A DNA stretch of 64,000 nucleotides from Martelella alba (GTDB lineage Bacteria > Pseudomonadota > Alphaproteobacteria > Rhizobiales > Rhizobiaceae): assembly GCF_006516955.1 (NCBI RefSeq), contig NZ_VHLG01000013.1:1-64000 (forward strand), given 5' to 3'. The notes under the pieces were generated by a model, which was given only the letters and a program-made list of their open reading frames with translations, did no database searches and was not told the origin of the DNA. Below are positions 1 to 64,000 of the stretch, piece after piece. The translations under genes were made by a program, and so were the position numbers. Within the stretch, counting starts at the first letter, position 1; each line of letters starts with the position of its first letter.

Positions 1-226
1 GCTTATAGACCTACCTAACCAATACCGTCAACGCATATTCCAAACTTTTTCCTAAAAATCGAATAACGCATTGGTTTTAAATCTTATTTTTCAGTTTTAC
101 GATCGATGCGCAGTCACCGGATCAAAGCGGTCTTGCGGTTTGCACACACCGGCAGCAAACATGTGATCTGCATTAATATTAGGCAAAAACTGCCGACAAA
201 TCCGACGCGCTCTCGTTGATATGCAT
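1..226. other. Intergenic stretch at window edge, no gene seen
   Basis: The left edge is AT-rich for about 110 bases and then returns to the GC-rich composition of the rest of the window. No reading frame with a plausible start, no tRNA-like fold and no repeat was recognised. It lies downstream of the leftward alpha/beta hydrolase gene, so it probably holds the end of that transcript. Confidence 0.4.
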
Positions 227-1084
227 TCAGCAGAGGGCTTCAAGACGACTGATCTGTTGTCTGATCTCGCCGATAGCCTGAGGCTGTGACAGCGAGGGCG
301 CGTGGCCGCAATCGGCAAATGCGGTGACCGCCGGTTTCGGGCCTTGCGCTTTCATTCTTTCGACGATTGCCTCGGTCAGAAGATCGGATTGCGTTCCCCA
401 GATCAGATGGGTCGGCAGTGTGATGCGTTGATAGCGATCCCAGCTCGCCAATTCGCTGGCTGATGCGGTGAACTGTACCACGATCTCAGGGTCATAATGC
501 GTGGTCAGCCTGCCATCGCCACGCCTGCGCAGTGAGGTGCGGGTCATACGCGTCCAGAACGGCGCCGGAGCCGGCCCGAAGGGCAGATAGGCGGTGCGGA
601 ACCAGTTTTCGGCCTCGTGCAGATAGGCGAAGACCGGCGCGCTGCCGGCATAGGCGATGATGCGATCGACCGCCGGCTGCGGCAGTTCCGGGCCGATGTC
701 GTTGACCACCAGAAAGGACAGCCGCGCGGCAGAGGCACCGGAGGCGATGCGCATGCCGATCAGCCCGCCCATGGATGTGCCAAGCCAGCCGGCACGGGCG
801 ATCTGATAGTGATCCAGCAGGCCGATGGCCAGATTGGCGTAGGATTTCAGCGAATAGTCGGTCTGCGGCGTCTGCGCCCAGCTGGACAGACCACGCCCGA
901 TCGTATCCGGGCAGAGAACGAAATGGTCCTGCGAAAGTGCTGCCGCCAGTTCGTCGAAGTCGCGGCCGGTGCGGGCGAGGCCATGCCAGAGCACGATCGC
1001 TGGCGCATCCCGTGCGCCCCATTCGGTGACATGGAGCTCATGGCGGCCGACGGGCACAAAGGTAAAACGCGGTTGCTGTGTCAT
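227..1084 (-). CDS. Alpha/beta hydrolase
   Basis: A 285-residue alpha/beta-hydrolase-fold protein, predicted cytoplasmic. The catalytic triad is readable: nucleophile Ser104 in GTSMGG, Asp234 in WGTQSDLL and His261 in DCGHAPSL; HG at residues 34-35 is the usual oxyanion-hole segment. The frame is open further upstream, but homology begins at MTQQPRF, whose ATG overlaps the stop of the LivM gene (ATGA), so that start was chosen. It is the last gene of the Liv-type transporter operon, which suggests it cleaves an ester or lactone brought in by that importer. Relatives include 3-oxoadipate enol-lactonase-like and general esterase enzymes; the substrate cannot be read from sequence. Confidence 0.85.
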   Translation of the reverse strand: MTQQPRFTFVPVGRHELHVTEWGARDAPAIVLWHGLARTGRDFDELAAALSQDHFVLCPDTIGRGLSSWAQTPQTDYSLKSYANLAIGLLDHYQIARAGWLGTSMGGLIGMRIASGASAARLSFLVVNDIGPELPQPAVDRIIAYAGSAPVFAYLHEAENWFRTAYLPFGPAPAPFWTRMTRTSLRRRGDGRLTTHYDPEIVVQFTASASELASWDRYQRITLPTHLIWGTQSDLLTEAIVERMKAQGPKPAVTAFADCGHAPSLSQPQAIGEIRQQISRLEALC

Positions 1085-2151
1085 CGTTTTCCCTTTTCCA
1101 TCGCCGTTCCGGCAATACCCTTTGGAAAGAAATAAACCAGCAGAATGAAGATCAGACCGAGCCAGAGCAGCCAGCGGTCGGGGTTCATCAGGGCCGCCGC
1201 TGGCGGGACTGCAGAGAGTGCTGAGGCGGCCGCTTCCATGATGTCGCGCAGATAGAACTGGGCCACGACCAAGAGCGTCGCGCCGATTACCGCACCCCAC
1301 ATCGTCCCCATGCCGCCAATGACGACCATCAGCAGGATATCGACCATGATGGCGAAGGAGAGCGTGGTATCCGGCCCGGTATATTTGAGCCAGATGGCAT
1401 AGACCGAGCCGATCAGCGAGGCGGCAACGGCGGAGATCGTGAAGACGAAGGTGCGATAGGCGACGACCCGGTAACCGATGGCTTCGGCCCGGCCCTCATT
1501 CTCGCGGATCGCCTTCAGCACTGTGCCGAGCGGTGAAACCACGAGGCGCAGCATGGCGGCGAAGATGAGGCCGGAAAACAGGAAGACAAAGTAATAGGCC
1601 GCAAGCTTGCCATTGAGCTTCACGCCGAACAGGCTCACCACCTTGCCATGGGCATCGACGATCAGCTTGGTTGCTGGCTTGAACAGAGCCGGTGCAACAT
1701 AGGTGATGCCATCCTCACCGCCGGTAAACTGGGACATCTGTGAGGCAAGAACCAGCACCAGCGAACCGGCGGCGAGCGTGATCATGGCGAAGAAGATCGC
1801 CTTGACGCGTAAGCTCAGCAGACCGATGGCCGCAGCCACAATCATCGAAACAGCGAGCCCGGCCAAGGCGCCAAGCGCTACCTCGCCCCAGCCGGGGCCA
1901 GAATGCTTGAGTGCGATTGCCACCCCATAGGCACCGAAACCGAAGAACATGGTATGGGCGAAGGAGACGATGCCGGTATAGCCGATCAGGAGATCATAGC
2001 TTGCCACCAGCGCGATGAAGATCAGCACGCGGGCAGCGACTTCAATCGAGCGCACATCCTGAAACAGGAAAGGTGCGAAAAGCAGGACCGCCCAGATAAG
2101 GAGGGCCGCAGTTTTGACGCCAAGTGCGCCATAGGTGATCCGGTTCATCAT
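1081..2151 (-). CDS. livM: Branched-chain amino acid type ABC transporter permease, LivM family
   Basis: A 356-residue inner-membrane permease of the hydrophobic amino acid uptake (HAAT) family. It has about ten hydrophobic segments and the family motif region YDLLIGYTGIVSFAHTMFFG near the N-terminus. Two adjacent ATG codons (2151 and 2148) overlap the stop of livH, so the two permease genes are translationally coupled; a longer upstream frame lacks homology and was rejected. It pairs with LivH to form the channel energised by LivG and LivF. Substrates of this family range from leucine and urea to amides and aromatic acids, so the name denotes family only. Confidence 0.88.
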   Translation of the reverse strand: MMNRITYGALGVKTAALLIWAVLLFAPFLFQDVRSIEVAARVLIFIALVASYDLLIGYTGIVSFAHTMFFGFGAYGVAIALKHSGPGWGEVALGALAGLAVSMIVAAAIGLLSLRVKAIFFAMITLAAGSLVLVLASQMSQFTGGEDGITYVAPALFKPATKLIVDAHGKVVSLFGVKLNGKLAAYYFVFLFSGLIFAAMLRLVVSPLGTVLKAIRENEGRAEAIGYRVVAYRTFVFTISAVAASLIGSVYAIWLKYTGPDTTLSFAIMVDILLMVVIGGMGTMWGAVIGATLLVVAQFYLRDIMEAAASALSAVPPAAALMNPDRWLLWLGLIFILLVYFFPKGIAGTAMEKGKR

Positions 2152-3140
2152 TTGACGGCGGGCCTCAATCCGTTGGGGCGCCACAGCAGGATGGCGGTCA
2201 TCAGGATCATGTTGGATGCCAGCGCCATTTTCGGCGCCAGGAAGCCGACATAATTGGTGACGAGGCCCACAGTGATGGCACCGAGCAGCGTGCCGCCGAT
2301 GGAGCCGAGCCCGCCGATAATGACGACGATGAAGACGATGATCATCATCTGGCTGCCAAGAGCCGGTGTGATCAGCGACTGATAGCCGCCCCACATGGCG
2401 CCGCCGAGGGCTGCCAGTGCCGAGCCGACCATGAAGACGGCAATGAACAGCCGGTCGACGCGAAAGCCGAGCGTCTCGACCATTTCGCGGTTTTCGACAC
2501 CGGCGCGGATGAGCAGGCCGATGCGGGTATGGTTCAGCGCCATGTAGAGACCGACGAAGGCGATCAGCCCAAGCAGAAAGGCGAAGACGCGATAGATCTC
2601 GATCGACACATCGCCGATGATCCAGGCGCCTTCGAGAAAATGCGGTCTTGGAACGGTGATCGGCGTGCCGCCCCAGATCGCCAGGATGATCTGTTCCGAG
2701 ACGATCATCGCCCCCATGGTGATCAGGATCTGGCGCAGATGATCACGATAGACCGGCTTGATCACCACAGTTTCTAAGAACCAGCCCGCCGCCAGGCCGA
2801 AGGTAAGGGCCGCGACGAAGGCAAGCGCAAAGGCAAGGCCGGACAGAAACACACTGTCGGAACCGAGCCAGCCATTGAGCGCCGCCAGAACGCTTGCGGC
2901 AACGAAAGCGCCGAAGGAGATGAAGGCGGCGTGGCCGAAATTCAGCACATCCATCATGCCGAAGACCAGCGACAGGCCGGAGGCCATGAGGAATACCATC
3001 ATCCCCATGGCAAGCCCCGCAACCGTGAGCGTCGCCCAGGAGGATGGTTGGCCGATCAGCGCGAAGGCGATCACGGCCAGGATGACCGGCAGCAGATTGA
3101 CCCCGCCAGACCGTTCGAAGAATTTACGCAATTCAGACAT
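2148..3140 (-). CDS. livH: Branched-chain amino acid type ABC transporter permease, LivH family
   Basis: A 330-residue permease with many hydrophobic helices. It carries the LivH signature GLSLVFGMMDVLNFGHAAF at about residues 54-72 and a later G-rich helix pair. The ATG at 3140 is preceded by GAGGAAAA at good spacing. It is the partner of LivM, with which it overlaps, and lies 9 bases after livF. LivH and LivM form the heterodimeric membrane channel. No truncation or odd composition was seen. Confidence 0.88.
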   Translation of the reverse strand: MSELRKFFERSGGVNLLPVILAVIAFALIGQPSSWATLTVAGLAMGMMVFLMASGLSLVFGMMDVLNFGHAAFISFGAFVAASVLAALNGWLGSDSVFLSGLAFALAFVAALTFGLAAGWFLETVVIKPVYRDHLRQILITMGAMIVSEQIILAIWGGTPITVPRPHFLEGAWIIGDVSIEIYRVFAFLLGLIAFVGLYMALNHTRIGLLIRAGVENREMVETLGFRVDRLFIAVFMVGSALAALGGAMWGGYQSLITPALGSQMMIIVFIVVIIGGLGSIGGTLLGAITVGLVTNYVGFLAPKMALASNMILMTAILLWRPNGLRPAVK

Positions 3141-3149
3141 GGTTTTTCC

Positions 3150-3857
3150 TCAGGCAGACAGGCTCAAGAGCCGTTCCTGCAGATCCCGGTCGGCGGCAAA
3201 ATCGGTCATCGTGCCCTGATGGACGACCTGTCCGTCCTCGATCACGGCGACGTTCTTGCCGAGCCGGCGAGCGAAGTGGAAATTTTGCTCGACCAGCAGG
3301 ATCGGCGTTGTCGTGGCAACCTCGGCAAAGGCATCGGCCATGGCGTCGATGATCGCCGGAGCCAGTCCCTTGGTCGGCTCGTCGATCAGGATCAGCGCGC
3401 GCGGCTCGATAATGGCGCGGGCCACAGCCAGCATCTGCTTCTGGCCGCCGGAAAGCGCGCGCGCCGGGCTGGTCCAGAATTTTTCGATCGCCGGGAAGAG
3501 TGCGAAGATACGGGCAAGACGGGTGTCATCCGGCACGCCCGTTGCCGTTGCCAGCACCAGATTCTCCGCCACGGTGAGACCGCCGAAAATGCCCATATCC
3601 TCGGGCACATAGGCGATGCCGAGTCGGGCGATATCGGCTGTGTGCAGCCCGGTTATATCGGTCCCGCGAAACAGGATCGAGCCGGGCGACGGCTGCCACA
3701 GGCCCATGATCGAGCGCAGTGTCGTGGTCTTGCCGGCACCATTGCGGCCCAGCAAAACGAACACGCCCTCCTCCGGCACGGCAAAGGAGACATCATGCAG
3801 CACCTTATACTGGCCGATATCGGTCTTCATATGCTGGATGGTCAGAAGCGCGCTCAT
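3150..3857 (-). CDS. livF: Branched-chain amino acid type ABC transporter ATP-binding protein, LivF family
   Basis: A 235-residue ATPase with Walker A GRNGAGKTT, signature LSGGQKQML and Walker B LILIDEPTKGL, followed by the H-loop region LLVEQN. The length and the KGLAP sequence after Walker B are typical of LivF. Its ATG overlaps the livG stop (ATGA). It acts with LivG at the cytoplasmic face of LivHM to drive uptake. Confidence 0.9.
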   Translation of the reverse strand: MSALLTIQHMKTDIGQYKVLHDVSFAVPEEGVFVLLGRNGAGKTTTLRSIMGLWQPSPGSILFRGTDITGLHTADIARLGIAYVPEDMGIFGGLTVAENLVLATATGVPDDTRLARIFALFPAIEKFWTSPARALSGGQKQMLAVARAIIEPRALILIDEPTKGLAPAIIDAMADAFAEVATTTPILLVEQNFHFARRLGKNVAVIEDGQVVHQGTMTDFAADRDLQERLLSLSA

Positions 3858-4621
3858 GCCGCCGCCTCCCCGGATTTGCCGAGATAGACATCGCGGACGA
3901 TCTGGCTGGCCATCATCTCGGCTGGCGGGCCATCGGCCAGAAGCGCGCCGTTATGCAGAACGATGATGCGGTCGGCAAGCGCGCGCACCACCTCCATCTT
4001 GTGCTCCACCAGCAGCACGGTCTTGGAATGGTCATGCTTGATCTCGGCAATCAGATCGAGCACATCCGGCGCATGGTCGAGCGACATGCCGGCAGTCGGT
4101 TCATCAAACATGTAGATATCCGGTTCCATGGCCATCAACAACGCCACTTCGAGCTTGCGCTGATCGCCATGCGGCAGCGATGCGGCGGACTTGTAGGCGG
4201 CTGCAGTCAGCCGTACGGCTTCGAGGTAGCGCTCGGCCCGTGCATTGATGTCGCGGAAGGAGCCAACGCTTCTGAACATATGCCAGCCGGCGCCTTCGCG
4301 GGCCTGCACGGCGAGGCGGATATTTTCCAGCACCGGCAGTGCCGGAAACAGGTTGGTGAGCTGAAAGGCGCGACCGACACCGTGGCGCGCACGCGCCGAG
4401 GGTGACAGCCGGGTGATATCGGCGCCGTCCTTCATCACCCGGCCCGACGTCGCTTTCAGCTGGCCGGAAATCAGGTTGAAGAAGGTGGTTTTGCCGGCGC
4501 CGTTGGGCCCGACGATCACGGTCAGCTCGCCGGGCCTGAAAGCGCAGCTTACCTGGTCGACGGCCACATGGCCGCCGAACCGGATCGTCAGGTCCTCGGT
4601 AACAAGAGAAGGATGTATCAC
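3854..4621 (-). CDS. livG: Branched-chain amino acid type ABC transporter ATP-binding protein, LivG family
   Basis: A 255-residue ATPase with Walker A GPNGAGKTTFF, Walker B DIYMFDEPTAGM and H-loop LLVEHKMEVV. The signature is LPHGDQRKLE rather than LSGGQ; LivG proteins usually carry a divergent signature of the LxxGxQR type, so this is not read as inactivation. The first usable start is GTG at 4621, since there is no ATG before the conserved N-terminus. It begins 10 bases after the substrate-binding-protein gene. Confidence 0.88.
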   Translation of the reverse strand: MIHPSLVTEDLTIRFGGHVAVDQVSCAFRPGELTVIVGPNGAGKTTFFNLISGQLKATSGRVMKDGADITRLSPSARARHGVGRAFQLTNLFPALPVLENIRLAVQAREGAGWHMFRSVGSFRDINARAERYLEAVRLTAAAYKSAASLPHGDQRKLEVALLMAMEPDIYMFDEPTAGMSLDHAPDVLDLIAEIKHDHSKTVLLVEHKMEVVRALADRIIVLHNGALLADGPPAEMMASQIVRDVYLGKSGEAAA

Positions 4622-4631
4622 GAAACTACCG

Positions 4632-5834
4632 TCATTCCTGGTTGTTGCGGCCGATCGGGATATTCATCTCGTCGGGCTGAATGATGCGGACAAGCTCGGG
4701 AATTGCCCAGTCGACATTCGGATCAACCTTGATCTTGAAATGGATCATCGACTGCATGGCCTGATGGTCTTCCGGACGGAAGGTCATTTCGCCCTTGGGC
4801 GTATCAAAGCTCATGCCTTCCATGGCCGTGATCAGACCTTCGGTATCAAGCGTTTTGGCCGTTTCGATCGCCTTGACCACGGCAAGCGCCGCCGCCATGC
4901 CGCCAGCGGTGAAGAAATCCGGCGGCGTGCCGTAGCGCGCCTCATGGGTCTTCACCAGCCAGTCATTGATCGGGTTGTCGTAGTCCTCGTAATAGTAATA
5001 GACCGCACCTTCCATGCCGGGCACGCGCTTATAGGTCGGCAGCACCGAGAGAATATTACCGGTGGTCGACAGTTCGATGCCATAGCGGTCCGGCTCCATG
5101 GCGAGGATCTTGCCCATCGGGTCACCGCCGCCGGCGACATAGACGAGAATGACCTTGCGGCCCGGCTTGTCTTTCAGCGCGTTGAACATGCGCTCGGTCG
5201 CGGCGGTGAAATCGGTGGTGCCCTGCGGCACATATTCCTCGTCCACCACCGTGGCGCCGGAGCCATCAAGCGCGGTCTTGAAGGCGGTGATGCCATCACG
5301 GCCGAAGGCATAATCTTCTGCAAGCGTTGCGACATAAAGGTTTTCATCCGGCTTCAGCGCCAGCGCCTGGGCCTGCATGTCCATGGACGAATTGCGCGAG
5401 GTCTTGAAGATATAGCGGTTGCTGTCGGGCCCGGTCAGGCTGTCGGCCACGGCCGGCTCGACGATCAGCAGCTTTTCATATTCTTCGGCGACCGGCAGCA
5501 TGGCAGCCGTGACACCGGATGATGTCGCCCCGACGGCCAGCAGAACATCGTCATCACCATAGGCTTCCGCCAGCACCGCACGGGCAACATCCGGCTTGAA
5601 CTGCGTATCCTTGTGGATGATCTCGATCGGGTGGCCATTGATTTCATTGGTGCCGTTGGTGGCATATTCCAGCCCGAGCTCGAAACCGGTCTCGCTCTGC
5701 TTGGAAAAGGTCTCGAACGTGCTGCCGGAAAGGCCGTGCACCAGGGCGATCTTGATCGGATCACCGGCATGGGCGCCCGTTGCCAGAGCCACGCCAAGAA
5801 CAAGCGGCCCGAAGAGCCGCGACAGATTGGTCAT
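4632..5834 (-). CDS. Branched-chain amino acid type ABC transporter substrate-binding protein
   Basis: A 400-residue periplasmic binding protein of the leucine-binding (Peripla_BP_6) class. The N-terminus MTNLSRLFGPLVLGVALATG followed by AHA|GDP is a clear Sec signal peptide. The body shows the family pattern KIALVHGLSG, VLLAVGATSSGVT and KTSRNSSMDMQA. An open frame continues upstream, but the strong ribosome site GGAGGAG at 5841-5847 sits just before ATG 5834, which fixes the start. It is the first gene of the leftward operon livK-G-F-H-M-hydrolase. The ligand is unknown; in this family it can be an amino acid, amide, urea or aromatic acid. Confidence 0.88.
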   Translation of the reverse strand: MTNLSRLFGPLVLGVALATGAHAGDPIKIALVHGLSGSTFETFSKQSETGFELGLEYATNGTNEINGHPIEIIHKDTQFKPDVARAVLAEAYGDDDVLLAVGATSSGVTAAMLPVAEEYEKLLIVEPAVADSLTGPDSNRYIFKTSRNSSMDMQAQALALKPDENLYVATLAEDYAFGRDGITAFKTALDGSGATVVDEEYVPQGTTDFTAATERMFNALKDKPGRKVILVYVAGGGDPMGKILAMEPDRYGIELSTTGNILSVLPTYKRVPGMEGAVYYYYEDYDNPINDWLVKTHEARYGTPPDFFTAGGMAAALAVVKAIETAKTLDTEGLITAMEGMSFDTPKGEMTFRPEDHQAMQSMIHFKIKVDPNVDWAIPELVRIIQPDEMNIPIGRNNQE

Positions 5835-5851
5835 GATTGTCTCCTCCATGA

Positions 5852-5886
5852 AGGGCAAGCACGACAGTTGTCGGCACGCTTGCCCT
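5852..5886. promoter_or_regulatory. Nested inverted repeat between the Liv operon and a divergent LuxR-type gene
   Basis: AGGGCAAGC (5852-5860) is the exact reverse complement of GCTTGCCCT (5878-5886). Inside lies a second dyad, CGACA (5862-5866) and TGTCG (5869-5873), slightly off-centre. It sits in the 78-base gap between the start of the binding-protein gene and the start of the divergent PAS-LuxR gene. It may be that regulator's operator or a leader hairpin. Confidence 0.5.
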
Positions 5887-5912
5887 GACATATCCTCCGT
5901 CGGGAAGACTAC

Positions 5913-6536
5913 ATGAGACCGGCGGGCTTGGGGAATATTGTGAGAATACGTATTGAGGACGCCTTTAGCGATGGCGACTTTGCCGAACTTGCCTTTACCT
6001 ATGCGCCGGTCGGTCTTGTCGTTACCGAAAACCGGGTGATCCGCGATTGCAATCTGACCTTTGCCCGCATGTTCGGCTATGAGCGCGATGCCCTGAGGGA
6101 ACAGACTTTCTCCCTGCTCTATCCATCCGAAGCCGAATTCGTGAATATCCGCGATCGCGGCGTCGAACAGCTGAAACAGGGCAACAGCTACTGGGATGAG
6201 CGGATCATGGCGAAAAAGGACGGCACGCTGTTCTGGTGCCGGGTACGCGGCCATTCCTTCACTCCCGACGAACCGTTGCAGCGCGCGGTCTGGAGCTTTG
6301 CCGACCTCTCCATCTCCCGCCCCTATCACGCGCTGACCCGGCGCGAGCGTGAGATCGTTTCATTGCTGTCGGAGGGGCTGACCAGCAAGGAGATCGCCCA
6401 GAAGATCGAGCTGTCCCACCGCACGGTCGAGGTCTATCGCGCCAGGATGTTAAAGAAATTCGGCGTTGCCAATACCAGCGCCCTGCTGCAGGCACTGGGC
6501 GATGCCGAAGCTGCCCATATCGTCGAGCGGCGCTGA
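5913..6536 (+). CDS. PAS domain plus LuxR-type helix-turn-helix transcriptional regulator
   Basis: A 207-residue protein. Residues about 25-130 form a PAS domain (APVGLVVTENRVIRDCN, MFGYERDAL, WDERIMAKKDG). Residues about 140-200 form a GerE/LuxR-type DNA-binding domain (LTRREREIVSLLSEGLTSKE followed by HRTVEVYR). There is no receiver domain or histidine kinase, so the PAS domain probably senses a small ligand itself. It is divergent from the Liv operon, with GGGAAG before its ATG. It is a paralogue of the gene that meets it tail to tail; both keep RDCN, FGYER and FWCRVRG. It likely controls the Liv operon. Confidence 0.85.
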   Translation: MRPAGLGNIVRIRIEDAFSDGDFAELAFTYAPVGLVVTENRVIRDCNLTFARMFGYERDALREQTFSLLYPSEAEFVNIRDRGVEQLKQGNSYWDERIMAKKDGTLFWCRVRGHSFTPDEPLQRAVWSFADLSISRPYHALTRREREIVSLLSEGLTSKEIAQKIELSHRTVEVYRARMLKKFGVANTSALLQALGDAEAAHIVERR

Positions 6537-6543
6537 AACAGGC

Positions 6544-7107
6544 CTACTGCTCGCTGTTGAGGAACCATGTCAAAAGCTCGGCGCTGTTGGCAAGGCCGAG
6601 CGCGCGGGTCAGCCGCAGCCGGTGCGCCTCGACGGTGCGAGCCGAAAGACCGATTTCGGCTGCGATTACCGCATTGGTCTTGCCCTGCGAGACCAATGTG
6701 AGGATCTGCCGCTGCCGTCCCGTCAGCTTCATCGTGGCACCTGTCACCGGTCGGGTCATCGGTTCGAAACAGTAGAGCGCTGCGGCAAAGGGATCCGTGA
6801 GATCATAGGAGCGGCCACGCACCCGGCACCAGAAGCGCCGGCCCGAACTGTCGGCCATGATCCGCTCGTCATAATAGACAGCATGTTCCGGCAGGTTCAC
6901 CCGCCACATCTCGCCGGTGCGGACAAAATCCTCCAGCCCCGGATAGAGACGCGAGAAGCTGCGGTCGATCAGGCTTTCGCGCTCATAGCCGAAAACGGCG
7001 GCAAATTCTGCATTGCAATCGCGGATGATGCGGTGCGTGGCATAGACCATGGGCACCGGGATATCGGCGAGCGGAAAGCGAAACGGGGCGGTTTGCGGTG
7101 TGGCCAT
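6544..7107 (-). CDS. PAS domain plus LuxR-type helix-turn-helix transcriptional regulator (second copy)
   Basis: A 187-residue protein with the same layout as its neighbour: PAS domain at about residues 12-115 (VYATHRIIRDCNAEFAAVFG, YDERIMADSSGRRFWCRVRG) and LuxR HTH at about 122-182 (LTGRQRQILTLVSQGKTNAV, RTVEAHRLR). The stop codons of the two genes are only 7 bases apart, in convergent orientation. It is divergent from the CoA-transferase operon, its most probable target. The paralogues are clearly related but far from identical, so this is an old duplication or two related acquisitions, not a recent copy. Confidence 0.85.
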   Translation of the reverse strand: MATPQTAPFRFPLADIPVPMVYATHRIIRDCNAEFAAVFGYERESLIDRSFSRLYPGLEDFVRTGEMWRVNLPEHAVYYDERIMADSSGRRFWCRVRGRSYDLTDPFAAALYCFEPMTRPVTGATMKLTGRQRQILTLVSQGKTNAVIAAEIGLSARTVEAHRLRLTRALGLANSAELLTWFLNSEQ

Positions 7108-7189
7108 ATAGTAGAAATACGACTAACGCCTGACAAATATCAAGCCTATTTTAGTCTTCAGGAACGGTTTGAAACCGGGAGGAGACATC

Positions 7190-7903
7190 ATGAAAAAGCA
7201 ATTTTCGTCTGCGGCGGAAGCGCTGGCCGGCGAGATCAGGGACGGCATGGTGATCATGTCGGGCGGCTTCGGCCTGTGCGGTATCCCCGAAGCACTGATC
7301 GAGGCCGTGGAGGCCTCGGGCGCTCGGGACCTGACGGTGATTTCCAATAATGCCGGCGTTGACGGGATCGGCCTTGGCCGGTTGCTGGCAACAAGGCAGA
7401 TCCGTAAAATGATTTCCTCCTATGTCGGCGAGAACAAGCTGTTCGCCGAACAGTTTCTCTCCGGCGCGCTGGAGCTGGAATTCAACCCGCAGGGCACGCT
7501 GGCCGAGCGCATCCGCGCCGGTGGTGCCGGTATTCCGGCCTTCTTCACCAAAACCGGCGTCGGCACCATGATCGCCGAGGGCAAGGAGGTCCGGACCTTT
7601 GACGGCGAGGACTATCTGATGGAGCGCTCGCTGTTCGCCGATATCGCTCTGGTCCATGCCTATAAGGGCGACAGCGAAGGCAATCTTGTCTACCGCAAGA
7701 CCGCGCGCAATTTCAATCCGATGATGGCAACGGCGGCGAGACTGACAGTGGCGGAAGTCGAGCATCTGGTGCCAGCCGGTGCCATCGACCCCGACCATAT
7801 CCACACGCCCGGCATTTTCGTCTCGCGTATCGTCGAGGTGCAAAACCCGAAAAAGCATATCGAGCAGCGCACCACCCGCAGCCGCACCGAGGAGGTAGTC
7901 TGA
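7190..7903 (+). CDS. 3-oxoacid CoA-transferase subunit A
   Basis: A 237-residue alpha subunit of a family I CoA-transferase (succinyl-CoA:3-ketoacid CoA-transferase, acetoacetate or 3-oxoadipate type). The sequence shows [19 protein letters not shown], the VISNNAG segment and the [15 protein letters not shown] loop. ATG 7190 follows GGGAGGAG; an earlier TTG in frame was rejected. Its stop overlaps the ATG of the B subunit (TGATG). Together they move CoA from succinyl-CoA to a 3-oxoacid so that the downstream thiolase can split it. The acid cannot be settled from sequence. Confidence 0.9.
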
Positions 7904-8562
7904 TGGCCTGGACACGTGAACAGATGGCGGCCCGCGCGGCGCGTGAACTGCAGGATGGCTTCTATGTCAATCTCGGCATCGGCATTCCGACGCTGGTGGC
8001 CAATTACATCCCCGATGGCATGGACGTGCGCCTGCAGAGCGAAAACGGCATGATGGCCATGGGCCCCTTCCCCATCGAGGGCGAGGAAGACGCCGACCTG
8101 ATCAATGCCGGCAAGCAGACGGTGACGGCGTTGCCGGAGACCAGCTATTTCTCCAGCGCCGACAGTTTTGCCATGATCCGCGGCGGCCATATCGACCTGT
8201 CGATCCTCGGTGCCATGCAGGTGGCAGAAAATGGCGACCTCGCCAACTGGATGATCCCCGGCAAGATGGTCAAGGGCATGGGCGGAGCGATGGATCTCGT
8301 CGCCGGTGTCAAGCGTGTCGTCGTCGTCATGGAGCATGAGGCCAAGGGCAAATCGAAACTGCTGAAACAGTGCGATCTGCCCTTGACCGGCAGCCGCGTC
8401 ACCGACCTCATCATCACCGATCTGGGTGTTTTCACCGTCGCCCGCCATGGACCGGCAAAGCTGACGCTGATTGAGCTGGCCGATGGGGTGAGCCTTGATG
8501 ACATCAGGGCGAAGACCGAAGCCGATTTCGATATCGCGCTCACGGCGGGAGAACTGGCATGA
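7903..8562 (+). CDS. 3-oxoacid CoA-transferase subunit B
   Basis: A 219-residue beta subunit. The catalytic glutamate is Glu47 in the family motif [10 protein letters not shown]; the upstream glycine-rich segment [13 protein letters not shown] and the later [15 protein letters not shown] match the family. In this family the glutamate forms the covalent CoA thioester intermediate. It is encoded between, and overlapping, the A subunit and the thiolase gene (ATGA), so the three are translated as a unit. Confidence 0.92.
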
Positions 8563-9734
8563 GTGATATCGTCATTGCCGGCGCCTGCCGCACCGCGGTC
8601 GGCGGTTTCATGCGGTCGCTGTCAACCGTGCCTGCCCATGAACTGGGCGCGGCCGTGATCCGTGAAGCGCTTTCCCGTTCAAATGTATCGGGCCACGAGG
8701 TGGACGAGGTCATTTTAGGCCAGGTGCTGACTGCCGGTCAGGGCCAGAACCCGGCCCGGCAAGCGGCGATGAAGGCCGGAATTTCGGAAGCAGCCACCGC
8801 TTTCGGTATCAACCAGGTCTGCGGTTCGGGCCTGCGCGCCGTTGCCCTTGGCATGCAGCAGATCCTCACCGGTGAAGCCCGAATCATGGTGGCCGGCGGG
8901 CAGGAAAACATGTCGCTTTCGCCCCATTGCCAGCATCTGCGCGGCGGCACCAAGATGGGCAATGCCACCATGGTCGATACCATGCTGAATGACGGGCTGA
9001 TGGATGCCTTCGGTGATTTCCACATGGGGATCACCGCGGAAAACATTGCCAGCCGCTATAAGATCAGCCGGGCACAGCAGGATGCCTTTGCGCTTGCCAG
9101 CCACCACAAGGCCGCAGCAGCCGATCGTGAAAACCGCTTCGTTGACGAGATCGTGCCTTTTTCGGTGAAAAGCCGGCGCAGTGAAATGATCTTTGACCGC
9201 GATGAGCAGATCCGGCCGGACGCCGACGAAACCACACTGGCCAAGCTGCGCCCTGCCTTTGACGAGAACGGCACGGTCACGGCCGGCAATGCCTCGGGGC
9301 TGAACGACGGCGCTGCGGCCATGGTGCTAATGTCCGCCACGGAAGCAGAGCTGCGCGGTATTCATCCCATGGCGCGCATTGCCGGGTTTGCCACCGCCGG
9401 TGTCGACCCGGCCATCATGGGGATCGGCCCGGTCAATGCCTCGCTGAAGGCACTGGAACGCGCTGGCTGGTCGATTGACGATCTTGATCTGATCGAAGCA
9501 AATGAGGCCTTTGCCGCCCAGGCCTGCGCTGTCAATAGCGAGCTTGGCCTTGATCCGGCAAAGGTCAACGTCAATGGCGGGGCCATTGCGCTCGGCCATC
9601 CGATCGGCGCTTCTGGTGCACGCGTTCTCGTCACGCTCTTGCACGAAATGAAGCGGCGGAACGTGCAGAAAGGCCTGGCGACGCTGTGCATCGGCGGCGG
9701 CATGGGTGTCGCCATGTGCGTCGAGCGGGGCTGA
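8559..9734 (+). CDS. Acetyl-CoA acetyltransferase (thiolase)
   Basis: A 391-residue thiolase of normal length. Catalytic residues are visible: acylated Cys88 in [11 protein letters not shown], His347 in [10 protein letters not shown] and Cys377 in CIGGGMG. The sequence is closest in style to acetoacetyl-CoA thiolases (AtoB/PhaA) rather than long-chain FadA types. Downstream of a CoA-transferase pair, the likely pathway is 3-oxoacid to 3-oxoacyl-CoA to acetyl-CoA plus a shorter acyl-CoA, as in acetoacetate or 3-oxoadipate breakdown. It is the last gene of the operon; an AT-rich gap follows. Confidence 0.9.
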
Positions 9735-9991
9735 AATCTGGCATAGAGACGGCGCGGCCGGATGGCATTCCGGCTGCTCCCTTTCCGTTAAAGTACATAA
9801 TTATACCAGATATCGAAACAGAACAATAAATAGAAAAACCAATTGTAATTTCGGTATATTCATCAAATGAAACTCCATTCATAATTGAATTTTTATTTCA
9901 TATTCCGAAACTTAATATTATTTTTCTTATATAATTGTATCGGAATGAAAGATATATATGACTCTAATCCTCCCGGAACAGTGAGGAAGTC
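9735..9991. promoter_or_regulatory. AT-rich leader of the RiPP cluster with an inverted repeat
   Basis: From about 9780 to 9960 the DNA is much richer in A and T than its surroundings. It contains an imperfect inverted repeat: TTTCAT-A-TTCCG (9896-9907) against CGGAATGAAA (9941-9950), with exact 7-base arms ATTCCGA and TCGGAAT. No gene is seen in it. It is the probable promoter and operator region for the peptide cluster; the composition fits acquired DNA. Confidence 0.5.
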
Positions 9992-10135
9992 ATGAAAGAT
10001 AAAATCGAAAATACAGATACACTTGAAAAAGAACCGATGGACGACATTCGCGAAGAGTTGCGTGAGAATGTCGAGGCCTATCTTGAAAGCCACGTGCTTG
10101 AGGCCAACCCCAGCAGCATGATTATCCACGAATAA
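9992..10135 (+). CDS. Candidate RiPP precursor peptide, 47 residues
   Basis: A 47-codon frame starting MKDKIENTDTLEKEP and ending LEANPSSMIIHE, with GTGAGGAAG directly before its ATG. The first 37 or so residues are charged and strongly acidic with helical spacing (DDIREELRENVEAYLESHV), as expected of a leader. The last ten (ANPSSMIIHE) are less charged and would be the core. It has no Cys, so a thioether (sactipeptide or lanthipeptide) is excluded for this frame. Its place directly before a HExxH enzyme and a RiPP-type radical SAM gene is the main reason for the call. A hairpin separates it from the enzyme genes. Confidence 0.72.
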   Translation: MKDKIENTDTLEKEPMDDIREELRENVEAYLESHVLEANPSSMIIHE

Positions 10136-10146
10136 TGATGTTGCCC

Positions 10147-10178
10147 TGCGCTGCCGCTCATCTTCAGGCGGCGGCGCA
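10147..10178 (+). terminator. Hairpin between precursor and modification genes (probable attenuator)
   Basis: TGCGCTGCCGC (10147-10157) pairs with GCGGCGGCGCA (10168-10178) over 11 positions including one G-U, with a 10-base loop, followed by TTTGTCTTC. Hairpins here are common in RiPP operons and let the precursor mRNA exceed that of the enzymes; that role is inferred. Confidence 0.6.
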
Positions 10179-10207
10179 TTTGTCTTCAAACCAGGCGGAC
10201 AAACCCC

Positions 10208-11053
10208 ATGAACAGCGATATTTTTCAGCTGCCCGTCTACAAGACGGAGACGGTGCTCTCTTCTATTGACGCGCTTCTTGAGGTCGTTGACCCGGACGCT
10301 AAGGGTGGGCAGACGCGCCGGGCGCGCTTTTTTGCTTTTCTTAACAAGGCACTCAAGGTTCCCGTCCCGCATGATCTGGCCCATGACAGGCCGCTTTTGA
10401 TCGCCCGGCCCGGCAATCCGGACGAGGAAAAACTTCTGCGTACCCTGATGGGAAAAGGGTCGACTGCCGACGTCGCGACCGTCCTGTTTGATGCGGATGA
10501 AGCCGCGCTGTCTGAGGATCGGATCAATGAAGCGCTGGACCGGATTGCAACCCTTTATCCCGAAACCTATCGTGGCATCACTGCCGTGGTGGGCGCCTTC
10601 GTCTTTGCCCGCGTCAAAGGCTATGGCGGCGGCACCTCATCGGACGCGATCGGTGTTATCTGGTGCGGCATGCAAAATCCGGCCGCTGACGTTGATGACT
10701 ATGTCGAGCTGATCCTGCATGAATATATGCATCAATGCCTCTTCATAGATGATCTGTGCCACCGGATCTTCCGCTATTCAATGAAAGTGCTTGAGGACTA
10801 TCCGGCCCGTTCGGCGATCCTTAACCGCGAGCGTCCGCTGGACAAGGCCTACCACTCCGCATTCGTCGCCTATATTCTGATGCGCCACCGCCGCCACACA
10901 TCCGGACGGCCGCTCGAATATATGGACACAACGCGCAACTGCCTTTTGTCGACGCGCGCGCAGGCGGCTGGCCTGACGGCCCATGGGAGAGCCCGCCTTG
11001 GTGAACTTGAAGCAGGTTTTGCCCAGCTCGAACAGGAGCAGGCAGTCACATGA
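10208..11053 (+). CDS. HExxH-motif protein, putative RiPP-modifying enzyme
   Basis: A 281-residue protein with the metal-binding motif HEYMH at residues 171-175 (ILHEYMHQCLF). A further histidine, His216 in RPLDKAYHSAFVAY, follows at the spacing seen in the HEXXH family found beside RiPP genes. Members of that family have been re-assigned from presumed peptidases to 2-oxoglutarate-dependent peptide beta-hydroxylases. The N-terminal half has no motif I recognise. The gene lies between the precursor candidate and the radical SAM gene; its stop overlaps the next ATG (ATGA). A hydroxylase acting on the core, or a leader peptidase, are the alternatives. Confidence 0.65.
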   Translation: MNSDIFQLPVYKTETVLSSIDALLEVVDPDAKGGQTRRARFFAFLNKALKVPVPHDLAHDRPLLIARPGNPDEEKLLRTLMGKGSTADVATVLFDADEAALSEDRINEALDRIATLYPETYRGITAVVGAFVFARVKGYGGGTSSDAIGVIWCGMQNPAADVDDYVELILHEYMHQCLFIDDLCHRIFRYSMKVLEDYPARSAILNRERPLDKAYHSAFVAYILMRHRRHTSGRPLEYMDTTRNCLLSTRAQAAGLTAHGRARLGELEAGFAQLEQEQAVT

Positions 11054-13011
11054 ACCGCATTGATGTCGCGCTGGTGAACCCGCCTTTCTGGCCGGCGCTC
11101 CATTCCTCGCTCGCTCTTGGCCTGCTTCAGGGGGGGCTGGAGGCAAGGGGCTATCGCACCCGCCAGTTCAGCCTCTATCTAGACCTTGTCGAGCGGCTCG
11201 GCATTGACCCCTATCTCAAGATCGGCGAATTGCCCGGCGTTTCCTTCTTTCTGGGGGATTGGGTCTTTGCCGAAGCGGTGTTTGGGCCCGATGCGACGCG
11301 TGACGAAGCCTATTTCGCCTATGCCCGCCAGCCTGACCGGCCTGACCGGAAGGTCCAGCCGCTGCCGGAAGCGCTCCTGCACCTCGCGCGTGACCTGCGG
11401 GACGAGGTTCCTGCCATGATCGCGCGCTGGGCAGATGCACTTGTTGCATCGGGGGCACGCATTTTTGCCTTTTCCAATGTGTTCCAGCAGGCGGTTGCCG
11501 GTATTGCGGTTGCCCGGGCACTGAAACAGCGCTTGCCTGACTGCCTGATCGTCTTTGGCGGGGCCAATTGCGAGGGCCCGGCGGGCCGTGTGCTGATCGA
11601 GGCCTTCGGTGCTGTTGATGTTGTCGTCAATGGTGAGGGCGATCTTGCCCTTCCCGCGATTGTGAAAGCCTTTCTTGAGGGCAAGCGCGCCGAAATCGCC
11701 AGGATACCGGGCTGCATCACGAGTGAAACACCTTCCGATCGCACCGTGCCAGCCCAGGCGATCACCTGTCTCGATGATCTTCCCGAGCCGGTCTATCGCG
11801 ATCTCTATGCCGATCTCGCCGCGCGTGGCCTGTCAGAAACGCTGCAACCCAGTCTGGTCTTCGAGACCTCGCGTGGCTGCTGGTGGGGCGCAAAGCACCA
11901 CTGCACCTTTTGCGGTATCAATGCCGAGCGTATGGCCTTCCGCGCCAAATCGCCGGAGACAGCGCTCCGGCAGCTTAAAAATGCCGTTAAGGCCCATCGT
12001 CCAGACCGGATATTTACCTCCGACAACATCATGGATGTGAAGTATCTCGAGACATTTGTGCCGATGCTCGCCGAAGCCGGGCTTGATCTCGACATCTATT
12101 ATGAGTTGAAATCCAATCTGAAGCGGCAATATCTGGCGACATTCCGCGAAGCGGGAATTCTGTCGATCCAGCCGGGTATTGAAGCGCTTGACGACGATAT
12201 CCTCGCCCTGATCGACAAGGGTGCCCATGCCGGCCAGCATGTGCGGCTGCTAAAGGGCTGCGACGAGGAAGCGCTTGAGTGCAACTGGAACCTGTTGTTT
12301 GGCTTTCCCGGCGAGCGAGCGCCCGCCTATCAGCGCACATTGGCGCTGCTTCCACTCCTCACCCATCTGCCGCCCCCGGCTGATTTCACCCGCTTTGTGC
12401 TGTTGCGCTTCAGTCCCTATTTCGAACGGGGTGCCAATTATGGCATCAAAAACATCATCCCCGATCCCGCCTATCGGCATGTCTATGCGCTGGATGACCG
12501 GCAGCTTCACGATCTCGCCTATTACTTCACCTTCCAGCATGACGCGGCCGATGCCAATTTGCTTCCGGCCTTGTTTGAAAAGCTGTCTGCTGCCGTCGCC
12601 GAATGGAAGAAGGCCTACCATTATACGATGCTGATGGCTGGAGAGGGCGAAGACGGTGAACTTCTGGTGCTGGATACGCGCGACTGCGCGGCATCGCTAC
12701 GCCATCGTCTGGATCGCGCGACCGCCACCGTTGCCCGCGCGATCCGTGACGGGGCAACACCGGCAAAGCTCTTCGAAAAGCTGGAGGGCGCACTGTCAAA
12801 ACCGGAGATTGCGGCAGCACTTGAAACCCTCACCGCCAGCAAGATGATCGCCCATGTCTCCGGACAATATATTTTCCTGCCGGTCGAGATCGATGCCTAT
12901 GCCATCGGCGGACGTCAGGCCATGCCGGCGCTCAGGGCCTTCAAACGGGATGCCTTTTACAAGGCCTTTCCCGAGATCGCCCCGTTTAAGAGCCGGAGAC
13001 TTTCGGCATGA
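11050..13011 (+). CDS. RiPP-maturation radical SAM enzyme with N-terminal cobalamin-binding-like domain
   Basis: A 653-residue protein. Residues about 5-210 resemble a B12-binding domain (VALVNPPFWPALHSSLALGL, VFGGANCEGPAG, VNGEGDLALP). The radical SAM core starts near 270, with the cluster cysteines 277, 285 and 288 in SRGCWWGAKHHCTFCG, a CX7CX2C spacing rather than CX3CX2C. This motif and length are characteristic of the RiPP-maturation radical SAM C-methyltransferase family. The C-terminal 150 residues probably bind the leader peptide. It most likely methylates an unactivated carbon of the precursor. The gene is coupled by ATGA overlaps to both neighbours. Confidence 0.85.
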   Translation: MNRIDVALVNPPFWPALHSSLALGLLQGGLEARGYRTRQFSLYLDLVERLGIDPYLKIGELPGVSFFLGDWVFAEAVFGPDATRDEAYFAYARQPDRPDRKVQPLPEALLHLARDLRDEVPAMIARWADALVASGARIFAFSNVFQQAVAGIAVARALKQRLPDCLIVFGGANCEGPAGRVLIEAFGAVDVVVNGEGDLALPAIVKAFLEGKRAEIARIPGCITSETPSDRTVPAQAITCLDDLPEPVYRDLYADLAARGLSETLQPSLVFETSRGCWWGAKHHCTFCGINAERMAFRAKSPETALRQLKNAVKAHRPDRIFTSDNIMDVKYLETFVPMLAEAGLDLDIYYELKSNLKRQYLATFREAGILSIQPGIEALDDDILALIDKGAHAGQHVRLLKGCDEEALECNWNLLFGFPGERAPAYQRTLALLPLLTHLPPPADFTRFVLLRFSPYFERGANYGIKNIIPDPAYRHVYALDDRQLHDLAYYFTFQHDAADANLLPALFEKLSAAVAEWKKAYHYTMLMAGEGEDGELLVLDTRDCAASLRHRLDRATATVARAIRDGATPAKLFEKLEGALSKPEIAAALETLTASKMIAHVSGQYIFLPVEIDAYAIGGRQAMPALRAFKRDAFYKAFPEIAPFKSRRLSA

Positions 13012-13733
13012 GGGAAAGTATGAACCGGGTTTTCGGTGCAGCCCTTGCCGGTTACTGGAACGGTGACACCGAGGAGAAGCTGATCATCCACCGCGAGGAT
13101 GGCTTTTCGCAGCATTATGATATGGCGCAATATTTTCAAGAAGAGCCAGCCGGTTTCGAATATCATGCAATCGGCCGCGCCTGTGGGCGTGTATGGGATA
13201 TTGGCTGCGGCGCCGGACGTACGCTGCTTTCGCTTTCCCGACGGGGTATCGCGGCCACCGGAATTGACTGTTCGAAAGAGGCCGTTGCGATTGCCAGCGC
13301 GCGCGGCGCGCGACATGCGATCCAGCTTGATATTCTCTATGCGCCGCTTGAACCCCATCAGGTCGATGCCTTCACTCTGTTTGGGAATAATATCGGCCTT
13401 GCCGGTTCATGGAGCGGTGCGCTGCGACTGCTGGAGCGGCTGCGCTTTGCTGCCGCGCCTGGCGCAAGGCTGTGGTGTGATTCCATCGATATCTGCGCCC
13501 CGGCGCTTACGCTCAGCCGTGACTATGCCCGCCGCAATATTGCTGCCGGCCGTCCGCCCGGGCTCACTTTTTCTCGACTTCAGTACGGATCACGGCTTTC
13601 GCTCGCCGAGGGCTGGCTGTTTCTGTCGCTCGACGAACTCCAAAACCTGGCCGTTCAAACCGGCTGGACCATCGAAGAACAGTGGCAGGATGCCGAAAGG
13701 GGTCCGTGGCTTGCAGAACTCAGGGCAGACTGA
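13008..13733 (+). CDS. Class I SAM-dependent methyltransferase
   Basis: A 241-residue cytoplasmic methyltransferase with SAM-binding motif I VWDIGCGAGRTLLSL (about residues 63-77), an acidic ribose-binding turn TGIDCSKEAV and motif II-like QLDILYAPL. The first ATG overlaps the radical SAM stop; a second ATG four codons later is an alternative. Within the cluster it would add an O- or N-methyl group to the peptide, for example at a carboxylate or the N-terminus, but the target cannot be read from sequence. Confidence 0.8.
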   Translation: MRESMNRVFGAALAGYWNGDTEEKLIIHREDGFSQHYDMAQYFQEEPAGFEYHAIGRACGRVWDIGCGAGRTLLSLSRRGIAATGIDCSKEAVAIASARGARHAIQLDILYAPLEPHQVDAFTLFGNNIGLAGSWSGALRLLERLRFAAAPGARLWCDSIDICAPALTLSRDYARRNIAAGRPPGLTFSRLQYGSRLSLAEGWLFLSLDELQNLAVQTGWTIEEQWQDAERGPWLAELRAD

Positions 13734-13844
13734 ATGAAAAAACAGATTGATGATCGCGTGTTGCAATGGCCTGGATGTTGGCTCGCCGGTCGCGCGCATA
13801 TTATCCCTGACGCCAGCTTCATCTTCGGCCAAACTCCCCCCTGA
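13734..13844 (+). CDS. Possible 36-residue peptide, uncertain
   Basis: A 36-codon frame whose ATG directly abuts the methyltransferase stop codon. It begins MKKQIDDRVLQW and ends FIFGQTPP, with one Cys at position 15. No ribosome site beyond coupling is visible, and it does not resemble the first precursor. It could be a second small peptide of the cluster or chance. The rest of the gap up to the transporter start (13845-14014) shows no gene, except GAGGGTAAG before ATG 14015. Confidence 0.25.
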   Translation: MKKQIDDRVLQWPGCWLAGRAHIIPDASFIFGQTPP

Positions 13845-14014
13845 CCACCCTCTTCCGCATCCGTGCCCGGCCGACACAAAGGCCCAGGCACCAGCACCTG
13901 CAATGCAGACATGAGCCGGAATGCCCCCTGGCTGCTGGGACAGGTGACTTGTAACGGGCGGTCCGGTGCGCCGGCGCCGCAGATTTGAAGCCTGGCAAGC
14001 CGCGAGGGTAAGCC

Positions 14015-15424
14015 ATGACATTCCTTACGCACTCCTTGCCGTCACAGGCACATTTGCCCAGCCACCGTCTTTCCACGATCTTCACCTTTGCCCGGTTCGG
14101 ATCGCCTCATTTTTTTGTCCTGCTGGGACTGACGCTTGTGCAGCAATCGCTTGTCGGCGGCACGGTCTACTCGCTCGCCGTCTTGGTCGAAGATGTGACC
14201 AGAGGTCAAAATCCGTGGCCGATGCTGATATTGACGGCCTGCCTGTTTCTGCTGCCCCATGTGCCATCCTATTTCATCCAGCCGACCCAGGCGCGATGGC
14301 AGGTTGCCATCATGGCCGGGCAGGTTCAGCGCTATGCCAAACGCTTTGCCCGGCAACCTCTCGATTACGCCAATGGCCCGGTGCGTGACCGCGCGCTTTC
14401 GGCTGCTGCCTCCGAGGCCTATGTTGTCGCCCAGTCGACGGTCACGATTGTCGAGAGCTTTTTGAGCAGCGTCTTTAATGCGCTCTTCACGATCGTGCCG
14501 ATCCTGATTTTCGTCGACGCCAAATATTTCCTGGCCTATGCGGTCACGGCGTTGATCTCTCTCGTTACCTTCCGCTTTCTGCATCAGGATATCCGCGCCT
14601 GTTCGCGCGCCGCGCAAAAGGCTCGCGTCGCGCTGGACAAGGGGGTGCGCAATAGCTGGACGCGCCTGACAATCGGATCACAGCGCCAGCGCATGGCCGC
14701 CGCACAAAGCATGAGCGAGGCGCTGAGCGAGGCCGAACAGCGCTTTTGCGCCCGTGAACGCCGCATTGCCGCAGGCACCAGCCTTGTCGGAGCACTGGCG
14801 CTGGCCTCGATCCTTGCCATTACCTTCAGGCTGTTTTCGAACCATGCCGGCGACGTTGCCTTCCTCAGTGTGCTGATTGCCAGCTTTCCGCGACACATCC
14901 AGATCATCTCGCAGATCATCGGCGTGGCCCAGCTTTGCTTCTCAGCGCCACGCTTGCTTGAAGAGATCCGCAATATCGATCTCGATGACCTGCCGCCGCA
15001 AACAGAAAAGACAATCACCCGCCGGATCAGTGCCGATCGCATCACCATCAATCGTGCCCCGCTTGCCGATGATCTTGCAACCGTTGACGCCACGCGGCTT
15101 GGTAAAGGACGTCATCTGATCGAGGGGCCGAATGGCAGCGGCAAGTCAACCCTGCTTGCCCTGATGGCGTCGAGAGCCGGAAACAGGCCCTATGTCTTCA
15201 TTCCCGCAGCACCGGCAGCGCTTGCCGAACCGGGCGCGACCGGCTCCACCGGGGAGATCATGCAGCGGCTGGTCGATGAAATGCTCAATGATGATGCGGT
15301 CGATCTGGTTTTTCTTGATGAATGGGATGCCAATCTCGATGCCAATGCACGCCGAACCATCGGCGCCGCTCTTGACCGCCTTGCCACAAGGGTGACCGTG
15401 ATCGAGGTGCGCCACGCGCGATAG
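14015..15424 (+). CDS. ABC transporter, fused permease and reduced ATPase domain, probable RiPP exporter
   Basis: A 469-residue membrane protein. The N-terminal about 320 residues have hydrophobic segments near 31-55, 68-88, 150-190 and 255-275, as in exporter half-transporters. The ATPase part is only about 130 residues: Walker A GPNGSGKST (371-379), a signature-like GSTGE (410-414) where LSGGQ is expected, Walker B VDLVFLDEWD (429-438) and a terminal His467. The helical subdomain and Q-loop region are almost absent: about 31 residues separate Walker A from the signature-like site, against roughly 90 in typical transporters. GAGGGTAAG precedes ATG 14015. It probably exports the mature peptide. 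Confidence 0.7.
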   Translation: MTFLTHSLPSQAHLPSHRLSTIFTFARFGSPHFFVLLGLTLVQQSLVGGTVYSLAVLVEDVTRGQNPWPMLILTACLFLLPHVPSYFIQPTQARWQVAIMAGQVQRYAKRFARQPLDYANGPVRDRALSAAASEAYVVAQSTVTIVESFLSSVFNALFTIVPILIFVDAKYFLAYAVTALISLVTFRFLHQDIRACSRAAQKARVALDKGVRNSWTRLTIGSQRQRMAAAQSMSEALSEAEQRFCARERRIAAGTSLVGALALASILAITFRLFSNHAGDVAFLSVLIASFPRHIQIISQIIGVAQLCFSAPRLLEEIRNIDLDDLPPQTEKTITRRISADRITINRAPLADDLATVDATRLGKGRHLIEGPNGSGKSTLLALMASRAGNRPYVFIPAAPAALAEPGATGSTGEIMQRLVDEMLNDDAVDLVFLDEWDANLDANARRTIGAALDRLATRVTVIEVRHAR

Positions 15425-15488
15425 GATTTGACTTGCCCGGAGCGAAGTGAAGATCGACAAGATCATGCGGCAAAAACAACTGGATAGT

Positions 15489-15517
15489 GCACCGATCTGA
15501 TTGAAACAGATCGGTGC
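15489..15517. terminator. Hairpin between convergent transporter and GH2 genes
   Basis: GCACCGATCTG (15489-15499) pairs perfectly with CAGATCGGTGC (15507-15517) around a 7-base loop. It lies in the 125-base gap after the rightward peptide cluster and before the end of the leftward GH2 gene, so it can serve either transcript as a terminator. There is no strong T-run. Confidence 0.65.
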
Positions 15518-15549
15518 TTCAGGACCGACAGGCGGCCTTGGCTTATGGT

Positions 15550-17787
15550 CTAGCCAGCTGTTACCGTGACCCGCCTTGTGCCAAGGCTTGCATGGGTGAC
15601 GGAAAGCGTGATGGTGCCGGCACCACATGCCGTGACCCAGAAGCCCGTAGCCCCGCCATTCAGCGATCTTTGTGCGGGACCGGCAAGCGTGCCCGGTCCC
15701 TCAACGGCAATCGAGATCGGTTCGAACAGATAGGGCAGCTTGTTGCCGGCCTGATCCAGCACCCGCACCATCACCCGGACGCAATCATCTTCGCCGATGG
15801 CCGGTGCATCGGGTGTCAACGACAGTTCGTTTGGCAGCGGGTTGGATATATAGCGGGCCGTCTTGACCGGCGCACCATCGACATAGCCGGTGAAGGTCAC
15901 ATCCTGCCAGCCCATGCCCCAATGTCCGAATTCCGGACCGGGATAATCCTCGCGGCGGATGATCACCGGCGCATGCGGCAGATGCTTGTAAAGCGCGCGG
16001 TCCGGCTTGAACCGGCGCGGCGGATGACCGGCGAAATCAAGTTCCACCTCATCGCAATTGGTCAGGATGATCAGCGGCAGAACACCGCCATGATTGCGGT
16101 CGCCGCGCGTCCAGTAGGTCACCGGCATCAGCGTGACACCCTCTTGCGGGTCGCATTGGCTGGCATAGACATAGGCTGCGAATTTCGGCTCGCGATTCAT
16201 ATCCATGACGCCGTGATGGCAGATCCGGTCGCCGGAGCCGAAATCCTTGTGGGTGTTGTAGTCGAAGGCACACCAGCCGATCGCGCCTGAAATTTCCGGA
16301 TCACCATAGGCGGCGTCGAGCACTTCGAGGTGGCGGGTGACATGTTCTGCCTGCCGCTGTTCCTGATCATAAACCTTGGTCGGATACATATGGCCGTTGA
16401 ACTCGGTGATCAGATAGGGCACCGGCCGGTCCAGCCCCGTCACTTCACGGCGTGGCCTGAGCGCTGTGCGCGGTCGCTGGCCGCTGATTTCCTCCATATT
16501 GAGGATGAAATCATTCATTGAATAGACGTCTTCCAGAAGCTCGCTGTCGGTGATGCAGCGCACGCCGGTGGTCGGACGGGTGCTGTCCAGCGCATGGGCG
16601 ACACGGTTGGTTTCGGTGTAGAAGTCATGCACGTCACGGCTTTCATTGATGCGCACGCCCCAGATGATGATCGAGGGGTGGTTCCAGTCGCGCCGGATCA
16701 TGGCGGCAACATTGTCCACCGCCGCCGCCTGCCAGGCATCGTCGCCGACATGCTGCCAGCCGGGGATTTCCTCGAACACCAGCAGGCCGATCTCATCACA
16801 GCGGTCGAGAAACCAGCTGGACTGCGGATAATGCGAGGTGCGGACGATATTGAGTTTCAGTTCATGCTTCAGGATTTCCGCATCGCGGATCTGGGCCGCG
16901 CGGCCGAGCGCATAGCCGACGTAAGGGAAGGACTGATGGCGATTGAGCCCGCGCAGTTTCAACGGTCTGCCGTTCAGGCTGAAACCTTCAGGCGTGAAGG
17001 CGATATCGCGGAAGCCAAAGCGCACGGTCCTTTCGTCGTCACCGGCTGCCGTCGTCAGCTTCAGGGCGACGCAGTAAAGCACCGGGCTGTCGATATCCCA
17101 GAGCGCCACATCATCAAGTCCGTCAAAATCCAGCGTCACCTTTTCACCAGAGACCGGCACGGCCCCAGTGGCAATTGCCTCGCCCGCCATGGTCTCGATC
17201 ACAGCATGCAGCCTTGCGCCGTCCAGCGCGTATGCCTGCGGATTGGCGAGTTCAACCGCCAGGTGAACGTGTTTCGACGGTGCCAGAACATCCGGTGTCT
17301 CAACCTTGCAATTGGCGATCGATACCGGTGCCCGGACCTCCAGCCAGACATCGCGGTAAATCCCGGCATAGGTGAGATAATCGATCCGCGCGCCGAAAGG
17401 CGGGATCGCCTTGTTTTCCGAGCCGTCGACCTTGACGGTCAAGAGGTTCTCCCCCTCGGTGAGGTGCTCCGTCAGCCGAGCCTCGAAGGGCGTATAGCCA
17501 TCCGGATGCGCTGCGATCTCAACGCCATTCAGATAGACCACACTATTGGCCATGGCACCGTCAAAGACCAGCACCACTTCCCGGCCCGCCCAGTCTGCAT
17601 CTGCCGTGAAACGCTTCTGATAAGTGAATGCCTTCCAGTACGACGTCTCGTCGAGATAGGAAAAGGGCAGGTCGACCGCATTATGCGGCAGGGTCACGGC
17701 TGTGCCCTGGCAATCCGTGCCGGCTGCGGCGGCATGAAAGCCGGGCGAGAAGGTCCAATCCCGGTTGAAAGAGACAGTTTTGCGCAT
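15550..17787 (-). CDS. Glycoside hydrolase family 2 protein (beta-galactosidase/beta-glucuronidase class)
   Basis: A 745-residue enzyme of GH2 layout: sugar-binding jelly-roll (about 1-155), immunoglobulin-like domain (about 160-260), TIM barrel (about 265-560) and a C-terminal beta domain. The acid/base is Glu382 in IIWGVRINES and the nucleophile Glu462 in LITEFNG. There is no signal peptide, so it acts on imported oligosaccharides. ATG 17787 follows AAGGTGA. GH2 includes beta-galactosidases, beta-glucuronidases and beta-mannosidases; with the neighbouring lyase and GH105 a uronic acid-containing glycan is likely, but specificity is not readable. Confidence 0.88.
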   Translation of the reverse strand: MRKTVSFNRDWTFSPGFHAAAAGTDCQGTAVTLPHNAVDLPFSYLDETSYWKAFTYQKRFTADADWAGREVVLVFDGAMANSVVYLNGVEIAAHPDGYTPFEARLTEHLTEGENLLTVKVDGSENKAIPPFGARIDYLTYAGIYRDVWLEVRAPVSIANCKVETPDVLAPSKHVHLAVELANPQAYALDGARLHAVIETMAGEAIATGAVPVSGEKVTLDFDGLDDVALWDIDSPVLYCVALKLTTAAGDDERTVRFGFRDIAFTPEGFSLNGRPLKLRGLNRHQSFPYVGYALGRAAQIRDAEILKHELKLNIVRTSHYPQSSWFLDRCDEIGLLVFEEIPGWQHVGDDAWQAAAVDNVAAMIRRDWNHPSIIIWGVRINESRDVHDFYTETNRVAHALDSTRPTTGVRCITDSELLEDVYSMNDFILNMEEISGQRPRTALRPRREVTGLDRPVPYLITEFNGHMYPTKVYDQEQRQAEHVTRHLEVLDAAYGDPEISGAIGWCAFDYNTHKDFGSGDRICHHGVMDMNREPKFAAYVYASQCDPQEGVTLMPVTYWTRGDRNHGGVLPLIILTNCDEVELDFAGHPPRRFKPDRALYKHLPHAPVIIRREDYPGPEFGHWGMGWQDVTFTGYVDGAPVKTARYISNPLPNELSLTPDAPAIGEDDCVRVMVRVLDQAGNKLPYLFEPISIAVEGPGTLAGPAQRSLNGGATGFWVTACGAGTITLSVTHASLGTRRVTVTAG

Positions 17788-17818
17788 TGGTTCACCTTGC
17801 GGAGCGGATCATTGAAGC

Positions 17819-17848
17819 GCCCGGCCGGTCGGGAGGAACCGGCCGGGC
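17819..17848. terminator. Intercistronic hairpin between lyase and GH2 genes
   Basis: GCCCGGCCGGT (17819-17829) pairs perfectly with ACCGGCCGGGC (17838-17848), with an 8-base loop and no T-run. It lies between two same-strand genes, so an mRNA-stabilising or partial-termination role is more likely than full termination. Confidence 0.5.
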
Positions 17849-17868
17849 AAGAATGGTCTTCGAAAGCC

Positions 17869-19809
17869 TCAGACGATGCTGATCTTCAGCCCAAAGACCG
17901 GATGGCTGAGGTCAATGGCCTCAAGACGGATCGTGAAGACCCGGGGTCCCCAGACTTCCAGATGACGCGGATCGGTGATCTCGACCGGGTCGACGCCGGT
18001 GACTTTCAGATTGTCGGGCCTGATCAGTAATCCGCTTTCTCGCCCCACAATCCGGCAGTTGCCGTCTGCGTTGACGATGATTTCGCGGTCCGAGACATTG
18101 AGCGGCAATTGAAAGCCCGTCAGCGGTTCGCCAAGCGTGATTTCATCGCGGATATCGATGGTTGCCGCCTGATGGTCGAAGCTGATCTGGCGGAAGAAGC
18201 GATTATCGCGCGGTTCACGGAAATAGGCAGGGCTGGCATCAAGCGACAGAAGGCTCTTCGCGCCTTCATGGCGATAGACGACATCACGTGCCTCCGCCCC
18301 GACGCCGGCAAATTGCAGCATGCCGTTGACGGCAGGAACATTATGTCCCCTGGAACTGATATGCCACATATCGTAGCGGGTTTCGGTAAAGGTTGCACGG
18401 GAATAGGCGCCCTGACCGAGATCGATCAGCAGCGGCTCGCCGTCGAGACAGACGCTGAAATGGCCGACGTCATTGTGGGAGTGGTGATTGACATGCGGAT
18501 CGTTGCTGCCAGCAATCGCGCTCAGCATGAGCCCCTTGCCGGGGGCCGTGTCCGAGCGGGCAATCAGCATCTGCATATCGGCAAGGAAGACGCTTTTTTC
18601 GCAGACCCGCGGCGAAATCGCTGCCTTGTCCGGCGTCCAGTACAACAGCCGTGTCAGATGAACCAGAAACTGGCGGGCATAGTCGTTGCGGCCACGCGCG
18701 CGGCCGGGACTGGCGATCTTGCGGGCAGCGATCCGGTCGACATCCTCGCGCACCAGACTGGCAAGCTGGGCAGAACCGATCAGCTGCGCGTAGCGGCTGA
18801 TCAGGCCCTGATCGAGATCGATCTTCAGGCCGCCATCGGCGAAATTGACGAACAGGTTGCTGCCGATGTTGAGCGGCAGGATATGTTCGCCGAAATTGCG
18901 GAATTTCTGGTTCTCACCGGGTTTCAGATCGATGCCGAAACGCTCCTGAACCAGGCTGACGAAACCGGCAAGCCGGCCGGCGCTGACGACCCAGTAGCCG
19001 GGTCCCTCGATACACGCCCCTGACGGTTCGATTGTGTCGAAGAAACGCTGCATCGGTACCATCAGTTTCAGCGCGATGCTGGCCAGCCGCTGCGGATCAT
19101 CGACGATATAGCAGGCGGTCAAGAGCAGATTGTGCGAGCACCAGGCGGTCCAGTTGTTGCGGCCAAGATACCAGCCGTAAAGCTTCGGACCTTCCAGGAG
19201 GCTCAGCACCCGGCGGTCAATCTCGCTATGGATGCGATAATAGAGCGAGGGAACCGTCTCGAGCAGCAGGCTCTTCAGCAGATAGCAGCTTTCTGCAAGC
19301 GTTGCCGCCGTCTCGCAGGCGAAGAGGTCGAGATAGTCATCGCCGGGAACCGGCAGCGGATCATCCGCTTTCCAGGGGTTGGCAGCCTTGAACATCACCA
19401 TGTCATGCTGACCGGCGAAATTATGCGCCGGCACGCACCAGCTGACTTCACCAAGGATTTCCCAGAGATAGTCGATGATTTTGGCGAGATAGGTGCCCTT
19501 CGCCGTCAGACATTCGGCCATGACGAGATGGGAGAGTTCATAGCGTCGCCGGAAATAATTCTCCTCGTAGAAGACGCGGTCTCCATTGGTCATGAAATTC
19601 ATGTACATGGAGCCGGTCAGAGGATCGATTTCCTCGTCCAGAATACTGTCGGCAACCGCCAGAATGCCTTTCACAGGAAGAGCAAGGTTCGGATCGGTAG
19701 CGATCGCGTCCCAGCGCGCCCGCTCTTCGATATCGGGAAAGGGTCTCCAGTCCGGCCTTTGCTTCAAGCCTTCGAGAAGCTGTTCGACCTTAAACGCTTC
19801 GTTAAACAT
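17869..19809 (-). CDS. Heparinase II/III family protein, predicted polysaccharide lyase
   Basis: A 646-residue protein. The N-terminal part is an alpha/alpha toroid-like helical region (about 1-380, including NNWTAWCSHNLLLTA and SGACIEGPGYW). The C-terminal part is the beta-sandwich heparinase II/III-like domain (NDPHVNHHSHNDVGHFSV, then LLIDLGQGAYSR). The His/Asn cluster HVNHHSHND is the expected catalytic and metal-binding area, and Tyr-rich segments supply the base. No signal peptide is seen, so it likely cleaves imported oligosaccharides to unsaturated uronic products, which the nearby GH105 would process. The polysaccharide is not identified. Confidence 0.82.
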   Translation of the reverse strand: MFNEAFKVEQLLEGLKQRPDWRPFPDIEERARWDAIATDPNLALPVKGILAVADSILDEEIDPLTGSMYMNFMTNGDRVFYEENYFRRRYELSHLVMAECLTAKGTYLAKIIDYLWEILGEVSWCVPAHNFAGQHDMVMFKAANPWKADDPLPVPGDDYLDLFACETAATLAESCYLLKSLLLETVPSLYYRIHSEIDRRVLSLLEGPKLYGWYLGRNNWTAWCSHNLLLTACYIVDDPQRLASIALKLMVPMQRFFDTIEPSGACIEGPGYWVVSAGRLAGFVSLVQERFGIDLKPGENQKFRNFGEHILPLNIGSNLFVNFADGGLKIDLDQGLISRYAQLIGSAQLASLVREDVDRIAARKIASPGRARGRNDYARQFLVHLTRLLYWTPDKAAISPRVCEKSVFLADMQMLIARSDTAPGKGLMLSAIAGSNDPHVNHHSHNDVGHFSVCLDGEPLLIDLGQGAYSRATFTETRYDMWHISSRGHNVPAVNGMLQFAGVGAEARDVVYRHEGAKSLLSLDASPAYFREPRDNRFFRQISFDHQAATIDIRDEITLGEPLTGFQLPLNVSDREIIVNADGNCRIVGRESGLLIRPDNLKVTGVDPVEITDPRHLEVWGPRVFTIRLEAIDLSHPVFGLKISIV

Positions 19810-19894
19810 GGCTTACAATTTTCCACATTCTGGCACAGGCCACCGGCATGCCGGCCGGCAGCTGCGCATCTGTTTCATTTCTTCTCTTCGCGTC

Positions 19895-20989
19895 TCAGCT
19901 GTCTTCGCTGCGGCGAATGCGTTTTCCGCTCTCAGCATCAAAAACACGCACCTTTGACGGATCGGGAACGATGGTAATGTCCTGGCCGGTGGCAAGCGGG
20001 CGCTGCTCCTTGAACGCCGCCGTCATCCGGAAGCCGTCCGCGTCCGACAGGATGACCATGTCGGAGCCGGTATTTTCGACTGCGTGGATGGTGGCGCCGA
20101 TGCCATCTTCCGTTCGTCCCTCAAACACACGGACATGTTCGGGCCGGATTCCGTAGAGGATCTGCTGACCCGGAGCGAAGGCATGACCCGAACCGAGCGG
20201 TAGCAGCGTGCCGTCGGCCAGCCGGGCTGCAGCTTCACCATTCGCACCCTCGACCTTCGCCGCGATCAGATTGATCGACGGGGTGCCGAGGAAACTCGCG
20301 ACAAAGGTATTGACCGGATCATCGTAGAGCTTCAGCGGCGGACCGGCCTGCTCGACGCGGCCATCGCGCAGCACGACGATCTTCTGACCAAGCGTCATCG
20401 CTTCGACCTGATCGTGGGTGACATAGATCGACGTGGTGCCGAGGCGCTTGTGCAGATCGGCGATCTCGCCGCGCACCTGAACGCGTAGCTTGGCATCAAG
20501 GTTCGACAGCGGCTCGTCGAACAGGAAAACCGACGGATCGCGGACGATCGCCCGGCCCATCGAGACGCGCTGGCGCTGGCCGCCGGAAAGCGCCTTGGGC
20601 AGGCGTTCAAGCAGCGGCTCCAGTTCGAGCATGCGCGCCGTCTGCTTGACCTTCTCCGCAATTTCCACCTTCGGCATGCCGGCAAGCTTCAGTGCGAAGC
20701 CCATATTTTCCGCCACCGTCATCTGCGGATAGAGCGCATAGGTCTGGAACACCATCGCGATATCACGCTGTTTGGGTGGCAGATCGGTCACATCCTTCCC
20801 GGCAATCGAGACGACACCGCTCGTGACCTCTTCCAGACCGGCGATAATGCGTAACAGTGTTGACTTGCCCGACCCTGAAGGGCCGATCAGGACGCAGAAT
20901 TCGCCATCTTCGATTTCCAGCGACACGTCGTGGATGACATCGACCGCGCCGAAGGATTTGTTGACGTTGCTAAGGCTTACTGAACCCAT
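19895..20989 (-). CDS. Carbohydrate ABC transporter ATP-binding protein (MsmK/UgpC type)
   Basis: A 364-residue ATPase of the CUT1 sugar-importer class. It has Walker A GPSGSGKSTLLRI, Q-loop MVFQTYALYPQMTV, signature [12 protein letters not shown] and Walker B VFLFDEPLSNLD. The C-terminal about 130 residues form the TOBE/regulatory domain (YGIRPEHVRVFEG). It follows the two permease genes closely and is the fourth gene of the leftward transporter set, before the lyase and GH2 genes. Confidence 0.9.
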   Translation of the reverse strand: MGSVSLSNVNKSFGAVDVIHDVSLEIEDGEFCVLIGPSGSGKSTLLRIIAGLEEVTSGVVSIAGKDVTDLPPKQRDIAMVFQTYALYPQMTVAENMGFALKLAGMPKVEIAEKVKQTARMLELEPLLERLPKALSGGQRQRVSMGRAIVRDPSVFLFDEPLSNLDAKLRVQVRGEIADLHKRLGTTSIYVTHDQVEAMTLGQKIVVLRDGRVEQAGPPLKLYDDPVNTFVASFLGTPSINLIAAKVEGANGEAAARLADGTLLPLGSGHAFAPGQQILYGIRPEHVRVFEGRTEDGIGATIHAVENTGSDMVILSDADGFRMTAAFKEQRPLATGQDITIVPDPSKVRVFDAESGKRIRRSEDS

Positions 20990-21012
20990 GGTCTTAACCC
21001 GAACCTTTCGCT

Positions 21013-21852
21013 TTAACCCTTGACCGCGCCGGACATCAGCCCGCGGTTGAACTGTTTCTGAAGCAGGAGATAGACGACGATGCAGGGCACCGTGGCGATA
21101 ACCGTGACGGCGATGAAGATGTTCTGCTGCATGATTTCGTCGACGCGCAGCGAGCGCAGCACCACCGGCAATGTGTAGAGATTGCGATCATCGACGGCGA
21201 TCAGCGGCAGCAGATACTGATCCCAGATCATCAGGAAGCCGAAGATCGTTGCCGTGCCGAGCGCCGGCTTGACCAGCGGCAGAACCACCCGCCAGAAGAT
21301 CTGGAATTCGTTGGCGCCGTCGACACGGGCGGCATCCTCCAGATCGCGCGGGATCGCCTTCATGAATTCCGTCAGCAGGAAGACCGAGAAGGCCCAGCCA
21401 ACCACCGGCAGGATCATCGCCGCATAGGTGTTGTAGAGCGTGGTGTGCAGAACCGGCAGCTTGGCATGCAGGATCAGGTAGAGCGGGATCGCAATCACCT
21501 CATCCGGCAGCATCATTGTCGACAAGATCGCCAGGCTGACGATCGCGGCCCCACGGAATTTCTTGCGCGCCAATGCATAGGCGGCAAGGGCGCTCACCAG
21601 TGTCTGCAACACCGTGCCGATGATGACGACAAAGAGCGAATTGAACAGATAGACCCACACCCTGACCTTGGTCCAGGCATAGGCGAAGTGGTCGAGGGTC
21701 GGCTCACTTGGCCAGAGCACCAGCTGTCCGGGCTGAACCGTATTCTTGGTGAAGGCCGTGGCCAGAATGCCCCAGAAGGGACCGCAGAAGACAATGACCA
21801 GCAGTGCATAGACGATGCCGCGCGCGATCATTTGCGGAAGCGTGATTTTCAT
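21013..21852 (-). CDS. Carbohydrate ABC transporter permease (CUT1, MalG/AraQ type)
   Basis: A 279-residue inner-membrane protein with about six hydrophobic segments and the cytoplasmic loop DLEDAARVDGANEFQIFWRV, the EAA motif that docks with the ATPase. GGAGGATCCGATG is seen at its start. It lies 10 bases from the partner permease and 23 bases from the ATPase gene. Confidence 0.9.
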   Translation of the reverse strand: MKITLPQMIARGIVYALLVIVFCGPFWGILATAFTKNTVQPGQLVLWPSEPTLDHFAYAWTKVRVWVYLFNSLFVVIIGTVLQTLVSALAAYALARKKFRGAAIVSLAILSTMMLPDEVIAIPLYLILHAKLPVLHTTLYNTYAAMILPVVGWAFSVFLLTEFMKAIPRDLEDAARVDGANEFQIFWRVVLPLVKPALGTATIFGFLMIWDQYLLPLIAVDDRNLYTLPVVLRSLRVDEIMQQNIFIAVTVIATVPCIVVYLLLQKQFNRGLMSGAVKG

Positions 21853-21862
21853 CGGATCCTCC

Positions 21863-22744
21863 TTACGTCCTGTCGATGCGGTTCTTCACGGTGACATGCA
21901 GGATGGTCAGGCACACGGTGAAGGCAAACAGCATGAAGGAAACCGCTGCGGCATAGCCGTAATCGAATTTCTCGAAACCGGTTTTGAAGATGCTGGTCAT
22001 GATGACCTCGGTCGCATTGGCAGGGCCGCCGCCGGTCGTGGTGTAGATCTCGGTGAAGACGCGGAAACCGCGGATGAGAGACAGCATGATGACCACGGAG
22101 AAGGCCGGAACCAGGCCCGGAATGGTGACGTGCCACAGCTTGCGGAAGGCACTTGCGCCATCAACGGCCGCCGCATCGTAAAGCTCGCGATTGATGCCGG
22201 CGAGGCCTGCGATAAAGATCACCATGTTGTAGGGGACGTTCTTCCAGATCTGCAGCAGGATGACGACATAAAGCGCCTGATCGGGATTGGACATGAAGCC
22301 CTGCGGCGCCACGCCAAAGACGCCAATCAGCTGGTTCACGACACCAGTGGCGCCGGGATAGAACAGAATGCGCCAGATTTCGGCGAGAACGGCGATCGAG
22401 GTGACGGCCGGGAAGAAGATTGCCGTGCGGATCAGGCGGATATGGCGGGCCTGGCCTTCAAGCGCCAGCGCCACGGCGAAAGCGAAGATGCCGCCGACCA
22501 GCGTTGTCGTAACCACGTAAATCAGGGTGTTGAGCACGGCCGCATGCAGCGCCGTATCGGAAAAGGCACGCTCGAAATTGGCCAGCCCCACCCATTGGTC
22601 CGCTCCGACGAACTTGACCTTGTAAAAGCTCATGATCAGCCCCTTGATGATGGGGATGAACTTGAACCAGGTGAAGACGATCAGGGCAGGCGCCAGAAAC
22701 AGCCACGGAATGAGCCATCGGGCGTTTTTTGATTGAACACGCAT
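21863..22744 (-). CDS. Carbohydrate ABC transporter permease (CUT1, MalF/UgpA type)
   Basis: A 293-residue permease with six hydrophobic segments and the EAA loop INRELYDAAAVDGASAFRKL. The ATG at 22744 is preceded by GGAGGAAC. It forms the channel with the neighbouring permease and follows the binding-protein gene after a hairpin. No unusual feature was seen. Confidence 0.9.
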   Translation of the reverse strand: MRVQSKNARWLIPWLFLAPALIVFTWFKFIPIIKGLIMSFYKVKFVGADQWVGLANFERAFSDTALHAAVLNTLIYVVTTTLVGGIFAFAVALALEGQARHIRLIRTAIFFPAVTSIAVLAEIWRILFYPGATGVVNQLIGVFGVAPQGFMSNPDQALYVVILLQIWKNVPYNMVIFIAGLAGINRELYDAAAVDGASAFRKLWHVTIPGLVPAFSVVIMLSLIRGFRVFTEIYTTTGGGPANATEVIMTSIFKTGFEKFDYGYAAAVSFMLFAFTVCLTILHVTVKNRIDRT

Positions 22745-22763
22745 GTGTTCCTCCTGTCATGGC

Positions 22764-22802
22764 AGGCACCGGCATCTCATGCTAAAGATGATGCCGGTGC
22801 CT
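22764..22802 (-). terminator. Hairpin between binding-protein and permease genes
   Basis: AGGCACCGGCATC (22764-22776) pairs perfectly over 13 bases with GATGCCGGTGCCT (22790-22802) around a 13-base loop. It lies just after the binding-protein stop in a same-strand operon. Such hairpins usually protect or enrich the upstream binding-protein mRNA. Confidence 0.65.
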
Positions 22803-22820
22803 TACCGGCGCGGTTGAAGC

Positions 22821-24110
22821 TTATTTCGCAAGCACGCCCTGGCTTGAAAGCTCGGCATCAATCAGCTTGTCGGTATCTTCAAGACCGGACATCACATCTG
22901 AGCTGCAGCTCGACAGGATGGTGTTGAGCCCGTCAGATGCTGCCTGACGGATCGGCTTCCAGTTGGGAACCCGCGGGAAATAACGGGCCGTCGTGCCGTA
23001 GAGATCGGCAAAGGTGCCCCAGGCCGGATCGGGCTGGATCTTGGTCACGTCGACATTCTTGTTGACCGAGAGACGCACGATGGCGTTGTCGCCGGTCCCG
23101 GCGGCCATGCCGGTTTCCTGCCCTTCGGGCGAGATCAGATATTCGATGAACTGCTGCGCCTCGGCGGCATGCTCGGAGGTGGACATGATGAAGGCGGCTT
23201 CGCCTTCTGCCAGCTCTGCCTGGCCGGCAGGACCGGATGGCGGGGCGACAACTTCGAACTTGTCACGGCCCGGTTCGCGGACGAAGGCGGCAATATGATA
23301 GGGGCCGGAGCGATAGATGCCTGCCTGACCGGAGGAAAAGACCGGCGTCGCGTCGCCCGTGGTGGAGGTGATGGCCGCAGGCTGGGCATAGCCATCGCAG
23401 ATCATCTTGCGGGCGAAATCGATCGCCTTTGCGGTTTCCGGTGTGGCTAGTGACGCCTTGTAGCCATCGCCCTGTTTTTCAAGGAATGAGCCGCCAGCTT
23501 GCCAGATCAGATCCGACATGAACCAGGCGGTATAGCCGCGCGTAGACGAAAGCGGCATGACATAACCATAGGTGTCAGCCTTGCCGTCGCCATCGGGGTC
23601 ATCTTCGGTAAAGGCCTTGGCCAGATTATAGAGGTCGTCCCAGGTTTTCGGCACGTCATAGCCAAGCTTCTCGCGCCAGTCCTTGCGGATGAACACGGCA
23701 AAGGCCTGCGCCGATGTCGGCACGCCGTAATAGCTGCCATCGGGAGCCTCGACGCTCTGCCATGCGATATCATGCAGCTGATCACCGCCCTTGACCGAAG
23801 CACGGTCGATCTGTTTGACGATACCCATGTCCTGAAGCTGCCCCATGGACGTGGCGTCATTGATGATCAGGTCCGGTAGATCCCCGCCTGCAGCCGCGCG
23901 GGCAAGCCGCGTCTCAAAATCGATATTGGCCAGAAACAGATCAACCTTGATGCCCGTTTCGGCCGTAAAACCATCAATGATACGTTCAATGGTCGGCCGT
24001 TCGGCATCGCCATAACGCATCCAGACATTGATTGTGTCGGCGGCATAGGCCGTGGAAGCCATGGCCGTACTTACCAGCGCTGCGGAAACCAGCGCGCCAA
24101 TGATTCTCAT
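22821..24110 (-). CDS. Carbohydrate ABC transporter substrate-binding protein (CUT1 class)
   Basis: A 429-residue periplasmic sugar-binding protein (extracellular solute-binding family 1). MRIIGALVSAALVSTAMAST followed by AYA|ADT is a signal peptide. The body has INVWMRYGDAERPTIERII and the family aromatic and Gly-rich pattern (GVPTSAQAFAVFIRKDW). GAGGAGG six bases upstream fixes ATG 24110; a slightly longer frame was rejected. It is the first gene of the leftward operon and is divergent from the LacI-type regulator. The ligand is probably an oligosaccharide released by an external lyase, which is not in this window. Confidence 0.9.
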   Translation of the reverse strand: MRIIGALVSAALVSTAMASTAYAADTINVWMRYGDAERPTIERIIDGFTAETGIKVDLFLANIDFETRLARAAAGGDLPDLIINDATSMGQLQDMGIVKQIDRASVKGGDQLHDIAWQSVEAPDGSYYGVPTSAQAFAVFIRKDWREKLGYDVPKTWDDLYNLAKAFTEDDPDGDGKADTYGYVMPLSSTRGYTAWFMSDLIWQAGGSFLEKQGDGYKASLATPETAKAIDFARKMICDGYAQPAAITSTTGDATPVFSSGQAGIYRSGPYHIAAFVREPGRDKFEVVAPPSGPAGQAELAEGEAAFIMSTSEHAAEAQQFIEYLISPEGQETGMAAGTGDNAIVRLSVNKNVDVTKIQPDPAWGTFADLYGTTARYFPRVPNWKPIRQAASDGLNTILSSCSSDVMSGLEDTDKLIDAELSSQGVLAK

Positions 24111-24235
24111 CGGAATCCTCCTCAAAGCGACGTTCTACCCCGCACGCCTCCAGAATGCGTTCGATTCGCGATCCTCGGCGGGGTGTCCTGTAATTGGACG
24201 CATCGACTATAGACACAGTTTGTTTCCTGAATCAA

Positions 24236-24248
24236 GAAAACGTTTAAC
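24236..24248. promoter_or_regulatory. LacI-type operator candidate in the divergent promoter region
   Basis: The 8-base palindrome AAACGTTT (24238-24245) in GAAAACGTTTAAC has the central CG and A/T arms of LacI-family operators. It lies between the binding-protein gene and the lacI-type gene, upstream of the sugar operon. It is a likely site for the adjacent regulator. Confidence 0.55.
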
Positions 24249-24398
24249 TAAAATATTCTGGTGCCTGCGAACACATTTTGTGGTAGATTTTGACAACCAG
24301 ATCGCGAATTTGGATCGACTATGCGATTTCTCTGTCTTTTCACGCCAGTTGCAGCTTCGCACCATCTCCCGGCCTGGAAGAAATTGATTCAAATTAAG

Positions 24399-24410
24399 GA
24401 AAGCGTTTAC
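24399..24410. promoter_or_regulatory. LacI-type operator candidate overlapping the regulator's ribosome site
   Basis: GAAAGCGTTTAC (reverse complement GTAAACGCTTTC) resembles the family operator consensus. It ends 5 bases before the regulator's ATG, so binding there would block transcription or translation start. Autoregulation is inferred. Confidence 0.55.
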
Positions 24411-24415
24411 CTCAC

Positions 24416-25423
24416 ATGAGTCGCCCAAGAAGAGCCACGATCCGGGATGTCGCCGCCAAGGCTGGCGTGTCGATCGCGACCGTGTCGAAATATGTCAACG
24501 GCCAGCAATCCTTTTCCAAGCCTGTCGAAGACAAGCTGCGTCTGGCAATCGACACGCTTGGCTATAGCCAGAACCCGCTGGCCCGCTCCATGGTGACGGG
24601 ACGTACGACGGCGATCGGGCTTGCCGTGATGGATATCGCCAATCCGCATTATGCCAATGTGGTGAAGGGCGCGAACCGGGTGGCGCTGGCCAATGGCTAT
24701 AATCTCTTTGTCGTGGATATGGAGGAAAGCATTGCCGCAGCGCGGCCCCTGCTTGAGGCCCTGACGCCACGCACCGACGGGCTGATCGTCAGTGCACGCA
24801 TTCCCACTGAAGTGGCTGACTGGCTTGCCGGTCTCGACAAGCCGGTTGCCTTTCTCGGCCAGCCCGAACACCAGAACGTCATGACCGTCGGGACGGACAG
24901 TGTCGAGGTTGCGGCTCTCCTTGCTAATTATCTTGTCCGCCAGGGGTTCACCCGCTTCGGCTATGTCGGATATTCCCGGGCCGCCTGGAATGTCGAACGT
25001 CTGCATGGCCTGCGGCGCGTGCTCGAGCCTGCGGGCGCCAAGCTGATGGTGTTTGATGTCGAAGAGCCGACAAGCGAGGCCGGTGAACGGGCGGCCGCGC
25101 GGATCCTGCTGCGCCCCGACCGGCCGGAAGTCATCATCGGCTGCAATGATCTCGTCGCCATCGGCGTGATGAGCGAGGCCACGGCCCTTGGCTTCAAGGT
25201 ACCGGACGACGTGGCCTTTGCCGGCATCGACAATATTCCGATCAGCCGCTACGTCTCACCGCCGCTGACCACGGTTGATGTCTGCAGCCAGGCAACCGGC
25301 GAGGTGGTGATGAAGAAAATCATGGCGCTGATCGAGGATCTTCCCCCGCCGGATGACCTGGTTCTCGAACCGGCGCTGATCATCCGCGATTCAACCCAGC
25401 GCAAGGTTTCAGCCGGGCATTGA
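24416..25423 (+). CDS. LacI family transcriptional regulator
   Basis: A 335-residue regulator. The N-terminal helix-turn-helix is canonical (ATIRDVAAKAGVSIATVSKY). It is followed by a hinge and a periplasmic-binding-protein-like effector domain (TTAIGLAVMDIANPHYANVV; VIIGCNDLVAIGVMSE; AFAGIDNIPISRY). It is divergent from the CUT1 sugar operon and upstream of the GH105 gene. It probably represses both when the inducing sugar is absent. Confidence 0.9.
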   Translation: MSRPRRATIRDVAAKAGVSIATVSKYVNGQQSFSKPVEDKLRLAIDTLGYSQNPLARSMVTGRTTAIGLAVMDIANPHYANVVKGANRVALANGYNLFVVDMEESIAAARPLLEALTPRTDGLIVSARIPTEVADWLAGLDKPVAFLGQPEHQNVMTVGTDSVEVAALLANYLVRQGFTRFGYVGYSRAAWNVERLHGLRRVLEPAGAKLMVFDVEEPTSEAGERAAARILLRPDRPEVIIGCNDLVAIGVMSEATALGFKVPDDVAFAGIDNIPISRYVSPPLTTVDVCSQATGEVVMKKIMALIEDLPPPDDLVLEPALIIRDSTQRKVSAGH

Positions 25424-25597
25424 CGATGTCGTCTTCTGCTGCACGCCGTTGCACCCCGGCTGAGCGGTATGCCCGTACTCAGCCGAGATAGCCAGCGTCT
25501 GCGAGGCCTCACCGGCCTCTTGCCTCAGTGCGGCGACGTAATCCGCCTTTTTCGCTTCATCGAAGCGGAACAGCGGGAAGGAAATACTGTATGTCAA
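25424..25597 (-). pseudogene. Possible IclR-type regulator remnant (C-terminal piece)
   Basis: On the minus strand this stretch reads SISFPLFRFDEAKKADYV followed by AALRQEAGEASQTL. That resembles the last helix and strand of IclR-family effector domains (a hydrophobic strand, an RF[D/S] turn, then a helix with L..E.G..S..L). Nothing to its left or right continues the protein, so it would be a decayed end of a lost gene. The match is short and by eye. The remaining gap up to 25750 has a T-run followed by a G-run (about 25719-25740) and no other gene. Confidence 0.3.
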
Positions 25598-25750
25598 AGC
25601 TTTTGGAATGAACGCTTAAATACCTGAAAAATAATCAAAAATCAATTCGACAGTCATCGCGGAAATCGGTTGCGCGTCGTTTCAATTCGTGATCACATAA
25701 AAACAGAATTGAATTTCATTTTTTTTTGGGTTTGGGGGGCCGGATTGGGT

Positions 25751-26869
25751 ATGGACCCGCTTCTGCGTCAAAAAGAGCACTTCATCACCCGCAAGGAGGT
25801 TTGCGGCCTGATCGATCGGCTCGCCGACAATCTCATTCACATCGAGGACAGGAGCGGGGCGTTTCTGCTGCGCCTGGAAGATGGAAGGGTGATTGACACC
25901 AAGGGCTGGGCCGGATGGGAATGGACCCACGGCATCGGCCTTTACGGCCTGTTCAAATACTGGCAGCTGACCGGTAACAAGGCCGCCTTCGAAATCATCA
26001 CCGACTGGTTTTCGGCCCGCCTCGCCGAAGGGACGCCGACGAAGAATGTCAACACCGTCGCGCCTTTCCTGACGCTGGCCTTTCTTTACGAGCAGAACCC
26101 TGATCCGGTTTGGAAACCCTATTTGGAAACATGGGCCGAATGGGTCATGCATGACATGCCGAAGACCCGCGAGGATGGCATCCAGCACATCGTCTATGAC
26201 AACGTCAACGATCAGCAGATGTGGGATGACACGCTGATGATGAGCGTGCTGCCGCTGACCAAGATCGGCCAGGTGCTAAACCGTCCGGACTATATCGAGG
26301 AAGCGAAATACCAGTTTCTGATCCACACCCACTATCTCGCCGACCGGGCCACGGGCCTCTGGTATCACGGCTGGACATTTGACGGGAACCACAACTTCGC
26401 CAGGGCGCTGTGGGCGCGCGGTAATTCCTGGATCACCATCGCCATTCCGGAGTTTCTTGATCTATTGCAGCCGGCGGAAAACGATCCCATCCGCCGCCAC
26501 CTTGTCTCGACCTTCACCCGACAGGCCAAAACGCTGAGGGACATGCAGGATGGCAGCGGCCTTTGGCACACGCTGCTCGATGATCCGTCAAGCTATGTCG
26601 AAACCTCGGCCACAGCCGGTTTCGCTTACGGCCTGATGAAAGGGGTCCGAATGCGGCTCTTGAGCGAGGACTATCGCGAGACGGCCGAAAAGGCGGTTCG
26701 CGCCGTGGTCGCCAATATCGATAAGGACGGAGAGCTGAAAAACGTCTCCTTTGGAACCGCCATGGGCGCCGATCTCGACTATTACCGGCAGATCAGGCGA
26801 ACCTCGATGCCCTACGGGCAAGCGATGGCAATGTTTTGCCTTTCTGAATATCTGCGCGTCTTCATCTGA
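25751..26869 (+). CDS. Glycoside hydrolase family 105/88-type unsaturated uronyl hydrolase
   Basis: A 372-residue (alpha/alpha)6-barrel enzyme. Family motifs include WEWTHGIGLYGLFKYW, NVNDQQMWDDTLMMS (the WDD segment holds the catalytic Asp), HGWTFDG, ARGNSWITIAI and TSATAGFAYGLMKG. The enzyme hydrates the double bond of unsaturated uronic acids left by polysaccharide lyases, so it pairs with the heparinase-like lyase in this locus. The frame opens at TTG 25670, but the preceding residues lack homology; ATG 25751 (MDPLLRQ) is preferred. It is probably cytoplasmic. Confidence 0.85.
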   Translation: MDPLLRQKEHFITRKEVCGLIDRLADNLIHIEDRSGAFLLRLEDGRVIDTKGWAGWEWTHGIGLYGLFKYWQLTGNKAAFEIITDWFSARLAEGTPTKNVNTVAPFLTLAFLYEQNPDPVWKPYLETWAEWVMHDMPKTREDGIQHIVYDNVNDQQMWDDTLMMSVLPLTKIGQVLNRPDYIEEAKYQFLIHTHYLADRATGLWYHGWTFDGNHNFARALWARGNSWITIAIPEFLDLLQPAENDPIRRHLVSTFTRQAKTLRDMQDGSGLWHTLLDDPSSYVETSATAGFAYGLMKGVRMRLLSEDYRETAEKAVRAVVANIDKDGELKNVSFGTAMGADLDYYRQIRRTSMPYGQAMAMFCLSEYLRVFI

Positions 26870-27103
26870 GGCTTGCCACCTTTTCGTCATTGCATCGGAT
26901 CAGGCTGGCCAGCACCATGCCGGTCTGTAAGACAGGTTTCCGCACTGCAAAAACGTAGTGCAGAGCATAAAACGCGAATTTCCGCCAAAGATTGAATTAA
27001 ATTTTTCTTCCAATCAGCTTCCTGGCGAAACGTTTTCTTGGTTGCAATCATCGACTTTTCTAGATTGTGGCTGTTTTAGGACAGCCAACAGATCGGTTCA
27101 TCG
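26870..27103. promoter_or_regulatory. Promoter region before the sulfate-type importer
   Basis: A 234-base gap without a gene. The right part is AT-rich and has another AAACGTTT palindrome at 27028-27035, like the site upstream of the sugar operon. It could be a third site of the LacI-type regulator or a coincidence. No riboswitch-like structure was recognised. Confidence 0.35.
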
Positions 27104-28102
27104 ATGAAAAAGACCCTCCTCGCCGCCATCGGCGCCGCCCTCTTGATGATCGCGCCCGCCCGGGCCGACGATCAGGTGGAAATTCTCAATGTTTCCTACG
27201 ATATTGCGCGCGAACTCTACGCGACGATCAACCCGGCCTTCGCCGAATACTGGAAGGGAGAGACCGGACAGGATGTGACGATCAAGCAGTCGCATGCCGG
27301 TTCCTCCAAGCAGGCCCGCGCCATCATGCAGGGGCTAAAGGCCGATCTCGTCACCTTCAACCAGGTGCTTGACGTTCAGGTTCTGGCCGATAACGGCTTT
27401 GTCGCCAAGGACTGGCAGCAGGCGCTGCCGAACAATGCTTCACCCTACTATTCGCTGCCGGCCTTTCTGGTGCGCAAGGGCAATCCCAAAGGTATCAAGG
27501 ACTGGAGCGACCTCGCCCGCGACGATGTTCAGCTCGTATTCCCCAACCCGAAAACTTCCGGCAATGCCCGCTATACCTATCTCGCTGCCTTCGCCTATGC
27601 GCTGGAGCAGAATGGCGGCGATGACGCCAAGGCGCGCGATTTCGTTGCCAAGATGCTTGGCAATGTCGCGGTCTTCGATACGGGCGGGCGCGGCGCCACC
27701 ACGACCTTTGTCGAACGCGGCATCGGCGACGTGCTGATCACCTTCGAGGCCGAAGTGGAAAATATCCGCAAGCAATATGGCGAGGACGAATATGAACGCG
27801 TCGTGCCGTCCATGTCGCTGCTCGCCGAATTCCCGGTCGCCGTTGTCGACAAGGTTGCCAAGGAACGCGGCACGGAAGAGATTTCCAAGGCCTATCTCGA
27901 ATATCTCTACAGCGAGCCCGGTCAGGAGATCCTCGCCTCCTTCAACAACCGTGTCCATAACCCGGAAGTGGTGGCAAAATATGCCGACAAGTTCCCGGAT
28001 GTGAAGCTTGTCACCGTCGAGGATGTCTTCGGCGGCTGGGAAAAGGCCAATGAAACCCACTTCGCCGATGGCGGCGTGCTGGACCAGCTTCTGGCAAAAT
28101 AA
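27104..28102 (+). CDS. Sulfate ABC transporter substrate-binding protein
   Basis: A 332-residue periplasmic sulfate/thiosulfate-binding protein. [20 protein letters not shown] followed by A|DDQ is the signal peptide. The body carries family signatures: [35 protein letters not shown], and [20 protein letters not shown], which shapes the oxyanion site. It is first in an operon with two permeases and an ATPase of the same system. Sbp and CysP cannot be told apart here. Confidence 0.92.
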
Positions 28103-28114
28103 CACTGCCGGGGA

Positions 28115-28187
28115 GATGGCGGCCCGCCGCCATCCCGCAGACAGATTGTCTCCGATGGCCGTTCCTCCGCCTTTTCATGGCGGAGGA
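28115..28187 (+). terminator. Two intercistronic hairpins after the sulfate-binding protein gene
   Basis: Hairpin one pairs GATGGCGG (28115-28122) with CCGCCATC (28127-28134). Hairpin two pairs TCCTCCGCC (28163-28171) with GGCGGAGGA (28179-28187) around TTTTCAT. They lie between the binding-protein gene and cysT and probably stabilise the binding-protein message or reduce read-through. Confidence 0.55.
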
Positions 28188-28225
28188 TCATCTGTTTTAA
28201 CCGCGCTTTCACACCAAGGGTTGAT

Positions 28226-29083
28226 ATGAGCCTTTTCATGCCATCAGCAGCGCGCCGTGCCAGCCGCAGCGTCATGCCGGGTTTCGGCCTGACACTCGGC
28301 ATCACGCTTCTCTTCGTGGCGCTGATCATCCTGTTGCCGCTCAGCGCGCTGTTCTTCCAGATCGGCCAGCTCGGTCCGGCTGACTACTGGCGGATCATCT
28401 CCAATGACCGCACGCTCGCCGCCTTCCGGGTGACGATTTCGGCGGCGGCCCTTGCCACGGTCTTCAACGCCTGTTTCGGCCTGCTGCTTGCCTATGTGAT
28501 CACGCGCTATTCCTTCCCCGGCAAGCGGCTGATCGATGCGCTGATCGACCTGCCCTTCGCGCTGCCGACCGCCGTTGCCGGTATCGCGCTGGTGGCGCTT
28601 TATGACCGCAATGGCTGGATGGGCATGCTCCTGTCCGAGGTCAACATCAAGGTCGCCTATACCTGGTGGGGGATTGCGCTCGCCATGACCTTCACCTCCG
28701 TTCCCTTCGGCGTTCGCACCGTCCAGCCGGTGCTGGAAAGTCTGAAGACCGACCGCGAGGAAGCCGCCAGAACGCTCGGCGCCACCGATTTTCAGGTGTT
28801 TCGCACCATCATCTTCCCGCAGCTTTTCCCAAGCTTCATCATGGGGGCCTCGCTGGCTTTCGCCCGCTCGCTTGGGGAATTCGGCGCGGTGATCTTCATT
28901 GCCGGCAATATGCCCTACAAGACCGAGATTGCATCGCTGCTGATCATGATCCGCCTTGATGAATATGATTTCCCTGCGGCAAGCGCGATTGCCGGAACGA
29001 TCCTGGCACTGGCGCTCATCGTGCTGATTGCCGCCAATATCGCCCAGGCAAGGGCCGCACGTCACCTGAACCGGGGAGCCTGA
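28226..29083 (+). CDS. cysT: Sulfate ABC transporter permease subunit CysT
   Basis: A 285-residue permease with six hydrophobic segments. It shows the CysT segments DLPFALPTAVAGIALVALY and GMLLSEVNIKVAYTWWGI and the EAA loop DREEAARTLGATDFQVFRTI. It overlaps nothing but is 2 bases from cysW. It forms the sulfate channel with CysW. Confidence 0.92.
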   Translation: MSLFMPSAARRASRSVMPGFGLTLGITLLFVALIILLPLSALFFQIGQLGPADYWRIISNDRTLAAFRVTISAAALATVFNACFGLLLAYVITRYSFPGKRLIDALIDLPFALPTAVAGIALVALYDRNGWMGMLLSEVNIKVAYTWWGIALAMTFTSVPFGVRTVQPVLESLKTDREEAARTLGATDFQVFRTIIFPQLFPSFIMGASLAFARSLGEFGAVIFIAGNMPYKTEIASLLIMIRLDEYDFPAASAIAGTILALALIVLIAANIAQARAARHLNRGA

Positions 29084-29085
29084 CC

Positions 29086-29937
29086 ATGACGCACCAGACC
29101 GTCACCCATCCCGGTGTCAGGGCCCTGATCCGGCGCCAGCGTGCCAAGAGGCTGGCCCTTGTCCTTGTCGCCATCCTGTTTGCCGCCCTCGTCATGGGCC
29201 TGCCGAGCCTTGCCATTTTCGTCCGTGCCTTTTCGCAAGGCCTTTCGACCTATACGGCCGCGATTTCAGAGCCCGAAACGCTGCATGCCATCAAGCTCAC
29301 CGTGCTGACGGCGCTGATCGCCCTGCCGGTCAATATTGCCTTCGGCCTGTCCGCCGCCTGGGCGGTGACCCGCTTCCGCTTTCCCGGCCGGCGCATCCTG
29401 ATGACCGTGATTGAGCTGCCCTTTTCGATCTCGCCGATCGTTGCCGGTCTGTGCTATCTGCTGGTCTATGGCGCGACCGGGCTTGTCGGCCAATATGCCG
29501 ATCTTTACGGCATCCAGCTGATGTTCAACCTCACCGGCATCGTGCTGGTATCGCTGTTCGTCACCTGCCCCTTCGTTGCCCGCGAGGTTATTCCCCTGAT
29601 GGAGGTGAGCGGCCAGGACCAAGAAGAGGCCGCGTTGACGCTCGGCGCGACCGGCTGGCAGACCTTCTTCTTCGTCACTCTGCCGAATATCCGCTGGGCG
29701 CTGCTTTATGGCGCCATCCTCGCCAATGCCCGTGTCATCGGTGAGTTCGGCGCCGTCAGCGTCGTGTCCGGCAATATTCGCGGCGAGACCATGACCCTGC
29801 CGCTGCAGGTTCAGCTCCTCTATGACGATTACAATGTTACCGGCGCCTTTGCTGCCGCCACCATCCTGACCGTGATTGCCGTCATTACCCTCATTCTCCG
29901 CGCGGTGATCGAGGCACGGCATCCCGCCACGCACTGA
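29086..29937 (+). CDS. cysW: Sulfate ABC transporter permease subunit CysW
   Basis: A 283-residue permease, six hydrophobic segments, with the CysW signature ELPFSISPIVAGLCYLLVYG and the EAA loop GQDQEEAALTLGATGWQTFF. It starts 2 bases after the cysT stop and is followed at 18 bases by the ATPase gene. Confidence 0.92.
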   Translation: MTHQTVTHPGVRALIRRQRAKRLALVLVAILFAALVMGLPSLAIFVRAFSQGLSTYTAAISEPETLHAIKLTVLTALIALPVNIAFGLSAAWAVTRFRFPGRRILMTVIELPFSISPIVAGLCYLLVYGATGLVGQYADLYGIQLMFNLTGIVLVSLFVTCPFVAREVIPLMEVSGQDQEEAALTLGATGWQTFFFVTLPNIRWALLYGAILANARVIGEFGAVSVVSGNIRGETMTLPLQVQLLYDDYNVTGAFAAATILTVIAVITLILRAVIEARHPATH

Positions 29938-29955
29938 GTTTCAAGGACAACCGCA

Positions 29956-30708
29956 ATGGCCCTCAACATTGAAAATATCTCGAAATCCTATGGCGGCACC
30001 CCGGTCCTGAATGATGTCGGCCTCGACATCGCACCCGGTGAATTCGTCGCCCTTCTCGGACCCTCCGGCTCAGGCAAGACCACGCTTCTGCGCATCATTG
30101 CCGGGCTGCAATATGCCGAGGCTGGCAGGCTTGTCTTTGACGGTGAGGACATTACCGGCGTGGAAGCCCGGCTGCGCCGTTTCGGCATGGTGTTTCAGAG
30201 CTACGCGCTGTTTGAGCATATGAGCGTTGAAGCCAATGTTGCTTTCGGGTTGAAAATGCGCCCGCGCGCCACCCGGCCAGCACGGCTGGCCATCGCAGCG
30301 AAAGTCCGTGATTTGCTGGACCTTGCCGAAATCGGCCATCTCGCCAAGCGCTATCCGTCCCAGCTTTCGGGAGGCCAGCGCCAGCGTGTGGCGCTTGCCC
30401 GCGCCCTTGCCATCGAGCCGCGCATGCTGTTGCTTGACGAACCCTTCAGCGCCCTCGACGCCAAGATCCGCAAGGGCCTGCGCGGTGCGCTCCGCGACAT
30501 GCAGAAGCGGGTCGGCATCTCCGCCATTCTTGTGACCCACGATCAGGAGGAGGCCTTCGAGATTGCCGACCGGATTGCGGTGATGTCGGAGGGACGGATC
30601 GAACAGGTGGGCACAGCGGATGAATTGCTGCGCCGGCCGGCAACGCCTTTCGTCGCCGAGTTTCTGGAAGGCATGGCCAACTACCAGAGCCAGGGCGCCG
30701 GTATCTGA
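29956..30708 (+). CDS. cysA: Sulfate ABC transporter ATP-binding protein, short form
   Basis: A 250-residue ATPase with Walker A GPSGSGKTTLLRI, Q-loop MVFQSYALFEHMSV, signature [12 protein letters not shown], Walker B MLLLDEPFSALD and H-loop ILVTHDQEEAF. Ordinary CysA proteins are about 350 residues, with a C-terminal TOBE-like regulatory domain of about 100 residues. That domain is absent, and the reading frame ends normally after the nucleotide-binding domain. The convergent folate gene ends 20 bases later, so the tail may have been lost by deletion. Function as an importer ATPase should survive. Confidence 0.88.
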   Translation: MALNIENISKSYGGTPVLNDVGLDIAPGEFVALLGPSGSGKTTLLRIIAGLQYAEAGRLVFDGEDITGVEARLRRFGMVFQSYALFEHMSVEANVAFGLKMRPRATRPARLAIAAKVRDLLDLAEIGHLAKRYPSQLSGGQRQRVALARALAIEPRMLLLDEPFSALDAKIRKGLRGALRDMQKRVGISAILVTHDQEEAFEIADRIAVMSEGRIEQVGTADELLRRPATPFVAEFLEGMANYQSQGAGI

Positions 30709-30727
30709 CCTTTGCCCGTGGCCTCGC

Positions 30728-31579
30728 CTATCGCGGCCCGTCAGCCGGATAGACGTCATCGGCGGTGATGTCGAGCGCGGCGACAGCATCGTCAATCTTG
30801 CGTCCCAGAACCACGTCATCCCCGGCAATTTCGGCAAGCGGCACCAGCACGAAGGCGCGTTCGAACATCTGCGGATGCGGTAGCGTCAGCTGCGGTGAAT
30901 TGATGACCCGGTCATTGGCGTAAAGCAGATCGATATCGATCAGCCGCGGCCCCCAGCGCTCGGCCGGCACCCGCTCCATGCGCAGCTCGATCCGCTTGAA
31001 GGCCTTCAGAAGGTCCAGCGGCGCGCGCGTTGTGCGGGCAATGGCGCAGGTGTTGAGAAACCAGTCCTGATCCTCATTGCCCCAGGGCGCGGTGCGATAG
31101 AAACGCGATACCGCCGTGATCTCGAAATCATCCTCGGTGGCAAGATGGGCGAGCGCCGTCTTCAGATTGACCGCCTTGTCGCCAATATTGGTGCCAAGCG
31201 ACATGGCAACCCGGTACTGGCGCCGCCTGTCAACCGAAACGCCAACATGATCAAAGTCCGCGGCAACCGGAGCGGAAGGCTTGCGCACCCGGACCACCAC
31301 ACGCTCCAGCCGCGGAAATTCCTGAAGCGCGGCATCGGCAATGCGCGAGGCCAGCGTTTCGATCAGCTTGAACGGCGCGCCGCTGGCAATTTCGATCGCC
31401 CGGCGGGACAGGGCACCATAACAGACGGATTTTTCATATTCATCATTGGCGGCGCAATCCGTCATGTCGAGCGCACAATCGAGATCGATGTAAAAACGCT
31501 GCCCCAGCCGGGTTTCCTCGGGCAAAACGCCATGGAAACCATAGACACAAAGGTTCTTGATATTGATCCAGTCACTCAT
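30728..31579 (-). CDS. folBK: Fused dihydroneopterin aldolase and 6-hydroxymethyl-dihydropterin pyrophosphokinase
   Basis: A 283-residue bifunctional folate enzyme. Residues about 1-118 are FolB (INIKNLCVYGFHGVLPEE, KLIETLASRIAD, VRVRKPSAPV), which cleaves dihydroneopterin to 6-hydroxymethyl-dihydropterin. Residues about 122-275 are FolK (RVAMSLGTNIGDK, FYRTAPWGNEDQDWFLNTC, ERWGPRLIDIDLLYAN, LPHPQMFERAFVLVPL), which pyrophosphorylates it. In related alphaproteobacteria folB and folK are normally separate adjacent genes, so the joined frame suggests loss of the stop between them. It overlaps folP by ATGA, giving three consecutive folate steps in two genes. Confidence 0.92.
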   Translation of the reverse strand: MSDWINIKNLCVYGFHGVLPEETRLGQRFYIDLDCALDMTDCAANDEYEKSVCYGALSRRAIEIASGAPFKLIETLASRIADAALQEFPRLERVVVRVRKPSAPVAADFDHVGVSVDRRRQYRVAMSLGTNIGDKAVNLKTALAHLATEDDFEITAVSRFYRTAPWGNEDQDWFLNTCAIARTTRAPLDLLKAFKRIELRMERVPAERWGPRLIDIDLLYANDRVINSPQLTLPHPQMFERAFVLVPLAEIAGDDVVLGRKIDDAVAALDITADDVYPADGPR

Positions 31580-32403
31580 CGGGCACTCGCTGTCCTGCTG
31601 AAAATCCTGACGGCATCCACGTGCTCAGCAACATCGTGAACCCGGATGATATTGGCGCCGCCGCAAAGGCCGAGCATATTGGCGGCAAGCGTCCCGGCCA
31701 TGCGCTGATCGGTCGGACGGCCGGTTGCCTCACCAATCATGCGCTTGCGCGACAGGCCGAGAAGGATCGGCCGGTCAAAGCATTTCAGCCTCTCAAGCCG
31801 GGCAAGAACGGCGTAATTCTGTTCCGGTGTCTTGGCGAAACCGATGCCCGGATCGAGAATGACATGGTGCTCAGCGATACCCGCCTTTCGGGCAATCGTA
31901 AGGCTTTGCTCAAAGAAGCGCAGAATGTCATCGATGATGTCGCGATCTGCGTCAATATCATGCCGGTTGTGCATGACGATCACCGCGCACTGGCTGGCCG
32001 CCGCCACCTCCGCCATGGCCGGATCGCCCTGCAGGCCCCAGATATCGTTGATGATGGCGGCGCCGAGCTCGGCTGATCGCCGCGCCACGTCCGCCTTGTA
32101 GGTATCGACGGAAATGGCAACCGGGCTTGCGGCACAAATCGCGCCCAATACCGGCTCCAGCCGGGCCAGTTCATCTTCCAGCGAAACCGGAGAGGCCCCC
32201 GGCCGCGTCGATTCCGCGCCGACGTCGACAACCGCGGCCCCGGCGCTCGCAATCGCCGCTGCCCGCGCGACGGCATCGTCCAGCGCATTGAAGCATCCGC
32301 CATCGGAGAAGGAATCCGGCGTGATATTGAGGATCCCCATCACCACGGGACCGGCCTTCACCGCATCCAGAAACCGGTCACGTTTTATCAGGCGGTCAGT
32401 CAT
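31576..32403 (-). CDS. folP: Dihydropteroate synthase
   Basis: A 275-residue TIM-barrel enzyme with the pterin-binding signatures MGILNITPDSFSDGG and GAESTRPGA, the loop VISVDTYKADVAR type, and ILDPGIGFAKTPEQNYAVL. It joins 6-hydroxymethyl-dihydropterin pyrophosphate and 4-aminobenzoate. The frame extends 14 codons further, but the ATG at 32403 (MTDRLIK) follows GGGAAGGG, so that start was taken. It is the first of the two folate genes. Confidence 0.93.
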   Translation of the reverse strand: MTDRLIKRDRFLDAVKAGPVVMGILNITPDSFSDGGCFNALDDAVARAAAIASAGAAVVDVGAESTRPGASPVSLEDELARLEPVLGAICAASPVAISVDTYKADVARRSAELGAAIINDIWGLQGDPAMAEVAAASQCAVIVMHNRHDIDADRDIIDDILRFFEQSLTIARKAGIAEHHVILDPGIGFAKTPEQNYAVLARLERLKCFDRPILLGLSRKRMIGEATGRPTDQRMAGTLAANMLGLCGGANIIRVHDVAEHVDAVRIFSRTASAR

Positions 32404-32524
32404 CAAAGGCCCTTCCCTGCTTGAACGGAAAAAGCCTTGAACCACAGTTCGCGCCCGTTGGCGACCCCTGGAACGCGTTGTAAACCGGAGACAATGCCTT
32501 TGATGGCCGGGCAGGGCTTGCCCG

Positions 32525-33688
32525 TCAACCGATCCTGTTTCGCGTCACCATATCGGCCGCATCGACGCCAAGCCGGGTTGCCCTGCCATCGGCAAGGAAG
32601 GCAAGATCCGGTGCCAGATTGACTACGACACAGGCATGATTGGGATAGATGAGCAGCCGCTCGCCGATGGCCAGATCACTGCCGTCACGCCGGACCATGC
32701 CGTGCTCCTCGGAGAGCTTGGCGACGCTCAGCGGCGCTTCAAGCCTGTTGCTCCACGCCTCACCAAAGCCAGCGCCTGTGCCGACACTGTGCGCGCCGAG
32801 ATCGGAGCTGAGCGTCTTCGATCCGGCATCAATGATGTAGAATTCGTGGTTTTTCGAGATGATTGTTGCTGACACCGCCAGCGAAAGCTGTCTACGGGTT
32901 GCAACGCCCAGCCTGACCGCCGTCATATCGAAAAACACGTAATTGCCGGGCCGCACTTCATCAATGCCATCGAAACCATCATTGGCGATCAGTGACGGCG
33001 TGCTGCCGATCGAGATTTTCGGCACTTCAATGCCCCGCTTTCTGATGGTTTCGCGAAAATCGAGCAGCAGGCGCCGTTCATCGCCCGCGACCGTTCGCAC
33101 CCCGTCGAGGGCGCCCGCGCCATAGGCGTGACCGGCATGGGAAAGCAGGCCGGCAAAGCCGAGCGCAGAGGCGGCCAGCCGTTCTACAAGCACCAGACTT
33201 TCAGCAGCGAAAGGGTCGACACCGCAACGATGAAGCCCAACATCAACCTTGATAAAGACCTCAGGCTTAACACCGGTCGCGGTCGCGCCCGCTTCCAGCG
33301 CTGCGATACCAACAGCACTGTCAGCGATGAAGCGAACGGCAACCCCATGGTCCCGCCCGAGCCGCAGCAATGCCGCTACCGGCTCCGGCCTGACCAGTGG
33401 ATAGGCCAGTGTCACGGGCGAAAAGCCGGCGCGGATGAAGACGGCCGCTTCACCCGGATGCGAGGCCGTCACGCCCTTAGCCCCGGCATCGCGCTGCATG
33501 CCGGCAATGGCGAGCGATTTGTGTGTCTTGATATGCGGATGCATGGCGACCTGACCGGCATCGGCAATGGCCTGCATATCGGCAATGTTTGCGGTGAGCC
33601 TTGCGGTATCGATGACAACACAGGGTGTTGCAAGCGCGTCTGCACCGGCAAAACCGGGTTGCGGCGGCATTTCAGTATGGATCGTCAT
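32525..33688 (-). CDS. PLP enzyme of the D-threonine aldolase/D-serine dehydratase family
   Basis: A 387-residue enzyme of the alanine-racemase-fold, metal-activated family (DSD1, D-threonine aldolase, D-3-hydroxyaspartate dehydratase). The PLP lysine is Lys54 in the motif PHIKTHK, and the C-terminal metal pair is His351 and Cys353 in NHACVVVN. Barrel segments VFIKVDVGLHRCGV and GSTPSLI are typical. It begins 3 bases after the adenine-deaminase-family gene and ends the leftward operon. A D-hydroxy-amino acid is the expected substrate, which fits the D-carbamoylase in the same operon. Confidence 0.82.
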   Translation of the reverse strand: MTIHTEMPPQPGFAGADALATPCVVIDTARLTANIADMQAIADAGQVAMHPHIKTHKSLAIAGMQRDAGAKGVTASHPGEAAVFIRAGFSPVTLAYPLVRPEPVAALLRLGRDHGVAVRFIADSAVGIAALEAGATATGVKPEVFIKVDVGLHRCGVDPFAAESLVLVERLAASALGFAGLLSHAGHAYGAGALDGVRTVAGDERRLLLDFRETIRKRGIEVPKISIGSTPSLIANDGFDGIDEVRPGNYVFFDMTAVRLGVATRRQLSLAVSATIISKNHEFYIIDAGSKTLSSDLGAHSVGTGAGFGEAWSNRLEAPLSVAKLSEEHGMVRRDGSDLAIGERLLIYPNHACVVVNLAPDLAFLADGRATRLGVDAADMVTRNRIG

Positions 33689-33691
33689 CGC

Positions 33692-35533
33692 TTACCAGAC
33701 CACCTTATGCGTTGCACCAGTGGAGACATTGACCAGGCCCTCCGGCGCATAATCGGAGGGTGCCACCAGAACCCAGCGCCAGGGCGCACAGGTCAGCGTC
33801 GCAAAGGCAAGCCGCTCGGGGAACCCAGCCCACCAGCGCGGCGAGGACGACGGCTCGAACATCCATTCGATTTTGTCGCCCTCGGCATAAAGTGCGCGCA
33901 TGTCCGCATCGAGATCTTTCGCTGACCGCTGTGACATCAGCCCGGCAATCTCGTAGCGAACCGTGGCGACGACCTTGTTGTCATTGACCAGCGCCCAGCC
34001 GCCGCCGATCTCGCGCAGCGCATTGACCGCTTCGGCCATGGCCTCGTCAGAAGAGCCGACGCACCAGATATTGTGCTTGTCATGGGCGAGCGAACTGGCC
34101 AGCGCGCAATTCGGCGTCTTCGGTCCCGTCCCTGCCCAGAACATTTTCGAGACGGATTTTTTGCCCGAATAGCGGTCGACAATGGCGAATTTGGTGATAT
34201 TGCGCGATGTATCGCGCTGAACCTGCCCGTCTTTAACCGGCAGGTCATAGGTGAGGAAATCGTCCTCCCAGTGGAAGGGGCGCAGGACGGCCGCCGTCAT
34301 CGTCTCGCGGCCCGTTTCTGCGGTGATGGCGAAGTCCGCCGCGCTGAAGGCACCGCCCGTCTGCACCGTATCGCGCGCCCAGTCGGGCCAGGCAATCTCG
34401 GGCACGGGCAGGATATAATCATGGCCCTTCGAGACCTGCCTGCCATCCGCCCAGACCTCGGCGATCGTGAAGGCTTCGAGATCGGACAGGAGCACGATAT
34501 CGGCAAACCGGCCTGGCGCGATCGTGCCAACCCAGGGGGTGAGCCGCATGTGACGCGCCGGATTGATGGTGACACACTGAATGGCAATTTCCGGCTGCAG
34601 ACCGGACTGGATGGCGAGGCGGACATTGTAGTCCGTCGCTCCCTTGGAAAGCGTTTCCGATGCGCTGCGGTCGTCGGTGGCAAAGGCAATCTGCGACCAA
34701 TCGGCAAGCCCGCGCTGCAGCAATCCCTTGATGACATCCGGCATGGAATGCGGGCGCAGCTCGGCGAAAAGGCCATGGGTGAGCTTGTCCCAGAATTCTT
34801 CCGCCGTCCACGCCTCATGGTCGGAGGCAAGCCCGGCCGCAGCAAAAGCGTTGATGGTCGGCAGATCCTTCAGGCCCGCCGCATGCCCTTCGACGACACC
34901 GCGGGCGGCAATGGTTGCTTCGATCATGCCCCAGAGCCGGTCATGCGAGGCATTGTCCGGATTCCACACGGCCGGCCAGTCCATCACCTCGTCAAGGCCT
35001 GCCACCATCAGGCTGCCCGCAAGAAAATCGCGCTGCTCATCATAGCCCAGATAGCCGCCGCCATGTTCATAGGCCGTTGGCGGCACGGCAGAACCCGGCA
35101 GCGGGAAAATCTTCAGCGGCGAGCCGTGCTGACGCGCCGTCATCCAGAAATCCAGCGTCTTCGAACCGCGCACATTGGAAAATTCGTGGCTTGCCTCGCA
35201 GGTCCAGGTATTGCCGCGCGGCATGACCAGAGCGGCTTCCCATTCCGGTGTCAGATGTGAGCTTTCGATATGCTTGTGGACTTCGCCAAGGCCGGGAATG
35301 GCCATCAGATCGGGCCGCTCATCGATGATCTCGCAGTCGCCGGGCCAGGAACCGGCCGGGCCGACATAGGCGATCCGTTCGCCCTTGATGACGATCTCGG
35401 CATTGTCGCTCCATGTGCGCGTCGCCGTATCGAGCAGCCGCCCGACCCTCAAGATCCGGTCTGCGGGTTGCTTGCCGAGCGCGACAAGGGTCAGCTGCTG
35501 GCGCAGCCGGACTTCGGATTTTGCATCGATCAT
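33692..35533 (-). CDS. Adenine deaminase family amidohydrolase
   Basis: A 613-residue amidohydrolase-superfamily protein aligned to adenine deaminase by motif: metal site GLGEVHKHIESSHLTP, ASHEFSNV, the GHAAGL loop, SDHEAW and FATDDRSASETL, plus a long C-terminal domain. Canonical AdeC reads PGFIDAHVHIES and DPHE at the first two sites; here they are GLGEVHKHIES and ASHE. The metal ligands are kept while neighbouring residues differ, so the substrate may not be adenine. The start is ATG 35533; GTG 35539, which overlaps the regulator stop, is an alternative. The operon context suggests a ureido or cyclic amide compound. Confidence 0.78.
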   Translation of the reverse strand: MIDAKSEVRLRQQLTLVALGKQPADRILRVGRLLDTATRTWSDNAEIVIKGERIAYVGPAGSWPGDCEIIDERPDLMAIPGLGEVHKHIESSHLTPEWEAALVMPRGNTWTCEASHEFSNVRGSKTLDFWMTARQHGSPLKIFPLPGSAVPPTAYEHGGGYLGYDEQRDFLAGSLMVAGLDEVMDWPAVWNPDNASHDRLWGMIEATIAARGVVEGHAAGLKDLPTINAFAAAGLASDHEAWTAEEFWDKLTHGLFAELRPHSMPDVIKGLLQRGLADWSQIAFATDDRSASETLSKGATDYNVRLAIQSGLQPEIAIQCVTINPARHMRLTPWVGTIAPGRFADIVLLSDLEAFTIAEVWADGRQVSKGHDYILPVPEIAWPDWARDTVQTGGAFSAADFAITAETGRETMTAAVLRPFHWEDDFLTYDLPVKDGQVQRDTSRNITKFAIVDRYSGKKSVSKMFWAGTGPKTPNCALASSLAHDKHNIWCVGSSDEAMAEAVNALREIGGGWALVNDNKVVATVRYEIAGLMSQRSAKDLDADMRALYAEGDKIEWMFEPSSSPRWWAGFPERLAFATLTCAPWRWVLVAPSDYAPEGLVNVSTGATHKVVW

Positions 35534-35535
35534 GA

Positions 35536-36168
35536 TCACACCGTCAGATGGTCCGGCGCCTCACCGGAGCCGGAATAGCAGATGGAAAGGATTTGCGCCT
35601 TGCCGGAACCGGCGGAATAAAAGCCATGTTCGGAGGCCGCATCGAAATAGACCGTATCACCGGTCGAAAGCGTCAAAGGGGTATAGGGTGACATTTCGAA
35701 CACCACTTCGCCTGAAAGCACATAAACGAATTCCTCGCCGGAATGGGCGCTGCGGGCGGGTTCCACCCCGTCAGCACGCGGCGGCACGTCTATGACCATC
35801 GGCGTCAGCGCCTTGGCGGCGAGATCCGTCGATAGCATGCGATACATGCCCATATCATTCTGAAGCCGCCTGCCCTCGCCCGCCCGGGTAACCGCGCGTG
35901 CTGCCCGGGCAAAGCTCGCGCGCTGGCCCTTGCCCTCAAGCAGGTCGGCAAAATCCAGCCCCAGCCCGCCGGAAAGCCGGGTGAGTACGGAATAGGCTGG
36001 CTGGCTCTGGCCGTTCTCGATCTTCGACAGCGCCGAGATCGAAACTCCGGTTCGTTTCGAGACCTCAGCCAGCGTCCAGCCGTTCTCGCGGCGCAGATCG
36101 GAGAGGACGCGGGCTATGGAGCCGCTCTCGTTTGCCTCGCTTTCGCGCATCGCATCCGGCTGGTTCAT
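35536..36168 (-). CDS. XRE family regulator with cupin sensor domain
   Basis: A 210-residue protein with an N-terminal Cro/CI-type helix-turn-helix (LRRENGWTLAEVSKRTGVSI, SALSKIENGQSQP; about residues 24-80). The C-terminal cupin domain is at about 120-200 (SGEEFVYVLSGEVVFEM, LSTGDTVYFDA, EHGFYSAG). This architecture usually controls the catabolic operon in which it sits, with the cupin binding an amino acid, polyamine or related ligand. Its stop overlaps the alternative start of the next gene. Confidence 0.88.
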   Translation of the reverse strand: MNQPDAMRESEANESGSIARVLSDLRRENGWTLAEVSKRTGVSISALSKIENGQSQPAYSVLTRLSGGLGLDFADLLEGKGQRASFARAARAVTRAGEGRRLQNDMGMYRMLSTDLAAKALTPMVIDVPPRADGVEPARSAHSGEEFVYVLSGEVVFEMSPYTPLTLSTGDTVYFDAASEHGFYSAGSGKAQILSICYSGSGEAPDHLTV

Positions 36169-36204
36169 GCCCTCATCCCCTGTTTCGTGCCCCTGATCAA
36201 CATC

Positions 36205-37137
36205 TCAGTCCGTCACCGGCCCCTTGGTCTCGACGATCAATCTATAATGATCCGGCTCGCGATGGCGGGCAAAATCAAAAATGGTCCGGCGATAAAGGGC
36301 TGCCATATCGAGATCGCATCTGGCAACAACGACTTCATCAGCGGTCGAGACCGCCATGGCAACGATCTGGCCGGACGGCGCGACGATCATCGACTGACCA
36401 ATCAGGTTTGATCCTTCCTCATGACCGGCCTTGGCGGTCGCCACCACCCAATTGGAATTCTGGTAGGCACCAGCCTGGATGGACAGCTGATTGTGAAACT
36501 GGGTCAGGCTATCGAAATCGAAATTTCCGGTATGGTCATCAGGCGTGTTGTAGCCGACCAGGATCATTTCCGACCCCTTCAGCGCCATGACGCGATAGGT
36601 CTCTGCCCAGCGGCGGTCGTTGCAGATCGCCATGCCGATCCGCGTGCCCATGGTCTTGAAGACGTTGAAGCCGAGATTGCCCGGCTCGAAATAATATTTC
36701 TCCAGATGCTGGGCCGCGAGATCCGGCTGCGGCCGGTCCCAGCCCGGCAGGTGGATCTTGCGATATTTACCGACAATTTCGCCATCACGATCCACCAGAA
36801 TGGAGGTGTTGAAGCGACGCTTGATGCCGTCTTCGACCACCAGTTCCGCATAGCCGAGATAAAAGCCGATCTTCAGCCGCTTCGCCGCATCAAACAGCGG
36901 CTTGGTTTCCGTGCCCGGCATTTCGGTTTCGTAGAAGGCATCGATCTCCGCCGGATCGGTCATATGCCAGCGCGGGAAAAAGGTCGTCAGTGTCAGTTCA
37001 GGAAAGACAACCAGTTCGGCGCCGCGCGAGGCCGCTTCGCCCAGAAGTGCAATCAGCCGTTTGACAACCATCACCCGCGTATCCGAACGCGCTATCGGTC
37101 CCATCTGTGCGGCAGCGGCAACAATTGTCCGGCTCAT
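36205..37137 (-). CDS. N-carbamoyl-D-amino acid hydrolase (D-carbamoylase)
   Basis: A 310-residue nitrilase-superfamily enzyme. The catalytic triad is in exactly the published positions of the Agrobacterium D-carbamoylase: Glu47 (VFPELTLTTFFPRWH), Lys127 (KYRKIHLPG) and Cys172 (MAICNDRRW). Long stretches match, such as KRRFNTSILVDRDGEIVGKY. It hydrolyses N-carbamoyl-D-amino acids to D-amino acid, CO2 and ammonia. The ATG overlaps the stop of the importer ATPase gene, so uptake and hydrolysis are coupled. Confidence 0.9.
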   Translation of the reverse strand: MSRTIVAAAAQMGPIARSDTRVMVVKRLIALLGEAASRGAELVVFPELTLTTFFPRWHMTDPAEIDAFYETEMPGTETKPLFDAAKRLKIGFYLGYAELVVEDGIKRRFNTSILVDRDGEIVGKYRKIHLPGWDRPQPDLAAQHLEKYYFEPGNLGFNVFKTMGTRIGMAICNDRRWAETYRVMALKGSEMILVGYNTPDDHTGNFDFDSLTQFHNQLSIQAGAYQNSNWVVATAKAGHEEGSNLIGQSMIVAPSGQIVAMAVSTADEVVVARCDLDMAALYRRTIFDFARHREPDHYRLIVETKGPVTD

Positions 37138-38210
37138 AGCGTCGCTCCTTCATCCTTCAGAATGCAGCATTGGGCAAAATCAAACGCCAGTCCGACGTTT
37201 TCGCCAGCGGCAATCGGGTTTTGCAGCGCGCCGTTGGCAATCAGCACACCGGCCGTCGTTTCGACCTTATATTGGTAGGCACGGCCAAGATATGAACGCA
37301 TCAGCGTTGTTCCGGCAATGGTGTTGGCGTCTCCCGCATCGGTAAGGCGCAAGCCCTCCGGCCGCGCGCCGATGACGAAGCGGTCCGGCAGCGGTCCGGT
37401 CACCGCTTCGTCGAGTACGATCCCGGTGCCATTTTCCAGCTGCGCCGTCACCATGCTTCCCGTGCGCGATGCAACACGCATGGCAATCAGATTGTCAAAG
37501 CCAACGAAGCGGGCGACGAAAGCGTTGACCGGCCGCGTATACAGCGCTTCCGGCGTATCAAGCTGAACGATATTGCCGGCATTCATGATCGCCACACGGT
37601 CGGAGATCGAAAAAGCTTCTTCCTGATCATGAGTGACGTAAATGGCGGTGCGGCCGTTGGCCTTCTGCAGCTCACGGATTTCCACCCGCATATCGACGCG
37701 CAGCTTGGCGTCGAGATTGGAGAGCGGCTCATCGAACATCAAAAGCGGCGGATCGATGGCCAGCGCCCGGGCAACGGCAACACGCTGGCGCTGACCGCCG
37801 GAAAGGGCGGCGGGCAACCGGTTGGCAAAGTCGGAAAGCCCGACACGGGCGAGCATATCGGCAACACGCTTTTCACGTTCGGCAGGCGCCACTTTGCGTT
37901 GTTTCAACCCGAAACCGACATTTTCGGCAACGCTCAGATGCGGAAACAGCGCATAGTTCTGAAACACGATACCGGCATCGCGCTTATGCGGCGGCAGGCC
38001 GGTAACATCGCGCCCGGCCACTGAAATCGTGCCGCCGGTCGGCTGCAGAAAGCCCGCCAGAAGACGCAGTGTCGTGGTCTTGCCGCAACCGGATGAGCCC
38101 AGCAATGACACAAGCTCGCCCTCGCCGACGGAAAGGTTCAGACCGTGCAGGACCTGGGTTGCCCCGTAATGGGCGGTCACATTGTTCAAGATGACGGCGT
38201 TTTCAGCCAT
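37134..38210 (-). CDS. ABC transporter ATP-binding protein, PotA-like
   Basis: A 358-residue ATPase with Walker A GSSGCGKTTTLRL, Q-loop IVFQNYALFPHLSV, signature [12 protein letters not shown], Walker B LLMFDEPLSNLD and a C-terminal TOBE domain (IGARPEGLRL). It is of the spermidine/putrescine (POPT) importer class, which also takes up other small polar compounds. It is the fourth gene of the leftward importer set. Confidence 0.9.
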   Translation of the reverse strand: MAENAVILNNVTAHYGATQVLHGLNLSVGEGELVSLLGSSGCGKTTTLRLLAGFLQPTGGTISVAGRDVTGLPPHKRDAGIVFQNYALFPHLSVAENVGFGLKQRKVAPAEREKRVADMLARVGLSDFANRLPAALSGGQRQRVAVARALAIDPPLLMFDEPLSNLDAKLRVDMRVEIRELQKANGRTAIYVTHDQEEAFSISDRVAIMNAGNIVQLDTPEALYTRPVNAFVARFVGFDNLIAMRVASRTGSMVTAQLENGTGIVLDEAVTGPLPDRFVIGARPEGLRLTDAGDANTIAGTTLMRSYLGRAYQYKVETTAGVLIANGALQNPIAAGENVGLAFDFAQCCILKDEGATL

Positions 38211-38218
38211 TGGAACTC

Positions 38219-39010
38219 CTATTGAACGGTCTTGCTGAGACCAAGGCTGCGTTCGATCAGCACCATGACGAGGATGGTAACGCCCATCAGCAGCACCGAA
38301 ACGGCACTGACCGTCGGATCGAAGAATTGCTGCACATAGGTGAAGACCTCGATCGGCAGGGTCGAGATACCGGGGCCGGTCAGGAACAGCGCCACGGCCA
38401 TGTCGTTCAGCGAGGTGATGAAGGCCAGCACCATGCCGGCAATCACGCCGGAGCGGATATTCGGCAGGACGATGGTCCAGAACGCCTTGACCGGATGCAT
38501 GCCGAGACTGACAGCCGCCTCCTGGATCGAGAAATCAAAGCCTGAGAGAGCGGCGCCGATGACCCGCACCATATAGGGCAGGCACAGGATGGCATGGCCG
38601 AGGATCAGTGACGGCAGGATCGGCAGCTGAAACTGAACGATCAGGGTTTTCAGAAGCGAAAAGCCGAAGACGATTTCCGGAATGAAGAAGGGCAGGAAGA
38701 AGACCGAGCCATACCAGCCGGGGATCTTCATCTTGTAGCGTGTCAGTGCATAGGCGGCGGCAAGTCCGGTGACCAGTGCGATCGCCGTGCCGCCGAACGC
38801 CACTTCCATCGAGATGATGAAAGTATCGAGGAAGCCCGAATGATCGAAGACATTGGCATACCATTTCAGCGTGAAACCCTGCGGCGGAAAGGCGAGATAG
38901 GGCGTATTGCTGATCGAGGTGCCGATGACGATGACAATCGGCCCGGCGAGAAACAGGATGACAAGCCAGCCGAACAGGCGGGAGAGCGGATGAATGGAAC
39001 GTCCGGTCAA
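38219..39010 (-). CDS. ABC transporter permease, PotC-like
   Basis: A 263-residue permease with six hydrophobic segments and the EAA loop FSIQEAAVSLGMHPVKAFWT. The only usable start is TTG at 39010, supported by GGAGGGC about 8 bases before it and by the 4-base overlap with the upstream permease stop. Confidence 0.87.
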   Translation of the reverse strand: MTGRSIHPLSRLFGWLVILFLAGPIVIVIGTSISNTPYLAFPPQGFTLKWYANVFDHSGFLDTFIISMEVAFGGTAIALVTGLAAAYALTRYKMKIPGWYGSVFFLPFFIPEIVFGFSLLKTLIVQFQLPILPSLILGHAILCLPYMVRVIGAALSGFDFSIQEAAVSLGMHPVKAFWTIVLPNIRSGVIAGMVLAFITSLNDMAVALFLTGPGISTLPIEVFTYVQQFFDPTVSAVSVLLMGVTILVMVLIERSLGLSKTVQ

Positions 39011-39867
39011 TGGATAGCCCTCCGTGCCGAAAGCCTGCTGGCAATGGTGCCGAGTACAACAACACAGATGATTGCGGTTGCCATCATAATGGCGGCAATC
39101 GTGTTGGCGACACCCCAGTCAAACGAGATCATAGCCTTCTGGTACAGCAGTGTCGCAAGCGTCATCTGCGGTTCACCGCCCAGAAGCGTCGGGGTGACAA
39201 AGGTCGCCAGCGAGCCGGTGAAAACCAGGATCGAGCCGACCATCATGCCCGGCACGGCGAGCGGCAGCGTCACCTGGAAGAAGACGGCAACCGGCGAAGC
39301 GCCGAGCGAACCGGCGGCCAGATAGAGATCGTCCTCGATATTTTCCAGGACGCCGACCAGCGACAGGATCATCAGCGGCGTGAAGAGATAGGCAAGACCG
39401 GCAATCACCGCGCCCTGCGTGAACAGCATTTCCAGCGGCTGATCGATGATGCCGGCTTTGATCAGCAGCGAATTCACCACTCCGTTGCGGCCAAGGATCG
39501 CCATGAAGGAAAAGGACCGCACGACAACGCTGGTCAGAAGCGGGAAGACCGACAGGATCAGCAGCACGCGTTTCAGACCAAGCGAGGCATTGGCGATCAT
39601 ATAGGCGCCGCCGAAGCCTAAAATGAGCGATGTGACCGTTGATAGAAAGGCGATGCGGAAGGAGCGGATCATCACCGTGCGATTATAGCTGTCAGCGAAG
39701 AAATCGCGGTAATTGGCGAAATAGCCGGCGGGGCTTGCAAAGCTTTCCGCCAGCGTTCCGGCGACAGGCAGCACCAGGATAAACAGAAGCACCGCAGTTG
39801 CCGGAAGTACCAGCAACCACGGGCCAAGAGCGCTGATGCGCTGCGCGAAGGAAAGACGGGCCTTCAA
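39007..39867 (-). CDS. ABC transporter permease, PotB-like
   Basis: A 286-residue permease with six hydrophobic segments, LRVLLILSVFPLLTSVVVRS-like central region (here LKRVLLILSVFPLLTSVVV) and EAA-type loop IEDDLYLAAGSLGASPVAVF. The start appears to be TTG 39867, 11 bases after the binding-protein gene; no ATG is available before the conserved N-terminus. Confidence 0.87.
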   Translation of the reverse strand: MKARLSFAQRISALGPWLLVLPATAVLLFILVLPVAGTLAESFASPAGYFANYRDFFADSYNRTVMIRSFRIAFLSTVTSLILGFGGAYMIANASLGLKRVLLILSVFPLLTSVVVRSFSFMAILGRNGVVNSLLIKAGIIDQPLEMLFTQGAVIAGLAYLFTPLMILSLVGVLENIEDDLYLAAGSLGASPVAVFFQVTLPLAVPGMMVGSILVFTGSLATFVTPTLLGGEPQMTLATLLYQKAMISFDWGVANTIAAIMMATAIICVVVLGTIASRLSARRAIH

Positions 39868-39878
39868 TGTCGGATCCG

Positions 39879-40916
39879 TCAGTGACCGAAGACGCCGTTC
39901 CAGCGACGCTCCCAGTCATCATTGACCTTCAGAAGCTTGTCATAGGGCGTCGGCTGCATGCTGAGGACGGCCTTTTCGCCATAGACGAGCTTGGATGACT
40001 GTTCCGGCGTCAGCTCGACCAGCTTGTTGACCGGGCCGGAGCCACCGCCGAGCTGAACCGATGCATCCTTCTGCGCCTGCTGCGAGATCGAGAAATCGAT
40101 AAAGGCCAGTGCCAGATCCTTGTGTTTGGCATTTTTCGGGATGTTGTAGGTGTTCATCATCCGGAAATCGCCTTCGGAAAGCTCCGCCCAGCCGATGTTC
40201 GGATTGGCCGCCTGGATCGCTGGGAATGCATAATCCTGGGCAAGACCGATATAGGCCTCGCCGGTGGACAGAAGATTGGTAAGTTCCGAACCGGAGGAGA
40301 AGGTCTTGACGATGTTCGGCTTCAGCTCGCCCATCTTCTTGAAGGCGGTGTCGGGATCTTCAAAAGCATCGGAACCGGCGCATTTTCCGGCCATCATCAC
40401 CGTCAGCGGTCCGCCGGTGGTGTTGAATGCCGGCATGGCGATCGCATTGGCGAATTCCGGGCGCCACAGATCGCACCAGGAGGTGATCGGCTTGTCGGTG
40501 CGGGTCTTGTCATAGACAATGCCGTAGCGGCCGAATGTATAGGCCGGGCCATAATTGCCCTGCGGATGCTGCGCGGCTTCGTAAAGCTCGTCGAAATTGC
40601 TGAGCTTGGACGAATCGATTGTCTCGAACGCGCCCTGATCGATACCGATCTGCGAGAATTTGTCGGTCAGCAGGATGACGTCGACGCCGCCGCGGATGCG
40701 GGCCTTGTTGAGACGCTCAGGCGCACCGCCGGTTTCCACCACGATCTTGACGTCATGTGCCTTTTCGAAGGGCTCGAAGATGTAGGGCTGATAGAAATCA
40801 TTCGAATAGCCCCAGTTGGAAACGACGAAAGTATCCTGGGCTTCGGCCGAAAGTGCCGGCAGGGTGAAAAGCGCGGCAACGGCTGTTGCACGGGCAAGAC
40901 GGGAGATTTGCGACAT
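39879..40916 (-). CDS. ABC transporter substrate-binding protein, PotD/PotF-like
   Basis: A 345-residue periplasmic binding protein. MSQISRLARATAVAALFTLP followed by ALSAEA|QDT is a signal peptide. The family pattern is seen in FVVSNWGYSNDFYQPYIFEP, TGGAPERLNKARIRGGVDV and PKNAKHKDLALAFIDF. The frame extends upstream, but ATG 40916 begins the signal peptide and has GAAGGA before it. It is the first gene of an eight-gene leftward operon ending with the D-threonine-aldolase-family gene. The ligand may be an N-carbamoyl or other modified amino acid; this is inferred from the operon. Confidence 0.88.
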   Translation of the reverse strand: MSQISRLARATAVAALFTLPALSAEAQDTFVVSNWGYSNDFYQPYIFEPFEKAHDVKIVVETGGAPERLNKARIRGGVDVILLTDKFSQIGIDQGAFETIDSSKLSNFDELYEAAQHPQGNYGPAYTFGRYGIVYDKTRTDKPITSWCDLWRPEFANAIAMPAFNTTGGPLTVMMAGKCAGSDAFEDPDTAFKKMGELKPNIVKTFSSGSELTNLLSTGEAYIGLAQDYAFPAIQAANPNIGWAELSEGDFRMMNTYNIPKNAKHKDLALAFIDFSISQQAQKDASVQLGGGSGPVNKLVELTPEQSSKLVYGEKAVLSMQPTPYDKLLKVNDDWERRWNGVFGH

Positions 40917-41038
40917 GCAGTAAAATCCTTCAAAATCTCGGATCGGAAAACTTTTTTCCATCTAGAGAAATTTTCGAATTCTGTCAAATTTTATGCAGCA
41001 AATTTTTTGCACAATCCATAGGCAAAATTTACACCGAA

Positions 41039-41058
41039 ATGATCTGTTTTCAGATCAT
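41039..41058. promoter_or_regulatory. hip operator 1, palindrome
   Basis: ATGATCTGTTTTCAGATCAT is a palindrome with 8-base arms ATGATCTG and CAGATCAT around TTTT. It is 104 bases upstream of the HipB start and is paired with an inverted copy 30 bases away. It is a likely site for HipB autorepression. Confidence 0.75.
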
Positions 41059-41070
41059 CACTCCAGATAT

Positions 41071-41086
41071 GATCTGAAAACAGATC
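41071..41086. promoter_or_regulatory. hip operator 2, inverted copy of operator 1
   Basis: GATCTGAAAACAGATC is the exact reverse complement of the 16-base centre of operator 1 (41041-41056). The two centres are 30 bases apart, about three helical turns, so two HipB dimers would sit on the same DNA face. A half-site CAGATCAT follows near 41123. Confidence 0.75.
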
Positions 41087-41162
41087 TTAATGCGTGTCGA
41101 GAGATGTGATACGATATCTATACAGATCATTTCTATCCTATATGAAACCTATAGGTATCACT

Positions 41163-41471
41163 ATGAAATCGGACTCAGATATCCTTGTTGGCATCGGCCA
41201 GCGACTGAGACAGGCCAGACTGGCGGCCGGGTTGACCCAGGAAGAACTCGCCACCCGTGCCGGCATTTCCCGGCCGCGCTACCGCGACATCGAAACGGGC
41301 ATCGCCGCCGCGCGCGCGACGACACTGATCAACCTCGCCCGTGCGCTGGGTCTGGAGGTGATGCTGGTCCCGCAGGCCGTCGTCCCCGCTGTCGAGGCAC
41401 TGCTCAGCCCTGACGATGATGACGACCGGCCCGCATTTCTAGCCATGCCGGAGGTGGACGACGATGACTGA
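41163..41471 (+). CDS. hipB: HipB-type antitoxin, XRE helix-turn-helix
   Basis: A 102-residue protein with a Cro/CI-type DNA-binding domain (RLRQARLAAGLTQEELATRA, GISRPRYRDIETG) and an acidic tail rich in Asp (PDDDDDRP, PEVDDDD). ATG 41163 (MKSDSDIL) is preferred to the longer frame because homology starts there. Its 3' end overlaps the HipA start by 8 bases. The antitoxin binds the palindromes upstream and HipA to repress the operon and neutralise the kinase. Confidence 0.82.
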   Translation: MKSDSDILVGIGQRLRQARLAAGLTQEELATRAGISRPRYRDIETGIAAARATTLINLARALGLEVMLVPQAVVPAVEALLSPDDDDDRPAFLAMPEVDDDD

Positions 41472-42717
41472 AACGCGCAAGGCTGCCCGCGATATCAGCG
41501 CACTCACTGTCTCGCTTGGCGGATTGACCGTCGGCACGATTGTTCGCACTCCCGGTGATTTCAACGCGTTCAGTTTTGATCCTGACTACCGGGCAACGGG
41601 TGGCATCCCCATCCTCAGCCTGTCCTTCCGCGCAGCCGGCGGCGGCCTGCGGCGCGATCCCAAGCCCCTTTCCGGTACACTGCCACCGTTTTTCGCCAAT
41701 CTTCTGCCGGAAGATCGCCTGCGCGACGCAATGGAGCGCCACCATGCCGGCGCCGTGCGACCCGGCAATGATTTCGATCTTCTGGCGGCCCTTGGCGCAG
41801 ACCTTCCCGGTGCGGTCCGCGCTCTACCAGCCGATGTCGCGGCGAAGACCGTTGGCGATGCGGCGCTGGCGAGGCCAAAGGCGCGTTTCTCGCTGGCGGG
41901 TGTTCAGATGAAGCTTTCGGTGATGAAGAATACCGGTAAGGGTGGCGGCCTGACCGTGCCGCTCGGGGACGATGAGGGCCAGTATATCGCCAAATTCCCC
42001 TCCACCGCTTTTCCTGGTGTCTCGGAAAATGAATATGCCAATCTGGCACTGGCGCGTGCGCTCGGCATGGACGTGCCGGATTACCAACTGGTGGAGCAAT
42101 CGGAATTCGAGGGTATTCCAGAGGATTTCAACACGCTTTCCGATGGCCGGGTGCTGCTGGTCAAGCGCTTCGACCGCGCCGAAGGCAGCCGCATTCATAT
42201 TGAGGATTTCGCCCAGGTCTTCGGCATCTATCCCGGAAGGAAATATGAGGGAGCTGCCTACCACGACATCGCTGCCGCCTTGAGCATGGCCGTCTCGCCG
42301 GATGCAGCCCTTGAATTCGTGCGCCGCCTTGCGCTGATGGCGCTGACCGGCAATGGCGACATGCATCTGAAAAACTGGTCGCTGATCTATCGCGGCGAAG
42401 GTATCAGCCCGGCGCTGGCCCCGGTCTATGATGTCCTTTCAACCGTACCCTATCTTCCTGCTGACCGGCTGGCGCTGTCACTCGGCGGGGAGCACAGCTT
42501 CAGGGCCCTGACCGCACCGCGCTGGAAAGCCTTCGCCAATCGCGCCCGCCTGCCTGAACCCGCCGTGTTGAGGGCCGTGGCCGAAATCACCGATAAGGTC
42601 AACGACCTCTGGTGGAGCCTGCCCGAACGCGGAGTCGTTCCGGAAAGGGTTCTCCGCCGGATCGACACCCACATCGAAACCATGACCCCGATATTGCGAA
42701 CATGCGCAAGACCGTGA
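41464..42717 (+). CDS. hipA: HipA-type serine/threonine kinase toxin
   Basis: A 417-residue HipA kinase. Ser143 in FSLAGVQMK corresponds to the autophosphorylated serine of the E. coli SIAGAQEK loop. Lys177 (YIAKFPS) is the ATP-binding lysine. Asp299 and Asn304 in GNGDMHLKNW form the catalytic loop, and Asp323 in VYDVLS binds Mg. All key residues are present, so it should be active. Known HipA enzymes phosphorylate aminoacyl-tRNA synthetases and induce growth arrest and persistence. Confidence 0.88.
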   Translation: MTETRKAARDISALTVSLGGLTVGTIVRTPGDFNAFSFDPDYRATGGIPILSLSFRAAGGGLRRDPKPLSGTLPPFFANLLPEDRLRDAMERHHAGAVRPGNDFDLLAALGADLPGAVRALPADVAAKTVGDAALARPKARFSLAGVQMKLSVMKNTGKGGGLTVPLGDDEGQYIAKFPSTAFPGVSENEYANLALARALGMDVPDYQLVEQSEFEGIPEDFNTLSDGRVLLVKRFDRAEGSRIHIEDFAQVFGIYPGRKYEGAAYHDIAAALSMAVSPDAALEFVRRLALMALTGNGDMHLKNWSLIYRGEGISPALAPVYDVLSTVPYLPADRLALSLGGEHSFRALTAPRWKAFANRARLPEPAVLRAVAEITDKVNDLWWSLPERGVVPERVLRRIDTHIETMTPILRTCARP

Positions 42718-42768
42718 CAGCAGGCCGTTTTGCGCACAGCTCCAGTCATCTGGCCTATGCCCGATGTT

Positions 42769-43557
42769 TCAGCCGGCCTGCTGCGCGCGCGGCGGCGCTT
42801 TGGCCCCGGTCATGAAGGCGACAGCATCAGCCATCGTATAATCCTTCGGATCGATCACGCAGAGCCGGCGGCCAAGGCGGTGAACGTGAATACGGTCGGC
42901 GACCTCGAAGACATGCGGCATGTTGTGACTGATCAGCACGATTGGTATGCCGCGCGCGCGCACATCCTGAATAAGCTCCAGCACCTTGCGCGATTCCTTG
43001 ACCCCCAGCGCCGCCGTCGGCTCATCGAGAATGATGACTTTGGAGCCGAAGGCAGCCGCGCGGGCAACCGCGACACCCTGCCGCTGACCGCCGGACAGGG
43101 TCTCAACGGCCTGATTGATATCCTGGATCGTCATCAGGCCGAGATCGGAGAGCTTTTCCCGCGCGAACTGTTCCATCGCCTTGTGATCCAGCATGCGCAG
43201 CCAACGCCCCAAAGGGCCGGGCTTGCGGCGCTGCCTGCCGATAAACATGTTATCTGTGATAGACAGGGCCGGTGAAAGGGCAAGCGTCTGGTAGACCGTC
43301 TCGATGCCCGCCTCACGTGCCTCCAGCGGTGAGGTGAATCTGATCGGTGCGTCTTCCAGATGCATCTCACCGTCATCGATCTGAATTGCACCCGACAGCG
43401 CCTTGATCAACGATGATTTTCCCGCGCCATTATCGCCGATCACGGCGAGTATCTCGCCCGGATAAAGGTCGAAATCGGCATGATCGAGGGCGACAACGCG
43501 GCCATAGCGCTTGACGATATTACGCGCTGACAAAATGGGTTTTTCGTCCTTGTTCAT
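42769..43557 (-). CDS. frcA: Fructose/sugar ABC transporter ATP-binding protein, FrcA-like
   Basis: A 262-residue single-domain ATPase with Walker A GDNGAGKSSLIKA, signature LSGGQRQGVAVA, Walker B VIILDEPTAALG and H-loop VLISHNMPHVF. Most CUT2 sugar ATPases (RbsA, AraG) have two such domains; the single-domain form is characteristic of FrcA. ATG 43557 overlaps the permease stop (ATGA); an in-frame ATG 7 codons earlier was rejected. Confidence 0.87.
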   Translation of the reverse strand: MNKDEKPILSARNIVKRYGRVVALDHADFDLYPGEILAVIGDNGAGKSSLIKALSGAIQIDDGEMHLEDAPIRFTSPLEAREAGIETVYQTLALSPALSITDNMFIGRQRRKPGPLGRWLRMLDHKAMEQFAREKLSDLGLMTIQDINQAVETLSGGQRQGVAVARAAAFGSKVIILDEPTAALGVKESRKVLELIQDVRARGIPIVLISHNMPHVFEVADRIHVHRLGRRLCVIDPKDYTMADAVAFMTGAKAPPRAQQAG

Positions 43558-44633
43558 GCTGCTGCCTTTCTGATCCACTGGTCGATTGCGACCGCGATGA
43601 TGATGAGCCAGCCGATGGCGAAGACCTGCCAGAGCACATCGACACCGGCAAGGCGAAGTCCCGACTGGAACACACCGACGATCAAGGCGCCAAACAGCGC
43701 GCCCATGACAGAACCGCGCCCGCCGAAGAGCGAAATGCCGCCGATGACCACCGCCGTGATCGACTGCAGATTGCCATCATAGAAAGCCTGCGGGCTGATG
43801 GAGCCGACACGGCCAATCGAAGACCATGCTGCCAGCGCACAGACAAGACCGGCCAGCATATAGACGGAAATCAGGGTCCGGTTGGTGCGGATACCGGCCA
43901 GTTCTGCTGCTTCCTTGTCATCGCCGGTGGCATAGACATGGCGGCCCCAGGCCGTCTTGTTGAGGAGATACCAGAGCGCACCATAGGTCACGACCATGAG
44001 GATCGAGCCATAGGTGATCCGCGCATCGCCGATCGTGAGCGCCTCACCGAAAAATTTCAGGATCGGCGCCGCCGCGTCGATATCCTGGCTGCGAATGGAC
44101 TGGGCGCCTGAAAGCCAGAGATCCAGTGCATAGAAAATATTCCACGTGCCGAGCGTTGTGATGAAGGGCGGCAGCTTGATCCGGGTGATCAGAAAGCCGT
44201 TCAGCGCACCGGCCGCCGCACCGCCGATAAACCCGACGAGAATGGCCAGGGGGGCAGGCACGCCGAGATAGACGGCAAGATTGCCCATAATGACGGCCAT
44301 CAGCACCATGATCGCCGCCACAGAGAGATCGATGCCGGCCGTGATGATCACCAGGCTCTGCGCTGCGGCAAGCATGCCGATGATCGACACCTGCTGCATG
44401 ATCAGCGTCAGATTGAAGGGCGAGAAGAAGCGCTCCCCGGCGACAAAGCCGAAAGCGATGATGCTGGCCAGCAGCACGATGATCGGCACCAGCGTTGGAT
44501 TGCTGTGCAAAAGTCGTCGCAACCGGTCCAGCGCAGTGAGGGTTTCCTCATCGAAATGGGCCTGCTCGCGATTGCTGTCGGCAAGGCTTGCCTCGAAATC
44601 GCTTCCCAGGGGCTTGGTGTTATCTTCGCTCAT
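43554..44633 (-). CDS. frcC: Fructose/sugar ABC transporter permease, FrcC-like
   Basis: A 359-residue permease of the ribose/fructose class, eight to ten hydrophobic segments, with family motifs ITAGIDLSVAAIMVLMAVIM, GAAAGALNGFLITRIKLPPF and TLGTWNIFYAL. The start ATG 44633 (MSEDNTK) precedes a soluble N-terminal tail. It is second in the order frcB-frcC-frcA. Confidence 0.88.
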   Translation of the reverse strand: MSEDNTKPLGSDFEASLADSNREQAHFDEETLTALDRLRRLLHSNPTLVPIIVLLASIIAFGFVAGERFFSPFNLTLIMQQVSIIGMLAAAQSLVIITAGIDLSVAAIMVLMAVIMGNLAVYLGVPAPLAILVGFIGGAAAGALNGFLITRIKLPPFITTLGTWNIFYALDLWLSGAQSIRSQDIDAAAPILKFFGEALTIGDARITYGSILMVVTYGALWYLLNKTAWGRHVYATGDDKEAAELAGIRTNRTLISVYMLAGLVCALAAWSSIGRVGSISPQAFYDGNLQSITAVVIGGISLFGGRGSVMGALFGALIVGVFQSGLRLAGVDVLWQVFAIGWLIIIAVAIDQWIRKAAA

Positions 44634-44703
44634 GGTCTTTGTCCCGCGGGGGCATGATCCGGGCCGAACCGGCGCGGCGGCGCGACGGCAGGCATGAAGG
44701 AAA

Positions 44704-44728
44704 GCCGGATGCCCGAGGGGCATCCGGC
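44704..44728 (-). terminator. Hairpin between frcB and frcC
   Basis: GCCGGATGCC (44704-44713) pairs with GGCATCCGGC (44719-44728). It lies 14 bases after the frcB stop in the operon and probably stabilises the binding-protein message. Confidence 0.6.
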
Positions 44729-44742
44729 CTCAGCCAGCGGCC

Positions 44743-45759
44743 TTAGCCCCAGCACTTGTCGAGGCCTTCCTGAACCGAAATTGACGGCACGCCATCGACA
44801 GGCGCATCGGTCACCAGATTGACGCCGGTATTGTAGAAATCGAGGCCCGGCGTGGTTTCGGGCCTCGTGCCATCGGCGGCAAAGGCCGCGATGGCCTCGA
44901 TCCCCTTGGATGCCATCAAAAGCGGATATTGCTGCGACGTCGCACCGATAATCCCTTCCTTGACGTTTTCGACCCCCGGGCAGCCGCCATCAACAGAAGC
45001 GATAATGACATCCTTCTCGCGCCCCATGGCCTTCAGCGCCTCATAGGCACCGGCCGCGGCCGGTTCGTTGATCGTATAGACAACATTGATAGTCGGATCG
45101 CGCTGAAGCAGGTTTTCCATGGCCTGCCGGCCACCTTCCTCATTGCCATCGGTCACGTCATGACCGGCAATCCGCTTGTCATCCTCATCGCCGATCCTGG
45201 TCGGATCCTTGATGTCGATGCCGAAGCCTTTCATGAAGCCCTGATCGCGCAGATAGTCGACCGATACCTGAGAGGGGTTAAGATCAAGAAAGGCGATGCG
45301 GGCATCGGCGGCCTTGTCACCGAGCGTAGCATGGGCCCACTGGCCAATCAGTTCGCCGGCCTTGAAATTGTCCGTCGCAAAAGTCGCGTCGGCAACATCG
45401 GCAGGTTCAAACGGCGTGTCGAGTGCGATCACTAGAAGCCCCGCATCCTTCGCCTCCTTGATCACCGGTGCCAGCGCGCGACTGTCCGACGGTGTGATCA
45501 AAATGCCGTCAGCACCGGCGGCAATGCAGGTTTCCACGGCAGCAATCTGGGTCTCGACATCGCCGTCGATCTTGCCCGCATAGGTGTTCAGGTCAATTCC
45601 CATGGCCTTGGCCTGCTGGGTCGCACCTTCCTTCATCTTGACGAAGAAGGGATTTGTATCTGTCTTGGTAATCAGGCATGCGCTGCCCTGGGCAGATGCA
45701 GCGCCGGCTGCGCCAAGGGATGCCATCAGGCTGAAGGCAGCCAGTTTCAGAATATTCAT
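44743..45759 (-). CDS. frcB: Fructose/sugar ABC transporter substrate-binding protein, FrcB-like
   Basis: A 338-residue periplasmic binding protein (Peripla_BP_4). [20 protein letters not shown] followed by ASA|QGS is the signal peptide; the body shows [39 protein letters not shown] and [14 protein letters not shown]. The upstream frame lacks homology, and GAGAGG before ATG 45759 supports the start. This is the family that includes the Sinorhizobium fructose/ribose/mannose-binding protein FrcB. Confidence 0.9.
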
Positions 45760-46085
45760 AGTCCTCTCCCATATCGGTTTCACCCGCGCGGATCTGAATA
45801 CGAATTCAAAGGAAAGTCGTGAATGGCCGACAGATCTTGCAGACGGGCCTCCTCGCCACGTCTGATATCTTTCGCCGGACAGTCTCCTCCCTGCCGCGAA
45901 GGCTGAAATAAGGCTAGGTTGAAGCAGGAAAACTGTCAATAAAAACTTTTGAATGAAATATTAATTATCACAACACCAGCCGCAAATACTTGTCTGCAGG
46001 GCCGGGCAGCTCTATGATGCCGACAATACCAGCCACCTTGCCGTCGCCCTGCACGGCCGGCCCAAAACATTGGAACAAAACGATA
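45760..46085. promoter_or_regulatory. Divergent promoter region of frcBCA and the ROK regulator
   Basis: A 326-base gap without a gene. It is AT-rich from about 45935 to 45972 and has a small dyad TGAAT (45795-45799) with ATTCA (45804-45808). The ROK regulator probably binds here; no clear operator was recognised. Confidence 0.45.
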
Positions 46086-47291
46086 ATGAACGCCGCCGAC
46101 AAGGAAGACCGCCTGCTTTCGACCCCGATCAGAGGATCGAACCAGACGACGGTGCGCGGTTTCAACGAGCGCCTGGTCCTGCACCTTATCCGTCAATATG
46201 GCGCGCTCACCAAGGCGGAAGCCACGCGCGCAACCGGCCTCTCACCCAATGCGGTGTCGGTGATATTCAACGCGCTGGAAGCCGATGAGCTGCTCTTGCG
46301 CCAAGCGCCCATTCGCGGCCGGGTCGGCCAGCCGTCGGTCCCCATGTGTCTCAATCCGGACGCAAGGCATTATGTCGGCCTGAAGGTCGGCCGCCGCAGC
46401 TTCGACATGGTGGTCGCCAACTTCACCGGCGTCGCCGTTGCCCGCCGCAGCCGGCGGCACAACTATCCGACGCCGGAGGGGCTGATAGACTTCGTCAAGA
46501 CCAACCTCACCCCGCTCCTGCGCTCGGCGCACAAGAAGCGCGATGAGATTTTCGGCTTCAGCGTCGCCATGCCGTCGGAAATCTGGCACTGGCGTGATGT
46601 GTTTGACGCGCCGCGCGAGGAGATGGGCAACTGGCGCAGCTTCGATATCGTTGCCGCCCTGCAAGGCCTCGTTGCGGGACCGGTGACCTGCGAAAATGAT
46701 GGCACGGCGGCCTGCCGCTGCGAACTCATATTCGGACCGCAGACCCACAAACAGGATTTCATCTACTTCTTCGCCGGTACTTTCATCGGTGGCGGTATCG
46801 TCCTCAATGGCAGCGTCTTTACCGGCCGGAATGGCAATTCCGGCGGCTTCGGTCCGTTGCGCATCCCCGACGAACCGGGTGGCCACCGGCTGATCGATCA
46901 TGCCTCGCTCGCGGTTCTGGAACGCCAGATCGCTGCCTCCGGCGGCAATCCCGATGCACTTTATGTCGAGGATCCGGACTGGCAGCAATTCGAGCCACTC
47001 GTCAGCGATTGGATCGCCCGCGCCGGGCGCAGCCTCGGCCACGCCATTGTCTCAACCCTTGCCGTGATCGATTTCGAAGCGGTGATTATCGACGGCGCCT
47101 TTCCCGACGCCATCCGCAACCGCCTTGTCGACGAGGTGATCGAACAGATGGGACGGCTCGACCTGCAGGGCGTTTCCCGGCCGGAAATCGGCGCCGGCCA
47201 TTTTGGCGCTGTAGCCCGCGCACTCGGCGCCGCAGCCTATTGTATCTCAACCGACTGCATGATCGACCAGAACACGCTTCAGCGTAAGTGA
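46086..47291 (+). CDS. ROK family transcriptional regulator
   Basis: A 401-residue protein with an N-terminal winged helix (about residues 20-85; RQYGALTKAEATRATGLSPN, AVSVIFNALEADELL) and a ROK-type sugar-kinase-like domain (TCENDGTAACRCEL, FAGTFIGGGIVLNGSVF, GRNGNSGGFG). It is divergent from frcB and probably represses it until fructose or a derivative binds. Start ATG 46086 is the first with homology. The normal ROK metal-binding Cys cluster is not seen. Confidence 0.87.
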   Translation: MNAADKEDRLLSTPIRGSNQTTVRGFNERLVLHLIRQYGALTKAEATRATGLSPNAVSVIFNALEADELLLRQAPIRGRVGQPSVPMCLNPDARHYVGLKVGRRSFDMVVANFTGVAVARRSRRHNYPTPEGLIDFVKTNLTPLLRSAHKKRDEIFGFSVAMPSEIWHWRDVFDAPREEMGNWRSFDIVAALQGLVAGPVTCENDGTAACRCELIFGPQTHKQDFIYFFAGTFIGGGIVLNGSVFTGRNGNSGGFGPLRIPDEPGGHRLIDHASLAVLERQIAASGGNPDALYVEDPDWQQFEPLVSDWIARAGRSLGHAIVSTLAVIDFEAVIIDGAFPDAIRNRLVDEVIEQMGRLDLQGVSRPEIGAGHFGAVARALGAAAYCISTDCMIDQNTLQRK

Positions 47292-47388
47292 ACCGGCAGA
47301 GACGGAGAACATATTGCGATCCCGCTGAAGACGATAGCTGAAGCGACGGTGCCAACCGGCGCCCCTTGCCGGTTTAGCCCATTTTCAA

Positions 47389-47420
47389 AGCCTCCCTGTT
47401 CTTTGGAGAACAGGGAGGCT
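47389..47420. terminator. Bidirectional terminator hairpin
   Basis: AGCCTCCCTGTTCT (47389-47402) pairs over 14 bases with AGAACAGGGAGGCT (47407-47420) around TTGG. It lies between the convergent ROK and cyanase genes. It is the strongest perfect hairpin noted in the window. Confidence 0.75.
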
Positions 47421-47453
47421 TATCGTGCTGGGCAAGGGCAATGCCGGTACAGA

Positions 47454-47930
47454 TTACCACTGATTATAGGCGAGATACTTTCCGCTCATGGTGACCTGGA
47501 CGCGATCGCCCTTCGGATTGGGGATACGGTCGATCTTCAGGTCGAAATCGATCGCACTCATGATGCCATCGCCGAATTTCTCGTGGATGAGTTCCTTGAT
47601 CGTATCGCCATAGACATAGGTGATTTCGAAGAAACGGTAGATCAGCGGATCTTTCGACACGGTTTCGGCGTCCTGACCCTTTTTCGGCGGCAGCTGCAGG
47701 GCGATCTCGACATCTTTGGTGCGGTTGCCGAGTTCAAGGAATGCGGCAACCTTGGCGGCAGCCTCAGCCGGAAGCGTGTTCTGGCCAAGGCAGGCCGAGA
47801 CGACAAAGACTTCCGACATGCCTGCAGCGGCGGAAATCGCCTCCCAGCTGGTCTGCTTGGCGAATTTCGCCGCCATGACCAGTTCGGTCATCTCGATCTT
47901 GGACATCAGTTTTGCGGGGGCATCAGTCAT
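47454..47930 (-). CDS. cynS: Cyanate hydratase (cyanase)
   Basis: A 158-residue cyanase. The N-terminal helical POU-like domain (about 1-85) is followed by the conserved catalytic region: Arg99 and Glu102 in LIYRFFEITYVYG and Ser125 in DGIMSAIDFD, matching E. coli Arg96, Glu99 and Ser122. It converts cyanate and bicarbonate to ammonia and CO2. It is the last gene of the leftward operon with a nitrate/sulfonate-type importer, not the usual cynTSX arrangement. Confidence 0.94.
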   Translation of the reverse strand: MTDAPAKLMSKIEMTELVMAAKFAKQTSWEAISAAAGMSEVFVVSACLGQNTLPAEAAAKVAAFLELGNRTKDVEIALQLPPKKGQDAETVSKDPLIYRFFEITYVYGDTIKELIHEKFGDGIMSAIDFDLKIDRIPNPKGDRVQVTMSGKYLAYNQW

Positions 47931-47962
47931 TTGGAACTCTCCTGGGTTTGGTCATTTGAAAA

Positions 47963-49144
47963 TCAGGCCGCATCGCTTTTCGGTCTTCCGACCGGTTCTG
48001 CGGCAAGGGTTTTGCGCGCCAGCATATGGGCGCGGGGATTGTTGATGGTGTCGACGGCAATCAGCCGGTCATGCCGGAAATAGCGGAGCGTCAGACTGTC
48101 CTCTCCGGCTTCACTCTCGGTGCGGTCATAGCCTTCAGACAGACCGGCAATCTGCAGCCGTGCCTTGTACTGATCCGACCAGAACCATGGCACAGGATCA
48201 TAATTGACCGTTTGCCCCAGCATGGAAAGGGCAGCAGCGCGCGCCTGATCCGAGGCATTCTGAACGCTTTCGAGCCGGATCATCCGGCCATAGCGGGCCG
48301 ACGGGAAAATCGTACAGTCACCCGCCGCAAAAATATCCGGTGCGCGGGTGCGGCAGGCCTGATCAACAACGATGCCGTTATCGACGGCAAGACCGGCAGC
48401 AGCGGCAATATCCGTCAGCGGATTGGCGCCAACGGCCAAAAGCACCAGATCGGCGCTGAGCCTTGCACCGCCTGCAAGCGCGACGGCTTCAGCTCGGCCG
48501 TGACCTTCAATCGCCGCGACACCCTGTCCAAGAAGAAGGCGAACGCCATTTTGCCGGTGCAATTCCTGCAAGGCATTGGAAACCGCGGTAGCAACCGAGC
48601 GCATCAGGATGCGCGGCGCGCTTTCGATCACGGTGACGGATTTGCCGAAACCGGCAGCAACGGCGGCGAATTCCATGCCGATAAAACCACCGCCGATGAT
48701 GACGATATTTTCGGCCTTTGCCAGCGCGTCGGCAATCGGGGCAATATCGGCCATGCCGCGCAGCGTGAAGACGCCTTCAAGTTCCAAACCGGGAAGCGCA
48801 ATGCGGCGCGCCTCCGTTCCCGTTGCCAGAAGCAGTTTGTGATACGCCCGGACACTGCCATCGGCGAATGTGGCGCGATGGTCCGCCGGATCAATTGCCG
48901 TGACGGCAAGGGCCGGCAGAAAGGAGATCGCCTCCTTTTCGAAATAATCTTCCGGCTTCAGGAACAGCCGCTCCTCGGCCAGCTCCCCCTTGAGATAGGC
49001 TTTCGAAAGCGGCGGTCGCTGATAGGGGCGCAGGCCCTCGGCACCAGCGAGAATGATCTCGCCGTCATAGCCTTCGCGCCGCAGGGTTTCGGCAGCCTTC
49101 ATACCGGCCTGCCCGGCCCCGACGATGATAATGGGATCCGTCAT
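47963..49144 (-). CDS. FAD-dependent ferredoxin reductase-type oxidoreductase
   Basis: A 393-residue flavoprotein of the ferredoxin/rhodocoxin reductase class: FAD-binding IIIVGAGQAGMKAAETLR, the PYQRPPLSKAYL segment, LLLATGTEARR, NAD-binding VIIGGGFIGMEFAAVA and IFAAGDCTIF. The C-terminal about 60 residues carry the reductase tail. It would pass electrons from NAD(P)H to a ferredoxin or a partner monooxygenase. No ferredoxin gene is present in this operon; the acyl-CoA dehydrogenase-like flavoprotein is a possible partner. Confidence 0.87.
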   Translation of the reverse strand: MTDPIIIVGAGQAGMKAAETLRREGYDGEIILAGAEGLRPYQRPPLSKAYLKGELAEERLFLKPEDYFEKEAISFLPALAVTAIDPADHRATFADGSVRAYHKLLLATGTEARRIALPGLELEGVFTLRGMADIAPIADALAKAENIVIIGGGFIGMEFAAVAAGFGKSVTVIESAPRILMRSVATAVSNALQELHRQNGVRLLLGQGVAAIEGHGRAEAVALAGGARLSADLVLLAVGANPLTDIAAAAGLAVDNGIVVDQACRTRAPDIFAAGDCTIFPSARYGRMIRLESVQNASDQARAAALSMLGQTVNYDPVPWFWSDQYKARLQIAGLSEGYDRTESEAGEDSLTLRYFRHDRLIAVDTINNPRAHMLARKTLAAEPVGRPKSDAA

Positions 49145-49223
49145 GGTTTCTTCAAATAATCAGAGGTGAAGAATGGGAGGCGAAGCGGCGAACCGCTCCG
49201 CCCGGTCAAGATGAGCCTGTAGC

Positions 49224-50078
49224 TCAGAAGGGAAGACCTTCCTCGATCGGCAGGGACGGGTCGCGCGACCACTCATTCCAAGAGCCGAAATAGATCTTCA
49301 CGTCCCTTACGCCTGCTTCCTTCAGCGCCAGGAAGGTGTTGGAAGCACGCGCGCCCTTGAAGCAGTAGAGATAGACCGGCGTTTCCGCCGTGATCCCGAC
49401 CGTCGCGCATTCGGCGAGGATCTCGTCCTTCGATTTCATCATCGGGCCTTCAGGCGTCGGCTTCATCATCCGGTACCATTCGATCCATTTGGCGCCGGGA
49501 ATGCGACCTTTGCGCGGGCAGAAATCCTTGCCATAGGGCGAGGAGCTTGCCGCAATCCATTCGTCGATATCGCGCACATCAAGCTTGGCAATGCCGTCAT
49601 CGCCGAGCGAGGCCTTCATCGCATCGACATCCAGCATCAGGCCATAGCCATCTTCGGACGCAGGAAAGGTCTTCGGCGTGGGCGCAGATGCCTCAGCTGT
49701 GACCGGCAGACCGTCCGCCGCCCAGGCAGCAAAACCGCCATGCAGAACCTTGACTTTGGGATAGCCGAGGAATTTCAAAAGAAAATAGCCGCGGCAGGAC
49801 TGACCGAAGCCGCTGTTCATCGACTGCTCGTAAATCACGGCCGTTTCGGCCCCCGAAAGCCCAGCAGCACCGAATTCCTCGGCGAACTTGCCGGCGAGCG
49901 CTTTCATGCCATCCGGCGTTGAAGTCGCCAGATAGGTGAAGATGTCGTTCATGTTGACCGCACCTGGAATATGGCCCTCGCCATAGGCATCCGGGGCACG
50001 GGTATCAATGATCACACAGGGCTCGGACATCATCAGCGTGTCGAGCTCTGCAGGGGAAATCAGCGTATTCTCACTCAT
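49224..50078 (-). CDS. Two-domain thiosulfate/mercaptopyruvate-type sulfurtransferase (rhodanese)
   Basis: A 284-residue tandem rhodanese. The N-terminal domain (CVIIDTRAPDAYGEGHIPGA, about 15-130) is inactive in type, and the C-terminal domain (LDVRDIDEW, about 150-275) carries the active Cys239 in YCFKGARAS. The loop CFKGAR differs from CRKGVT of thiosulfate enzymes and CGSGVT of mercaptopyruvate enzymes, so the donor is unclear. GAGGAG precedes its ATG. In context it may transfer sulfane sulfur to or from cyanide-like or organosulfur intermediates. Confidence 0.88.
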   Translation of the reverse strand: MSENTLISPAELDTLMMSEPCVIIDTRAPDAYGEGHIPGAVNMNDIFTYLATSTPDGMKALAGKFAEEFGAAGLSGAETAVIYEQSMNSGFGQSCRGYFLLKFLGYPKVKVLHGGFAAWAADGLPVTAEASAPTPKTFPASEDGYGLMLDVDAMKASLGDDGIAKLDVRDIDEWIAASSSPYGKDFCPRKGRIPGAKWIEWYRMMKPTPEGPMMKSKDEILAECATVGITAETPVYLYCFKGARASNTFLALKEAGVRDVKIYFGSWNEWSRDPSLPIEEGLPF

Positions 50079-50138
50079 GTCGTTCTCCTCTGGCCGGTTC
50101 GGCCTTATTTGTCATTGATGGTGGAAGAACGCCCGGCT

Positions 50139-51284
50139 TCAGGCGGCCTTCAGGTCTGCGAGCATTTTGCGAAGCTGTTTGGTGGCGGGCGTGACAATTG
50201 CCACGAAATAGGCCTCGCGCAGACGCCGCTGGGCGGCGCCGTTCTTGACATAGCCGCGTGCGCCACAATGCAGCATGGCATTATGGGCGGCCGCCACGGC
50301 GGCATCTCCGGCCTGGAGACGAGCCTCCAGGACACGGATGAAATAGTCTGTCGACGTGTCGAATGGCGTTTCGCAAAGCGCGCTGACTTCCGCTTCGAGG
50401 GCGGCTAGCTGTTGGCGAAAATCCTCAGGCTGATCCGGCAGGTGGCAATTGACGTGGGAAAGCGTCTGCCCGGCCTGTTCCATCAGATCGATGCAGGAGC
50501 GGATCATGCCGAAGGCCATTCCGGCCTGCAGCAGGATGAAACCGGCGCGGATGCGCTGGATATAGGGGCCGAGCGGATCGGCGATCACTCTTGCGGCCGG
50601 AATGAAGGCCTTGCGCAATTGCAGCCCGAAGGTGCGCGTACCGTCCAGGGCCGTAAATTCCGTCCCCTCGACCAGCTTGATTCTTTCATCGGCGCAATCG
50701 GCAACCGCCATGACCAGACGGCCATCCTCTTCCGGCAATTCGAAGATCATGCCGAAGAAATGATCGTCCCCGAGATTGGAGACCCATGGCAGGCGTCCCG
50801 TCACCTCGAAACCGCCTTCGACGCGCTTGCCGGCAAGCTTGATCTTCTCAATGCCGAAAATCGCCTTCATCGGATTGGAAAGCCCCGTACCGCCGAGGAT
50901 CTGGCCCGAAGCAACCTTTTCGCCCAGCTCGGCCTTGAGCGCAGCATTGTCGCTATTGGCAATGTACCAGCCAAGCGCGTCCTGGCACCACATGCAAAAG
51001 GCGGTCGACAGGCAATATTCACCGATGGCACTCATGGCGCCGATCGAGGTCTTCAGATCGAAAGCCGCGTCCGGCGCGAGTGGCGCATGCGCCCGGAAGG
51101 CACCGGCAGCCCCCAGCGCGCGCATTACGGCTTCAGGATAGACACCCTCGGCATCGATGCTGTGCACCAGTGGCTGAAGCTCAACACGGCCAATTTCGGC
51201 CGCGCGGGCGATGATTGCCTCGGCATCTTCCACCGGCGCGATGGCGGTGCGCTCGCCTCCGGCAATCGCGGTTTGCATATTCAT
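50139..51284 (-). CDS. Acyl-CoA dehydrogenase-like flavoprotein
   Basis: A 381-residue protein of the acyl-CoA dehydrogenase fold (helical N-domain, middle beta domain about 125-225 with ILGGTGLSNPMKAIFGIEKI and VTGRLPWVSNLG, C-terminal helical domain). No clear catalytic Glu as in true dehydrogenases was identified. The family also includes reduced-flavin monooxygenases such as SfnB/DszC-type organosulfur enzymes; with the reductase and rhodanese nearby, that reading is attractive but unproven. Confidence 0.75.
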   Translation of the reverse strand: MNMQTAIAGGERTAIAPVEDAEAIIARAAEIGRVELQPLVHSIDAEGVYPEAVMRALGAAGAFRAHAPLAPDAAFDLKTSIGAMSAIGEYCLSTAFCMWCQDALGWYIANSDNAALKAELGEKVASGQILGGTGLSNPMKAIFGIEKIKLAGKRVEGGFEVTGRLPWVSNLGDDHFFGMIFELPEEDGRLVMAVADCADERIKLVEGTEFTALDGTRTFGLQLRKAFIPAARVIADPLGPYIQRIRAGFILLQAGMAFGMIRSCIDLMEQAGQTLSHVNCHLPDQPEDFRQQLAALEAEVSALCETPFDTSTDYFIRVLEARLQAGDAAVAAAHNAMLHCGARGYVKNGAAQRRLREAYFVAIVTPATKQLRKMLADLKAA

Positions 51285-51311
51285 CCGTCTTTCTCCTTGT
51301 GAACAGACGAA

Positions 51312-51335
51312 CCCGCCCGGCTTCGACCGGGCGGG
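51312..51335 (-). terminator. Intercistronic hairpin between OsmC and flavoprotein genes
   Basis: CCCGCCCGG (51312-51320) pairs with CCGGGCGGG (51327-51335) around CTTCGA. It is just after the OsmC-family stop within a same-strand operon. Confidence 0.55.
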
Positions 51336-51343
51336 AAGCCGCC

Positions 51344-51883
51344 TCAGACCGAGGTCGCGATCATGTTGACGGGGCGTTTGAAGGTATTGAAAACCGGTGA
51401 CCAGGCGCAGACATGGGCGATCAGCTCATCAATGACGTCCTGCGGTGCATCGGCGTCCATGTGGACCTTGATGCGCACATCGGTGAAGCCGACCGGCTTT
51501 TCCGAGACATCACCCGTACCCCAGACAGCGGTGATGTTGAGATCACCCTCCAGTTCCAGTTCCAGCGAATTGATGGTGATCCCGCGATGGATAGCATTGG
51601 CGTGCAGCCCGACGGCGACGCAGGAGCCGAGCGCTGCAAGCGAGGCTTCCGACGGGTTCGGCGCAGTGTCATCGCCCAGAAGGCCCGGCGGTTCGTCGAC
51701 GATATAGGGTTCCAGATTGCGAATATAATTGGCGTGGCGGAACCGGCCTTCGGCGACGGTCTTGCACTTGAGCGTCTTGACGGCCTTGGGGTTTTCCTTG
51801 CCCTTGGCGATCAGATCGTCAAGGCCATCCTTGCTGATGGGGGCGAGGCAGCCGGTGAGTGCGGTTGCGGGTTGGTCAGTCAT
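51344..51883 (-). CDS. OsmC family protein
   Basis: A 179-residue OsmC/Ohr-fold protein. Family segments are FRHANYIRNL, DTAPNPSEASLAALGSCVAVGL, with one Cys in the GSC motif, and a second Cys in AHVCAWSPVFN. The two cysteines are the expected redox pair of peroxidase-type OsmC proteins. CAAGGAG before ATG 51883 fixes the start. OsmC proteins reduce organic peroxides or reactive sulfur species; in this operon handling of a thiol or persulfide is possible. Confidence 0.82.
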   Translation of the reverse strand: MTDQPATALTGCLAPISKDGLDDLIAKGKENPKAVKTLKCKTVAEGRFRHANYIRNLEPYIVDEPPGLLGDDTAPNPSEASLAALGSCVAVGLHANAIHRGITINSLELELEGDLNITAVWGTGDVSEKPVGFTDVRIKVHMDADAPQDVIDELIAHVCAWSPVFNTFKRPVNMIATSV

Positions 51884-51928
51884 TGATAGTCTCCTTGTTG
51901 ATGGTGTAACGCATTTTTTCACGCAGCA

Positions 51929-52774
51929 TCATGCGTCCCTTTGCCAGCTCAACTTTTGGATGATCTGCTGGCAGATGAAATCGAGCGAGAAGCCGATAGC
52001 GCCGATGATGATCACGGTGGCGGCGAGGCGGTCATATTCGAGCGTGTCGCGGGCATCGTTGATCGAATAGCCAAGGCCCGATGTGACCCCGAGATATTCG
52101 GCCGGCACCAGAACGATCCAGGCGACGCCAAGCGACAGCCGGATCCCTGTCAGGATGTCCTGGGCGATGGCGGGCAGGATGATGGTGAAAAGCATGTGCC
52201 ATGGCCGGGCACCCAGATTGCGGGCGACACGGAACCAGGCGGGATCGACGCGGCGCAGGCCGGCCGCCGTTGCAAACAGCACGGGCCATACCGCGGCAAT
52301 GGCAATGAGGAAAACGATGGCGCCGTCCCACGAGGAAAAGGACATGACGGCAATCGGCATCCACGACAATGGCGAGATCATCCTGAGAAACTGAAACGGG
52401 ATATTGGTGATCTCACGCAGAACCGAGACCCGGCCGATCAGAATGCCGGCCGGCACGCCGATGGCGATCGCAATGGCAAGCCCGCTCAACACCCGGTGCA
52501 GGCTCGGCCAGGTCATAGACCAGGCTTCTCCGCTTTGCAGCATTTCCCCGAGCCTGGAGAGCGCCGGGCCCGGTGCGAAATCGGAAAAGGCCATCAGATC
52601 CGGGTTGGTTTCGACGAGATAGCCGCCCAGCCACCAGCAGGCAAAAAGCAGCGCCATGCCGATGACGGCATAGGCGAGGCTGGCCGCCATCTTTCGCCGC
52701 GCTTCCCGTGCCAGACCGGCGGCATGGGGGTCGTCGGTCTGGCCGTCAGCCTGGTCAAGGACAAGATCGCTCAT
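51929..52774 (-). CDS. Nitrate/sulfonate-type ABC transporter permease
   Basis: A 281-residue permease (SsuC/TauC/NrtB class) with six hydrophobic segments, LRMISPLSWMPIAVMSFSSW and the EAA-type loop PAWFRVARNLGARPWHMLFT, then SLGVAWIVLVPAEYLGVTSG. Its ATG overlaps the binding-protein stop (ATGA). Confidence 0.9.
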   Translation of the reverse strand: MSDLVLDQADGQTDDPHAAGLAREARRKMAASLAYAVIGMALLFACWWLGGYLVETNPDLMAFSDFAPGPALSRLGEMLQSGEAWSMTWPSLHRVLSGLAIAIAIGVPAGILIGRVSVLREITNIPFQFLRMISPLSWMPIAVMSFSSWDGAIVFLIAIAAVWPVLFATAAGLRRVDPAWFRVARNLGARPWHMLFTIILPAIAQDILTGIRLSLGVAWIVLVPAEYLGVTSGLGYSINDARDTLEYDRLAATVIIIGAIGFSLDFICQQIIQKLSWQRDA

Positions 52775-54057
52775 TGGATCGCCAAAACCTCTTCGCGCTC
52801 GAACGGGCTGTCCGGATTGACACTTCGATCCTTCATCCAGCCGGGATACCGGGCAAGTGCGGCTTTCACATAGTCGTAATTGACGAGGTCTTTGGCGACG
52901 AAATCGGGGTCGAGGCCATTGAGAAAGGTCGTGTCGCCCGAAACCAGCGTCGTGTTCATCGCGTCAACGATCATGCGTGTGGCTGACGGATAGGGCCAGG
53001 GGTTGAAATCAATGCGGCCATTGCCCCAGTCGGGATGGCGGATCGCGCCGCTTTCCTCATAGTCCGGCGTGTCGTAGAGCGTCATGGCCCGTTCAACGAC
53101 GGCCGAAGGCACCGGCAGATAGCCCATGCCATCCTTGGACAGCATGTCGGCGACCTCTTTCTTGTTCTCGGAAGCGTAGACCGAAGCGCGCACCAGCGCA
53201 TTCATCACCTTCTGCGTCCATTCCGGTTTTGCCGAAACGGTGTTCTCATTCATGCAGATCACGCAGCAGGGATGGTTCTTCCACATATCACCGGTAAAAC
53301 GCAGCATGCGCGCGCCTGCCTTCAGCTCACCCAGCGCGTTGAAAGGTTCGGCAACGATATAGGCGTCGATCTTCCTGGCCGCGAGCGCCGGCGGCATTTC
53401 CGGCGGCCCCATGACCAGCAGATTGACCTCATTCGGTTGAAGCGCTTCGCCTTCCCCCTTGATAACCGGGACGAGACCGGCGCTTTTCAGCGCCATTTGC
53501 AGCACGATATTATGCATCGAATACCAGTAGGGAACGGCAATCGTCATTCCGCCGAGATCGGCAAAGCCATGCGCGTCCGTGTGCCGTCCAACGACCAGCC
53601 CCGAACCGTTGGTATGCGCCCAGGCCATGATCTTGACCGGGAAATCATTGTTGTAGCGCATCCAGACCGGGATCGGCTTCAGCATGTGCACAAGGTTGAA
53701 CTTGTTGGAGGCAAAGCCCTCGACAAGCGGCGACCAGCCGCGCATCAGCGTCGGCTTTTCCGCTTCTAGCCCCTCATCGGCGAAATAGCCAAGCCCGTGA
53801 GCCACCAGCAGCGGCGTTGCATCGGTGATCGGCAGATAGCCGATCCGCACCACCTCATCATCGCTGGTTGCCGCACGGGCCGGATTGGCAAGACCCGCCG
53901 TCAGCGAGCCAAGCAGGGCGGCAAGACCGCCGGCGGCCAGCAGGTCGAGGGTCTGGCGGCGCGTCACGCCAGTGCAGGAAAAGCCTTTGCCATCCTGCCG
54001 GGCGGCGGCCTGTATGTCGTCGGCGAAATGCGCAGGATCATTGCAAAATTGGCACAT
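52771..54057 (-). CDS. Nitrate/sulfonate-type ABC transporter substrate-binding protein, Tat signal
   Basis: A 428-residue binding protein of the NrtA/SsuA class. The N-terminus is unusual: MCQFCNDPAHFADD with Cys2 and Cys5, a further Cys28, then a twin-arginine signal VTRRQTLDLLAAGGLAALLG. The mature part has VRIGYLPITDATPLLVAHGL, GWSPLVEGFASNKFNLVHML, AVPYWYSMHNIVLQMALKSA and a Cys pair in NHPCCVICMN. Tat export suggests folding or cofactor loading before export. The ligand is not identified; NrtA relatives bind nitrate, cyanate-like anions, sulfonates or aromatics. Confidence 0.85.
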   Translation of the reverse strand: MCQFCNDPAHFADDIQAAARQDGKGFSCTGVTRRQTLDLLAAGGLAALLGSLTAGLANPARAATSDDEVVRIGYLPITDATPLLVAHGLGYFADEGLEAEKPTLMRGWSPLVEGFASNKFNLVHMLKPIPVWMRYNNDFPVKIMAWAHTNGSGLVVGRHTDAHGFADLGGMTIAVPYWYSMHNIVLQMALKSAGLVPVIKGEGEALQPNEVNLLVMGPPEMPPALAARKIDAYIVAEPFNALGELKAGARMLRFTGDMWKNHPCCVICMNENTVSAKPEWTQKVMNALVRASVYASENKKEVADMLSKDGMGYLPVPSAVVERAMTLYDTPDYEESGAIRHPDWGNGRIDFNPWPYPSATRMIVDAMNTTLVSGDTTFLNGLDPDFVAKDLVNYDYVKAALARYPGWMKDRSVNPDSPFEREEVLAIQ

Positions 54058-54092
54058 AGCTGTTCCTCTGTTTTGTCTGATTGGCTGAAATC

Positions 54093-54935
54093 TTATTGCA
54101 CCCTGGCCGGGAGGGCCTTGCCGTCGCCGTCATCATTTTCCGATGTAGCAGGGAGGCTGACAGCATCCGGATCGGCGACGCTTAAGCCTCCCGCAGCACG
54201 GCCATAGGCGGCGTTGAGACGGCTGCGCAGACGGGAAAATTCCGCCGACCGCAGATCGCTCCGGTCTTCTAGATCGATATCGACCACCTCGCTCAACCGT
54301 CCTGGATTGGCCGACAGAACGACTGCCCGGTCAGCCATGATGGCGGCTTCCGTCAGATCATGGGTGACCAGAACCAGGGTGATGCCCATTTCCTTGGCGA
54401 TCCGGCGAACATCGCGCTGCAATGACGCACGGGTAAAGGCATCAAGCGCCGAGAAGGGCTCGTCCAGAAGCAGAATATCGGGATGCGGCGCCAGCGAGCG
54501 GGCCAGTGCCACGCGCTGCTGTTGCCCGCCGGAAAGATCCTGAACGTTGCGACTTCCGAAATCATTCAGTTCAACGAGCTTCAGAAGTTCCGGCACGCGC
54601 GTGTCGATCTCACGTCTGCGCCCGGTGAAGCGCAGCCCCAGTGCAACATTCTCAGCCACCGTCATCCACGGATAGAGCGAGGGCTGCTGAAACATGACGA
54701 CCCATTTCGGCGACGGATCTTTCACCTCAAGCCCGTCAATATGAACAGAACCACTGCTTGCCCGCATCATGCCTGACATGATGTGCAGCAGGGTGGACTT
54801 GCCACAGCCCGACCGCCCCACCAGCGCCACCGCTTCAGAAGCTTCGATTCGCAGCGAGACATCACTGACCGCCAGACCCCTGGACCGACGATAGCGGTGA
54901 GAAATATTGTCGAGAGCGATATGCGCACCCTTCAT
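54093..54935 (-). CDS. Nitrate/sulfonate-type ABC transporter ATP-binding protein
   Basis: A 280-residue ATPase (SsuB/TauB/NrtD class) with Walker [15 protein letters not shown]-loop VVMFQQPSLYPWMTV, signature LSGGQQQRVALA, Walker B ILLLDEPFSALD and H-loop LVTHDLTEAAI, plus an acidic C-terminal tail. The frame opens 20 codons earlier, but homology starts at ATG 54935 (MKGAHIAL). It is the first gene of the leftward operon, and the TetR-type operator is 21 bases before it. Confidence 0.88.
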   Translation of the reverse strand: MKGAHIALDNISHRYRRSRGLAVSDVSLRIEASEAVALVGRSGCGKSTLLHIMSGMMRASSGSVHIDGLEVKDPSPKWVVMFQQPSLYPWMTVAENVALGLRFTGRRREIDTRVPELLKLVELNDFGSRNVQDLSGGQQQRVALARSLAPHPDILLLDEPFSALDAFTRASLQRDVRRIAKEMGITLVLVTHDLTEAAIMADRAVVLSANPGRLSEVVDIDLEDRSDLRSAEFSRLRSRLNAAYGRAAGGLSVADPDAVSLPATSENDDGDGKALPARVQ

Positions 54936-54955
54936 CAGCAAGGCTCCAAAAAGAA

Positions 54956-54969
54956 ACAAACCGTTCTGT
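54956..54969. promoter_or_regulatory. Operator for the TetR-type regulator, copy 1 (upstream of the importer operon)
   Basis: ACAAACCGTTCTGT is 13 of 14 identical to the reverse complement of the site found before the tetR-type gene. The shared sequence is ACAGAWCGGTTTGT, an imperfect palindrome typical in size of TetR-family operators. It lies 21 bases before the start of the ATPase gene. Confidence 0.7.
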
Positions 54970-55101
54970 ACACCTCTATGCAGAATGCGTGCCAAATCCA
55001 GAATTCCTGACAGTTTTCAAGCCGAAGCGATTGATGGCTCTCGTCAGGATTTTCTGCATACCCCACAAAAATTATCGACTATTCAATGGGATAACCAGAA
55101 G

Positions 55102-55242
55102 ATGATTGACATCTCTGCGTTGGCTATCGCGAACCGACTGGCGGAAAGGCTCCAGGTGCTTGGCTTCACAATCGATGACAATGCGCGCACCGCTGCGCGC
55201 TGCTACCGCTCAAAAACAAGGCAGAAATGGCAGGCAGACTGA
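55102..55242 (+). CDS. Possible 46-residue hypothetical protein, uncertain
   Basis: A 46-codon frame beginning MIDISALAIANRLAERLQVL and ending RSKTRQKWQAD. It has a plausible helical N-terminus and a basic tail, but no clear ribosome site and no recognised family. The rest of the 522-base gap from 54936 to 55457 holds the two TetR-type operators; nothing else was recognised. Confidence 0.25.
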   Translation: MIDISALAIANRLAERLQVLGFTIDDNARTAARCYRSKTRQKWQAD

Positions 55243-55426
55243 CGCAAAAATAAACCGGCAGACTCCGGGTACACCGCAAGCCCGATGCGCGGGCAGGCGG
55301 CTCTGCCGCTCGAGGCGGTGGCGGGCAGAAACCAACATAGGCAATGCATCGCTATGCGAAAACCGCCGGATTCCTTGATAGTTCAAGCCAGACCGTTGAA
55401 ATCGTCACGTCCTCGCGATAGAGAAA

Positions 55427-55440
55427 ACAGATCGGTTTGT
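55427..55440. promoter_or_regulatory. Operator for the TetR-type regulator, copy 2 (upstream of its own gene)
   Basis: ACAGATCGGTTTGT, 17 bases before the regulator start codon. It is the near-exact inverted copy of the site at 54956-54969. Both ends of the sequence (ACA/TGT) are symmetric. Confidence 0.7.
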
Positions 55441-55457
55441 AGCCTCTGGAGCATTTC

Positions 55458-56048
55458 ATGACGACAAACTCACCGCATAAACAGGACTTCGATGCCTCTG
55501 CCAGCGCCCGTGAACGGCTGCTTCTGGCCGCTTCCGACCTCTTCTGTCGTCATGGCATTAACGCAACCGGTGTTGATGCGATTGTCGCAGCGGCGGGGAC
55601 CGCCAAGACCACGCTCTACAAGGCCTATGGCTCGAAAGAGGGCCTGGTGGAAGCCGTTCTGGAACATGAGGGCTCGGCCTGGCGCGCCTGGTTTTCCGCC
55701 GAGGTGGACGCTTTTGACGGCACGCCGGCGCAAAAACTGGTCAACAGTTTCAATGTATTGAAGAAATGGTTCGCCGAGGAGAATTTCTACGGTTGCCCCT
55801 TCATCAATGCCGTTGGCGAGCACGACAAGACCGATGACCGGATGCGCATCATCGCGCTGCGTCACAAGAAAATCGTGCTGGAAAAGATCAGCGAGTTGAC
55901 GCGCCAGATCAGCCCGGACGATCCGGAAGCCCTGACGCATCAGATTGCACTTCTGATTGACGGCGCCATCGTCTCGGCTCTGATAACCCGTGATCCGAAC
56001 TGTGCCGACCACGCCAAGGCGACCGTCAAACATATTCTCGCCGCCTGA
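55458..56048 (+). CDS. TetR/AcrR family transcriptional regulator
   Basis: A 196-residue regulator with the N-terminal TetR helix-turn-helix (RERLLLAASDLFCRHGINAT, TAKTTLYKAYGSKEGLVEAV; about residues 16-62). The effector domain carries the conserved FYGCPFINAVGEH segment. The single Cys in GCPF could respond to a reactive ligand or oxidant. The two near-identical operators place its own gene and the divergent importer/cyanase operon under its control. Confidence 0.9.
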   Translation: MTTNSPHKQDFDASASARERLLLAASDLFCRHGINATGVDAIVAAAGTAKTTLYKAYGSKEGLVEAVLEHEGSAWRAWFSAEVDAFDGTPAQKLVNSFNVLKKWFAEENFYGCPFINAVGEHDKTDDRMRIIALRHKKIVLEKISELTRQISPDDPEALTHQIALLIDGAIVSALITRDPNCADHAKATVKHILAA

Positions 56049-56193
56049 GGGAGATCATCCGGGGTCAGCACCCGCAAAATTATCAGCCATCGCCGCGCAA
56101 ATCAGCCGGATTTTCAGCCTTCGTTTACCATATGGCTTTAGCAGGCCACTCCCCGGCACTTTTGCCGGCAACGATGATGAAATCTAGACTGAC

Positions 56194-56583
56194 ATGCAAA
56201 CCCAGACTGCCGCATCCCTTCACTTCCAGCGTAAAATCACCGAATTCTGCAATCTCCGCATCGCACCGCTCGTGCCAAACCAGACCCTGGACAATATCAG
56301 ACCCTATCTCACCCACCTGATCACCTGCCGAAAGCGTCCGCCGAAGAAGCGCAACGGCATTGACTGGCAAACCATCAGCGACAGCTGCTGCCTTGACGGC
56401 GAGATGACCGACGCGCTGAAACGAAATCTCCAGTCGGGCCTCGAAGCCATTGGCCGCTGGGTCGAAAGCGAGGAGGCCAGATCGATCGCCCGTGCCGCCC
56501 CGGCAGGGCGCCAGACGGCGACCCTGGTCCGCAAGCGCCCGGCAAACGCTGTAAAGGGCGGCCGCACAGCGACCGTGCGCTAG
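56194..56583 (+). pseudogene. Remnant of a mobile-element-associated gene (N-terminal piece)
   Basis: The 129-codon frame contains RKRPPKKRNGIDWQTISDSC followed by LKRNLQSGLEAIGRWVES. This looks like the N-terminal segment found ahead of integrase or recombinase proteins on alphaproteobacterial plasmids. It lacks the catalytic recombinase part, and nothing downstream continues it. It ends near an 18-base palindrome (56581-56598). It is called a remnant, by eye only; it could be a short hypothetical protein. Confidence 0.35.
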
Positions 56584-56598
56584 CTGCAGCTGCAGCTA
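56581..56598. repeat. 18-base perfect palindrome
   Basis: TAGCTGCAGCTGCAGCTA is its own reverse complement and contains tandem GCAGCT units. It sits at the stop codon of the remnant gene. A hairpin end or a relic of a recombination site are possible. Confidence 0.6.
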
Positions 56599-59158
<2,560 letters not shown>

Positions 59159-59178
59159 TACGCAATTGCAGACATTCT

Positions 59179-59206
59179 TCCACCCGGGCCTTTTCGTCCG
59201 GGTGGA
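59179..59206 (+). terminator. Hairpin after katG
   Basis: TCCACCCGG (59179-59187) pairs with CCGGGTGGA (59198-59206), loop containing TTTTCG. It lies 20 bases after the katG stop and before the convergent WGR gene. Confidence 0.65.
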
Positions 59207-59263
59207 GGTGAACATCCACCGGTCAGCCGCATGGCCCAATTGGCACGCGGTGTGGCATGTTTT

Positions 59264-59491
59264 TCAGCGCAGCACATAACCGCGTCGGCACTTGGCAGCC
59301 GTGATTGCATCACGCGCCATGGTGACGGCCGTGTGATCGGAAAAACATCGTTCGAGGCGCTGGCCGCCGGAACAGCCGATACGTCCCCATTCGCGCACAA
59401 GCGCCCACTCGCCGAAAAGCGTTGGTTCGATCGTAACACGATAGAAACGGCGCATGCGGCGTGCCGGATCGATCCGTTCCATATAGATCAT
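59264..59491 (-). CDS. Standalone WGR domain protein
   Basis: A 75-residue protein that is almost only a WGR domain: MERIDPARRMRRFYRVTIEP, LFGEWALVREWGRIG with the eponymous Trp-Gly-Arg, then a C-terminal AKCRRGYV tail. GGAGAGG precedes two adjacent ATG codons (59494 and 59491). WGR domains occur in PARP enzymes and, alone, in many alphaproteobacteria, where they may bind nucleic acid; the function of the bacterial form is unknown. It is convergent to katG. Confidence 0.85.
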   Translation of the reverse strand: MIYMERIDPARRMRRFYRVTIEPTLFGEWALVREWGRIGCSGGQRLERCFSDHTAVTMARDAITAAKCRRGYVLR

Positions 59492-59494
59492 CAT

Positions 59495-59752
59495 AACCTC
59501 TCCGGCCTGACCTATTTTCTGCCATGAGGGTCAGTCGCATCCCGCGCGCGTGCCCGTCACGGTTGATTCTGCGATAGATCGACCCTCACTGCAAGAGCTG
59601 GATCAGTTCGATAACCGCTGCTTCGTCACGACGGCTGCGGTGGTGCATGGCCGTCATCAACTCTTCATCATTCGTTTAAAGCTCTGTCGTCTTGCGACTG
59701 TAATTGCATCTGGCAACCAAATTGCAATTCTCGTTGCAGGAAGGATATTTTG
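59495..59752. promoter_or_regulatory. Promoter region before the Ugp-type operon
   Basis: A 258-base gap without a gene. A weak pair of 7-base motifs CCGTCAT (59651) and TCTTCAT (59662), 11 bases apart, has the spacing of a Pho box but too many mismatches to call. GCAGGAAGG before ATG 59753 is the ribosome site. Confidence 0.4.
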
Positions 59753-61009
59753 ATGTTGAAACTCTCAGCATTCGCCTTGGCAGGGGTCATTTCTTTCGTA
59801 TCGTCCGTCGCCTTTGCCGCAGATACCACCGTTGAATTCTGGCACAGCTTCGCAGACGGAAAATCAAACGGGCAGGCGCTTTCGGAAATTATCTCCAATT
59901 TCGAAGCAGCCAATCCCGATATCCATATCGATGCCCAGTATATCGGCAATTATAATGACATCGTTGCCAAGCTGCAGGCGGCCATTCCGGCCCATCGCGC
60001 GCCCGATGCTGTGATCATGGAAGTGACCCGCTACGGCCTTTTTGCCGATCGCGGCGTGCTTGATGATCTTTCCGACAGGCTCGCCAATGACAGCCTGTCC
60101 AACGACCTGTTCGGCTTTGCCCGCGAAGTCGGCGTCTATCAGGGCAAGAATTACATCATCCCGTTCAATTCCTCGACGCCGGTACTCTACGTCAACAAGG
60201 ATATCTTCGCCAAAGCTGGCTATAGCGAAATCCCGCCGCTCAAGACATTCGATGACATCAAGGCCGCCGCGACCAGGATTACCGAGACGCTTGGCGGTGA
60301 CGGCGTCATGGGCATGACATCGCCCGGCCAGTTCGCCCGCTGGGGCCTGATCATGTCGAATGACAGCGACCTGATCGATTCCAAGACCGGTGACGTTCTG
60401 ATCGACAGCCCGAACACCGTTGAGGCCTATGACTGGATGGCATCGCTGATCAAGGACAAGGTCGCCTCGCCTGATGGCGTGACGGATGAAGCCTCCGACA
60501 AGCAGTTCTTCCTCTCCGGCCATGCCGGCATGATGATGAACTCGACCGGCGATTATGGTGACGTCAAGAAGGCGCTCGGCGACAATGTCGAAGTCCTGCC
60601 CATGCCTTGCAACAAGGTCTGTGCGGTTCCGATCGGCGGCGCTGGCATCGGTATTCTCGCCTCCGCCGATCCGAAGGTGAAAGACGCAGCCTACAAGTTC
60701 ATTTCCTTCGCCGCTTCCCCGCAGTCGAACGCCATCTGGTTTTCAGGTACCGGCTATATGCCGATCAACAAGAAGACGGCAGCCGAACCCCGCGCGGCTG
60801 AAGCCCTTGCCAACGAAGACGGCATCTCTGTCGCCATCAACCAGCTCGACGTTGCCCGTGGCAGGCCGCGCCCGCCGGTCGTCACCTGGATGCGCGCCAA
60901 CGAATATGATGTCTGGCAGGCCATCGCGCTCGGGACCAAGGACGCGGATGCGGCGCTGGCAGATTTCGCCGAACGTACCCGCGAAGAAGCCCGGCGTCTT
61001 TCCAACTGA
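59753..61009 (+). CDS. ugpB: sn-Glycerol-3-phosphate-type ABC transporter substrate-binding protein, UgpB-like
   Basis: A 418-residue periplasmic binding protein. MLKLSAFALAGVISFVSSVA followed by FA|ADT is the signal peptide. The UgpB-type pattern includes EFWHSFADGKSNGQALSEII, YIGNYNDIVAKLQAAI, the FNSSTPVLYVNKDIFAKAGY segment and FSGTGYMPINK. The operon also encodes a glycerophosphodiesterase, so glycerol-3-phosphate or glycerophosphodiesters are the likely ligands. Confidence 0.87.
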   Translation: MLKLSAFALAGVISFVSSVAFAADTTVEFWHSFADGKSNGQALSEIISNFEAANPDIHIDAQYIGNYNDIVAKLQAAIPAHRAPDAVIMEVTRYGLFADRGVLDDLSDRLANDSLSNDLFGFAREVGVYQGKNYIIPFNSSTPVLYVNKDIFAKAGYSEIPPLKTFDDIKAAATRITETLGGDGVMGMTSPGQFARWGLIMSNDSDLIDSKTGDVLIDSPNTVEAYDWMASLIKDKVASPDGVTDEASDKQFFLSGHAGMMMNSTGDYGDVKKALGDNVEVLPMPCNKVCAVPIGGAGIGILASADPKVKDAAYKFISFAASPQSNAIWFSGTGYMPINKKTAAEPRAAEALANEDGISVAINQLDVARGRPRPPVVTWMRANEYDVWQAIALGTKDADAALADFAERTREEARRLSN

Positions 61010-61113
61010 TATCCATTTCGACATGGTGGGTCCGCAAGGTGCAACAGCGCCTGCGGACCGGCTGCACCAGAGCATGCCGCCCTTGAAAGAGCGGCCGCAT
61101 AGAAAGTTCGCCG

Positions 61114-61983
61114 ATGCCGCGCAAACTGACGCCCTATTTCTTTGTTCTGCCGCTGATGATCTTCATCGCGGTGTTCACCTATATTCCGATCATCACCAGC
61201 ATTGATCTGAGCTTCAGGCAATGGGACTTCATGTCGCCCGACAAGCCCTTTGTCGGCTTTGACAATTATCGGATCCTGTTTCGCTCGCATGAATTCTGGA
61301 ACTCGCTGAAGGTCACCGCCATCTTCGCCTTCGTCTCCGTGCCGATCCGGTTGGCGCTGGCGCTTCTGATTGCCGCGGCCCTTGCGCGTGAGACCTTTGC
61401 GCGGCGGATATTGCGGGGTGCATTGTTCCTGCCCTCGGTCACCTCGACCGTGTCGATTGCCGTGGTGTTTTCCTGGGTCTTCTCAACCGATTTCGGCATG
61501 ATGAACGGGTTGCTGGCACTCTTCGGCATCGACAAGGTGCATTGGATGCAAAGCCCTGATCTGGCGCTTGGCGTGCTGATCTTCATCAACACCTGGAAGC
61601 AGCTGGGCTATGATATCGTCATCTATATCGCCGGGCTGCAGGCGATCCCGCAGGAACTCTATGACGCCGCTGCCGTTGATGGCGGCAAGAAGCTTCATGT
61701 GTTCCGGCGCGTCACCTTTCCGCTGGTCATGCCGACCACCTATTTCCTGCTGGTGATTTCGGTGATCGAGGCCTTTCAGGTGTTCACCCTGGTCGATGTG
61801 ATGACCGAGGGTGGCCCGGCGGGTGCCACCGATCTTCTCGTCAACCGGCTCTATCAGATCGGCTTCACGCTGTTCGATATCGGACAGGGCTCGGCGCTTG
61901 CCGTGCTGCTCTTCATCCTGCTGGTGGCGCTTGCCGTCATCAAGTCGCGTATTCTCGGCAGGAGGGTTCACTATGAAGCCTGA
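61114..61983 (+). CDS. ugpA: Ugp-type ABC transporter permease, UgpA-like
   Basis: A 289-residue CUT1-class permease with six hydrophobic segments and EAA loop IPQELYDAAAVDGGKKLHVF, VMTEGGPAGATDLLVN. It starts 104 bases after ugpB and overlaps the next permease by 11 bases. Confidence 0.88.
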   Translation: MPRKLTPYFFVLPLMIFIAVFTYIPIITSIDLSFRQWDFMSPDKPFVGFDNYRILFRSHEFWNSLKVTAIFAFVSVPIRLALALLIAAALARETFARRILRGALFLPSVTSTVSIAVVFSWVFSTDFGMMNGLLALFGIDKVHWMQSPDLALGVLIFINTWKQLGYDIVIYIAGLQAIPQELYDAAAVDGGKKLHVFRRVTFPLVMPTTYFLLVISVIEAFQVFTLVDVMTEGGPAGATDLLVNRLYQIGFTLFDIGQGSALAVLLFILLVALAVIKSRILGRRVHYEA

Positions 61984-62782
61984 CAATCCGTTGCTGGCGG
62001 GTCTGGCGCTTGTCGCCGGCCTTTTGTTCCTCTCGCCGGTGCTCTACTCGATCTGGATGTCGTTCCAGACGTCAAACGCCTATTATACCGGGACCACGGA
62101 CTTCACGATCGGCAATTATGCCGTCGCCATCGGCCAGTATAATTTCGCCCGCTACCTCATCAACAGCCTGATTGTCTCGGGTGCGGTGACCATTATCGGC
62201 ACGGCCTTTGCCACCATGGCGGCCTATGCCTTTGCCCGTTACCGCTTTTTCGGCAGCAATATCCTGTTTGCGGCAACGGTGGCGACGCTGATGATCCCGA
62301 GCCATATCAGCCTGATCCCGAATTATCTGACGCTCGCCAATGCCGGTCTGCTCGACAGCTATGCCGGCCTGATCCTGCCAGCGATCTCCAATGGCTTTGC
62401 CGCATTCTTTCTGCGGCAATATATTCGCGGCATCCCCAAGGCGCTGGATGAGGCAGCCTATATGGATGGCGCGTCACCGCTGAAAGTGCTCTGGCGTGTG
62501 ATCGTGCCGATCGCCCGCCCGGCTATCCTGTCCATGGGCCTCTATATCTTCATCACCGAGTGGAACAATTATATCTGGCCGCTGGTCGCCACCAGTCGCG
62601 AGGACCTCTACACGCTGCAGGTCGGCCTTGCCCGGCTCTATCGCGTCAATCCCGGAGAGGGCCTGATCGACTGGCCATTGGTCATGGCCGCATCGACGAT
62701 CTCCATGCTGCCGGTCATTGTCGGCTTCGTGCTTGTCGAACGCCATCTGGTGCGCGGCATCACCATGGGCGCGGTGAAATAA
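61973..62782 (+). CDS. ugpE: Ugp-type ABC transporter permease, UgpE-like
   Basis: A 269-residue permease with six hydrophobic segments and EAA loop IPKALDEAAYMDGASPLKVL. A longer frame exists upstream, but homology starts at ATG 61973 (MKPDNPLL), inside the 3' end of ugpA. It forms the channel with UgpA. Confidence 0.88.
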   Translation: MKPDNPLLAGLALVAGLLFLSPVLYSIWMSFQTSNAYYTGTTDFTIGNYAVAIGQYNFARYLINSLIVSGAVTIIGTAFATMAAYAFARYRFFGSNILFAATVATLMIPSHISLIPNYLTLANAGLLDSYAGLILPAISNGFAAFFLRQYIRGIPKALDEAAYMDGASPLKVLWRVIVPIARPAILSMGLYIFITEWNNYIWPLVATSREDLYTLQVGLARLYRVNPGEGLIDWPLVMAASTISMLPVIVGFVLVERHLVRGITMGAVK

Positions 62783-62790
62783 TCAAGAAC

Positions 62791-63567
62791 ATGACTGGAA
62801 ACATAAACGTGACACGCATTGCATCTCACCGCGGCGGAACCCTGGAATTCGGCGACAGCACCTTTGCAGGTTTCACCGCGACCGCAGCCATGGCCGTTGA
62901 GGAAGTCGAGTTTGACCTGCATCCGAGCGCCGACGGCCGGATCTTCGTCCACCATGACGCAACGCTTGACCGGACGACGGACACGGCGGGTGCCATCGCC
63001 GACATGCACGCATCGGCAATACGTGCAGCCATCGTCGATCACGCCGGAGCGGGTTTTCGCCATCCGCTTTATGTCGAGGAATTATGTGCCATCTTCAAGG
63101 ACAGCCCGGTCGCCTTCCGCTGCGAAATCAAGCCGGGCCAGCATGGCCGGCCCTATGCCAATTTCGTGACCAGGGTTGTCGACACGCTGGATGAAAACAA
63201 GCGGCTTGCCACAACAACTTTCTCTTCCTTCCTGCTTGATACAATGGGCGAGATCGCAGCTGTGACCGACCGGCCCGCGCTCTGGCTGGTCAGTCCTGCA
63301 GTTCTGGCGCAGCTTGGTGGACGCGGCGTCATCGATATTGCCCGATTGCGCGGCATTGGCGAGATCGGCGTTCACATCGACAGTGCCGATGCAACCCTGC
63401 AAAGGATGACAGAGGAGAACGGCCTCGCCTTTGGCTGCTGGGCCGCCCATACGCGCCAACAAATCGACAAGGCGCTTGATCTTGGGGTCAAGGTGTTCAC
63501 CACCGATCGCCCGACGCTCGCCATCAACATCCGCGATCAGCGCCGTGCAGAGGGAGCTTCGCTATGA
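62791..63567 (+). CDS. ugpQ: Glycerophosphodiester phosphodiesterase
   Basis: A 258-residue GDPD-family TIM-barrel enzyme. The active-site motifs are [26 protein letters not shown] and RCEIKPGQ; the metal- and acid-base residues (His, Glu, Asp, His) are in place. It lacks a signal peptide, so it acts in the cytoplasm on imported glycerophosphodiesters, giving glycerol-3-phosphate and an alcohol. It lies between the permease and ATPase genes, and its stop overlaps the ATPase start. Confidence 0.87.
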
Positions 63568-64000
63568 GCCGTATCACACTCAAAAACATCAAGAAATCCT
63601 ATGATCAGGGACCGACCGTGCTGCACGGTGTCTCGATGGATATCGAACCCGGCGAATTTATCGTCATTGTCGGCCCGTCCGGCTGCGGAAAGTCGACACT
63701 CCTGCGGCTGATTGCCGGGCTTGAGACCTGCCGGGACGGCGACATCCTGATCGATGGCAGGCTTTGCAATCATGTCGCGCCGCAGGATCGTGACATTGCG
63801 ATGATCTTCCAGAACTATGCCCTCTACCCGCATATGAGCGTGCGTGAAAACATCGCCTTCGGACTGGAACTGCGCGGCATGCCAAAAAAGGAGCGCAATG
63901 CCAGAGCGGCAGAGGTTGCCCGAACCTTGCAGCTGGATGCCTATCTCGACCGCAAGCCGGCGGCGCTTTCCGGCGGCCAGCGCCAGCGTGTTGCCATGGG
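63564..64000 (+). CDS. ugpC: Ugp-type ABC transporter ATP-binding protein, UgpC-like (cut by window end)
   Basis: The first 145 codons of a CUT1-class ATPase, starting [20 protein letters not shown]. Walker [15 protein letters not shown]-loop [14 protein letters not shown] and the signature [11 protein letters not shown] are visible; Walker B and the C-terminal domain lie beyond 64000. It overlaps the phosphodiesterase gene by 4 bases. Confidence 0.87.

Follow-up and report, generated by a model that had tools for sequence, protein, structure and literature searches.

What do five adjacent genes on the plus strand of Martelella alba contig NZ_VHLG01000013.1 make, and is the small frame that leads them the substrate of the enzymes encoded behind it? 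We analyzed positions 1 to 64,000 of this contig (the window), in which a sequence-only reading had proposed a compact RiPP cluster at 9992 to 15424. All five frames of that reading are present where it placed them: a precursor-like open reading frame of 47 amino acids without cysteine (9992 to 10135), a 281-residue HExxH protein of the aKG-HExxH-type peptide oxidase family TIGR04267 with the motif HEYMH (10208 to 11053), a 653-residue B12-type radical SAM RiPP C-methyltransferase of family TIGR03975 (11050 to 13011), a 241-residue class I SAM methyltransferase recognized by family profiles (13008 to 13733), and a compact, 469-residue ABC exporter with a short ATP-binding domain (14015 to 15424). 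The ATGA overlaps said to link the three enzyme genes are likewise there, at 11050 to 11053 (HExxH and radical SAM genes) and 13008 to 13011 (radical SAM and methyltransferase genes). No recognizable leader protease is found among the five genes. An Rfam scan of 9700 to 15600 gave 0 matches, and PADLOC on all five proteins and PHROGs on four of them (the radical SAM protein left out) returned weak or generic matches only, to the methyltransferase and ABC proteins. A short, chemically modified peptide is very probably the product of the cluster, whose assignment as a RiPP cluster with the 47-residue frame as predicted substrate is well supported, because enzyme families score above curated cut-offs, the five genes recur in a second species, and the precursor has relatives in Bacillota.

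The second species is Martelella sp. HB161492, the only one of 12 other same-genus genomes searched that carries the full cluster, which thus stands in two genomes in this analysis. Its cluster proteins are 81 to 86% identical to those of M. alba, and between the two genomes dN is far below dS for all five genes, precursor included. The 47-residue frame is intact there and 81% identical, 16 of the 24 nucleotide differences in its gene fall at third codon positions, dN is 0.096 against a dS of 0.995, and a large part of the DNA preceding the frame aligns poorly; together, these observations argue that the frame is not a chance one, and the substitution pattern indicates that it is under purifying selection. 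Its layout is leader/core-like, as first read from the letters alone: a leader block, NVEAYLESH, is followed by a short core and a C-terminal MIIHE (the peptide ends NPSSMIIHE), and the whole is short, acidic, and free of cysteine and phenylalanine.

The precursor gene is preceded on the plus strand by an AT-rich region (9780 to 9991; GC content of 24% at 9800 to 9899 and 30% at 9900 to 9999) with a TATAAT-like box (9930 to 9935) and, as ribosome-binding site, GAGGAAG. Both this site and the stretch from about 9880 to 9938 are kept in the second Martelella genome; a promoter scan before the precursor gave no more matches than in shuffled sequence. Between the precursor and the HExxH gene, folding predicts a plus-strand hairpin of 12 pairs (10147 to 10178; −29.4 kcal/mol, z of −2.89), followed by TTTGTCTT, and its relative folds alike (−33.6 kcal/mol, z of −2.81). 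A terminator scan of the hairpin region did not rise above shuffles, and the hairpin is a possible attenuator or mRNA stabilizer.

The HExxH protein belongs to TIGR04267 by profile (58.8 bits, cut-off of 40), with HEYMH at residues 171 to 175, and 6 of 6 members of HExxH set A1 match the same family at an E value of 0.01 or better. HExxH is also a classical protease motif, and, as the five genes include no other protease, the protein might instead be a zincin-like metalloprotease that removes the leader and has no oxidase role. We give this little credence, since TIGR04267 takes its name from aKG-dependent hydroxylases and matches above its cut-off, and since, within the wider family, the proteins characterized from pfl/pos and pes are oxidases. 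A search of solved structures with the HExxH profile listed five sequences with E values of 1 or less, the best at 0.0089, of which none is credible, and an AlphaFold2 model from a four-row alignment (pLDDT of 42) was too poor for use.

Searches with tblastn found relatives of the HExxH enzyme in 8 of 72,556 plasmid records (9 with a Staphylococcus query; 1 of the 2 Acinetobacter and 2 of the 3 S. warneri records were read) and in 1 of 50,697 phages, and three scans of viral contigs with HExxH queries found no relative. Among Pseudomonadota genomes, counts were 4 of 397 for the order set, 5 of 398 for the phylum set, and 3 of 385 for the class set, each including M. alba itself, the nine other matches being weak at 19 to 31 bits (six of the nine neighborhoods were taken, with frames of at least 100 amino acids listed). 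S. aureus plasmid pPH1-1 carries two HExxH genes.

The Martelella frame has two blocks in common with Bacillota frames, N[IV]xx[YF]xx[SDN][HY] in the leader and Mx[IL][HK] at the C terminus, and the frames bearing them lie just upstream of HExxH genes on plasmids of Staphylococcus and Cytobacillus and in Bacillus phage SPbetaL1. A small upstream frame with both blocks occurs at 7 of the 11 HExxH loci examined and is absent at the other 4 (Acinetobacter, Nocardia, Streptomyces, and Sphingomonas); the two-block motif had no other matches among 13,286 small frames from the loci and the window, its 11 rows representing 7 distinct sequences. Scored with a two-block matrix built from the Bacillota peptides alone, and so held out, but with block limits chosen after the Martelella frame had been seen, that frame ranks first of 12,563 small frames at 27.2 bits, followed by its orthologue at 24.9 and the next frame at 14.8 (background mean of −3.6, standard deviation of 4.5). 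A plain profile HMM of the same peptides places it fourth of 12,563 (E value of 14), a rank probably owed to a middle part some five residues shorter. By its sequence, then, with both blocks and a position directly upstream of the HExxH gene, the frame is a predicted member of a proposed HExxH/MxIH precursor family. That precursor relatives track the HExxH gene across Bacillota and Martelella, as these comparisons indicate, is new here.

The same comparisons bear on whether the frame could be a small regulatory or chaperone protein, with the true substrate elsewhere. It is short, acidic, and cysteine free, it matches no family profile above cut-off, and another frame (13734 to 13844) follows the methyltransferase gene. 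Yet the held-out matrix ties the 47-residue frame to peptides adjoining HExxH genes, at the seven motif-bearing loci the frame directly precedes the HExxH gene, and the region of the later frame lacks conservation in the second genome, for which reason that frame was rejected as a second precursor. We regard a substrate elsewhere as very improbable.

The Staphylococcus and Cytobacillus plasmid loci and that of SPbetaL1 are like the Martelella cluster in HExxH subfamily and precursor blocks, whereas the plasmid loci carry an MFS transporter in place of the ABC exporter. No radical SAM or methyltransferase gene is annotated near the Bacillota HExxH genes, which suggests that neither of these steps is regularly tied to MxIH peptides.

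In the radical SAM protein, CWWGAKHHCTFC forms the C-x7-C-x2-C motif. It matches TIGR03975 over the whole profile (1 to 606 of 606) at 559 bits, against a cut-off of 281.85, and its Radical_SAM domain (41.5 bits) exceeds the gathering score. The B12-binding-like domain also claimed for it is a fainter signal, at 24.1 bits under a gathering score of 32.1. Among solved structures, the nearest in sequence is that of the methyltransferase TokK (E value of 2.6e-8). B12-type radical SAM enzymes of the biphenomycin and pbs pathways cross-link their peptides, and a cross-link or other rearrangement without methylation is conceivable here too; we consider it quite unlikely, given the C-methyltransferase name that NCBIfam attaches to TIGR03975, the 559-bit match, and a stretch after the leader block that has none of the Phe, Tyr, Trp, or Cys needed for a pbs-type link.

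Homologues of this protein, 31 to 41% identical in the best segment, occur in Alphaproteobacteria, Actinobacteria, Acidobacteria, and others. The sequence-only reading had looked to gene order around them to identify the precursor. The outcome is mixed: the one close homologue has the same frame, and the frame tracks the HExxH gene, but the 19 of 79 distant loci with a recognizable precursor family adjoin one of three other small-peptide families, namely an LEDVQ-leader family (8 loci, 7 of whose peptides end DGVIRPRC), a DQFATAFTP-like family (7 loci), and the Cys-rich TLEMRVAELEDKL family (4 loci). The radical SAM gene was therefore rejected as a marker of precursor class. Two of the 79 loci (L016 and L069) have an HExxH neighbor; the 79 loci hold 56 frames with HE..H, and none of the 8 scanned matched TIGR04267 at an E value of 1e-5. 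A second pairing of this kind, an HExxH gene with an adjoining homologue of the Martelella radical SAM gene, occurs in Sphingomonas colocasiae. Under the terms used, the text seen of the poly-cyclopropylglycine paper (PMC9062424) does not mention the Martelella radical SAM family.

The methyltransferase exceeds the gathering scores of Methyltransf_25 (36.7 bits) and Methyltransf_11 (35.6 bits) and differs from the daptide type, scoring 26.2 bits where that profile asks for 175. The exporter is indeed reduced, as first described: its ATP-binding domain is short, with Walker A, a degenerate STG[EQ] signature, Walker B (DEW), and the final His kept in 6 of 6 aligned relatives. A relative lies directly behind an HExxH gene in Acinetobacter; the exporter profile (A2) matched 358 of 398 genomes, swamped by ordinary ABC proteins.

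aKG-HExxH enzymes are newly recognized peptide oxidases, for which reports of 2025-2026 describe unexpected reactions, multiple hydroxylation and oxidative cleavage (PMC12636437, PMC13060819). The Pseudomonas pfl/pos systems (PflC/PosC) resemble the Martelella cluster in RiPP logic, an HExxH enzyme, a conserved tetrapeptide near the C terminus, and no protease, but have a nitrile-hydratase-like leader, a Gln run with ARMD, and an MNIO-nitroreductase fusion (PMC12636437). Martelella instead has the short leader block NxxxYxxxH, MxIH, and a radical SAM enzyme with a methyltransferase; NPSSMIIHE includes no Gln run or ARMD, and no MNIO-nitroreductase fusion is encoded among the five genes. The nitrilobacillins (pes, PesO) likewise involve an aKG-HExxH hydroxylase acting near the C terminus of a short precursor, with an MNIO, an asparagine-synthetase-like nitrile synthetase, M16 peptidases, and an R(V/T)DN motif (PMC13060819); none of these latter features is found among the five Martelella genes. 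Biphenomycin clusters (bip/bpm) also pair an HExxH hydroxylase with a B12-type radical SAM enzyme, which there cross-links, and are set apart by an FRF core, an MNIO, an arginase, a JmjC hydroxylase, and a TldD protease (PMC12707348, PMC12257519); the Martelella 47-mer has no Phe, and MNIO and arginase are absent from the five genes. The earlier view that the combination matches no described product class agrees with the literature searched, mostly listings and passages, where we met neither such a class nor a description of the HExxH/MxIH family.

HExxH enzymes work near the precursor C terminus in pfl/pos (PMC12636437) and pes (PMC13060819). MxIH could be a cleavage signal, read as PflC/PosC read ARMD: alpha-carbon oxidation would split the backbone, leaving a C-terminal amide and a short core that ends before Met. 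The tetrapeptide is conserved, near the C terminus, and preceded by variable residues, the five genes include no protease, and the pfl/pos enzymes are described as removing ARMD oxidatively (PMC12636437). In the same source, however, the first residue, Ala, is decisive for PosC (A91Q abolishes cleavage), and Martelella has Met there; the other three ARMD residues (Arg, Met, and Asp) are singly dispensable though fully conserved, so that conservation of MxIH by itself does not point to cleavage. Cleavage at MxIH is an unlikely reading.

We favor, with somewhat better than even confidence, a model of HExxH oxidation at MIIHE, C-methylation by the radical SAM enzyme, capping by the methyltransferase, and ABC export; families, gene order, conservation, and the precursor family are taken from sequence, and from them we infer every chemical step and export. 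The Fe(II)/2-oxoglutarate HExxH enzyme would bind the leader block NVEAYLESH of the 47-residue peptide and oxidize it at the C-terminal MIIHE, most likely by beta-hydroxylation within or adjoining MxIH and less likely by oxidative cleavage there. The B12-dependent enzyme probably adds methyl groups to carbons of residues in the short segment VLEANPSSMII, the class I methyltransferase probably caps a heteroatom (a carboxylate, a hydroxyl, His, or the N terminus), and the compact ABC protein would export the product. With no leader protease among the five genes, the leader would be cut by another protease or kept. The enzyme families are compatible with an oxidation and two methylations, one of them on carbon, in line with the product first proposed (C-methylated, hydroxylated, and further methylated), although HExxH enzymes are now known, besides hydroxylating, to split the peptide backbone oxidatively (PMC12636437).

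The radical SAM enzyme and methyltransferase may be an extension, in Martelella, of an HExxH/MxIH core. We hold it an even question whether the MxIH peptides form a RiPP class not yet described, marked by an HExxH oxidase together with precursors of 37 to 66 residues that have a short leader block and end in a conserved MxIH, and spread across phyla by plasmids and phages. The Martelella cluster would then be a more elaborate member, enlarged by a B12 radical SAM enzyme and a methyltransferase and yielding a new structural type, a cysteine-free, C-methylated, oxidized short peptide. Some MxIH loci apparently consist of a single enzyme and a single peptide some 40 residues long, and the family would be a minimal system for asking how HExxH enzymes choose between hydroxylation and cleavage. 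In Martelella, a B12 radical SAM enzyme would share this small substrate, and one could test directly in what order the two radical steps occur and how they interact.

All five plus-strand frames of the cluster (9992-15424) were confirmed in the window, with the overlaps that the sequence-only reading had described; that reading of a compact RiPP cluster was mostly right, and the finding itself is real. The HExxH protein (10208-11053) is a member of TIGR04267, "aKG-HExxH-type peptide beta-hydroxylase" (58.8 bits against a cut-off of 40), and the radical SAM protein (11050-13011) belongs to TIGR03975, "RiPP maturation radical SAM C-methyltransferase" (559 bits against 281.85). Pfam matches agree (Radical_SAM; Methyltransf_25/11, the methyltransferase lying at 13008-13733), and the B12-binding match of the radical SAM protein falls below threshold. 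The cluster is flanked by a CoA-transferase/thiolase operon and a beta-galactosidase-like gene, the latter scoring below the cut-offs of named families.

By sequence comparison, the 47-amino-acid precursor frame (9992-10135) is real. Between the window and Martelella sp. HB161492 its dN is 0.096 and its dS 0.995, and dN for the four other cluster genes is 0.08-0.11. Residues 16-38 contain eight nucleotide changes and one amino-acid change; six amino-acid changes fall in residues 1-15 and two in residues 39-47. Upstream of the gene, HB161492 retains the window's ribosome-binding site and an AT-rich region that contains TATAAT. The stable hairpin between the precursor and HExxH genes (10147-10178) also forms in HB161492, and by manual reading of the folds two pairs differ, one with changes in both partners and the other with a change in a single partner.

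When the radical SAM protein was used as the query, 13 of 101 genomes matched, with full-length matches at high identity (85%) confined to the window's own genome and HB161492, the latter being the exception among 12 other Martelella genomes searched, 11 of which lack a match. Protein identity between the window and HB161492 is 81% for the precursor, 84%, 85%, and 85% for the three enzymes, and 86% for the exporter. Because the flanks are 93-94% identical in DNA (94.3% and 92.8%) versus about 82% for the cluster (81.7% over 9877-13746 and 82.7% over 13962-15420), the region at 9735-15552 is, to judge from these identities, a sharply bounded unit that would be diverging faster or have been exchanged. 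In none of the 11 other Martelella genomes do the two flanks have adjacent best matches; the closest pair is about 16 kb apart (comparison genome G001), and in two genomes (G003 and G012) the first flank match is partial.

The ABC exporter (14015-15424) scores weakly against general exporter families, and the claim that it is reduced held up: its ATP-binding domain is short. All six aligned relatives retain the Walker A residues, a degenerate STG[EQ] signature, Walker B (DEW), and the final His, so the reduction appears to be characteristic of the family rather than a result of decay. In Acinetobacter a relative directly follows an HExxH gene, in Methylophaga and Moraxella the preceding gene is of the DUF6875 type, and a Psychrobacter plasmid also carries a relative. 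The Methylophaga and Moraxella loci (L104 6107-8320 and L106 4765-6956) combine the DUF6875 gene and compact exporter with a small upstream frame and are possible further peptide clusters.

The result added here to the sequence-only reading is a predicted cross-phylum HExxH/MxIH precursor family. The window's HExxH protein matched 8 of 72,556 plasmid records and 1 of 50,697 phage records by tblastn, and a Staphylococcus HExxH query matched 9 plasmid records. We inspected the region directly upstream at 11 HExxH loci: the window, HB161492, Staphylococcus aureus pPH1-1, two S. warneri plasmids, Cytobacillus, phage SPbetaL1, Acinetobacter, Nocardia, Streptomyces, and Sphingomonas. Six have a small frame with a strict Mx[IL]H close to its end, and seven fit the pattern that admits the phage peptide (MILK) and includes the leader block N[IV]xx[YF]xx[SDN][HY]; this pattern was not found at the Acinetobacter (RMIAYE instead), Nocardia, Streptomyces, or Sphingomonas loci. 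Among 13,286 small frames (25-110 amino acids), the full pattern matched only HExxH-adjacent frames (11 rows, including copies of the window and HB161492, or 7 distinct sequences). Since the pattern had been defined with the frames already in view, we built a two-block matrix from the five Bacillota peptides alone, with block limits still chosen by the analyst, and scored 12,563 held-out frames that excluded the Bacillota source loci and extra copies of the window and HB161492. The top score, 27.2 bits, was that of the Martelella frame; its orthologue came next at 24.9, and the following frame reached 14.8 (mean, -3.6; SD, 4.5). A plain HMM placed the Martelella frame at rank 4 (E = 14), and therefore the evidence rests on two blocks with a free spacer. 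In the open-licence literature, full-text searching that did not use motif strings listed no paper that, judged by its title, the opening of its abstract, or selected passages, deals with the MxIH precursor family, Martelella RiPPs, or the Staphylococcus HExxH loci.

Several of these loci have arrangements of their own. Plasmid pPH1-1 (L099 6790-8828) carries one 42-amino-acid MQIH peptide, then two HExxH genes and an MFS transporter, and the S. warneri 16A plasmid (L123 3702-5241) has a shortened HExxH gene along with an MQIH peptide next to an IS257 transposase gene. In Streptomyces NBC_00690 (L110 5466-7827), a small peptide and a radical SAM gene adjoin an HExxH homologue in which RQAVH replaces the motif, perhaps a non-catalytic partner.

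We surveyed 79 radical SAM loci (31-41% identity in the best segment, save HB161492 at 85%) for small frames on the plus strand between 3 kb before and 2 kb after the radical SAM gene. The expectation that radical SAM homologues would be accompanied by the same peptide was borne out at HB161492, which has the window's frame, and failed at 19 of the 79 loci, which have three other families; loci outside those 19 showed no clear small-frame family. A precursor-like frame whose leader contains LEDVQ and whose tail reads DGVIRPRC recurs directly upstream of the radical SAM gene at L024, L037, L060, L075, L088, L089, and L092. A profile of 10 HExxH proteins, including those of both matching loci, found HExxH genes at two of the 79, HB161492 and Sphingomonas colocasiae, although of 76 distinct genomes searched, 29 contain a TIGR04267 match above cut-off (11 of 39 and 19 of 39 in two sets sharing G467, the second with one more genome below cut-off). 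The methyltransferase profile matched HB161492 only; the exporter profile matched HB161492 strongly and four others at ≤26 bits. In S. colocasiae (L069 5475-11708), the second such pairing, the radical SAM homologue has an HExxH gene to either side. By manual reading, a radical SAM-like frame precedes that set and an oxygenase-like frame follows it. Given the other peptide families at 19 of 79 loci and HExxH genes at two, the substrate seems to go with the HExxH enzyme, with TIGR03975-type radical SAM enzymes attached to several peptide classes.

The putative radical SAM and methyltransferase steps are assigned by family names only. HExxH enzymes catalyze Gln beta-hydroxylation and oxidative cleavage at an ARMD motif (PMC12636437) and Pro beta-hydroxylation (PMC13060819), and one hydroxylates a biphenomycin intermediate (PMC12707348). 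Because the sites in the Pseudomonas pfl/pos clusters and the nitrilobacillin (pes) cluster are close to the precursor C-terminus (PMC12636437, PMC13060819), the HExxH target in Martelella is likely the conserved MxIH block near the peptide end. The His of this block is plausible as the modified residue, given that a radical SAM-fused HExxH case cited in PMC12636437 involves hydroxylation of Asp and His, but the phage SPbetaL1 peptide carries Lys at that position. At the MxIH block, the HExxH enzyme would hydroxylate or cleave the peptide.
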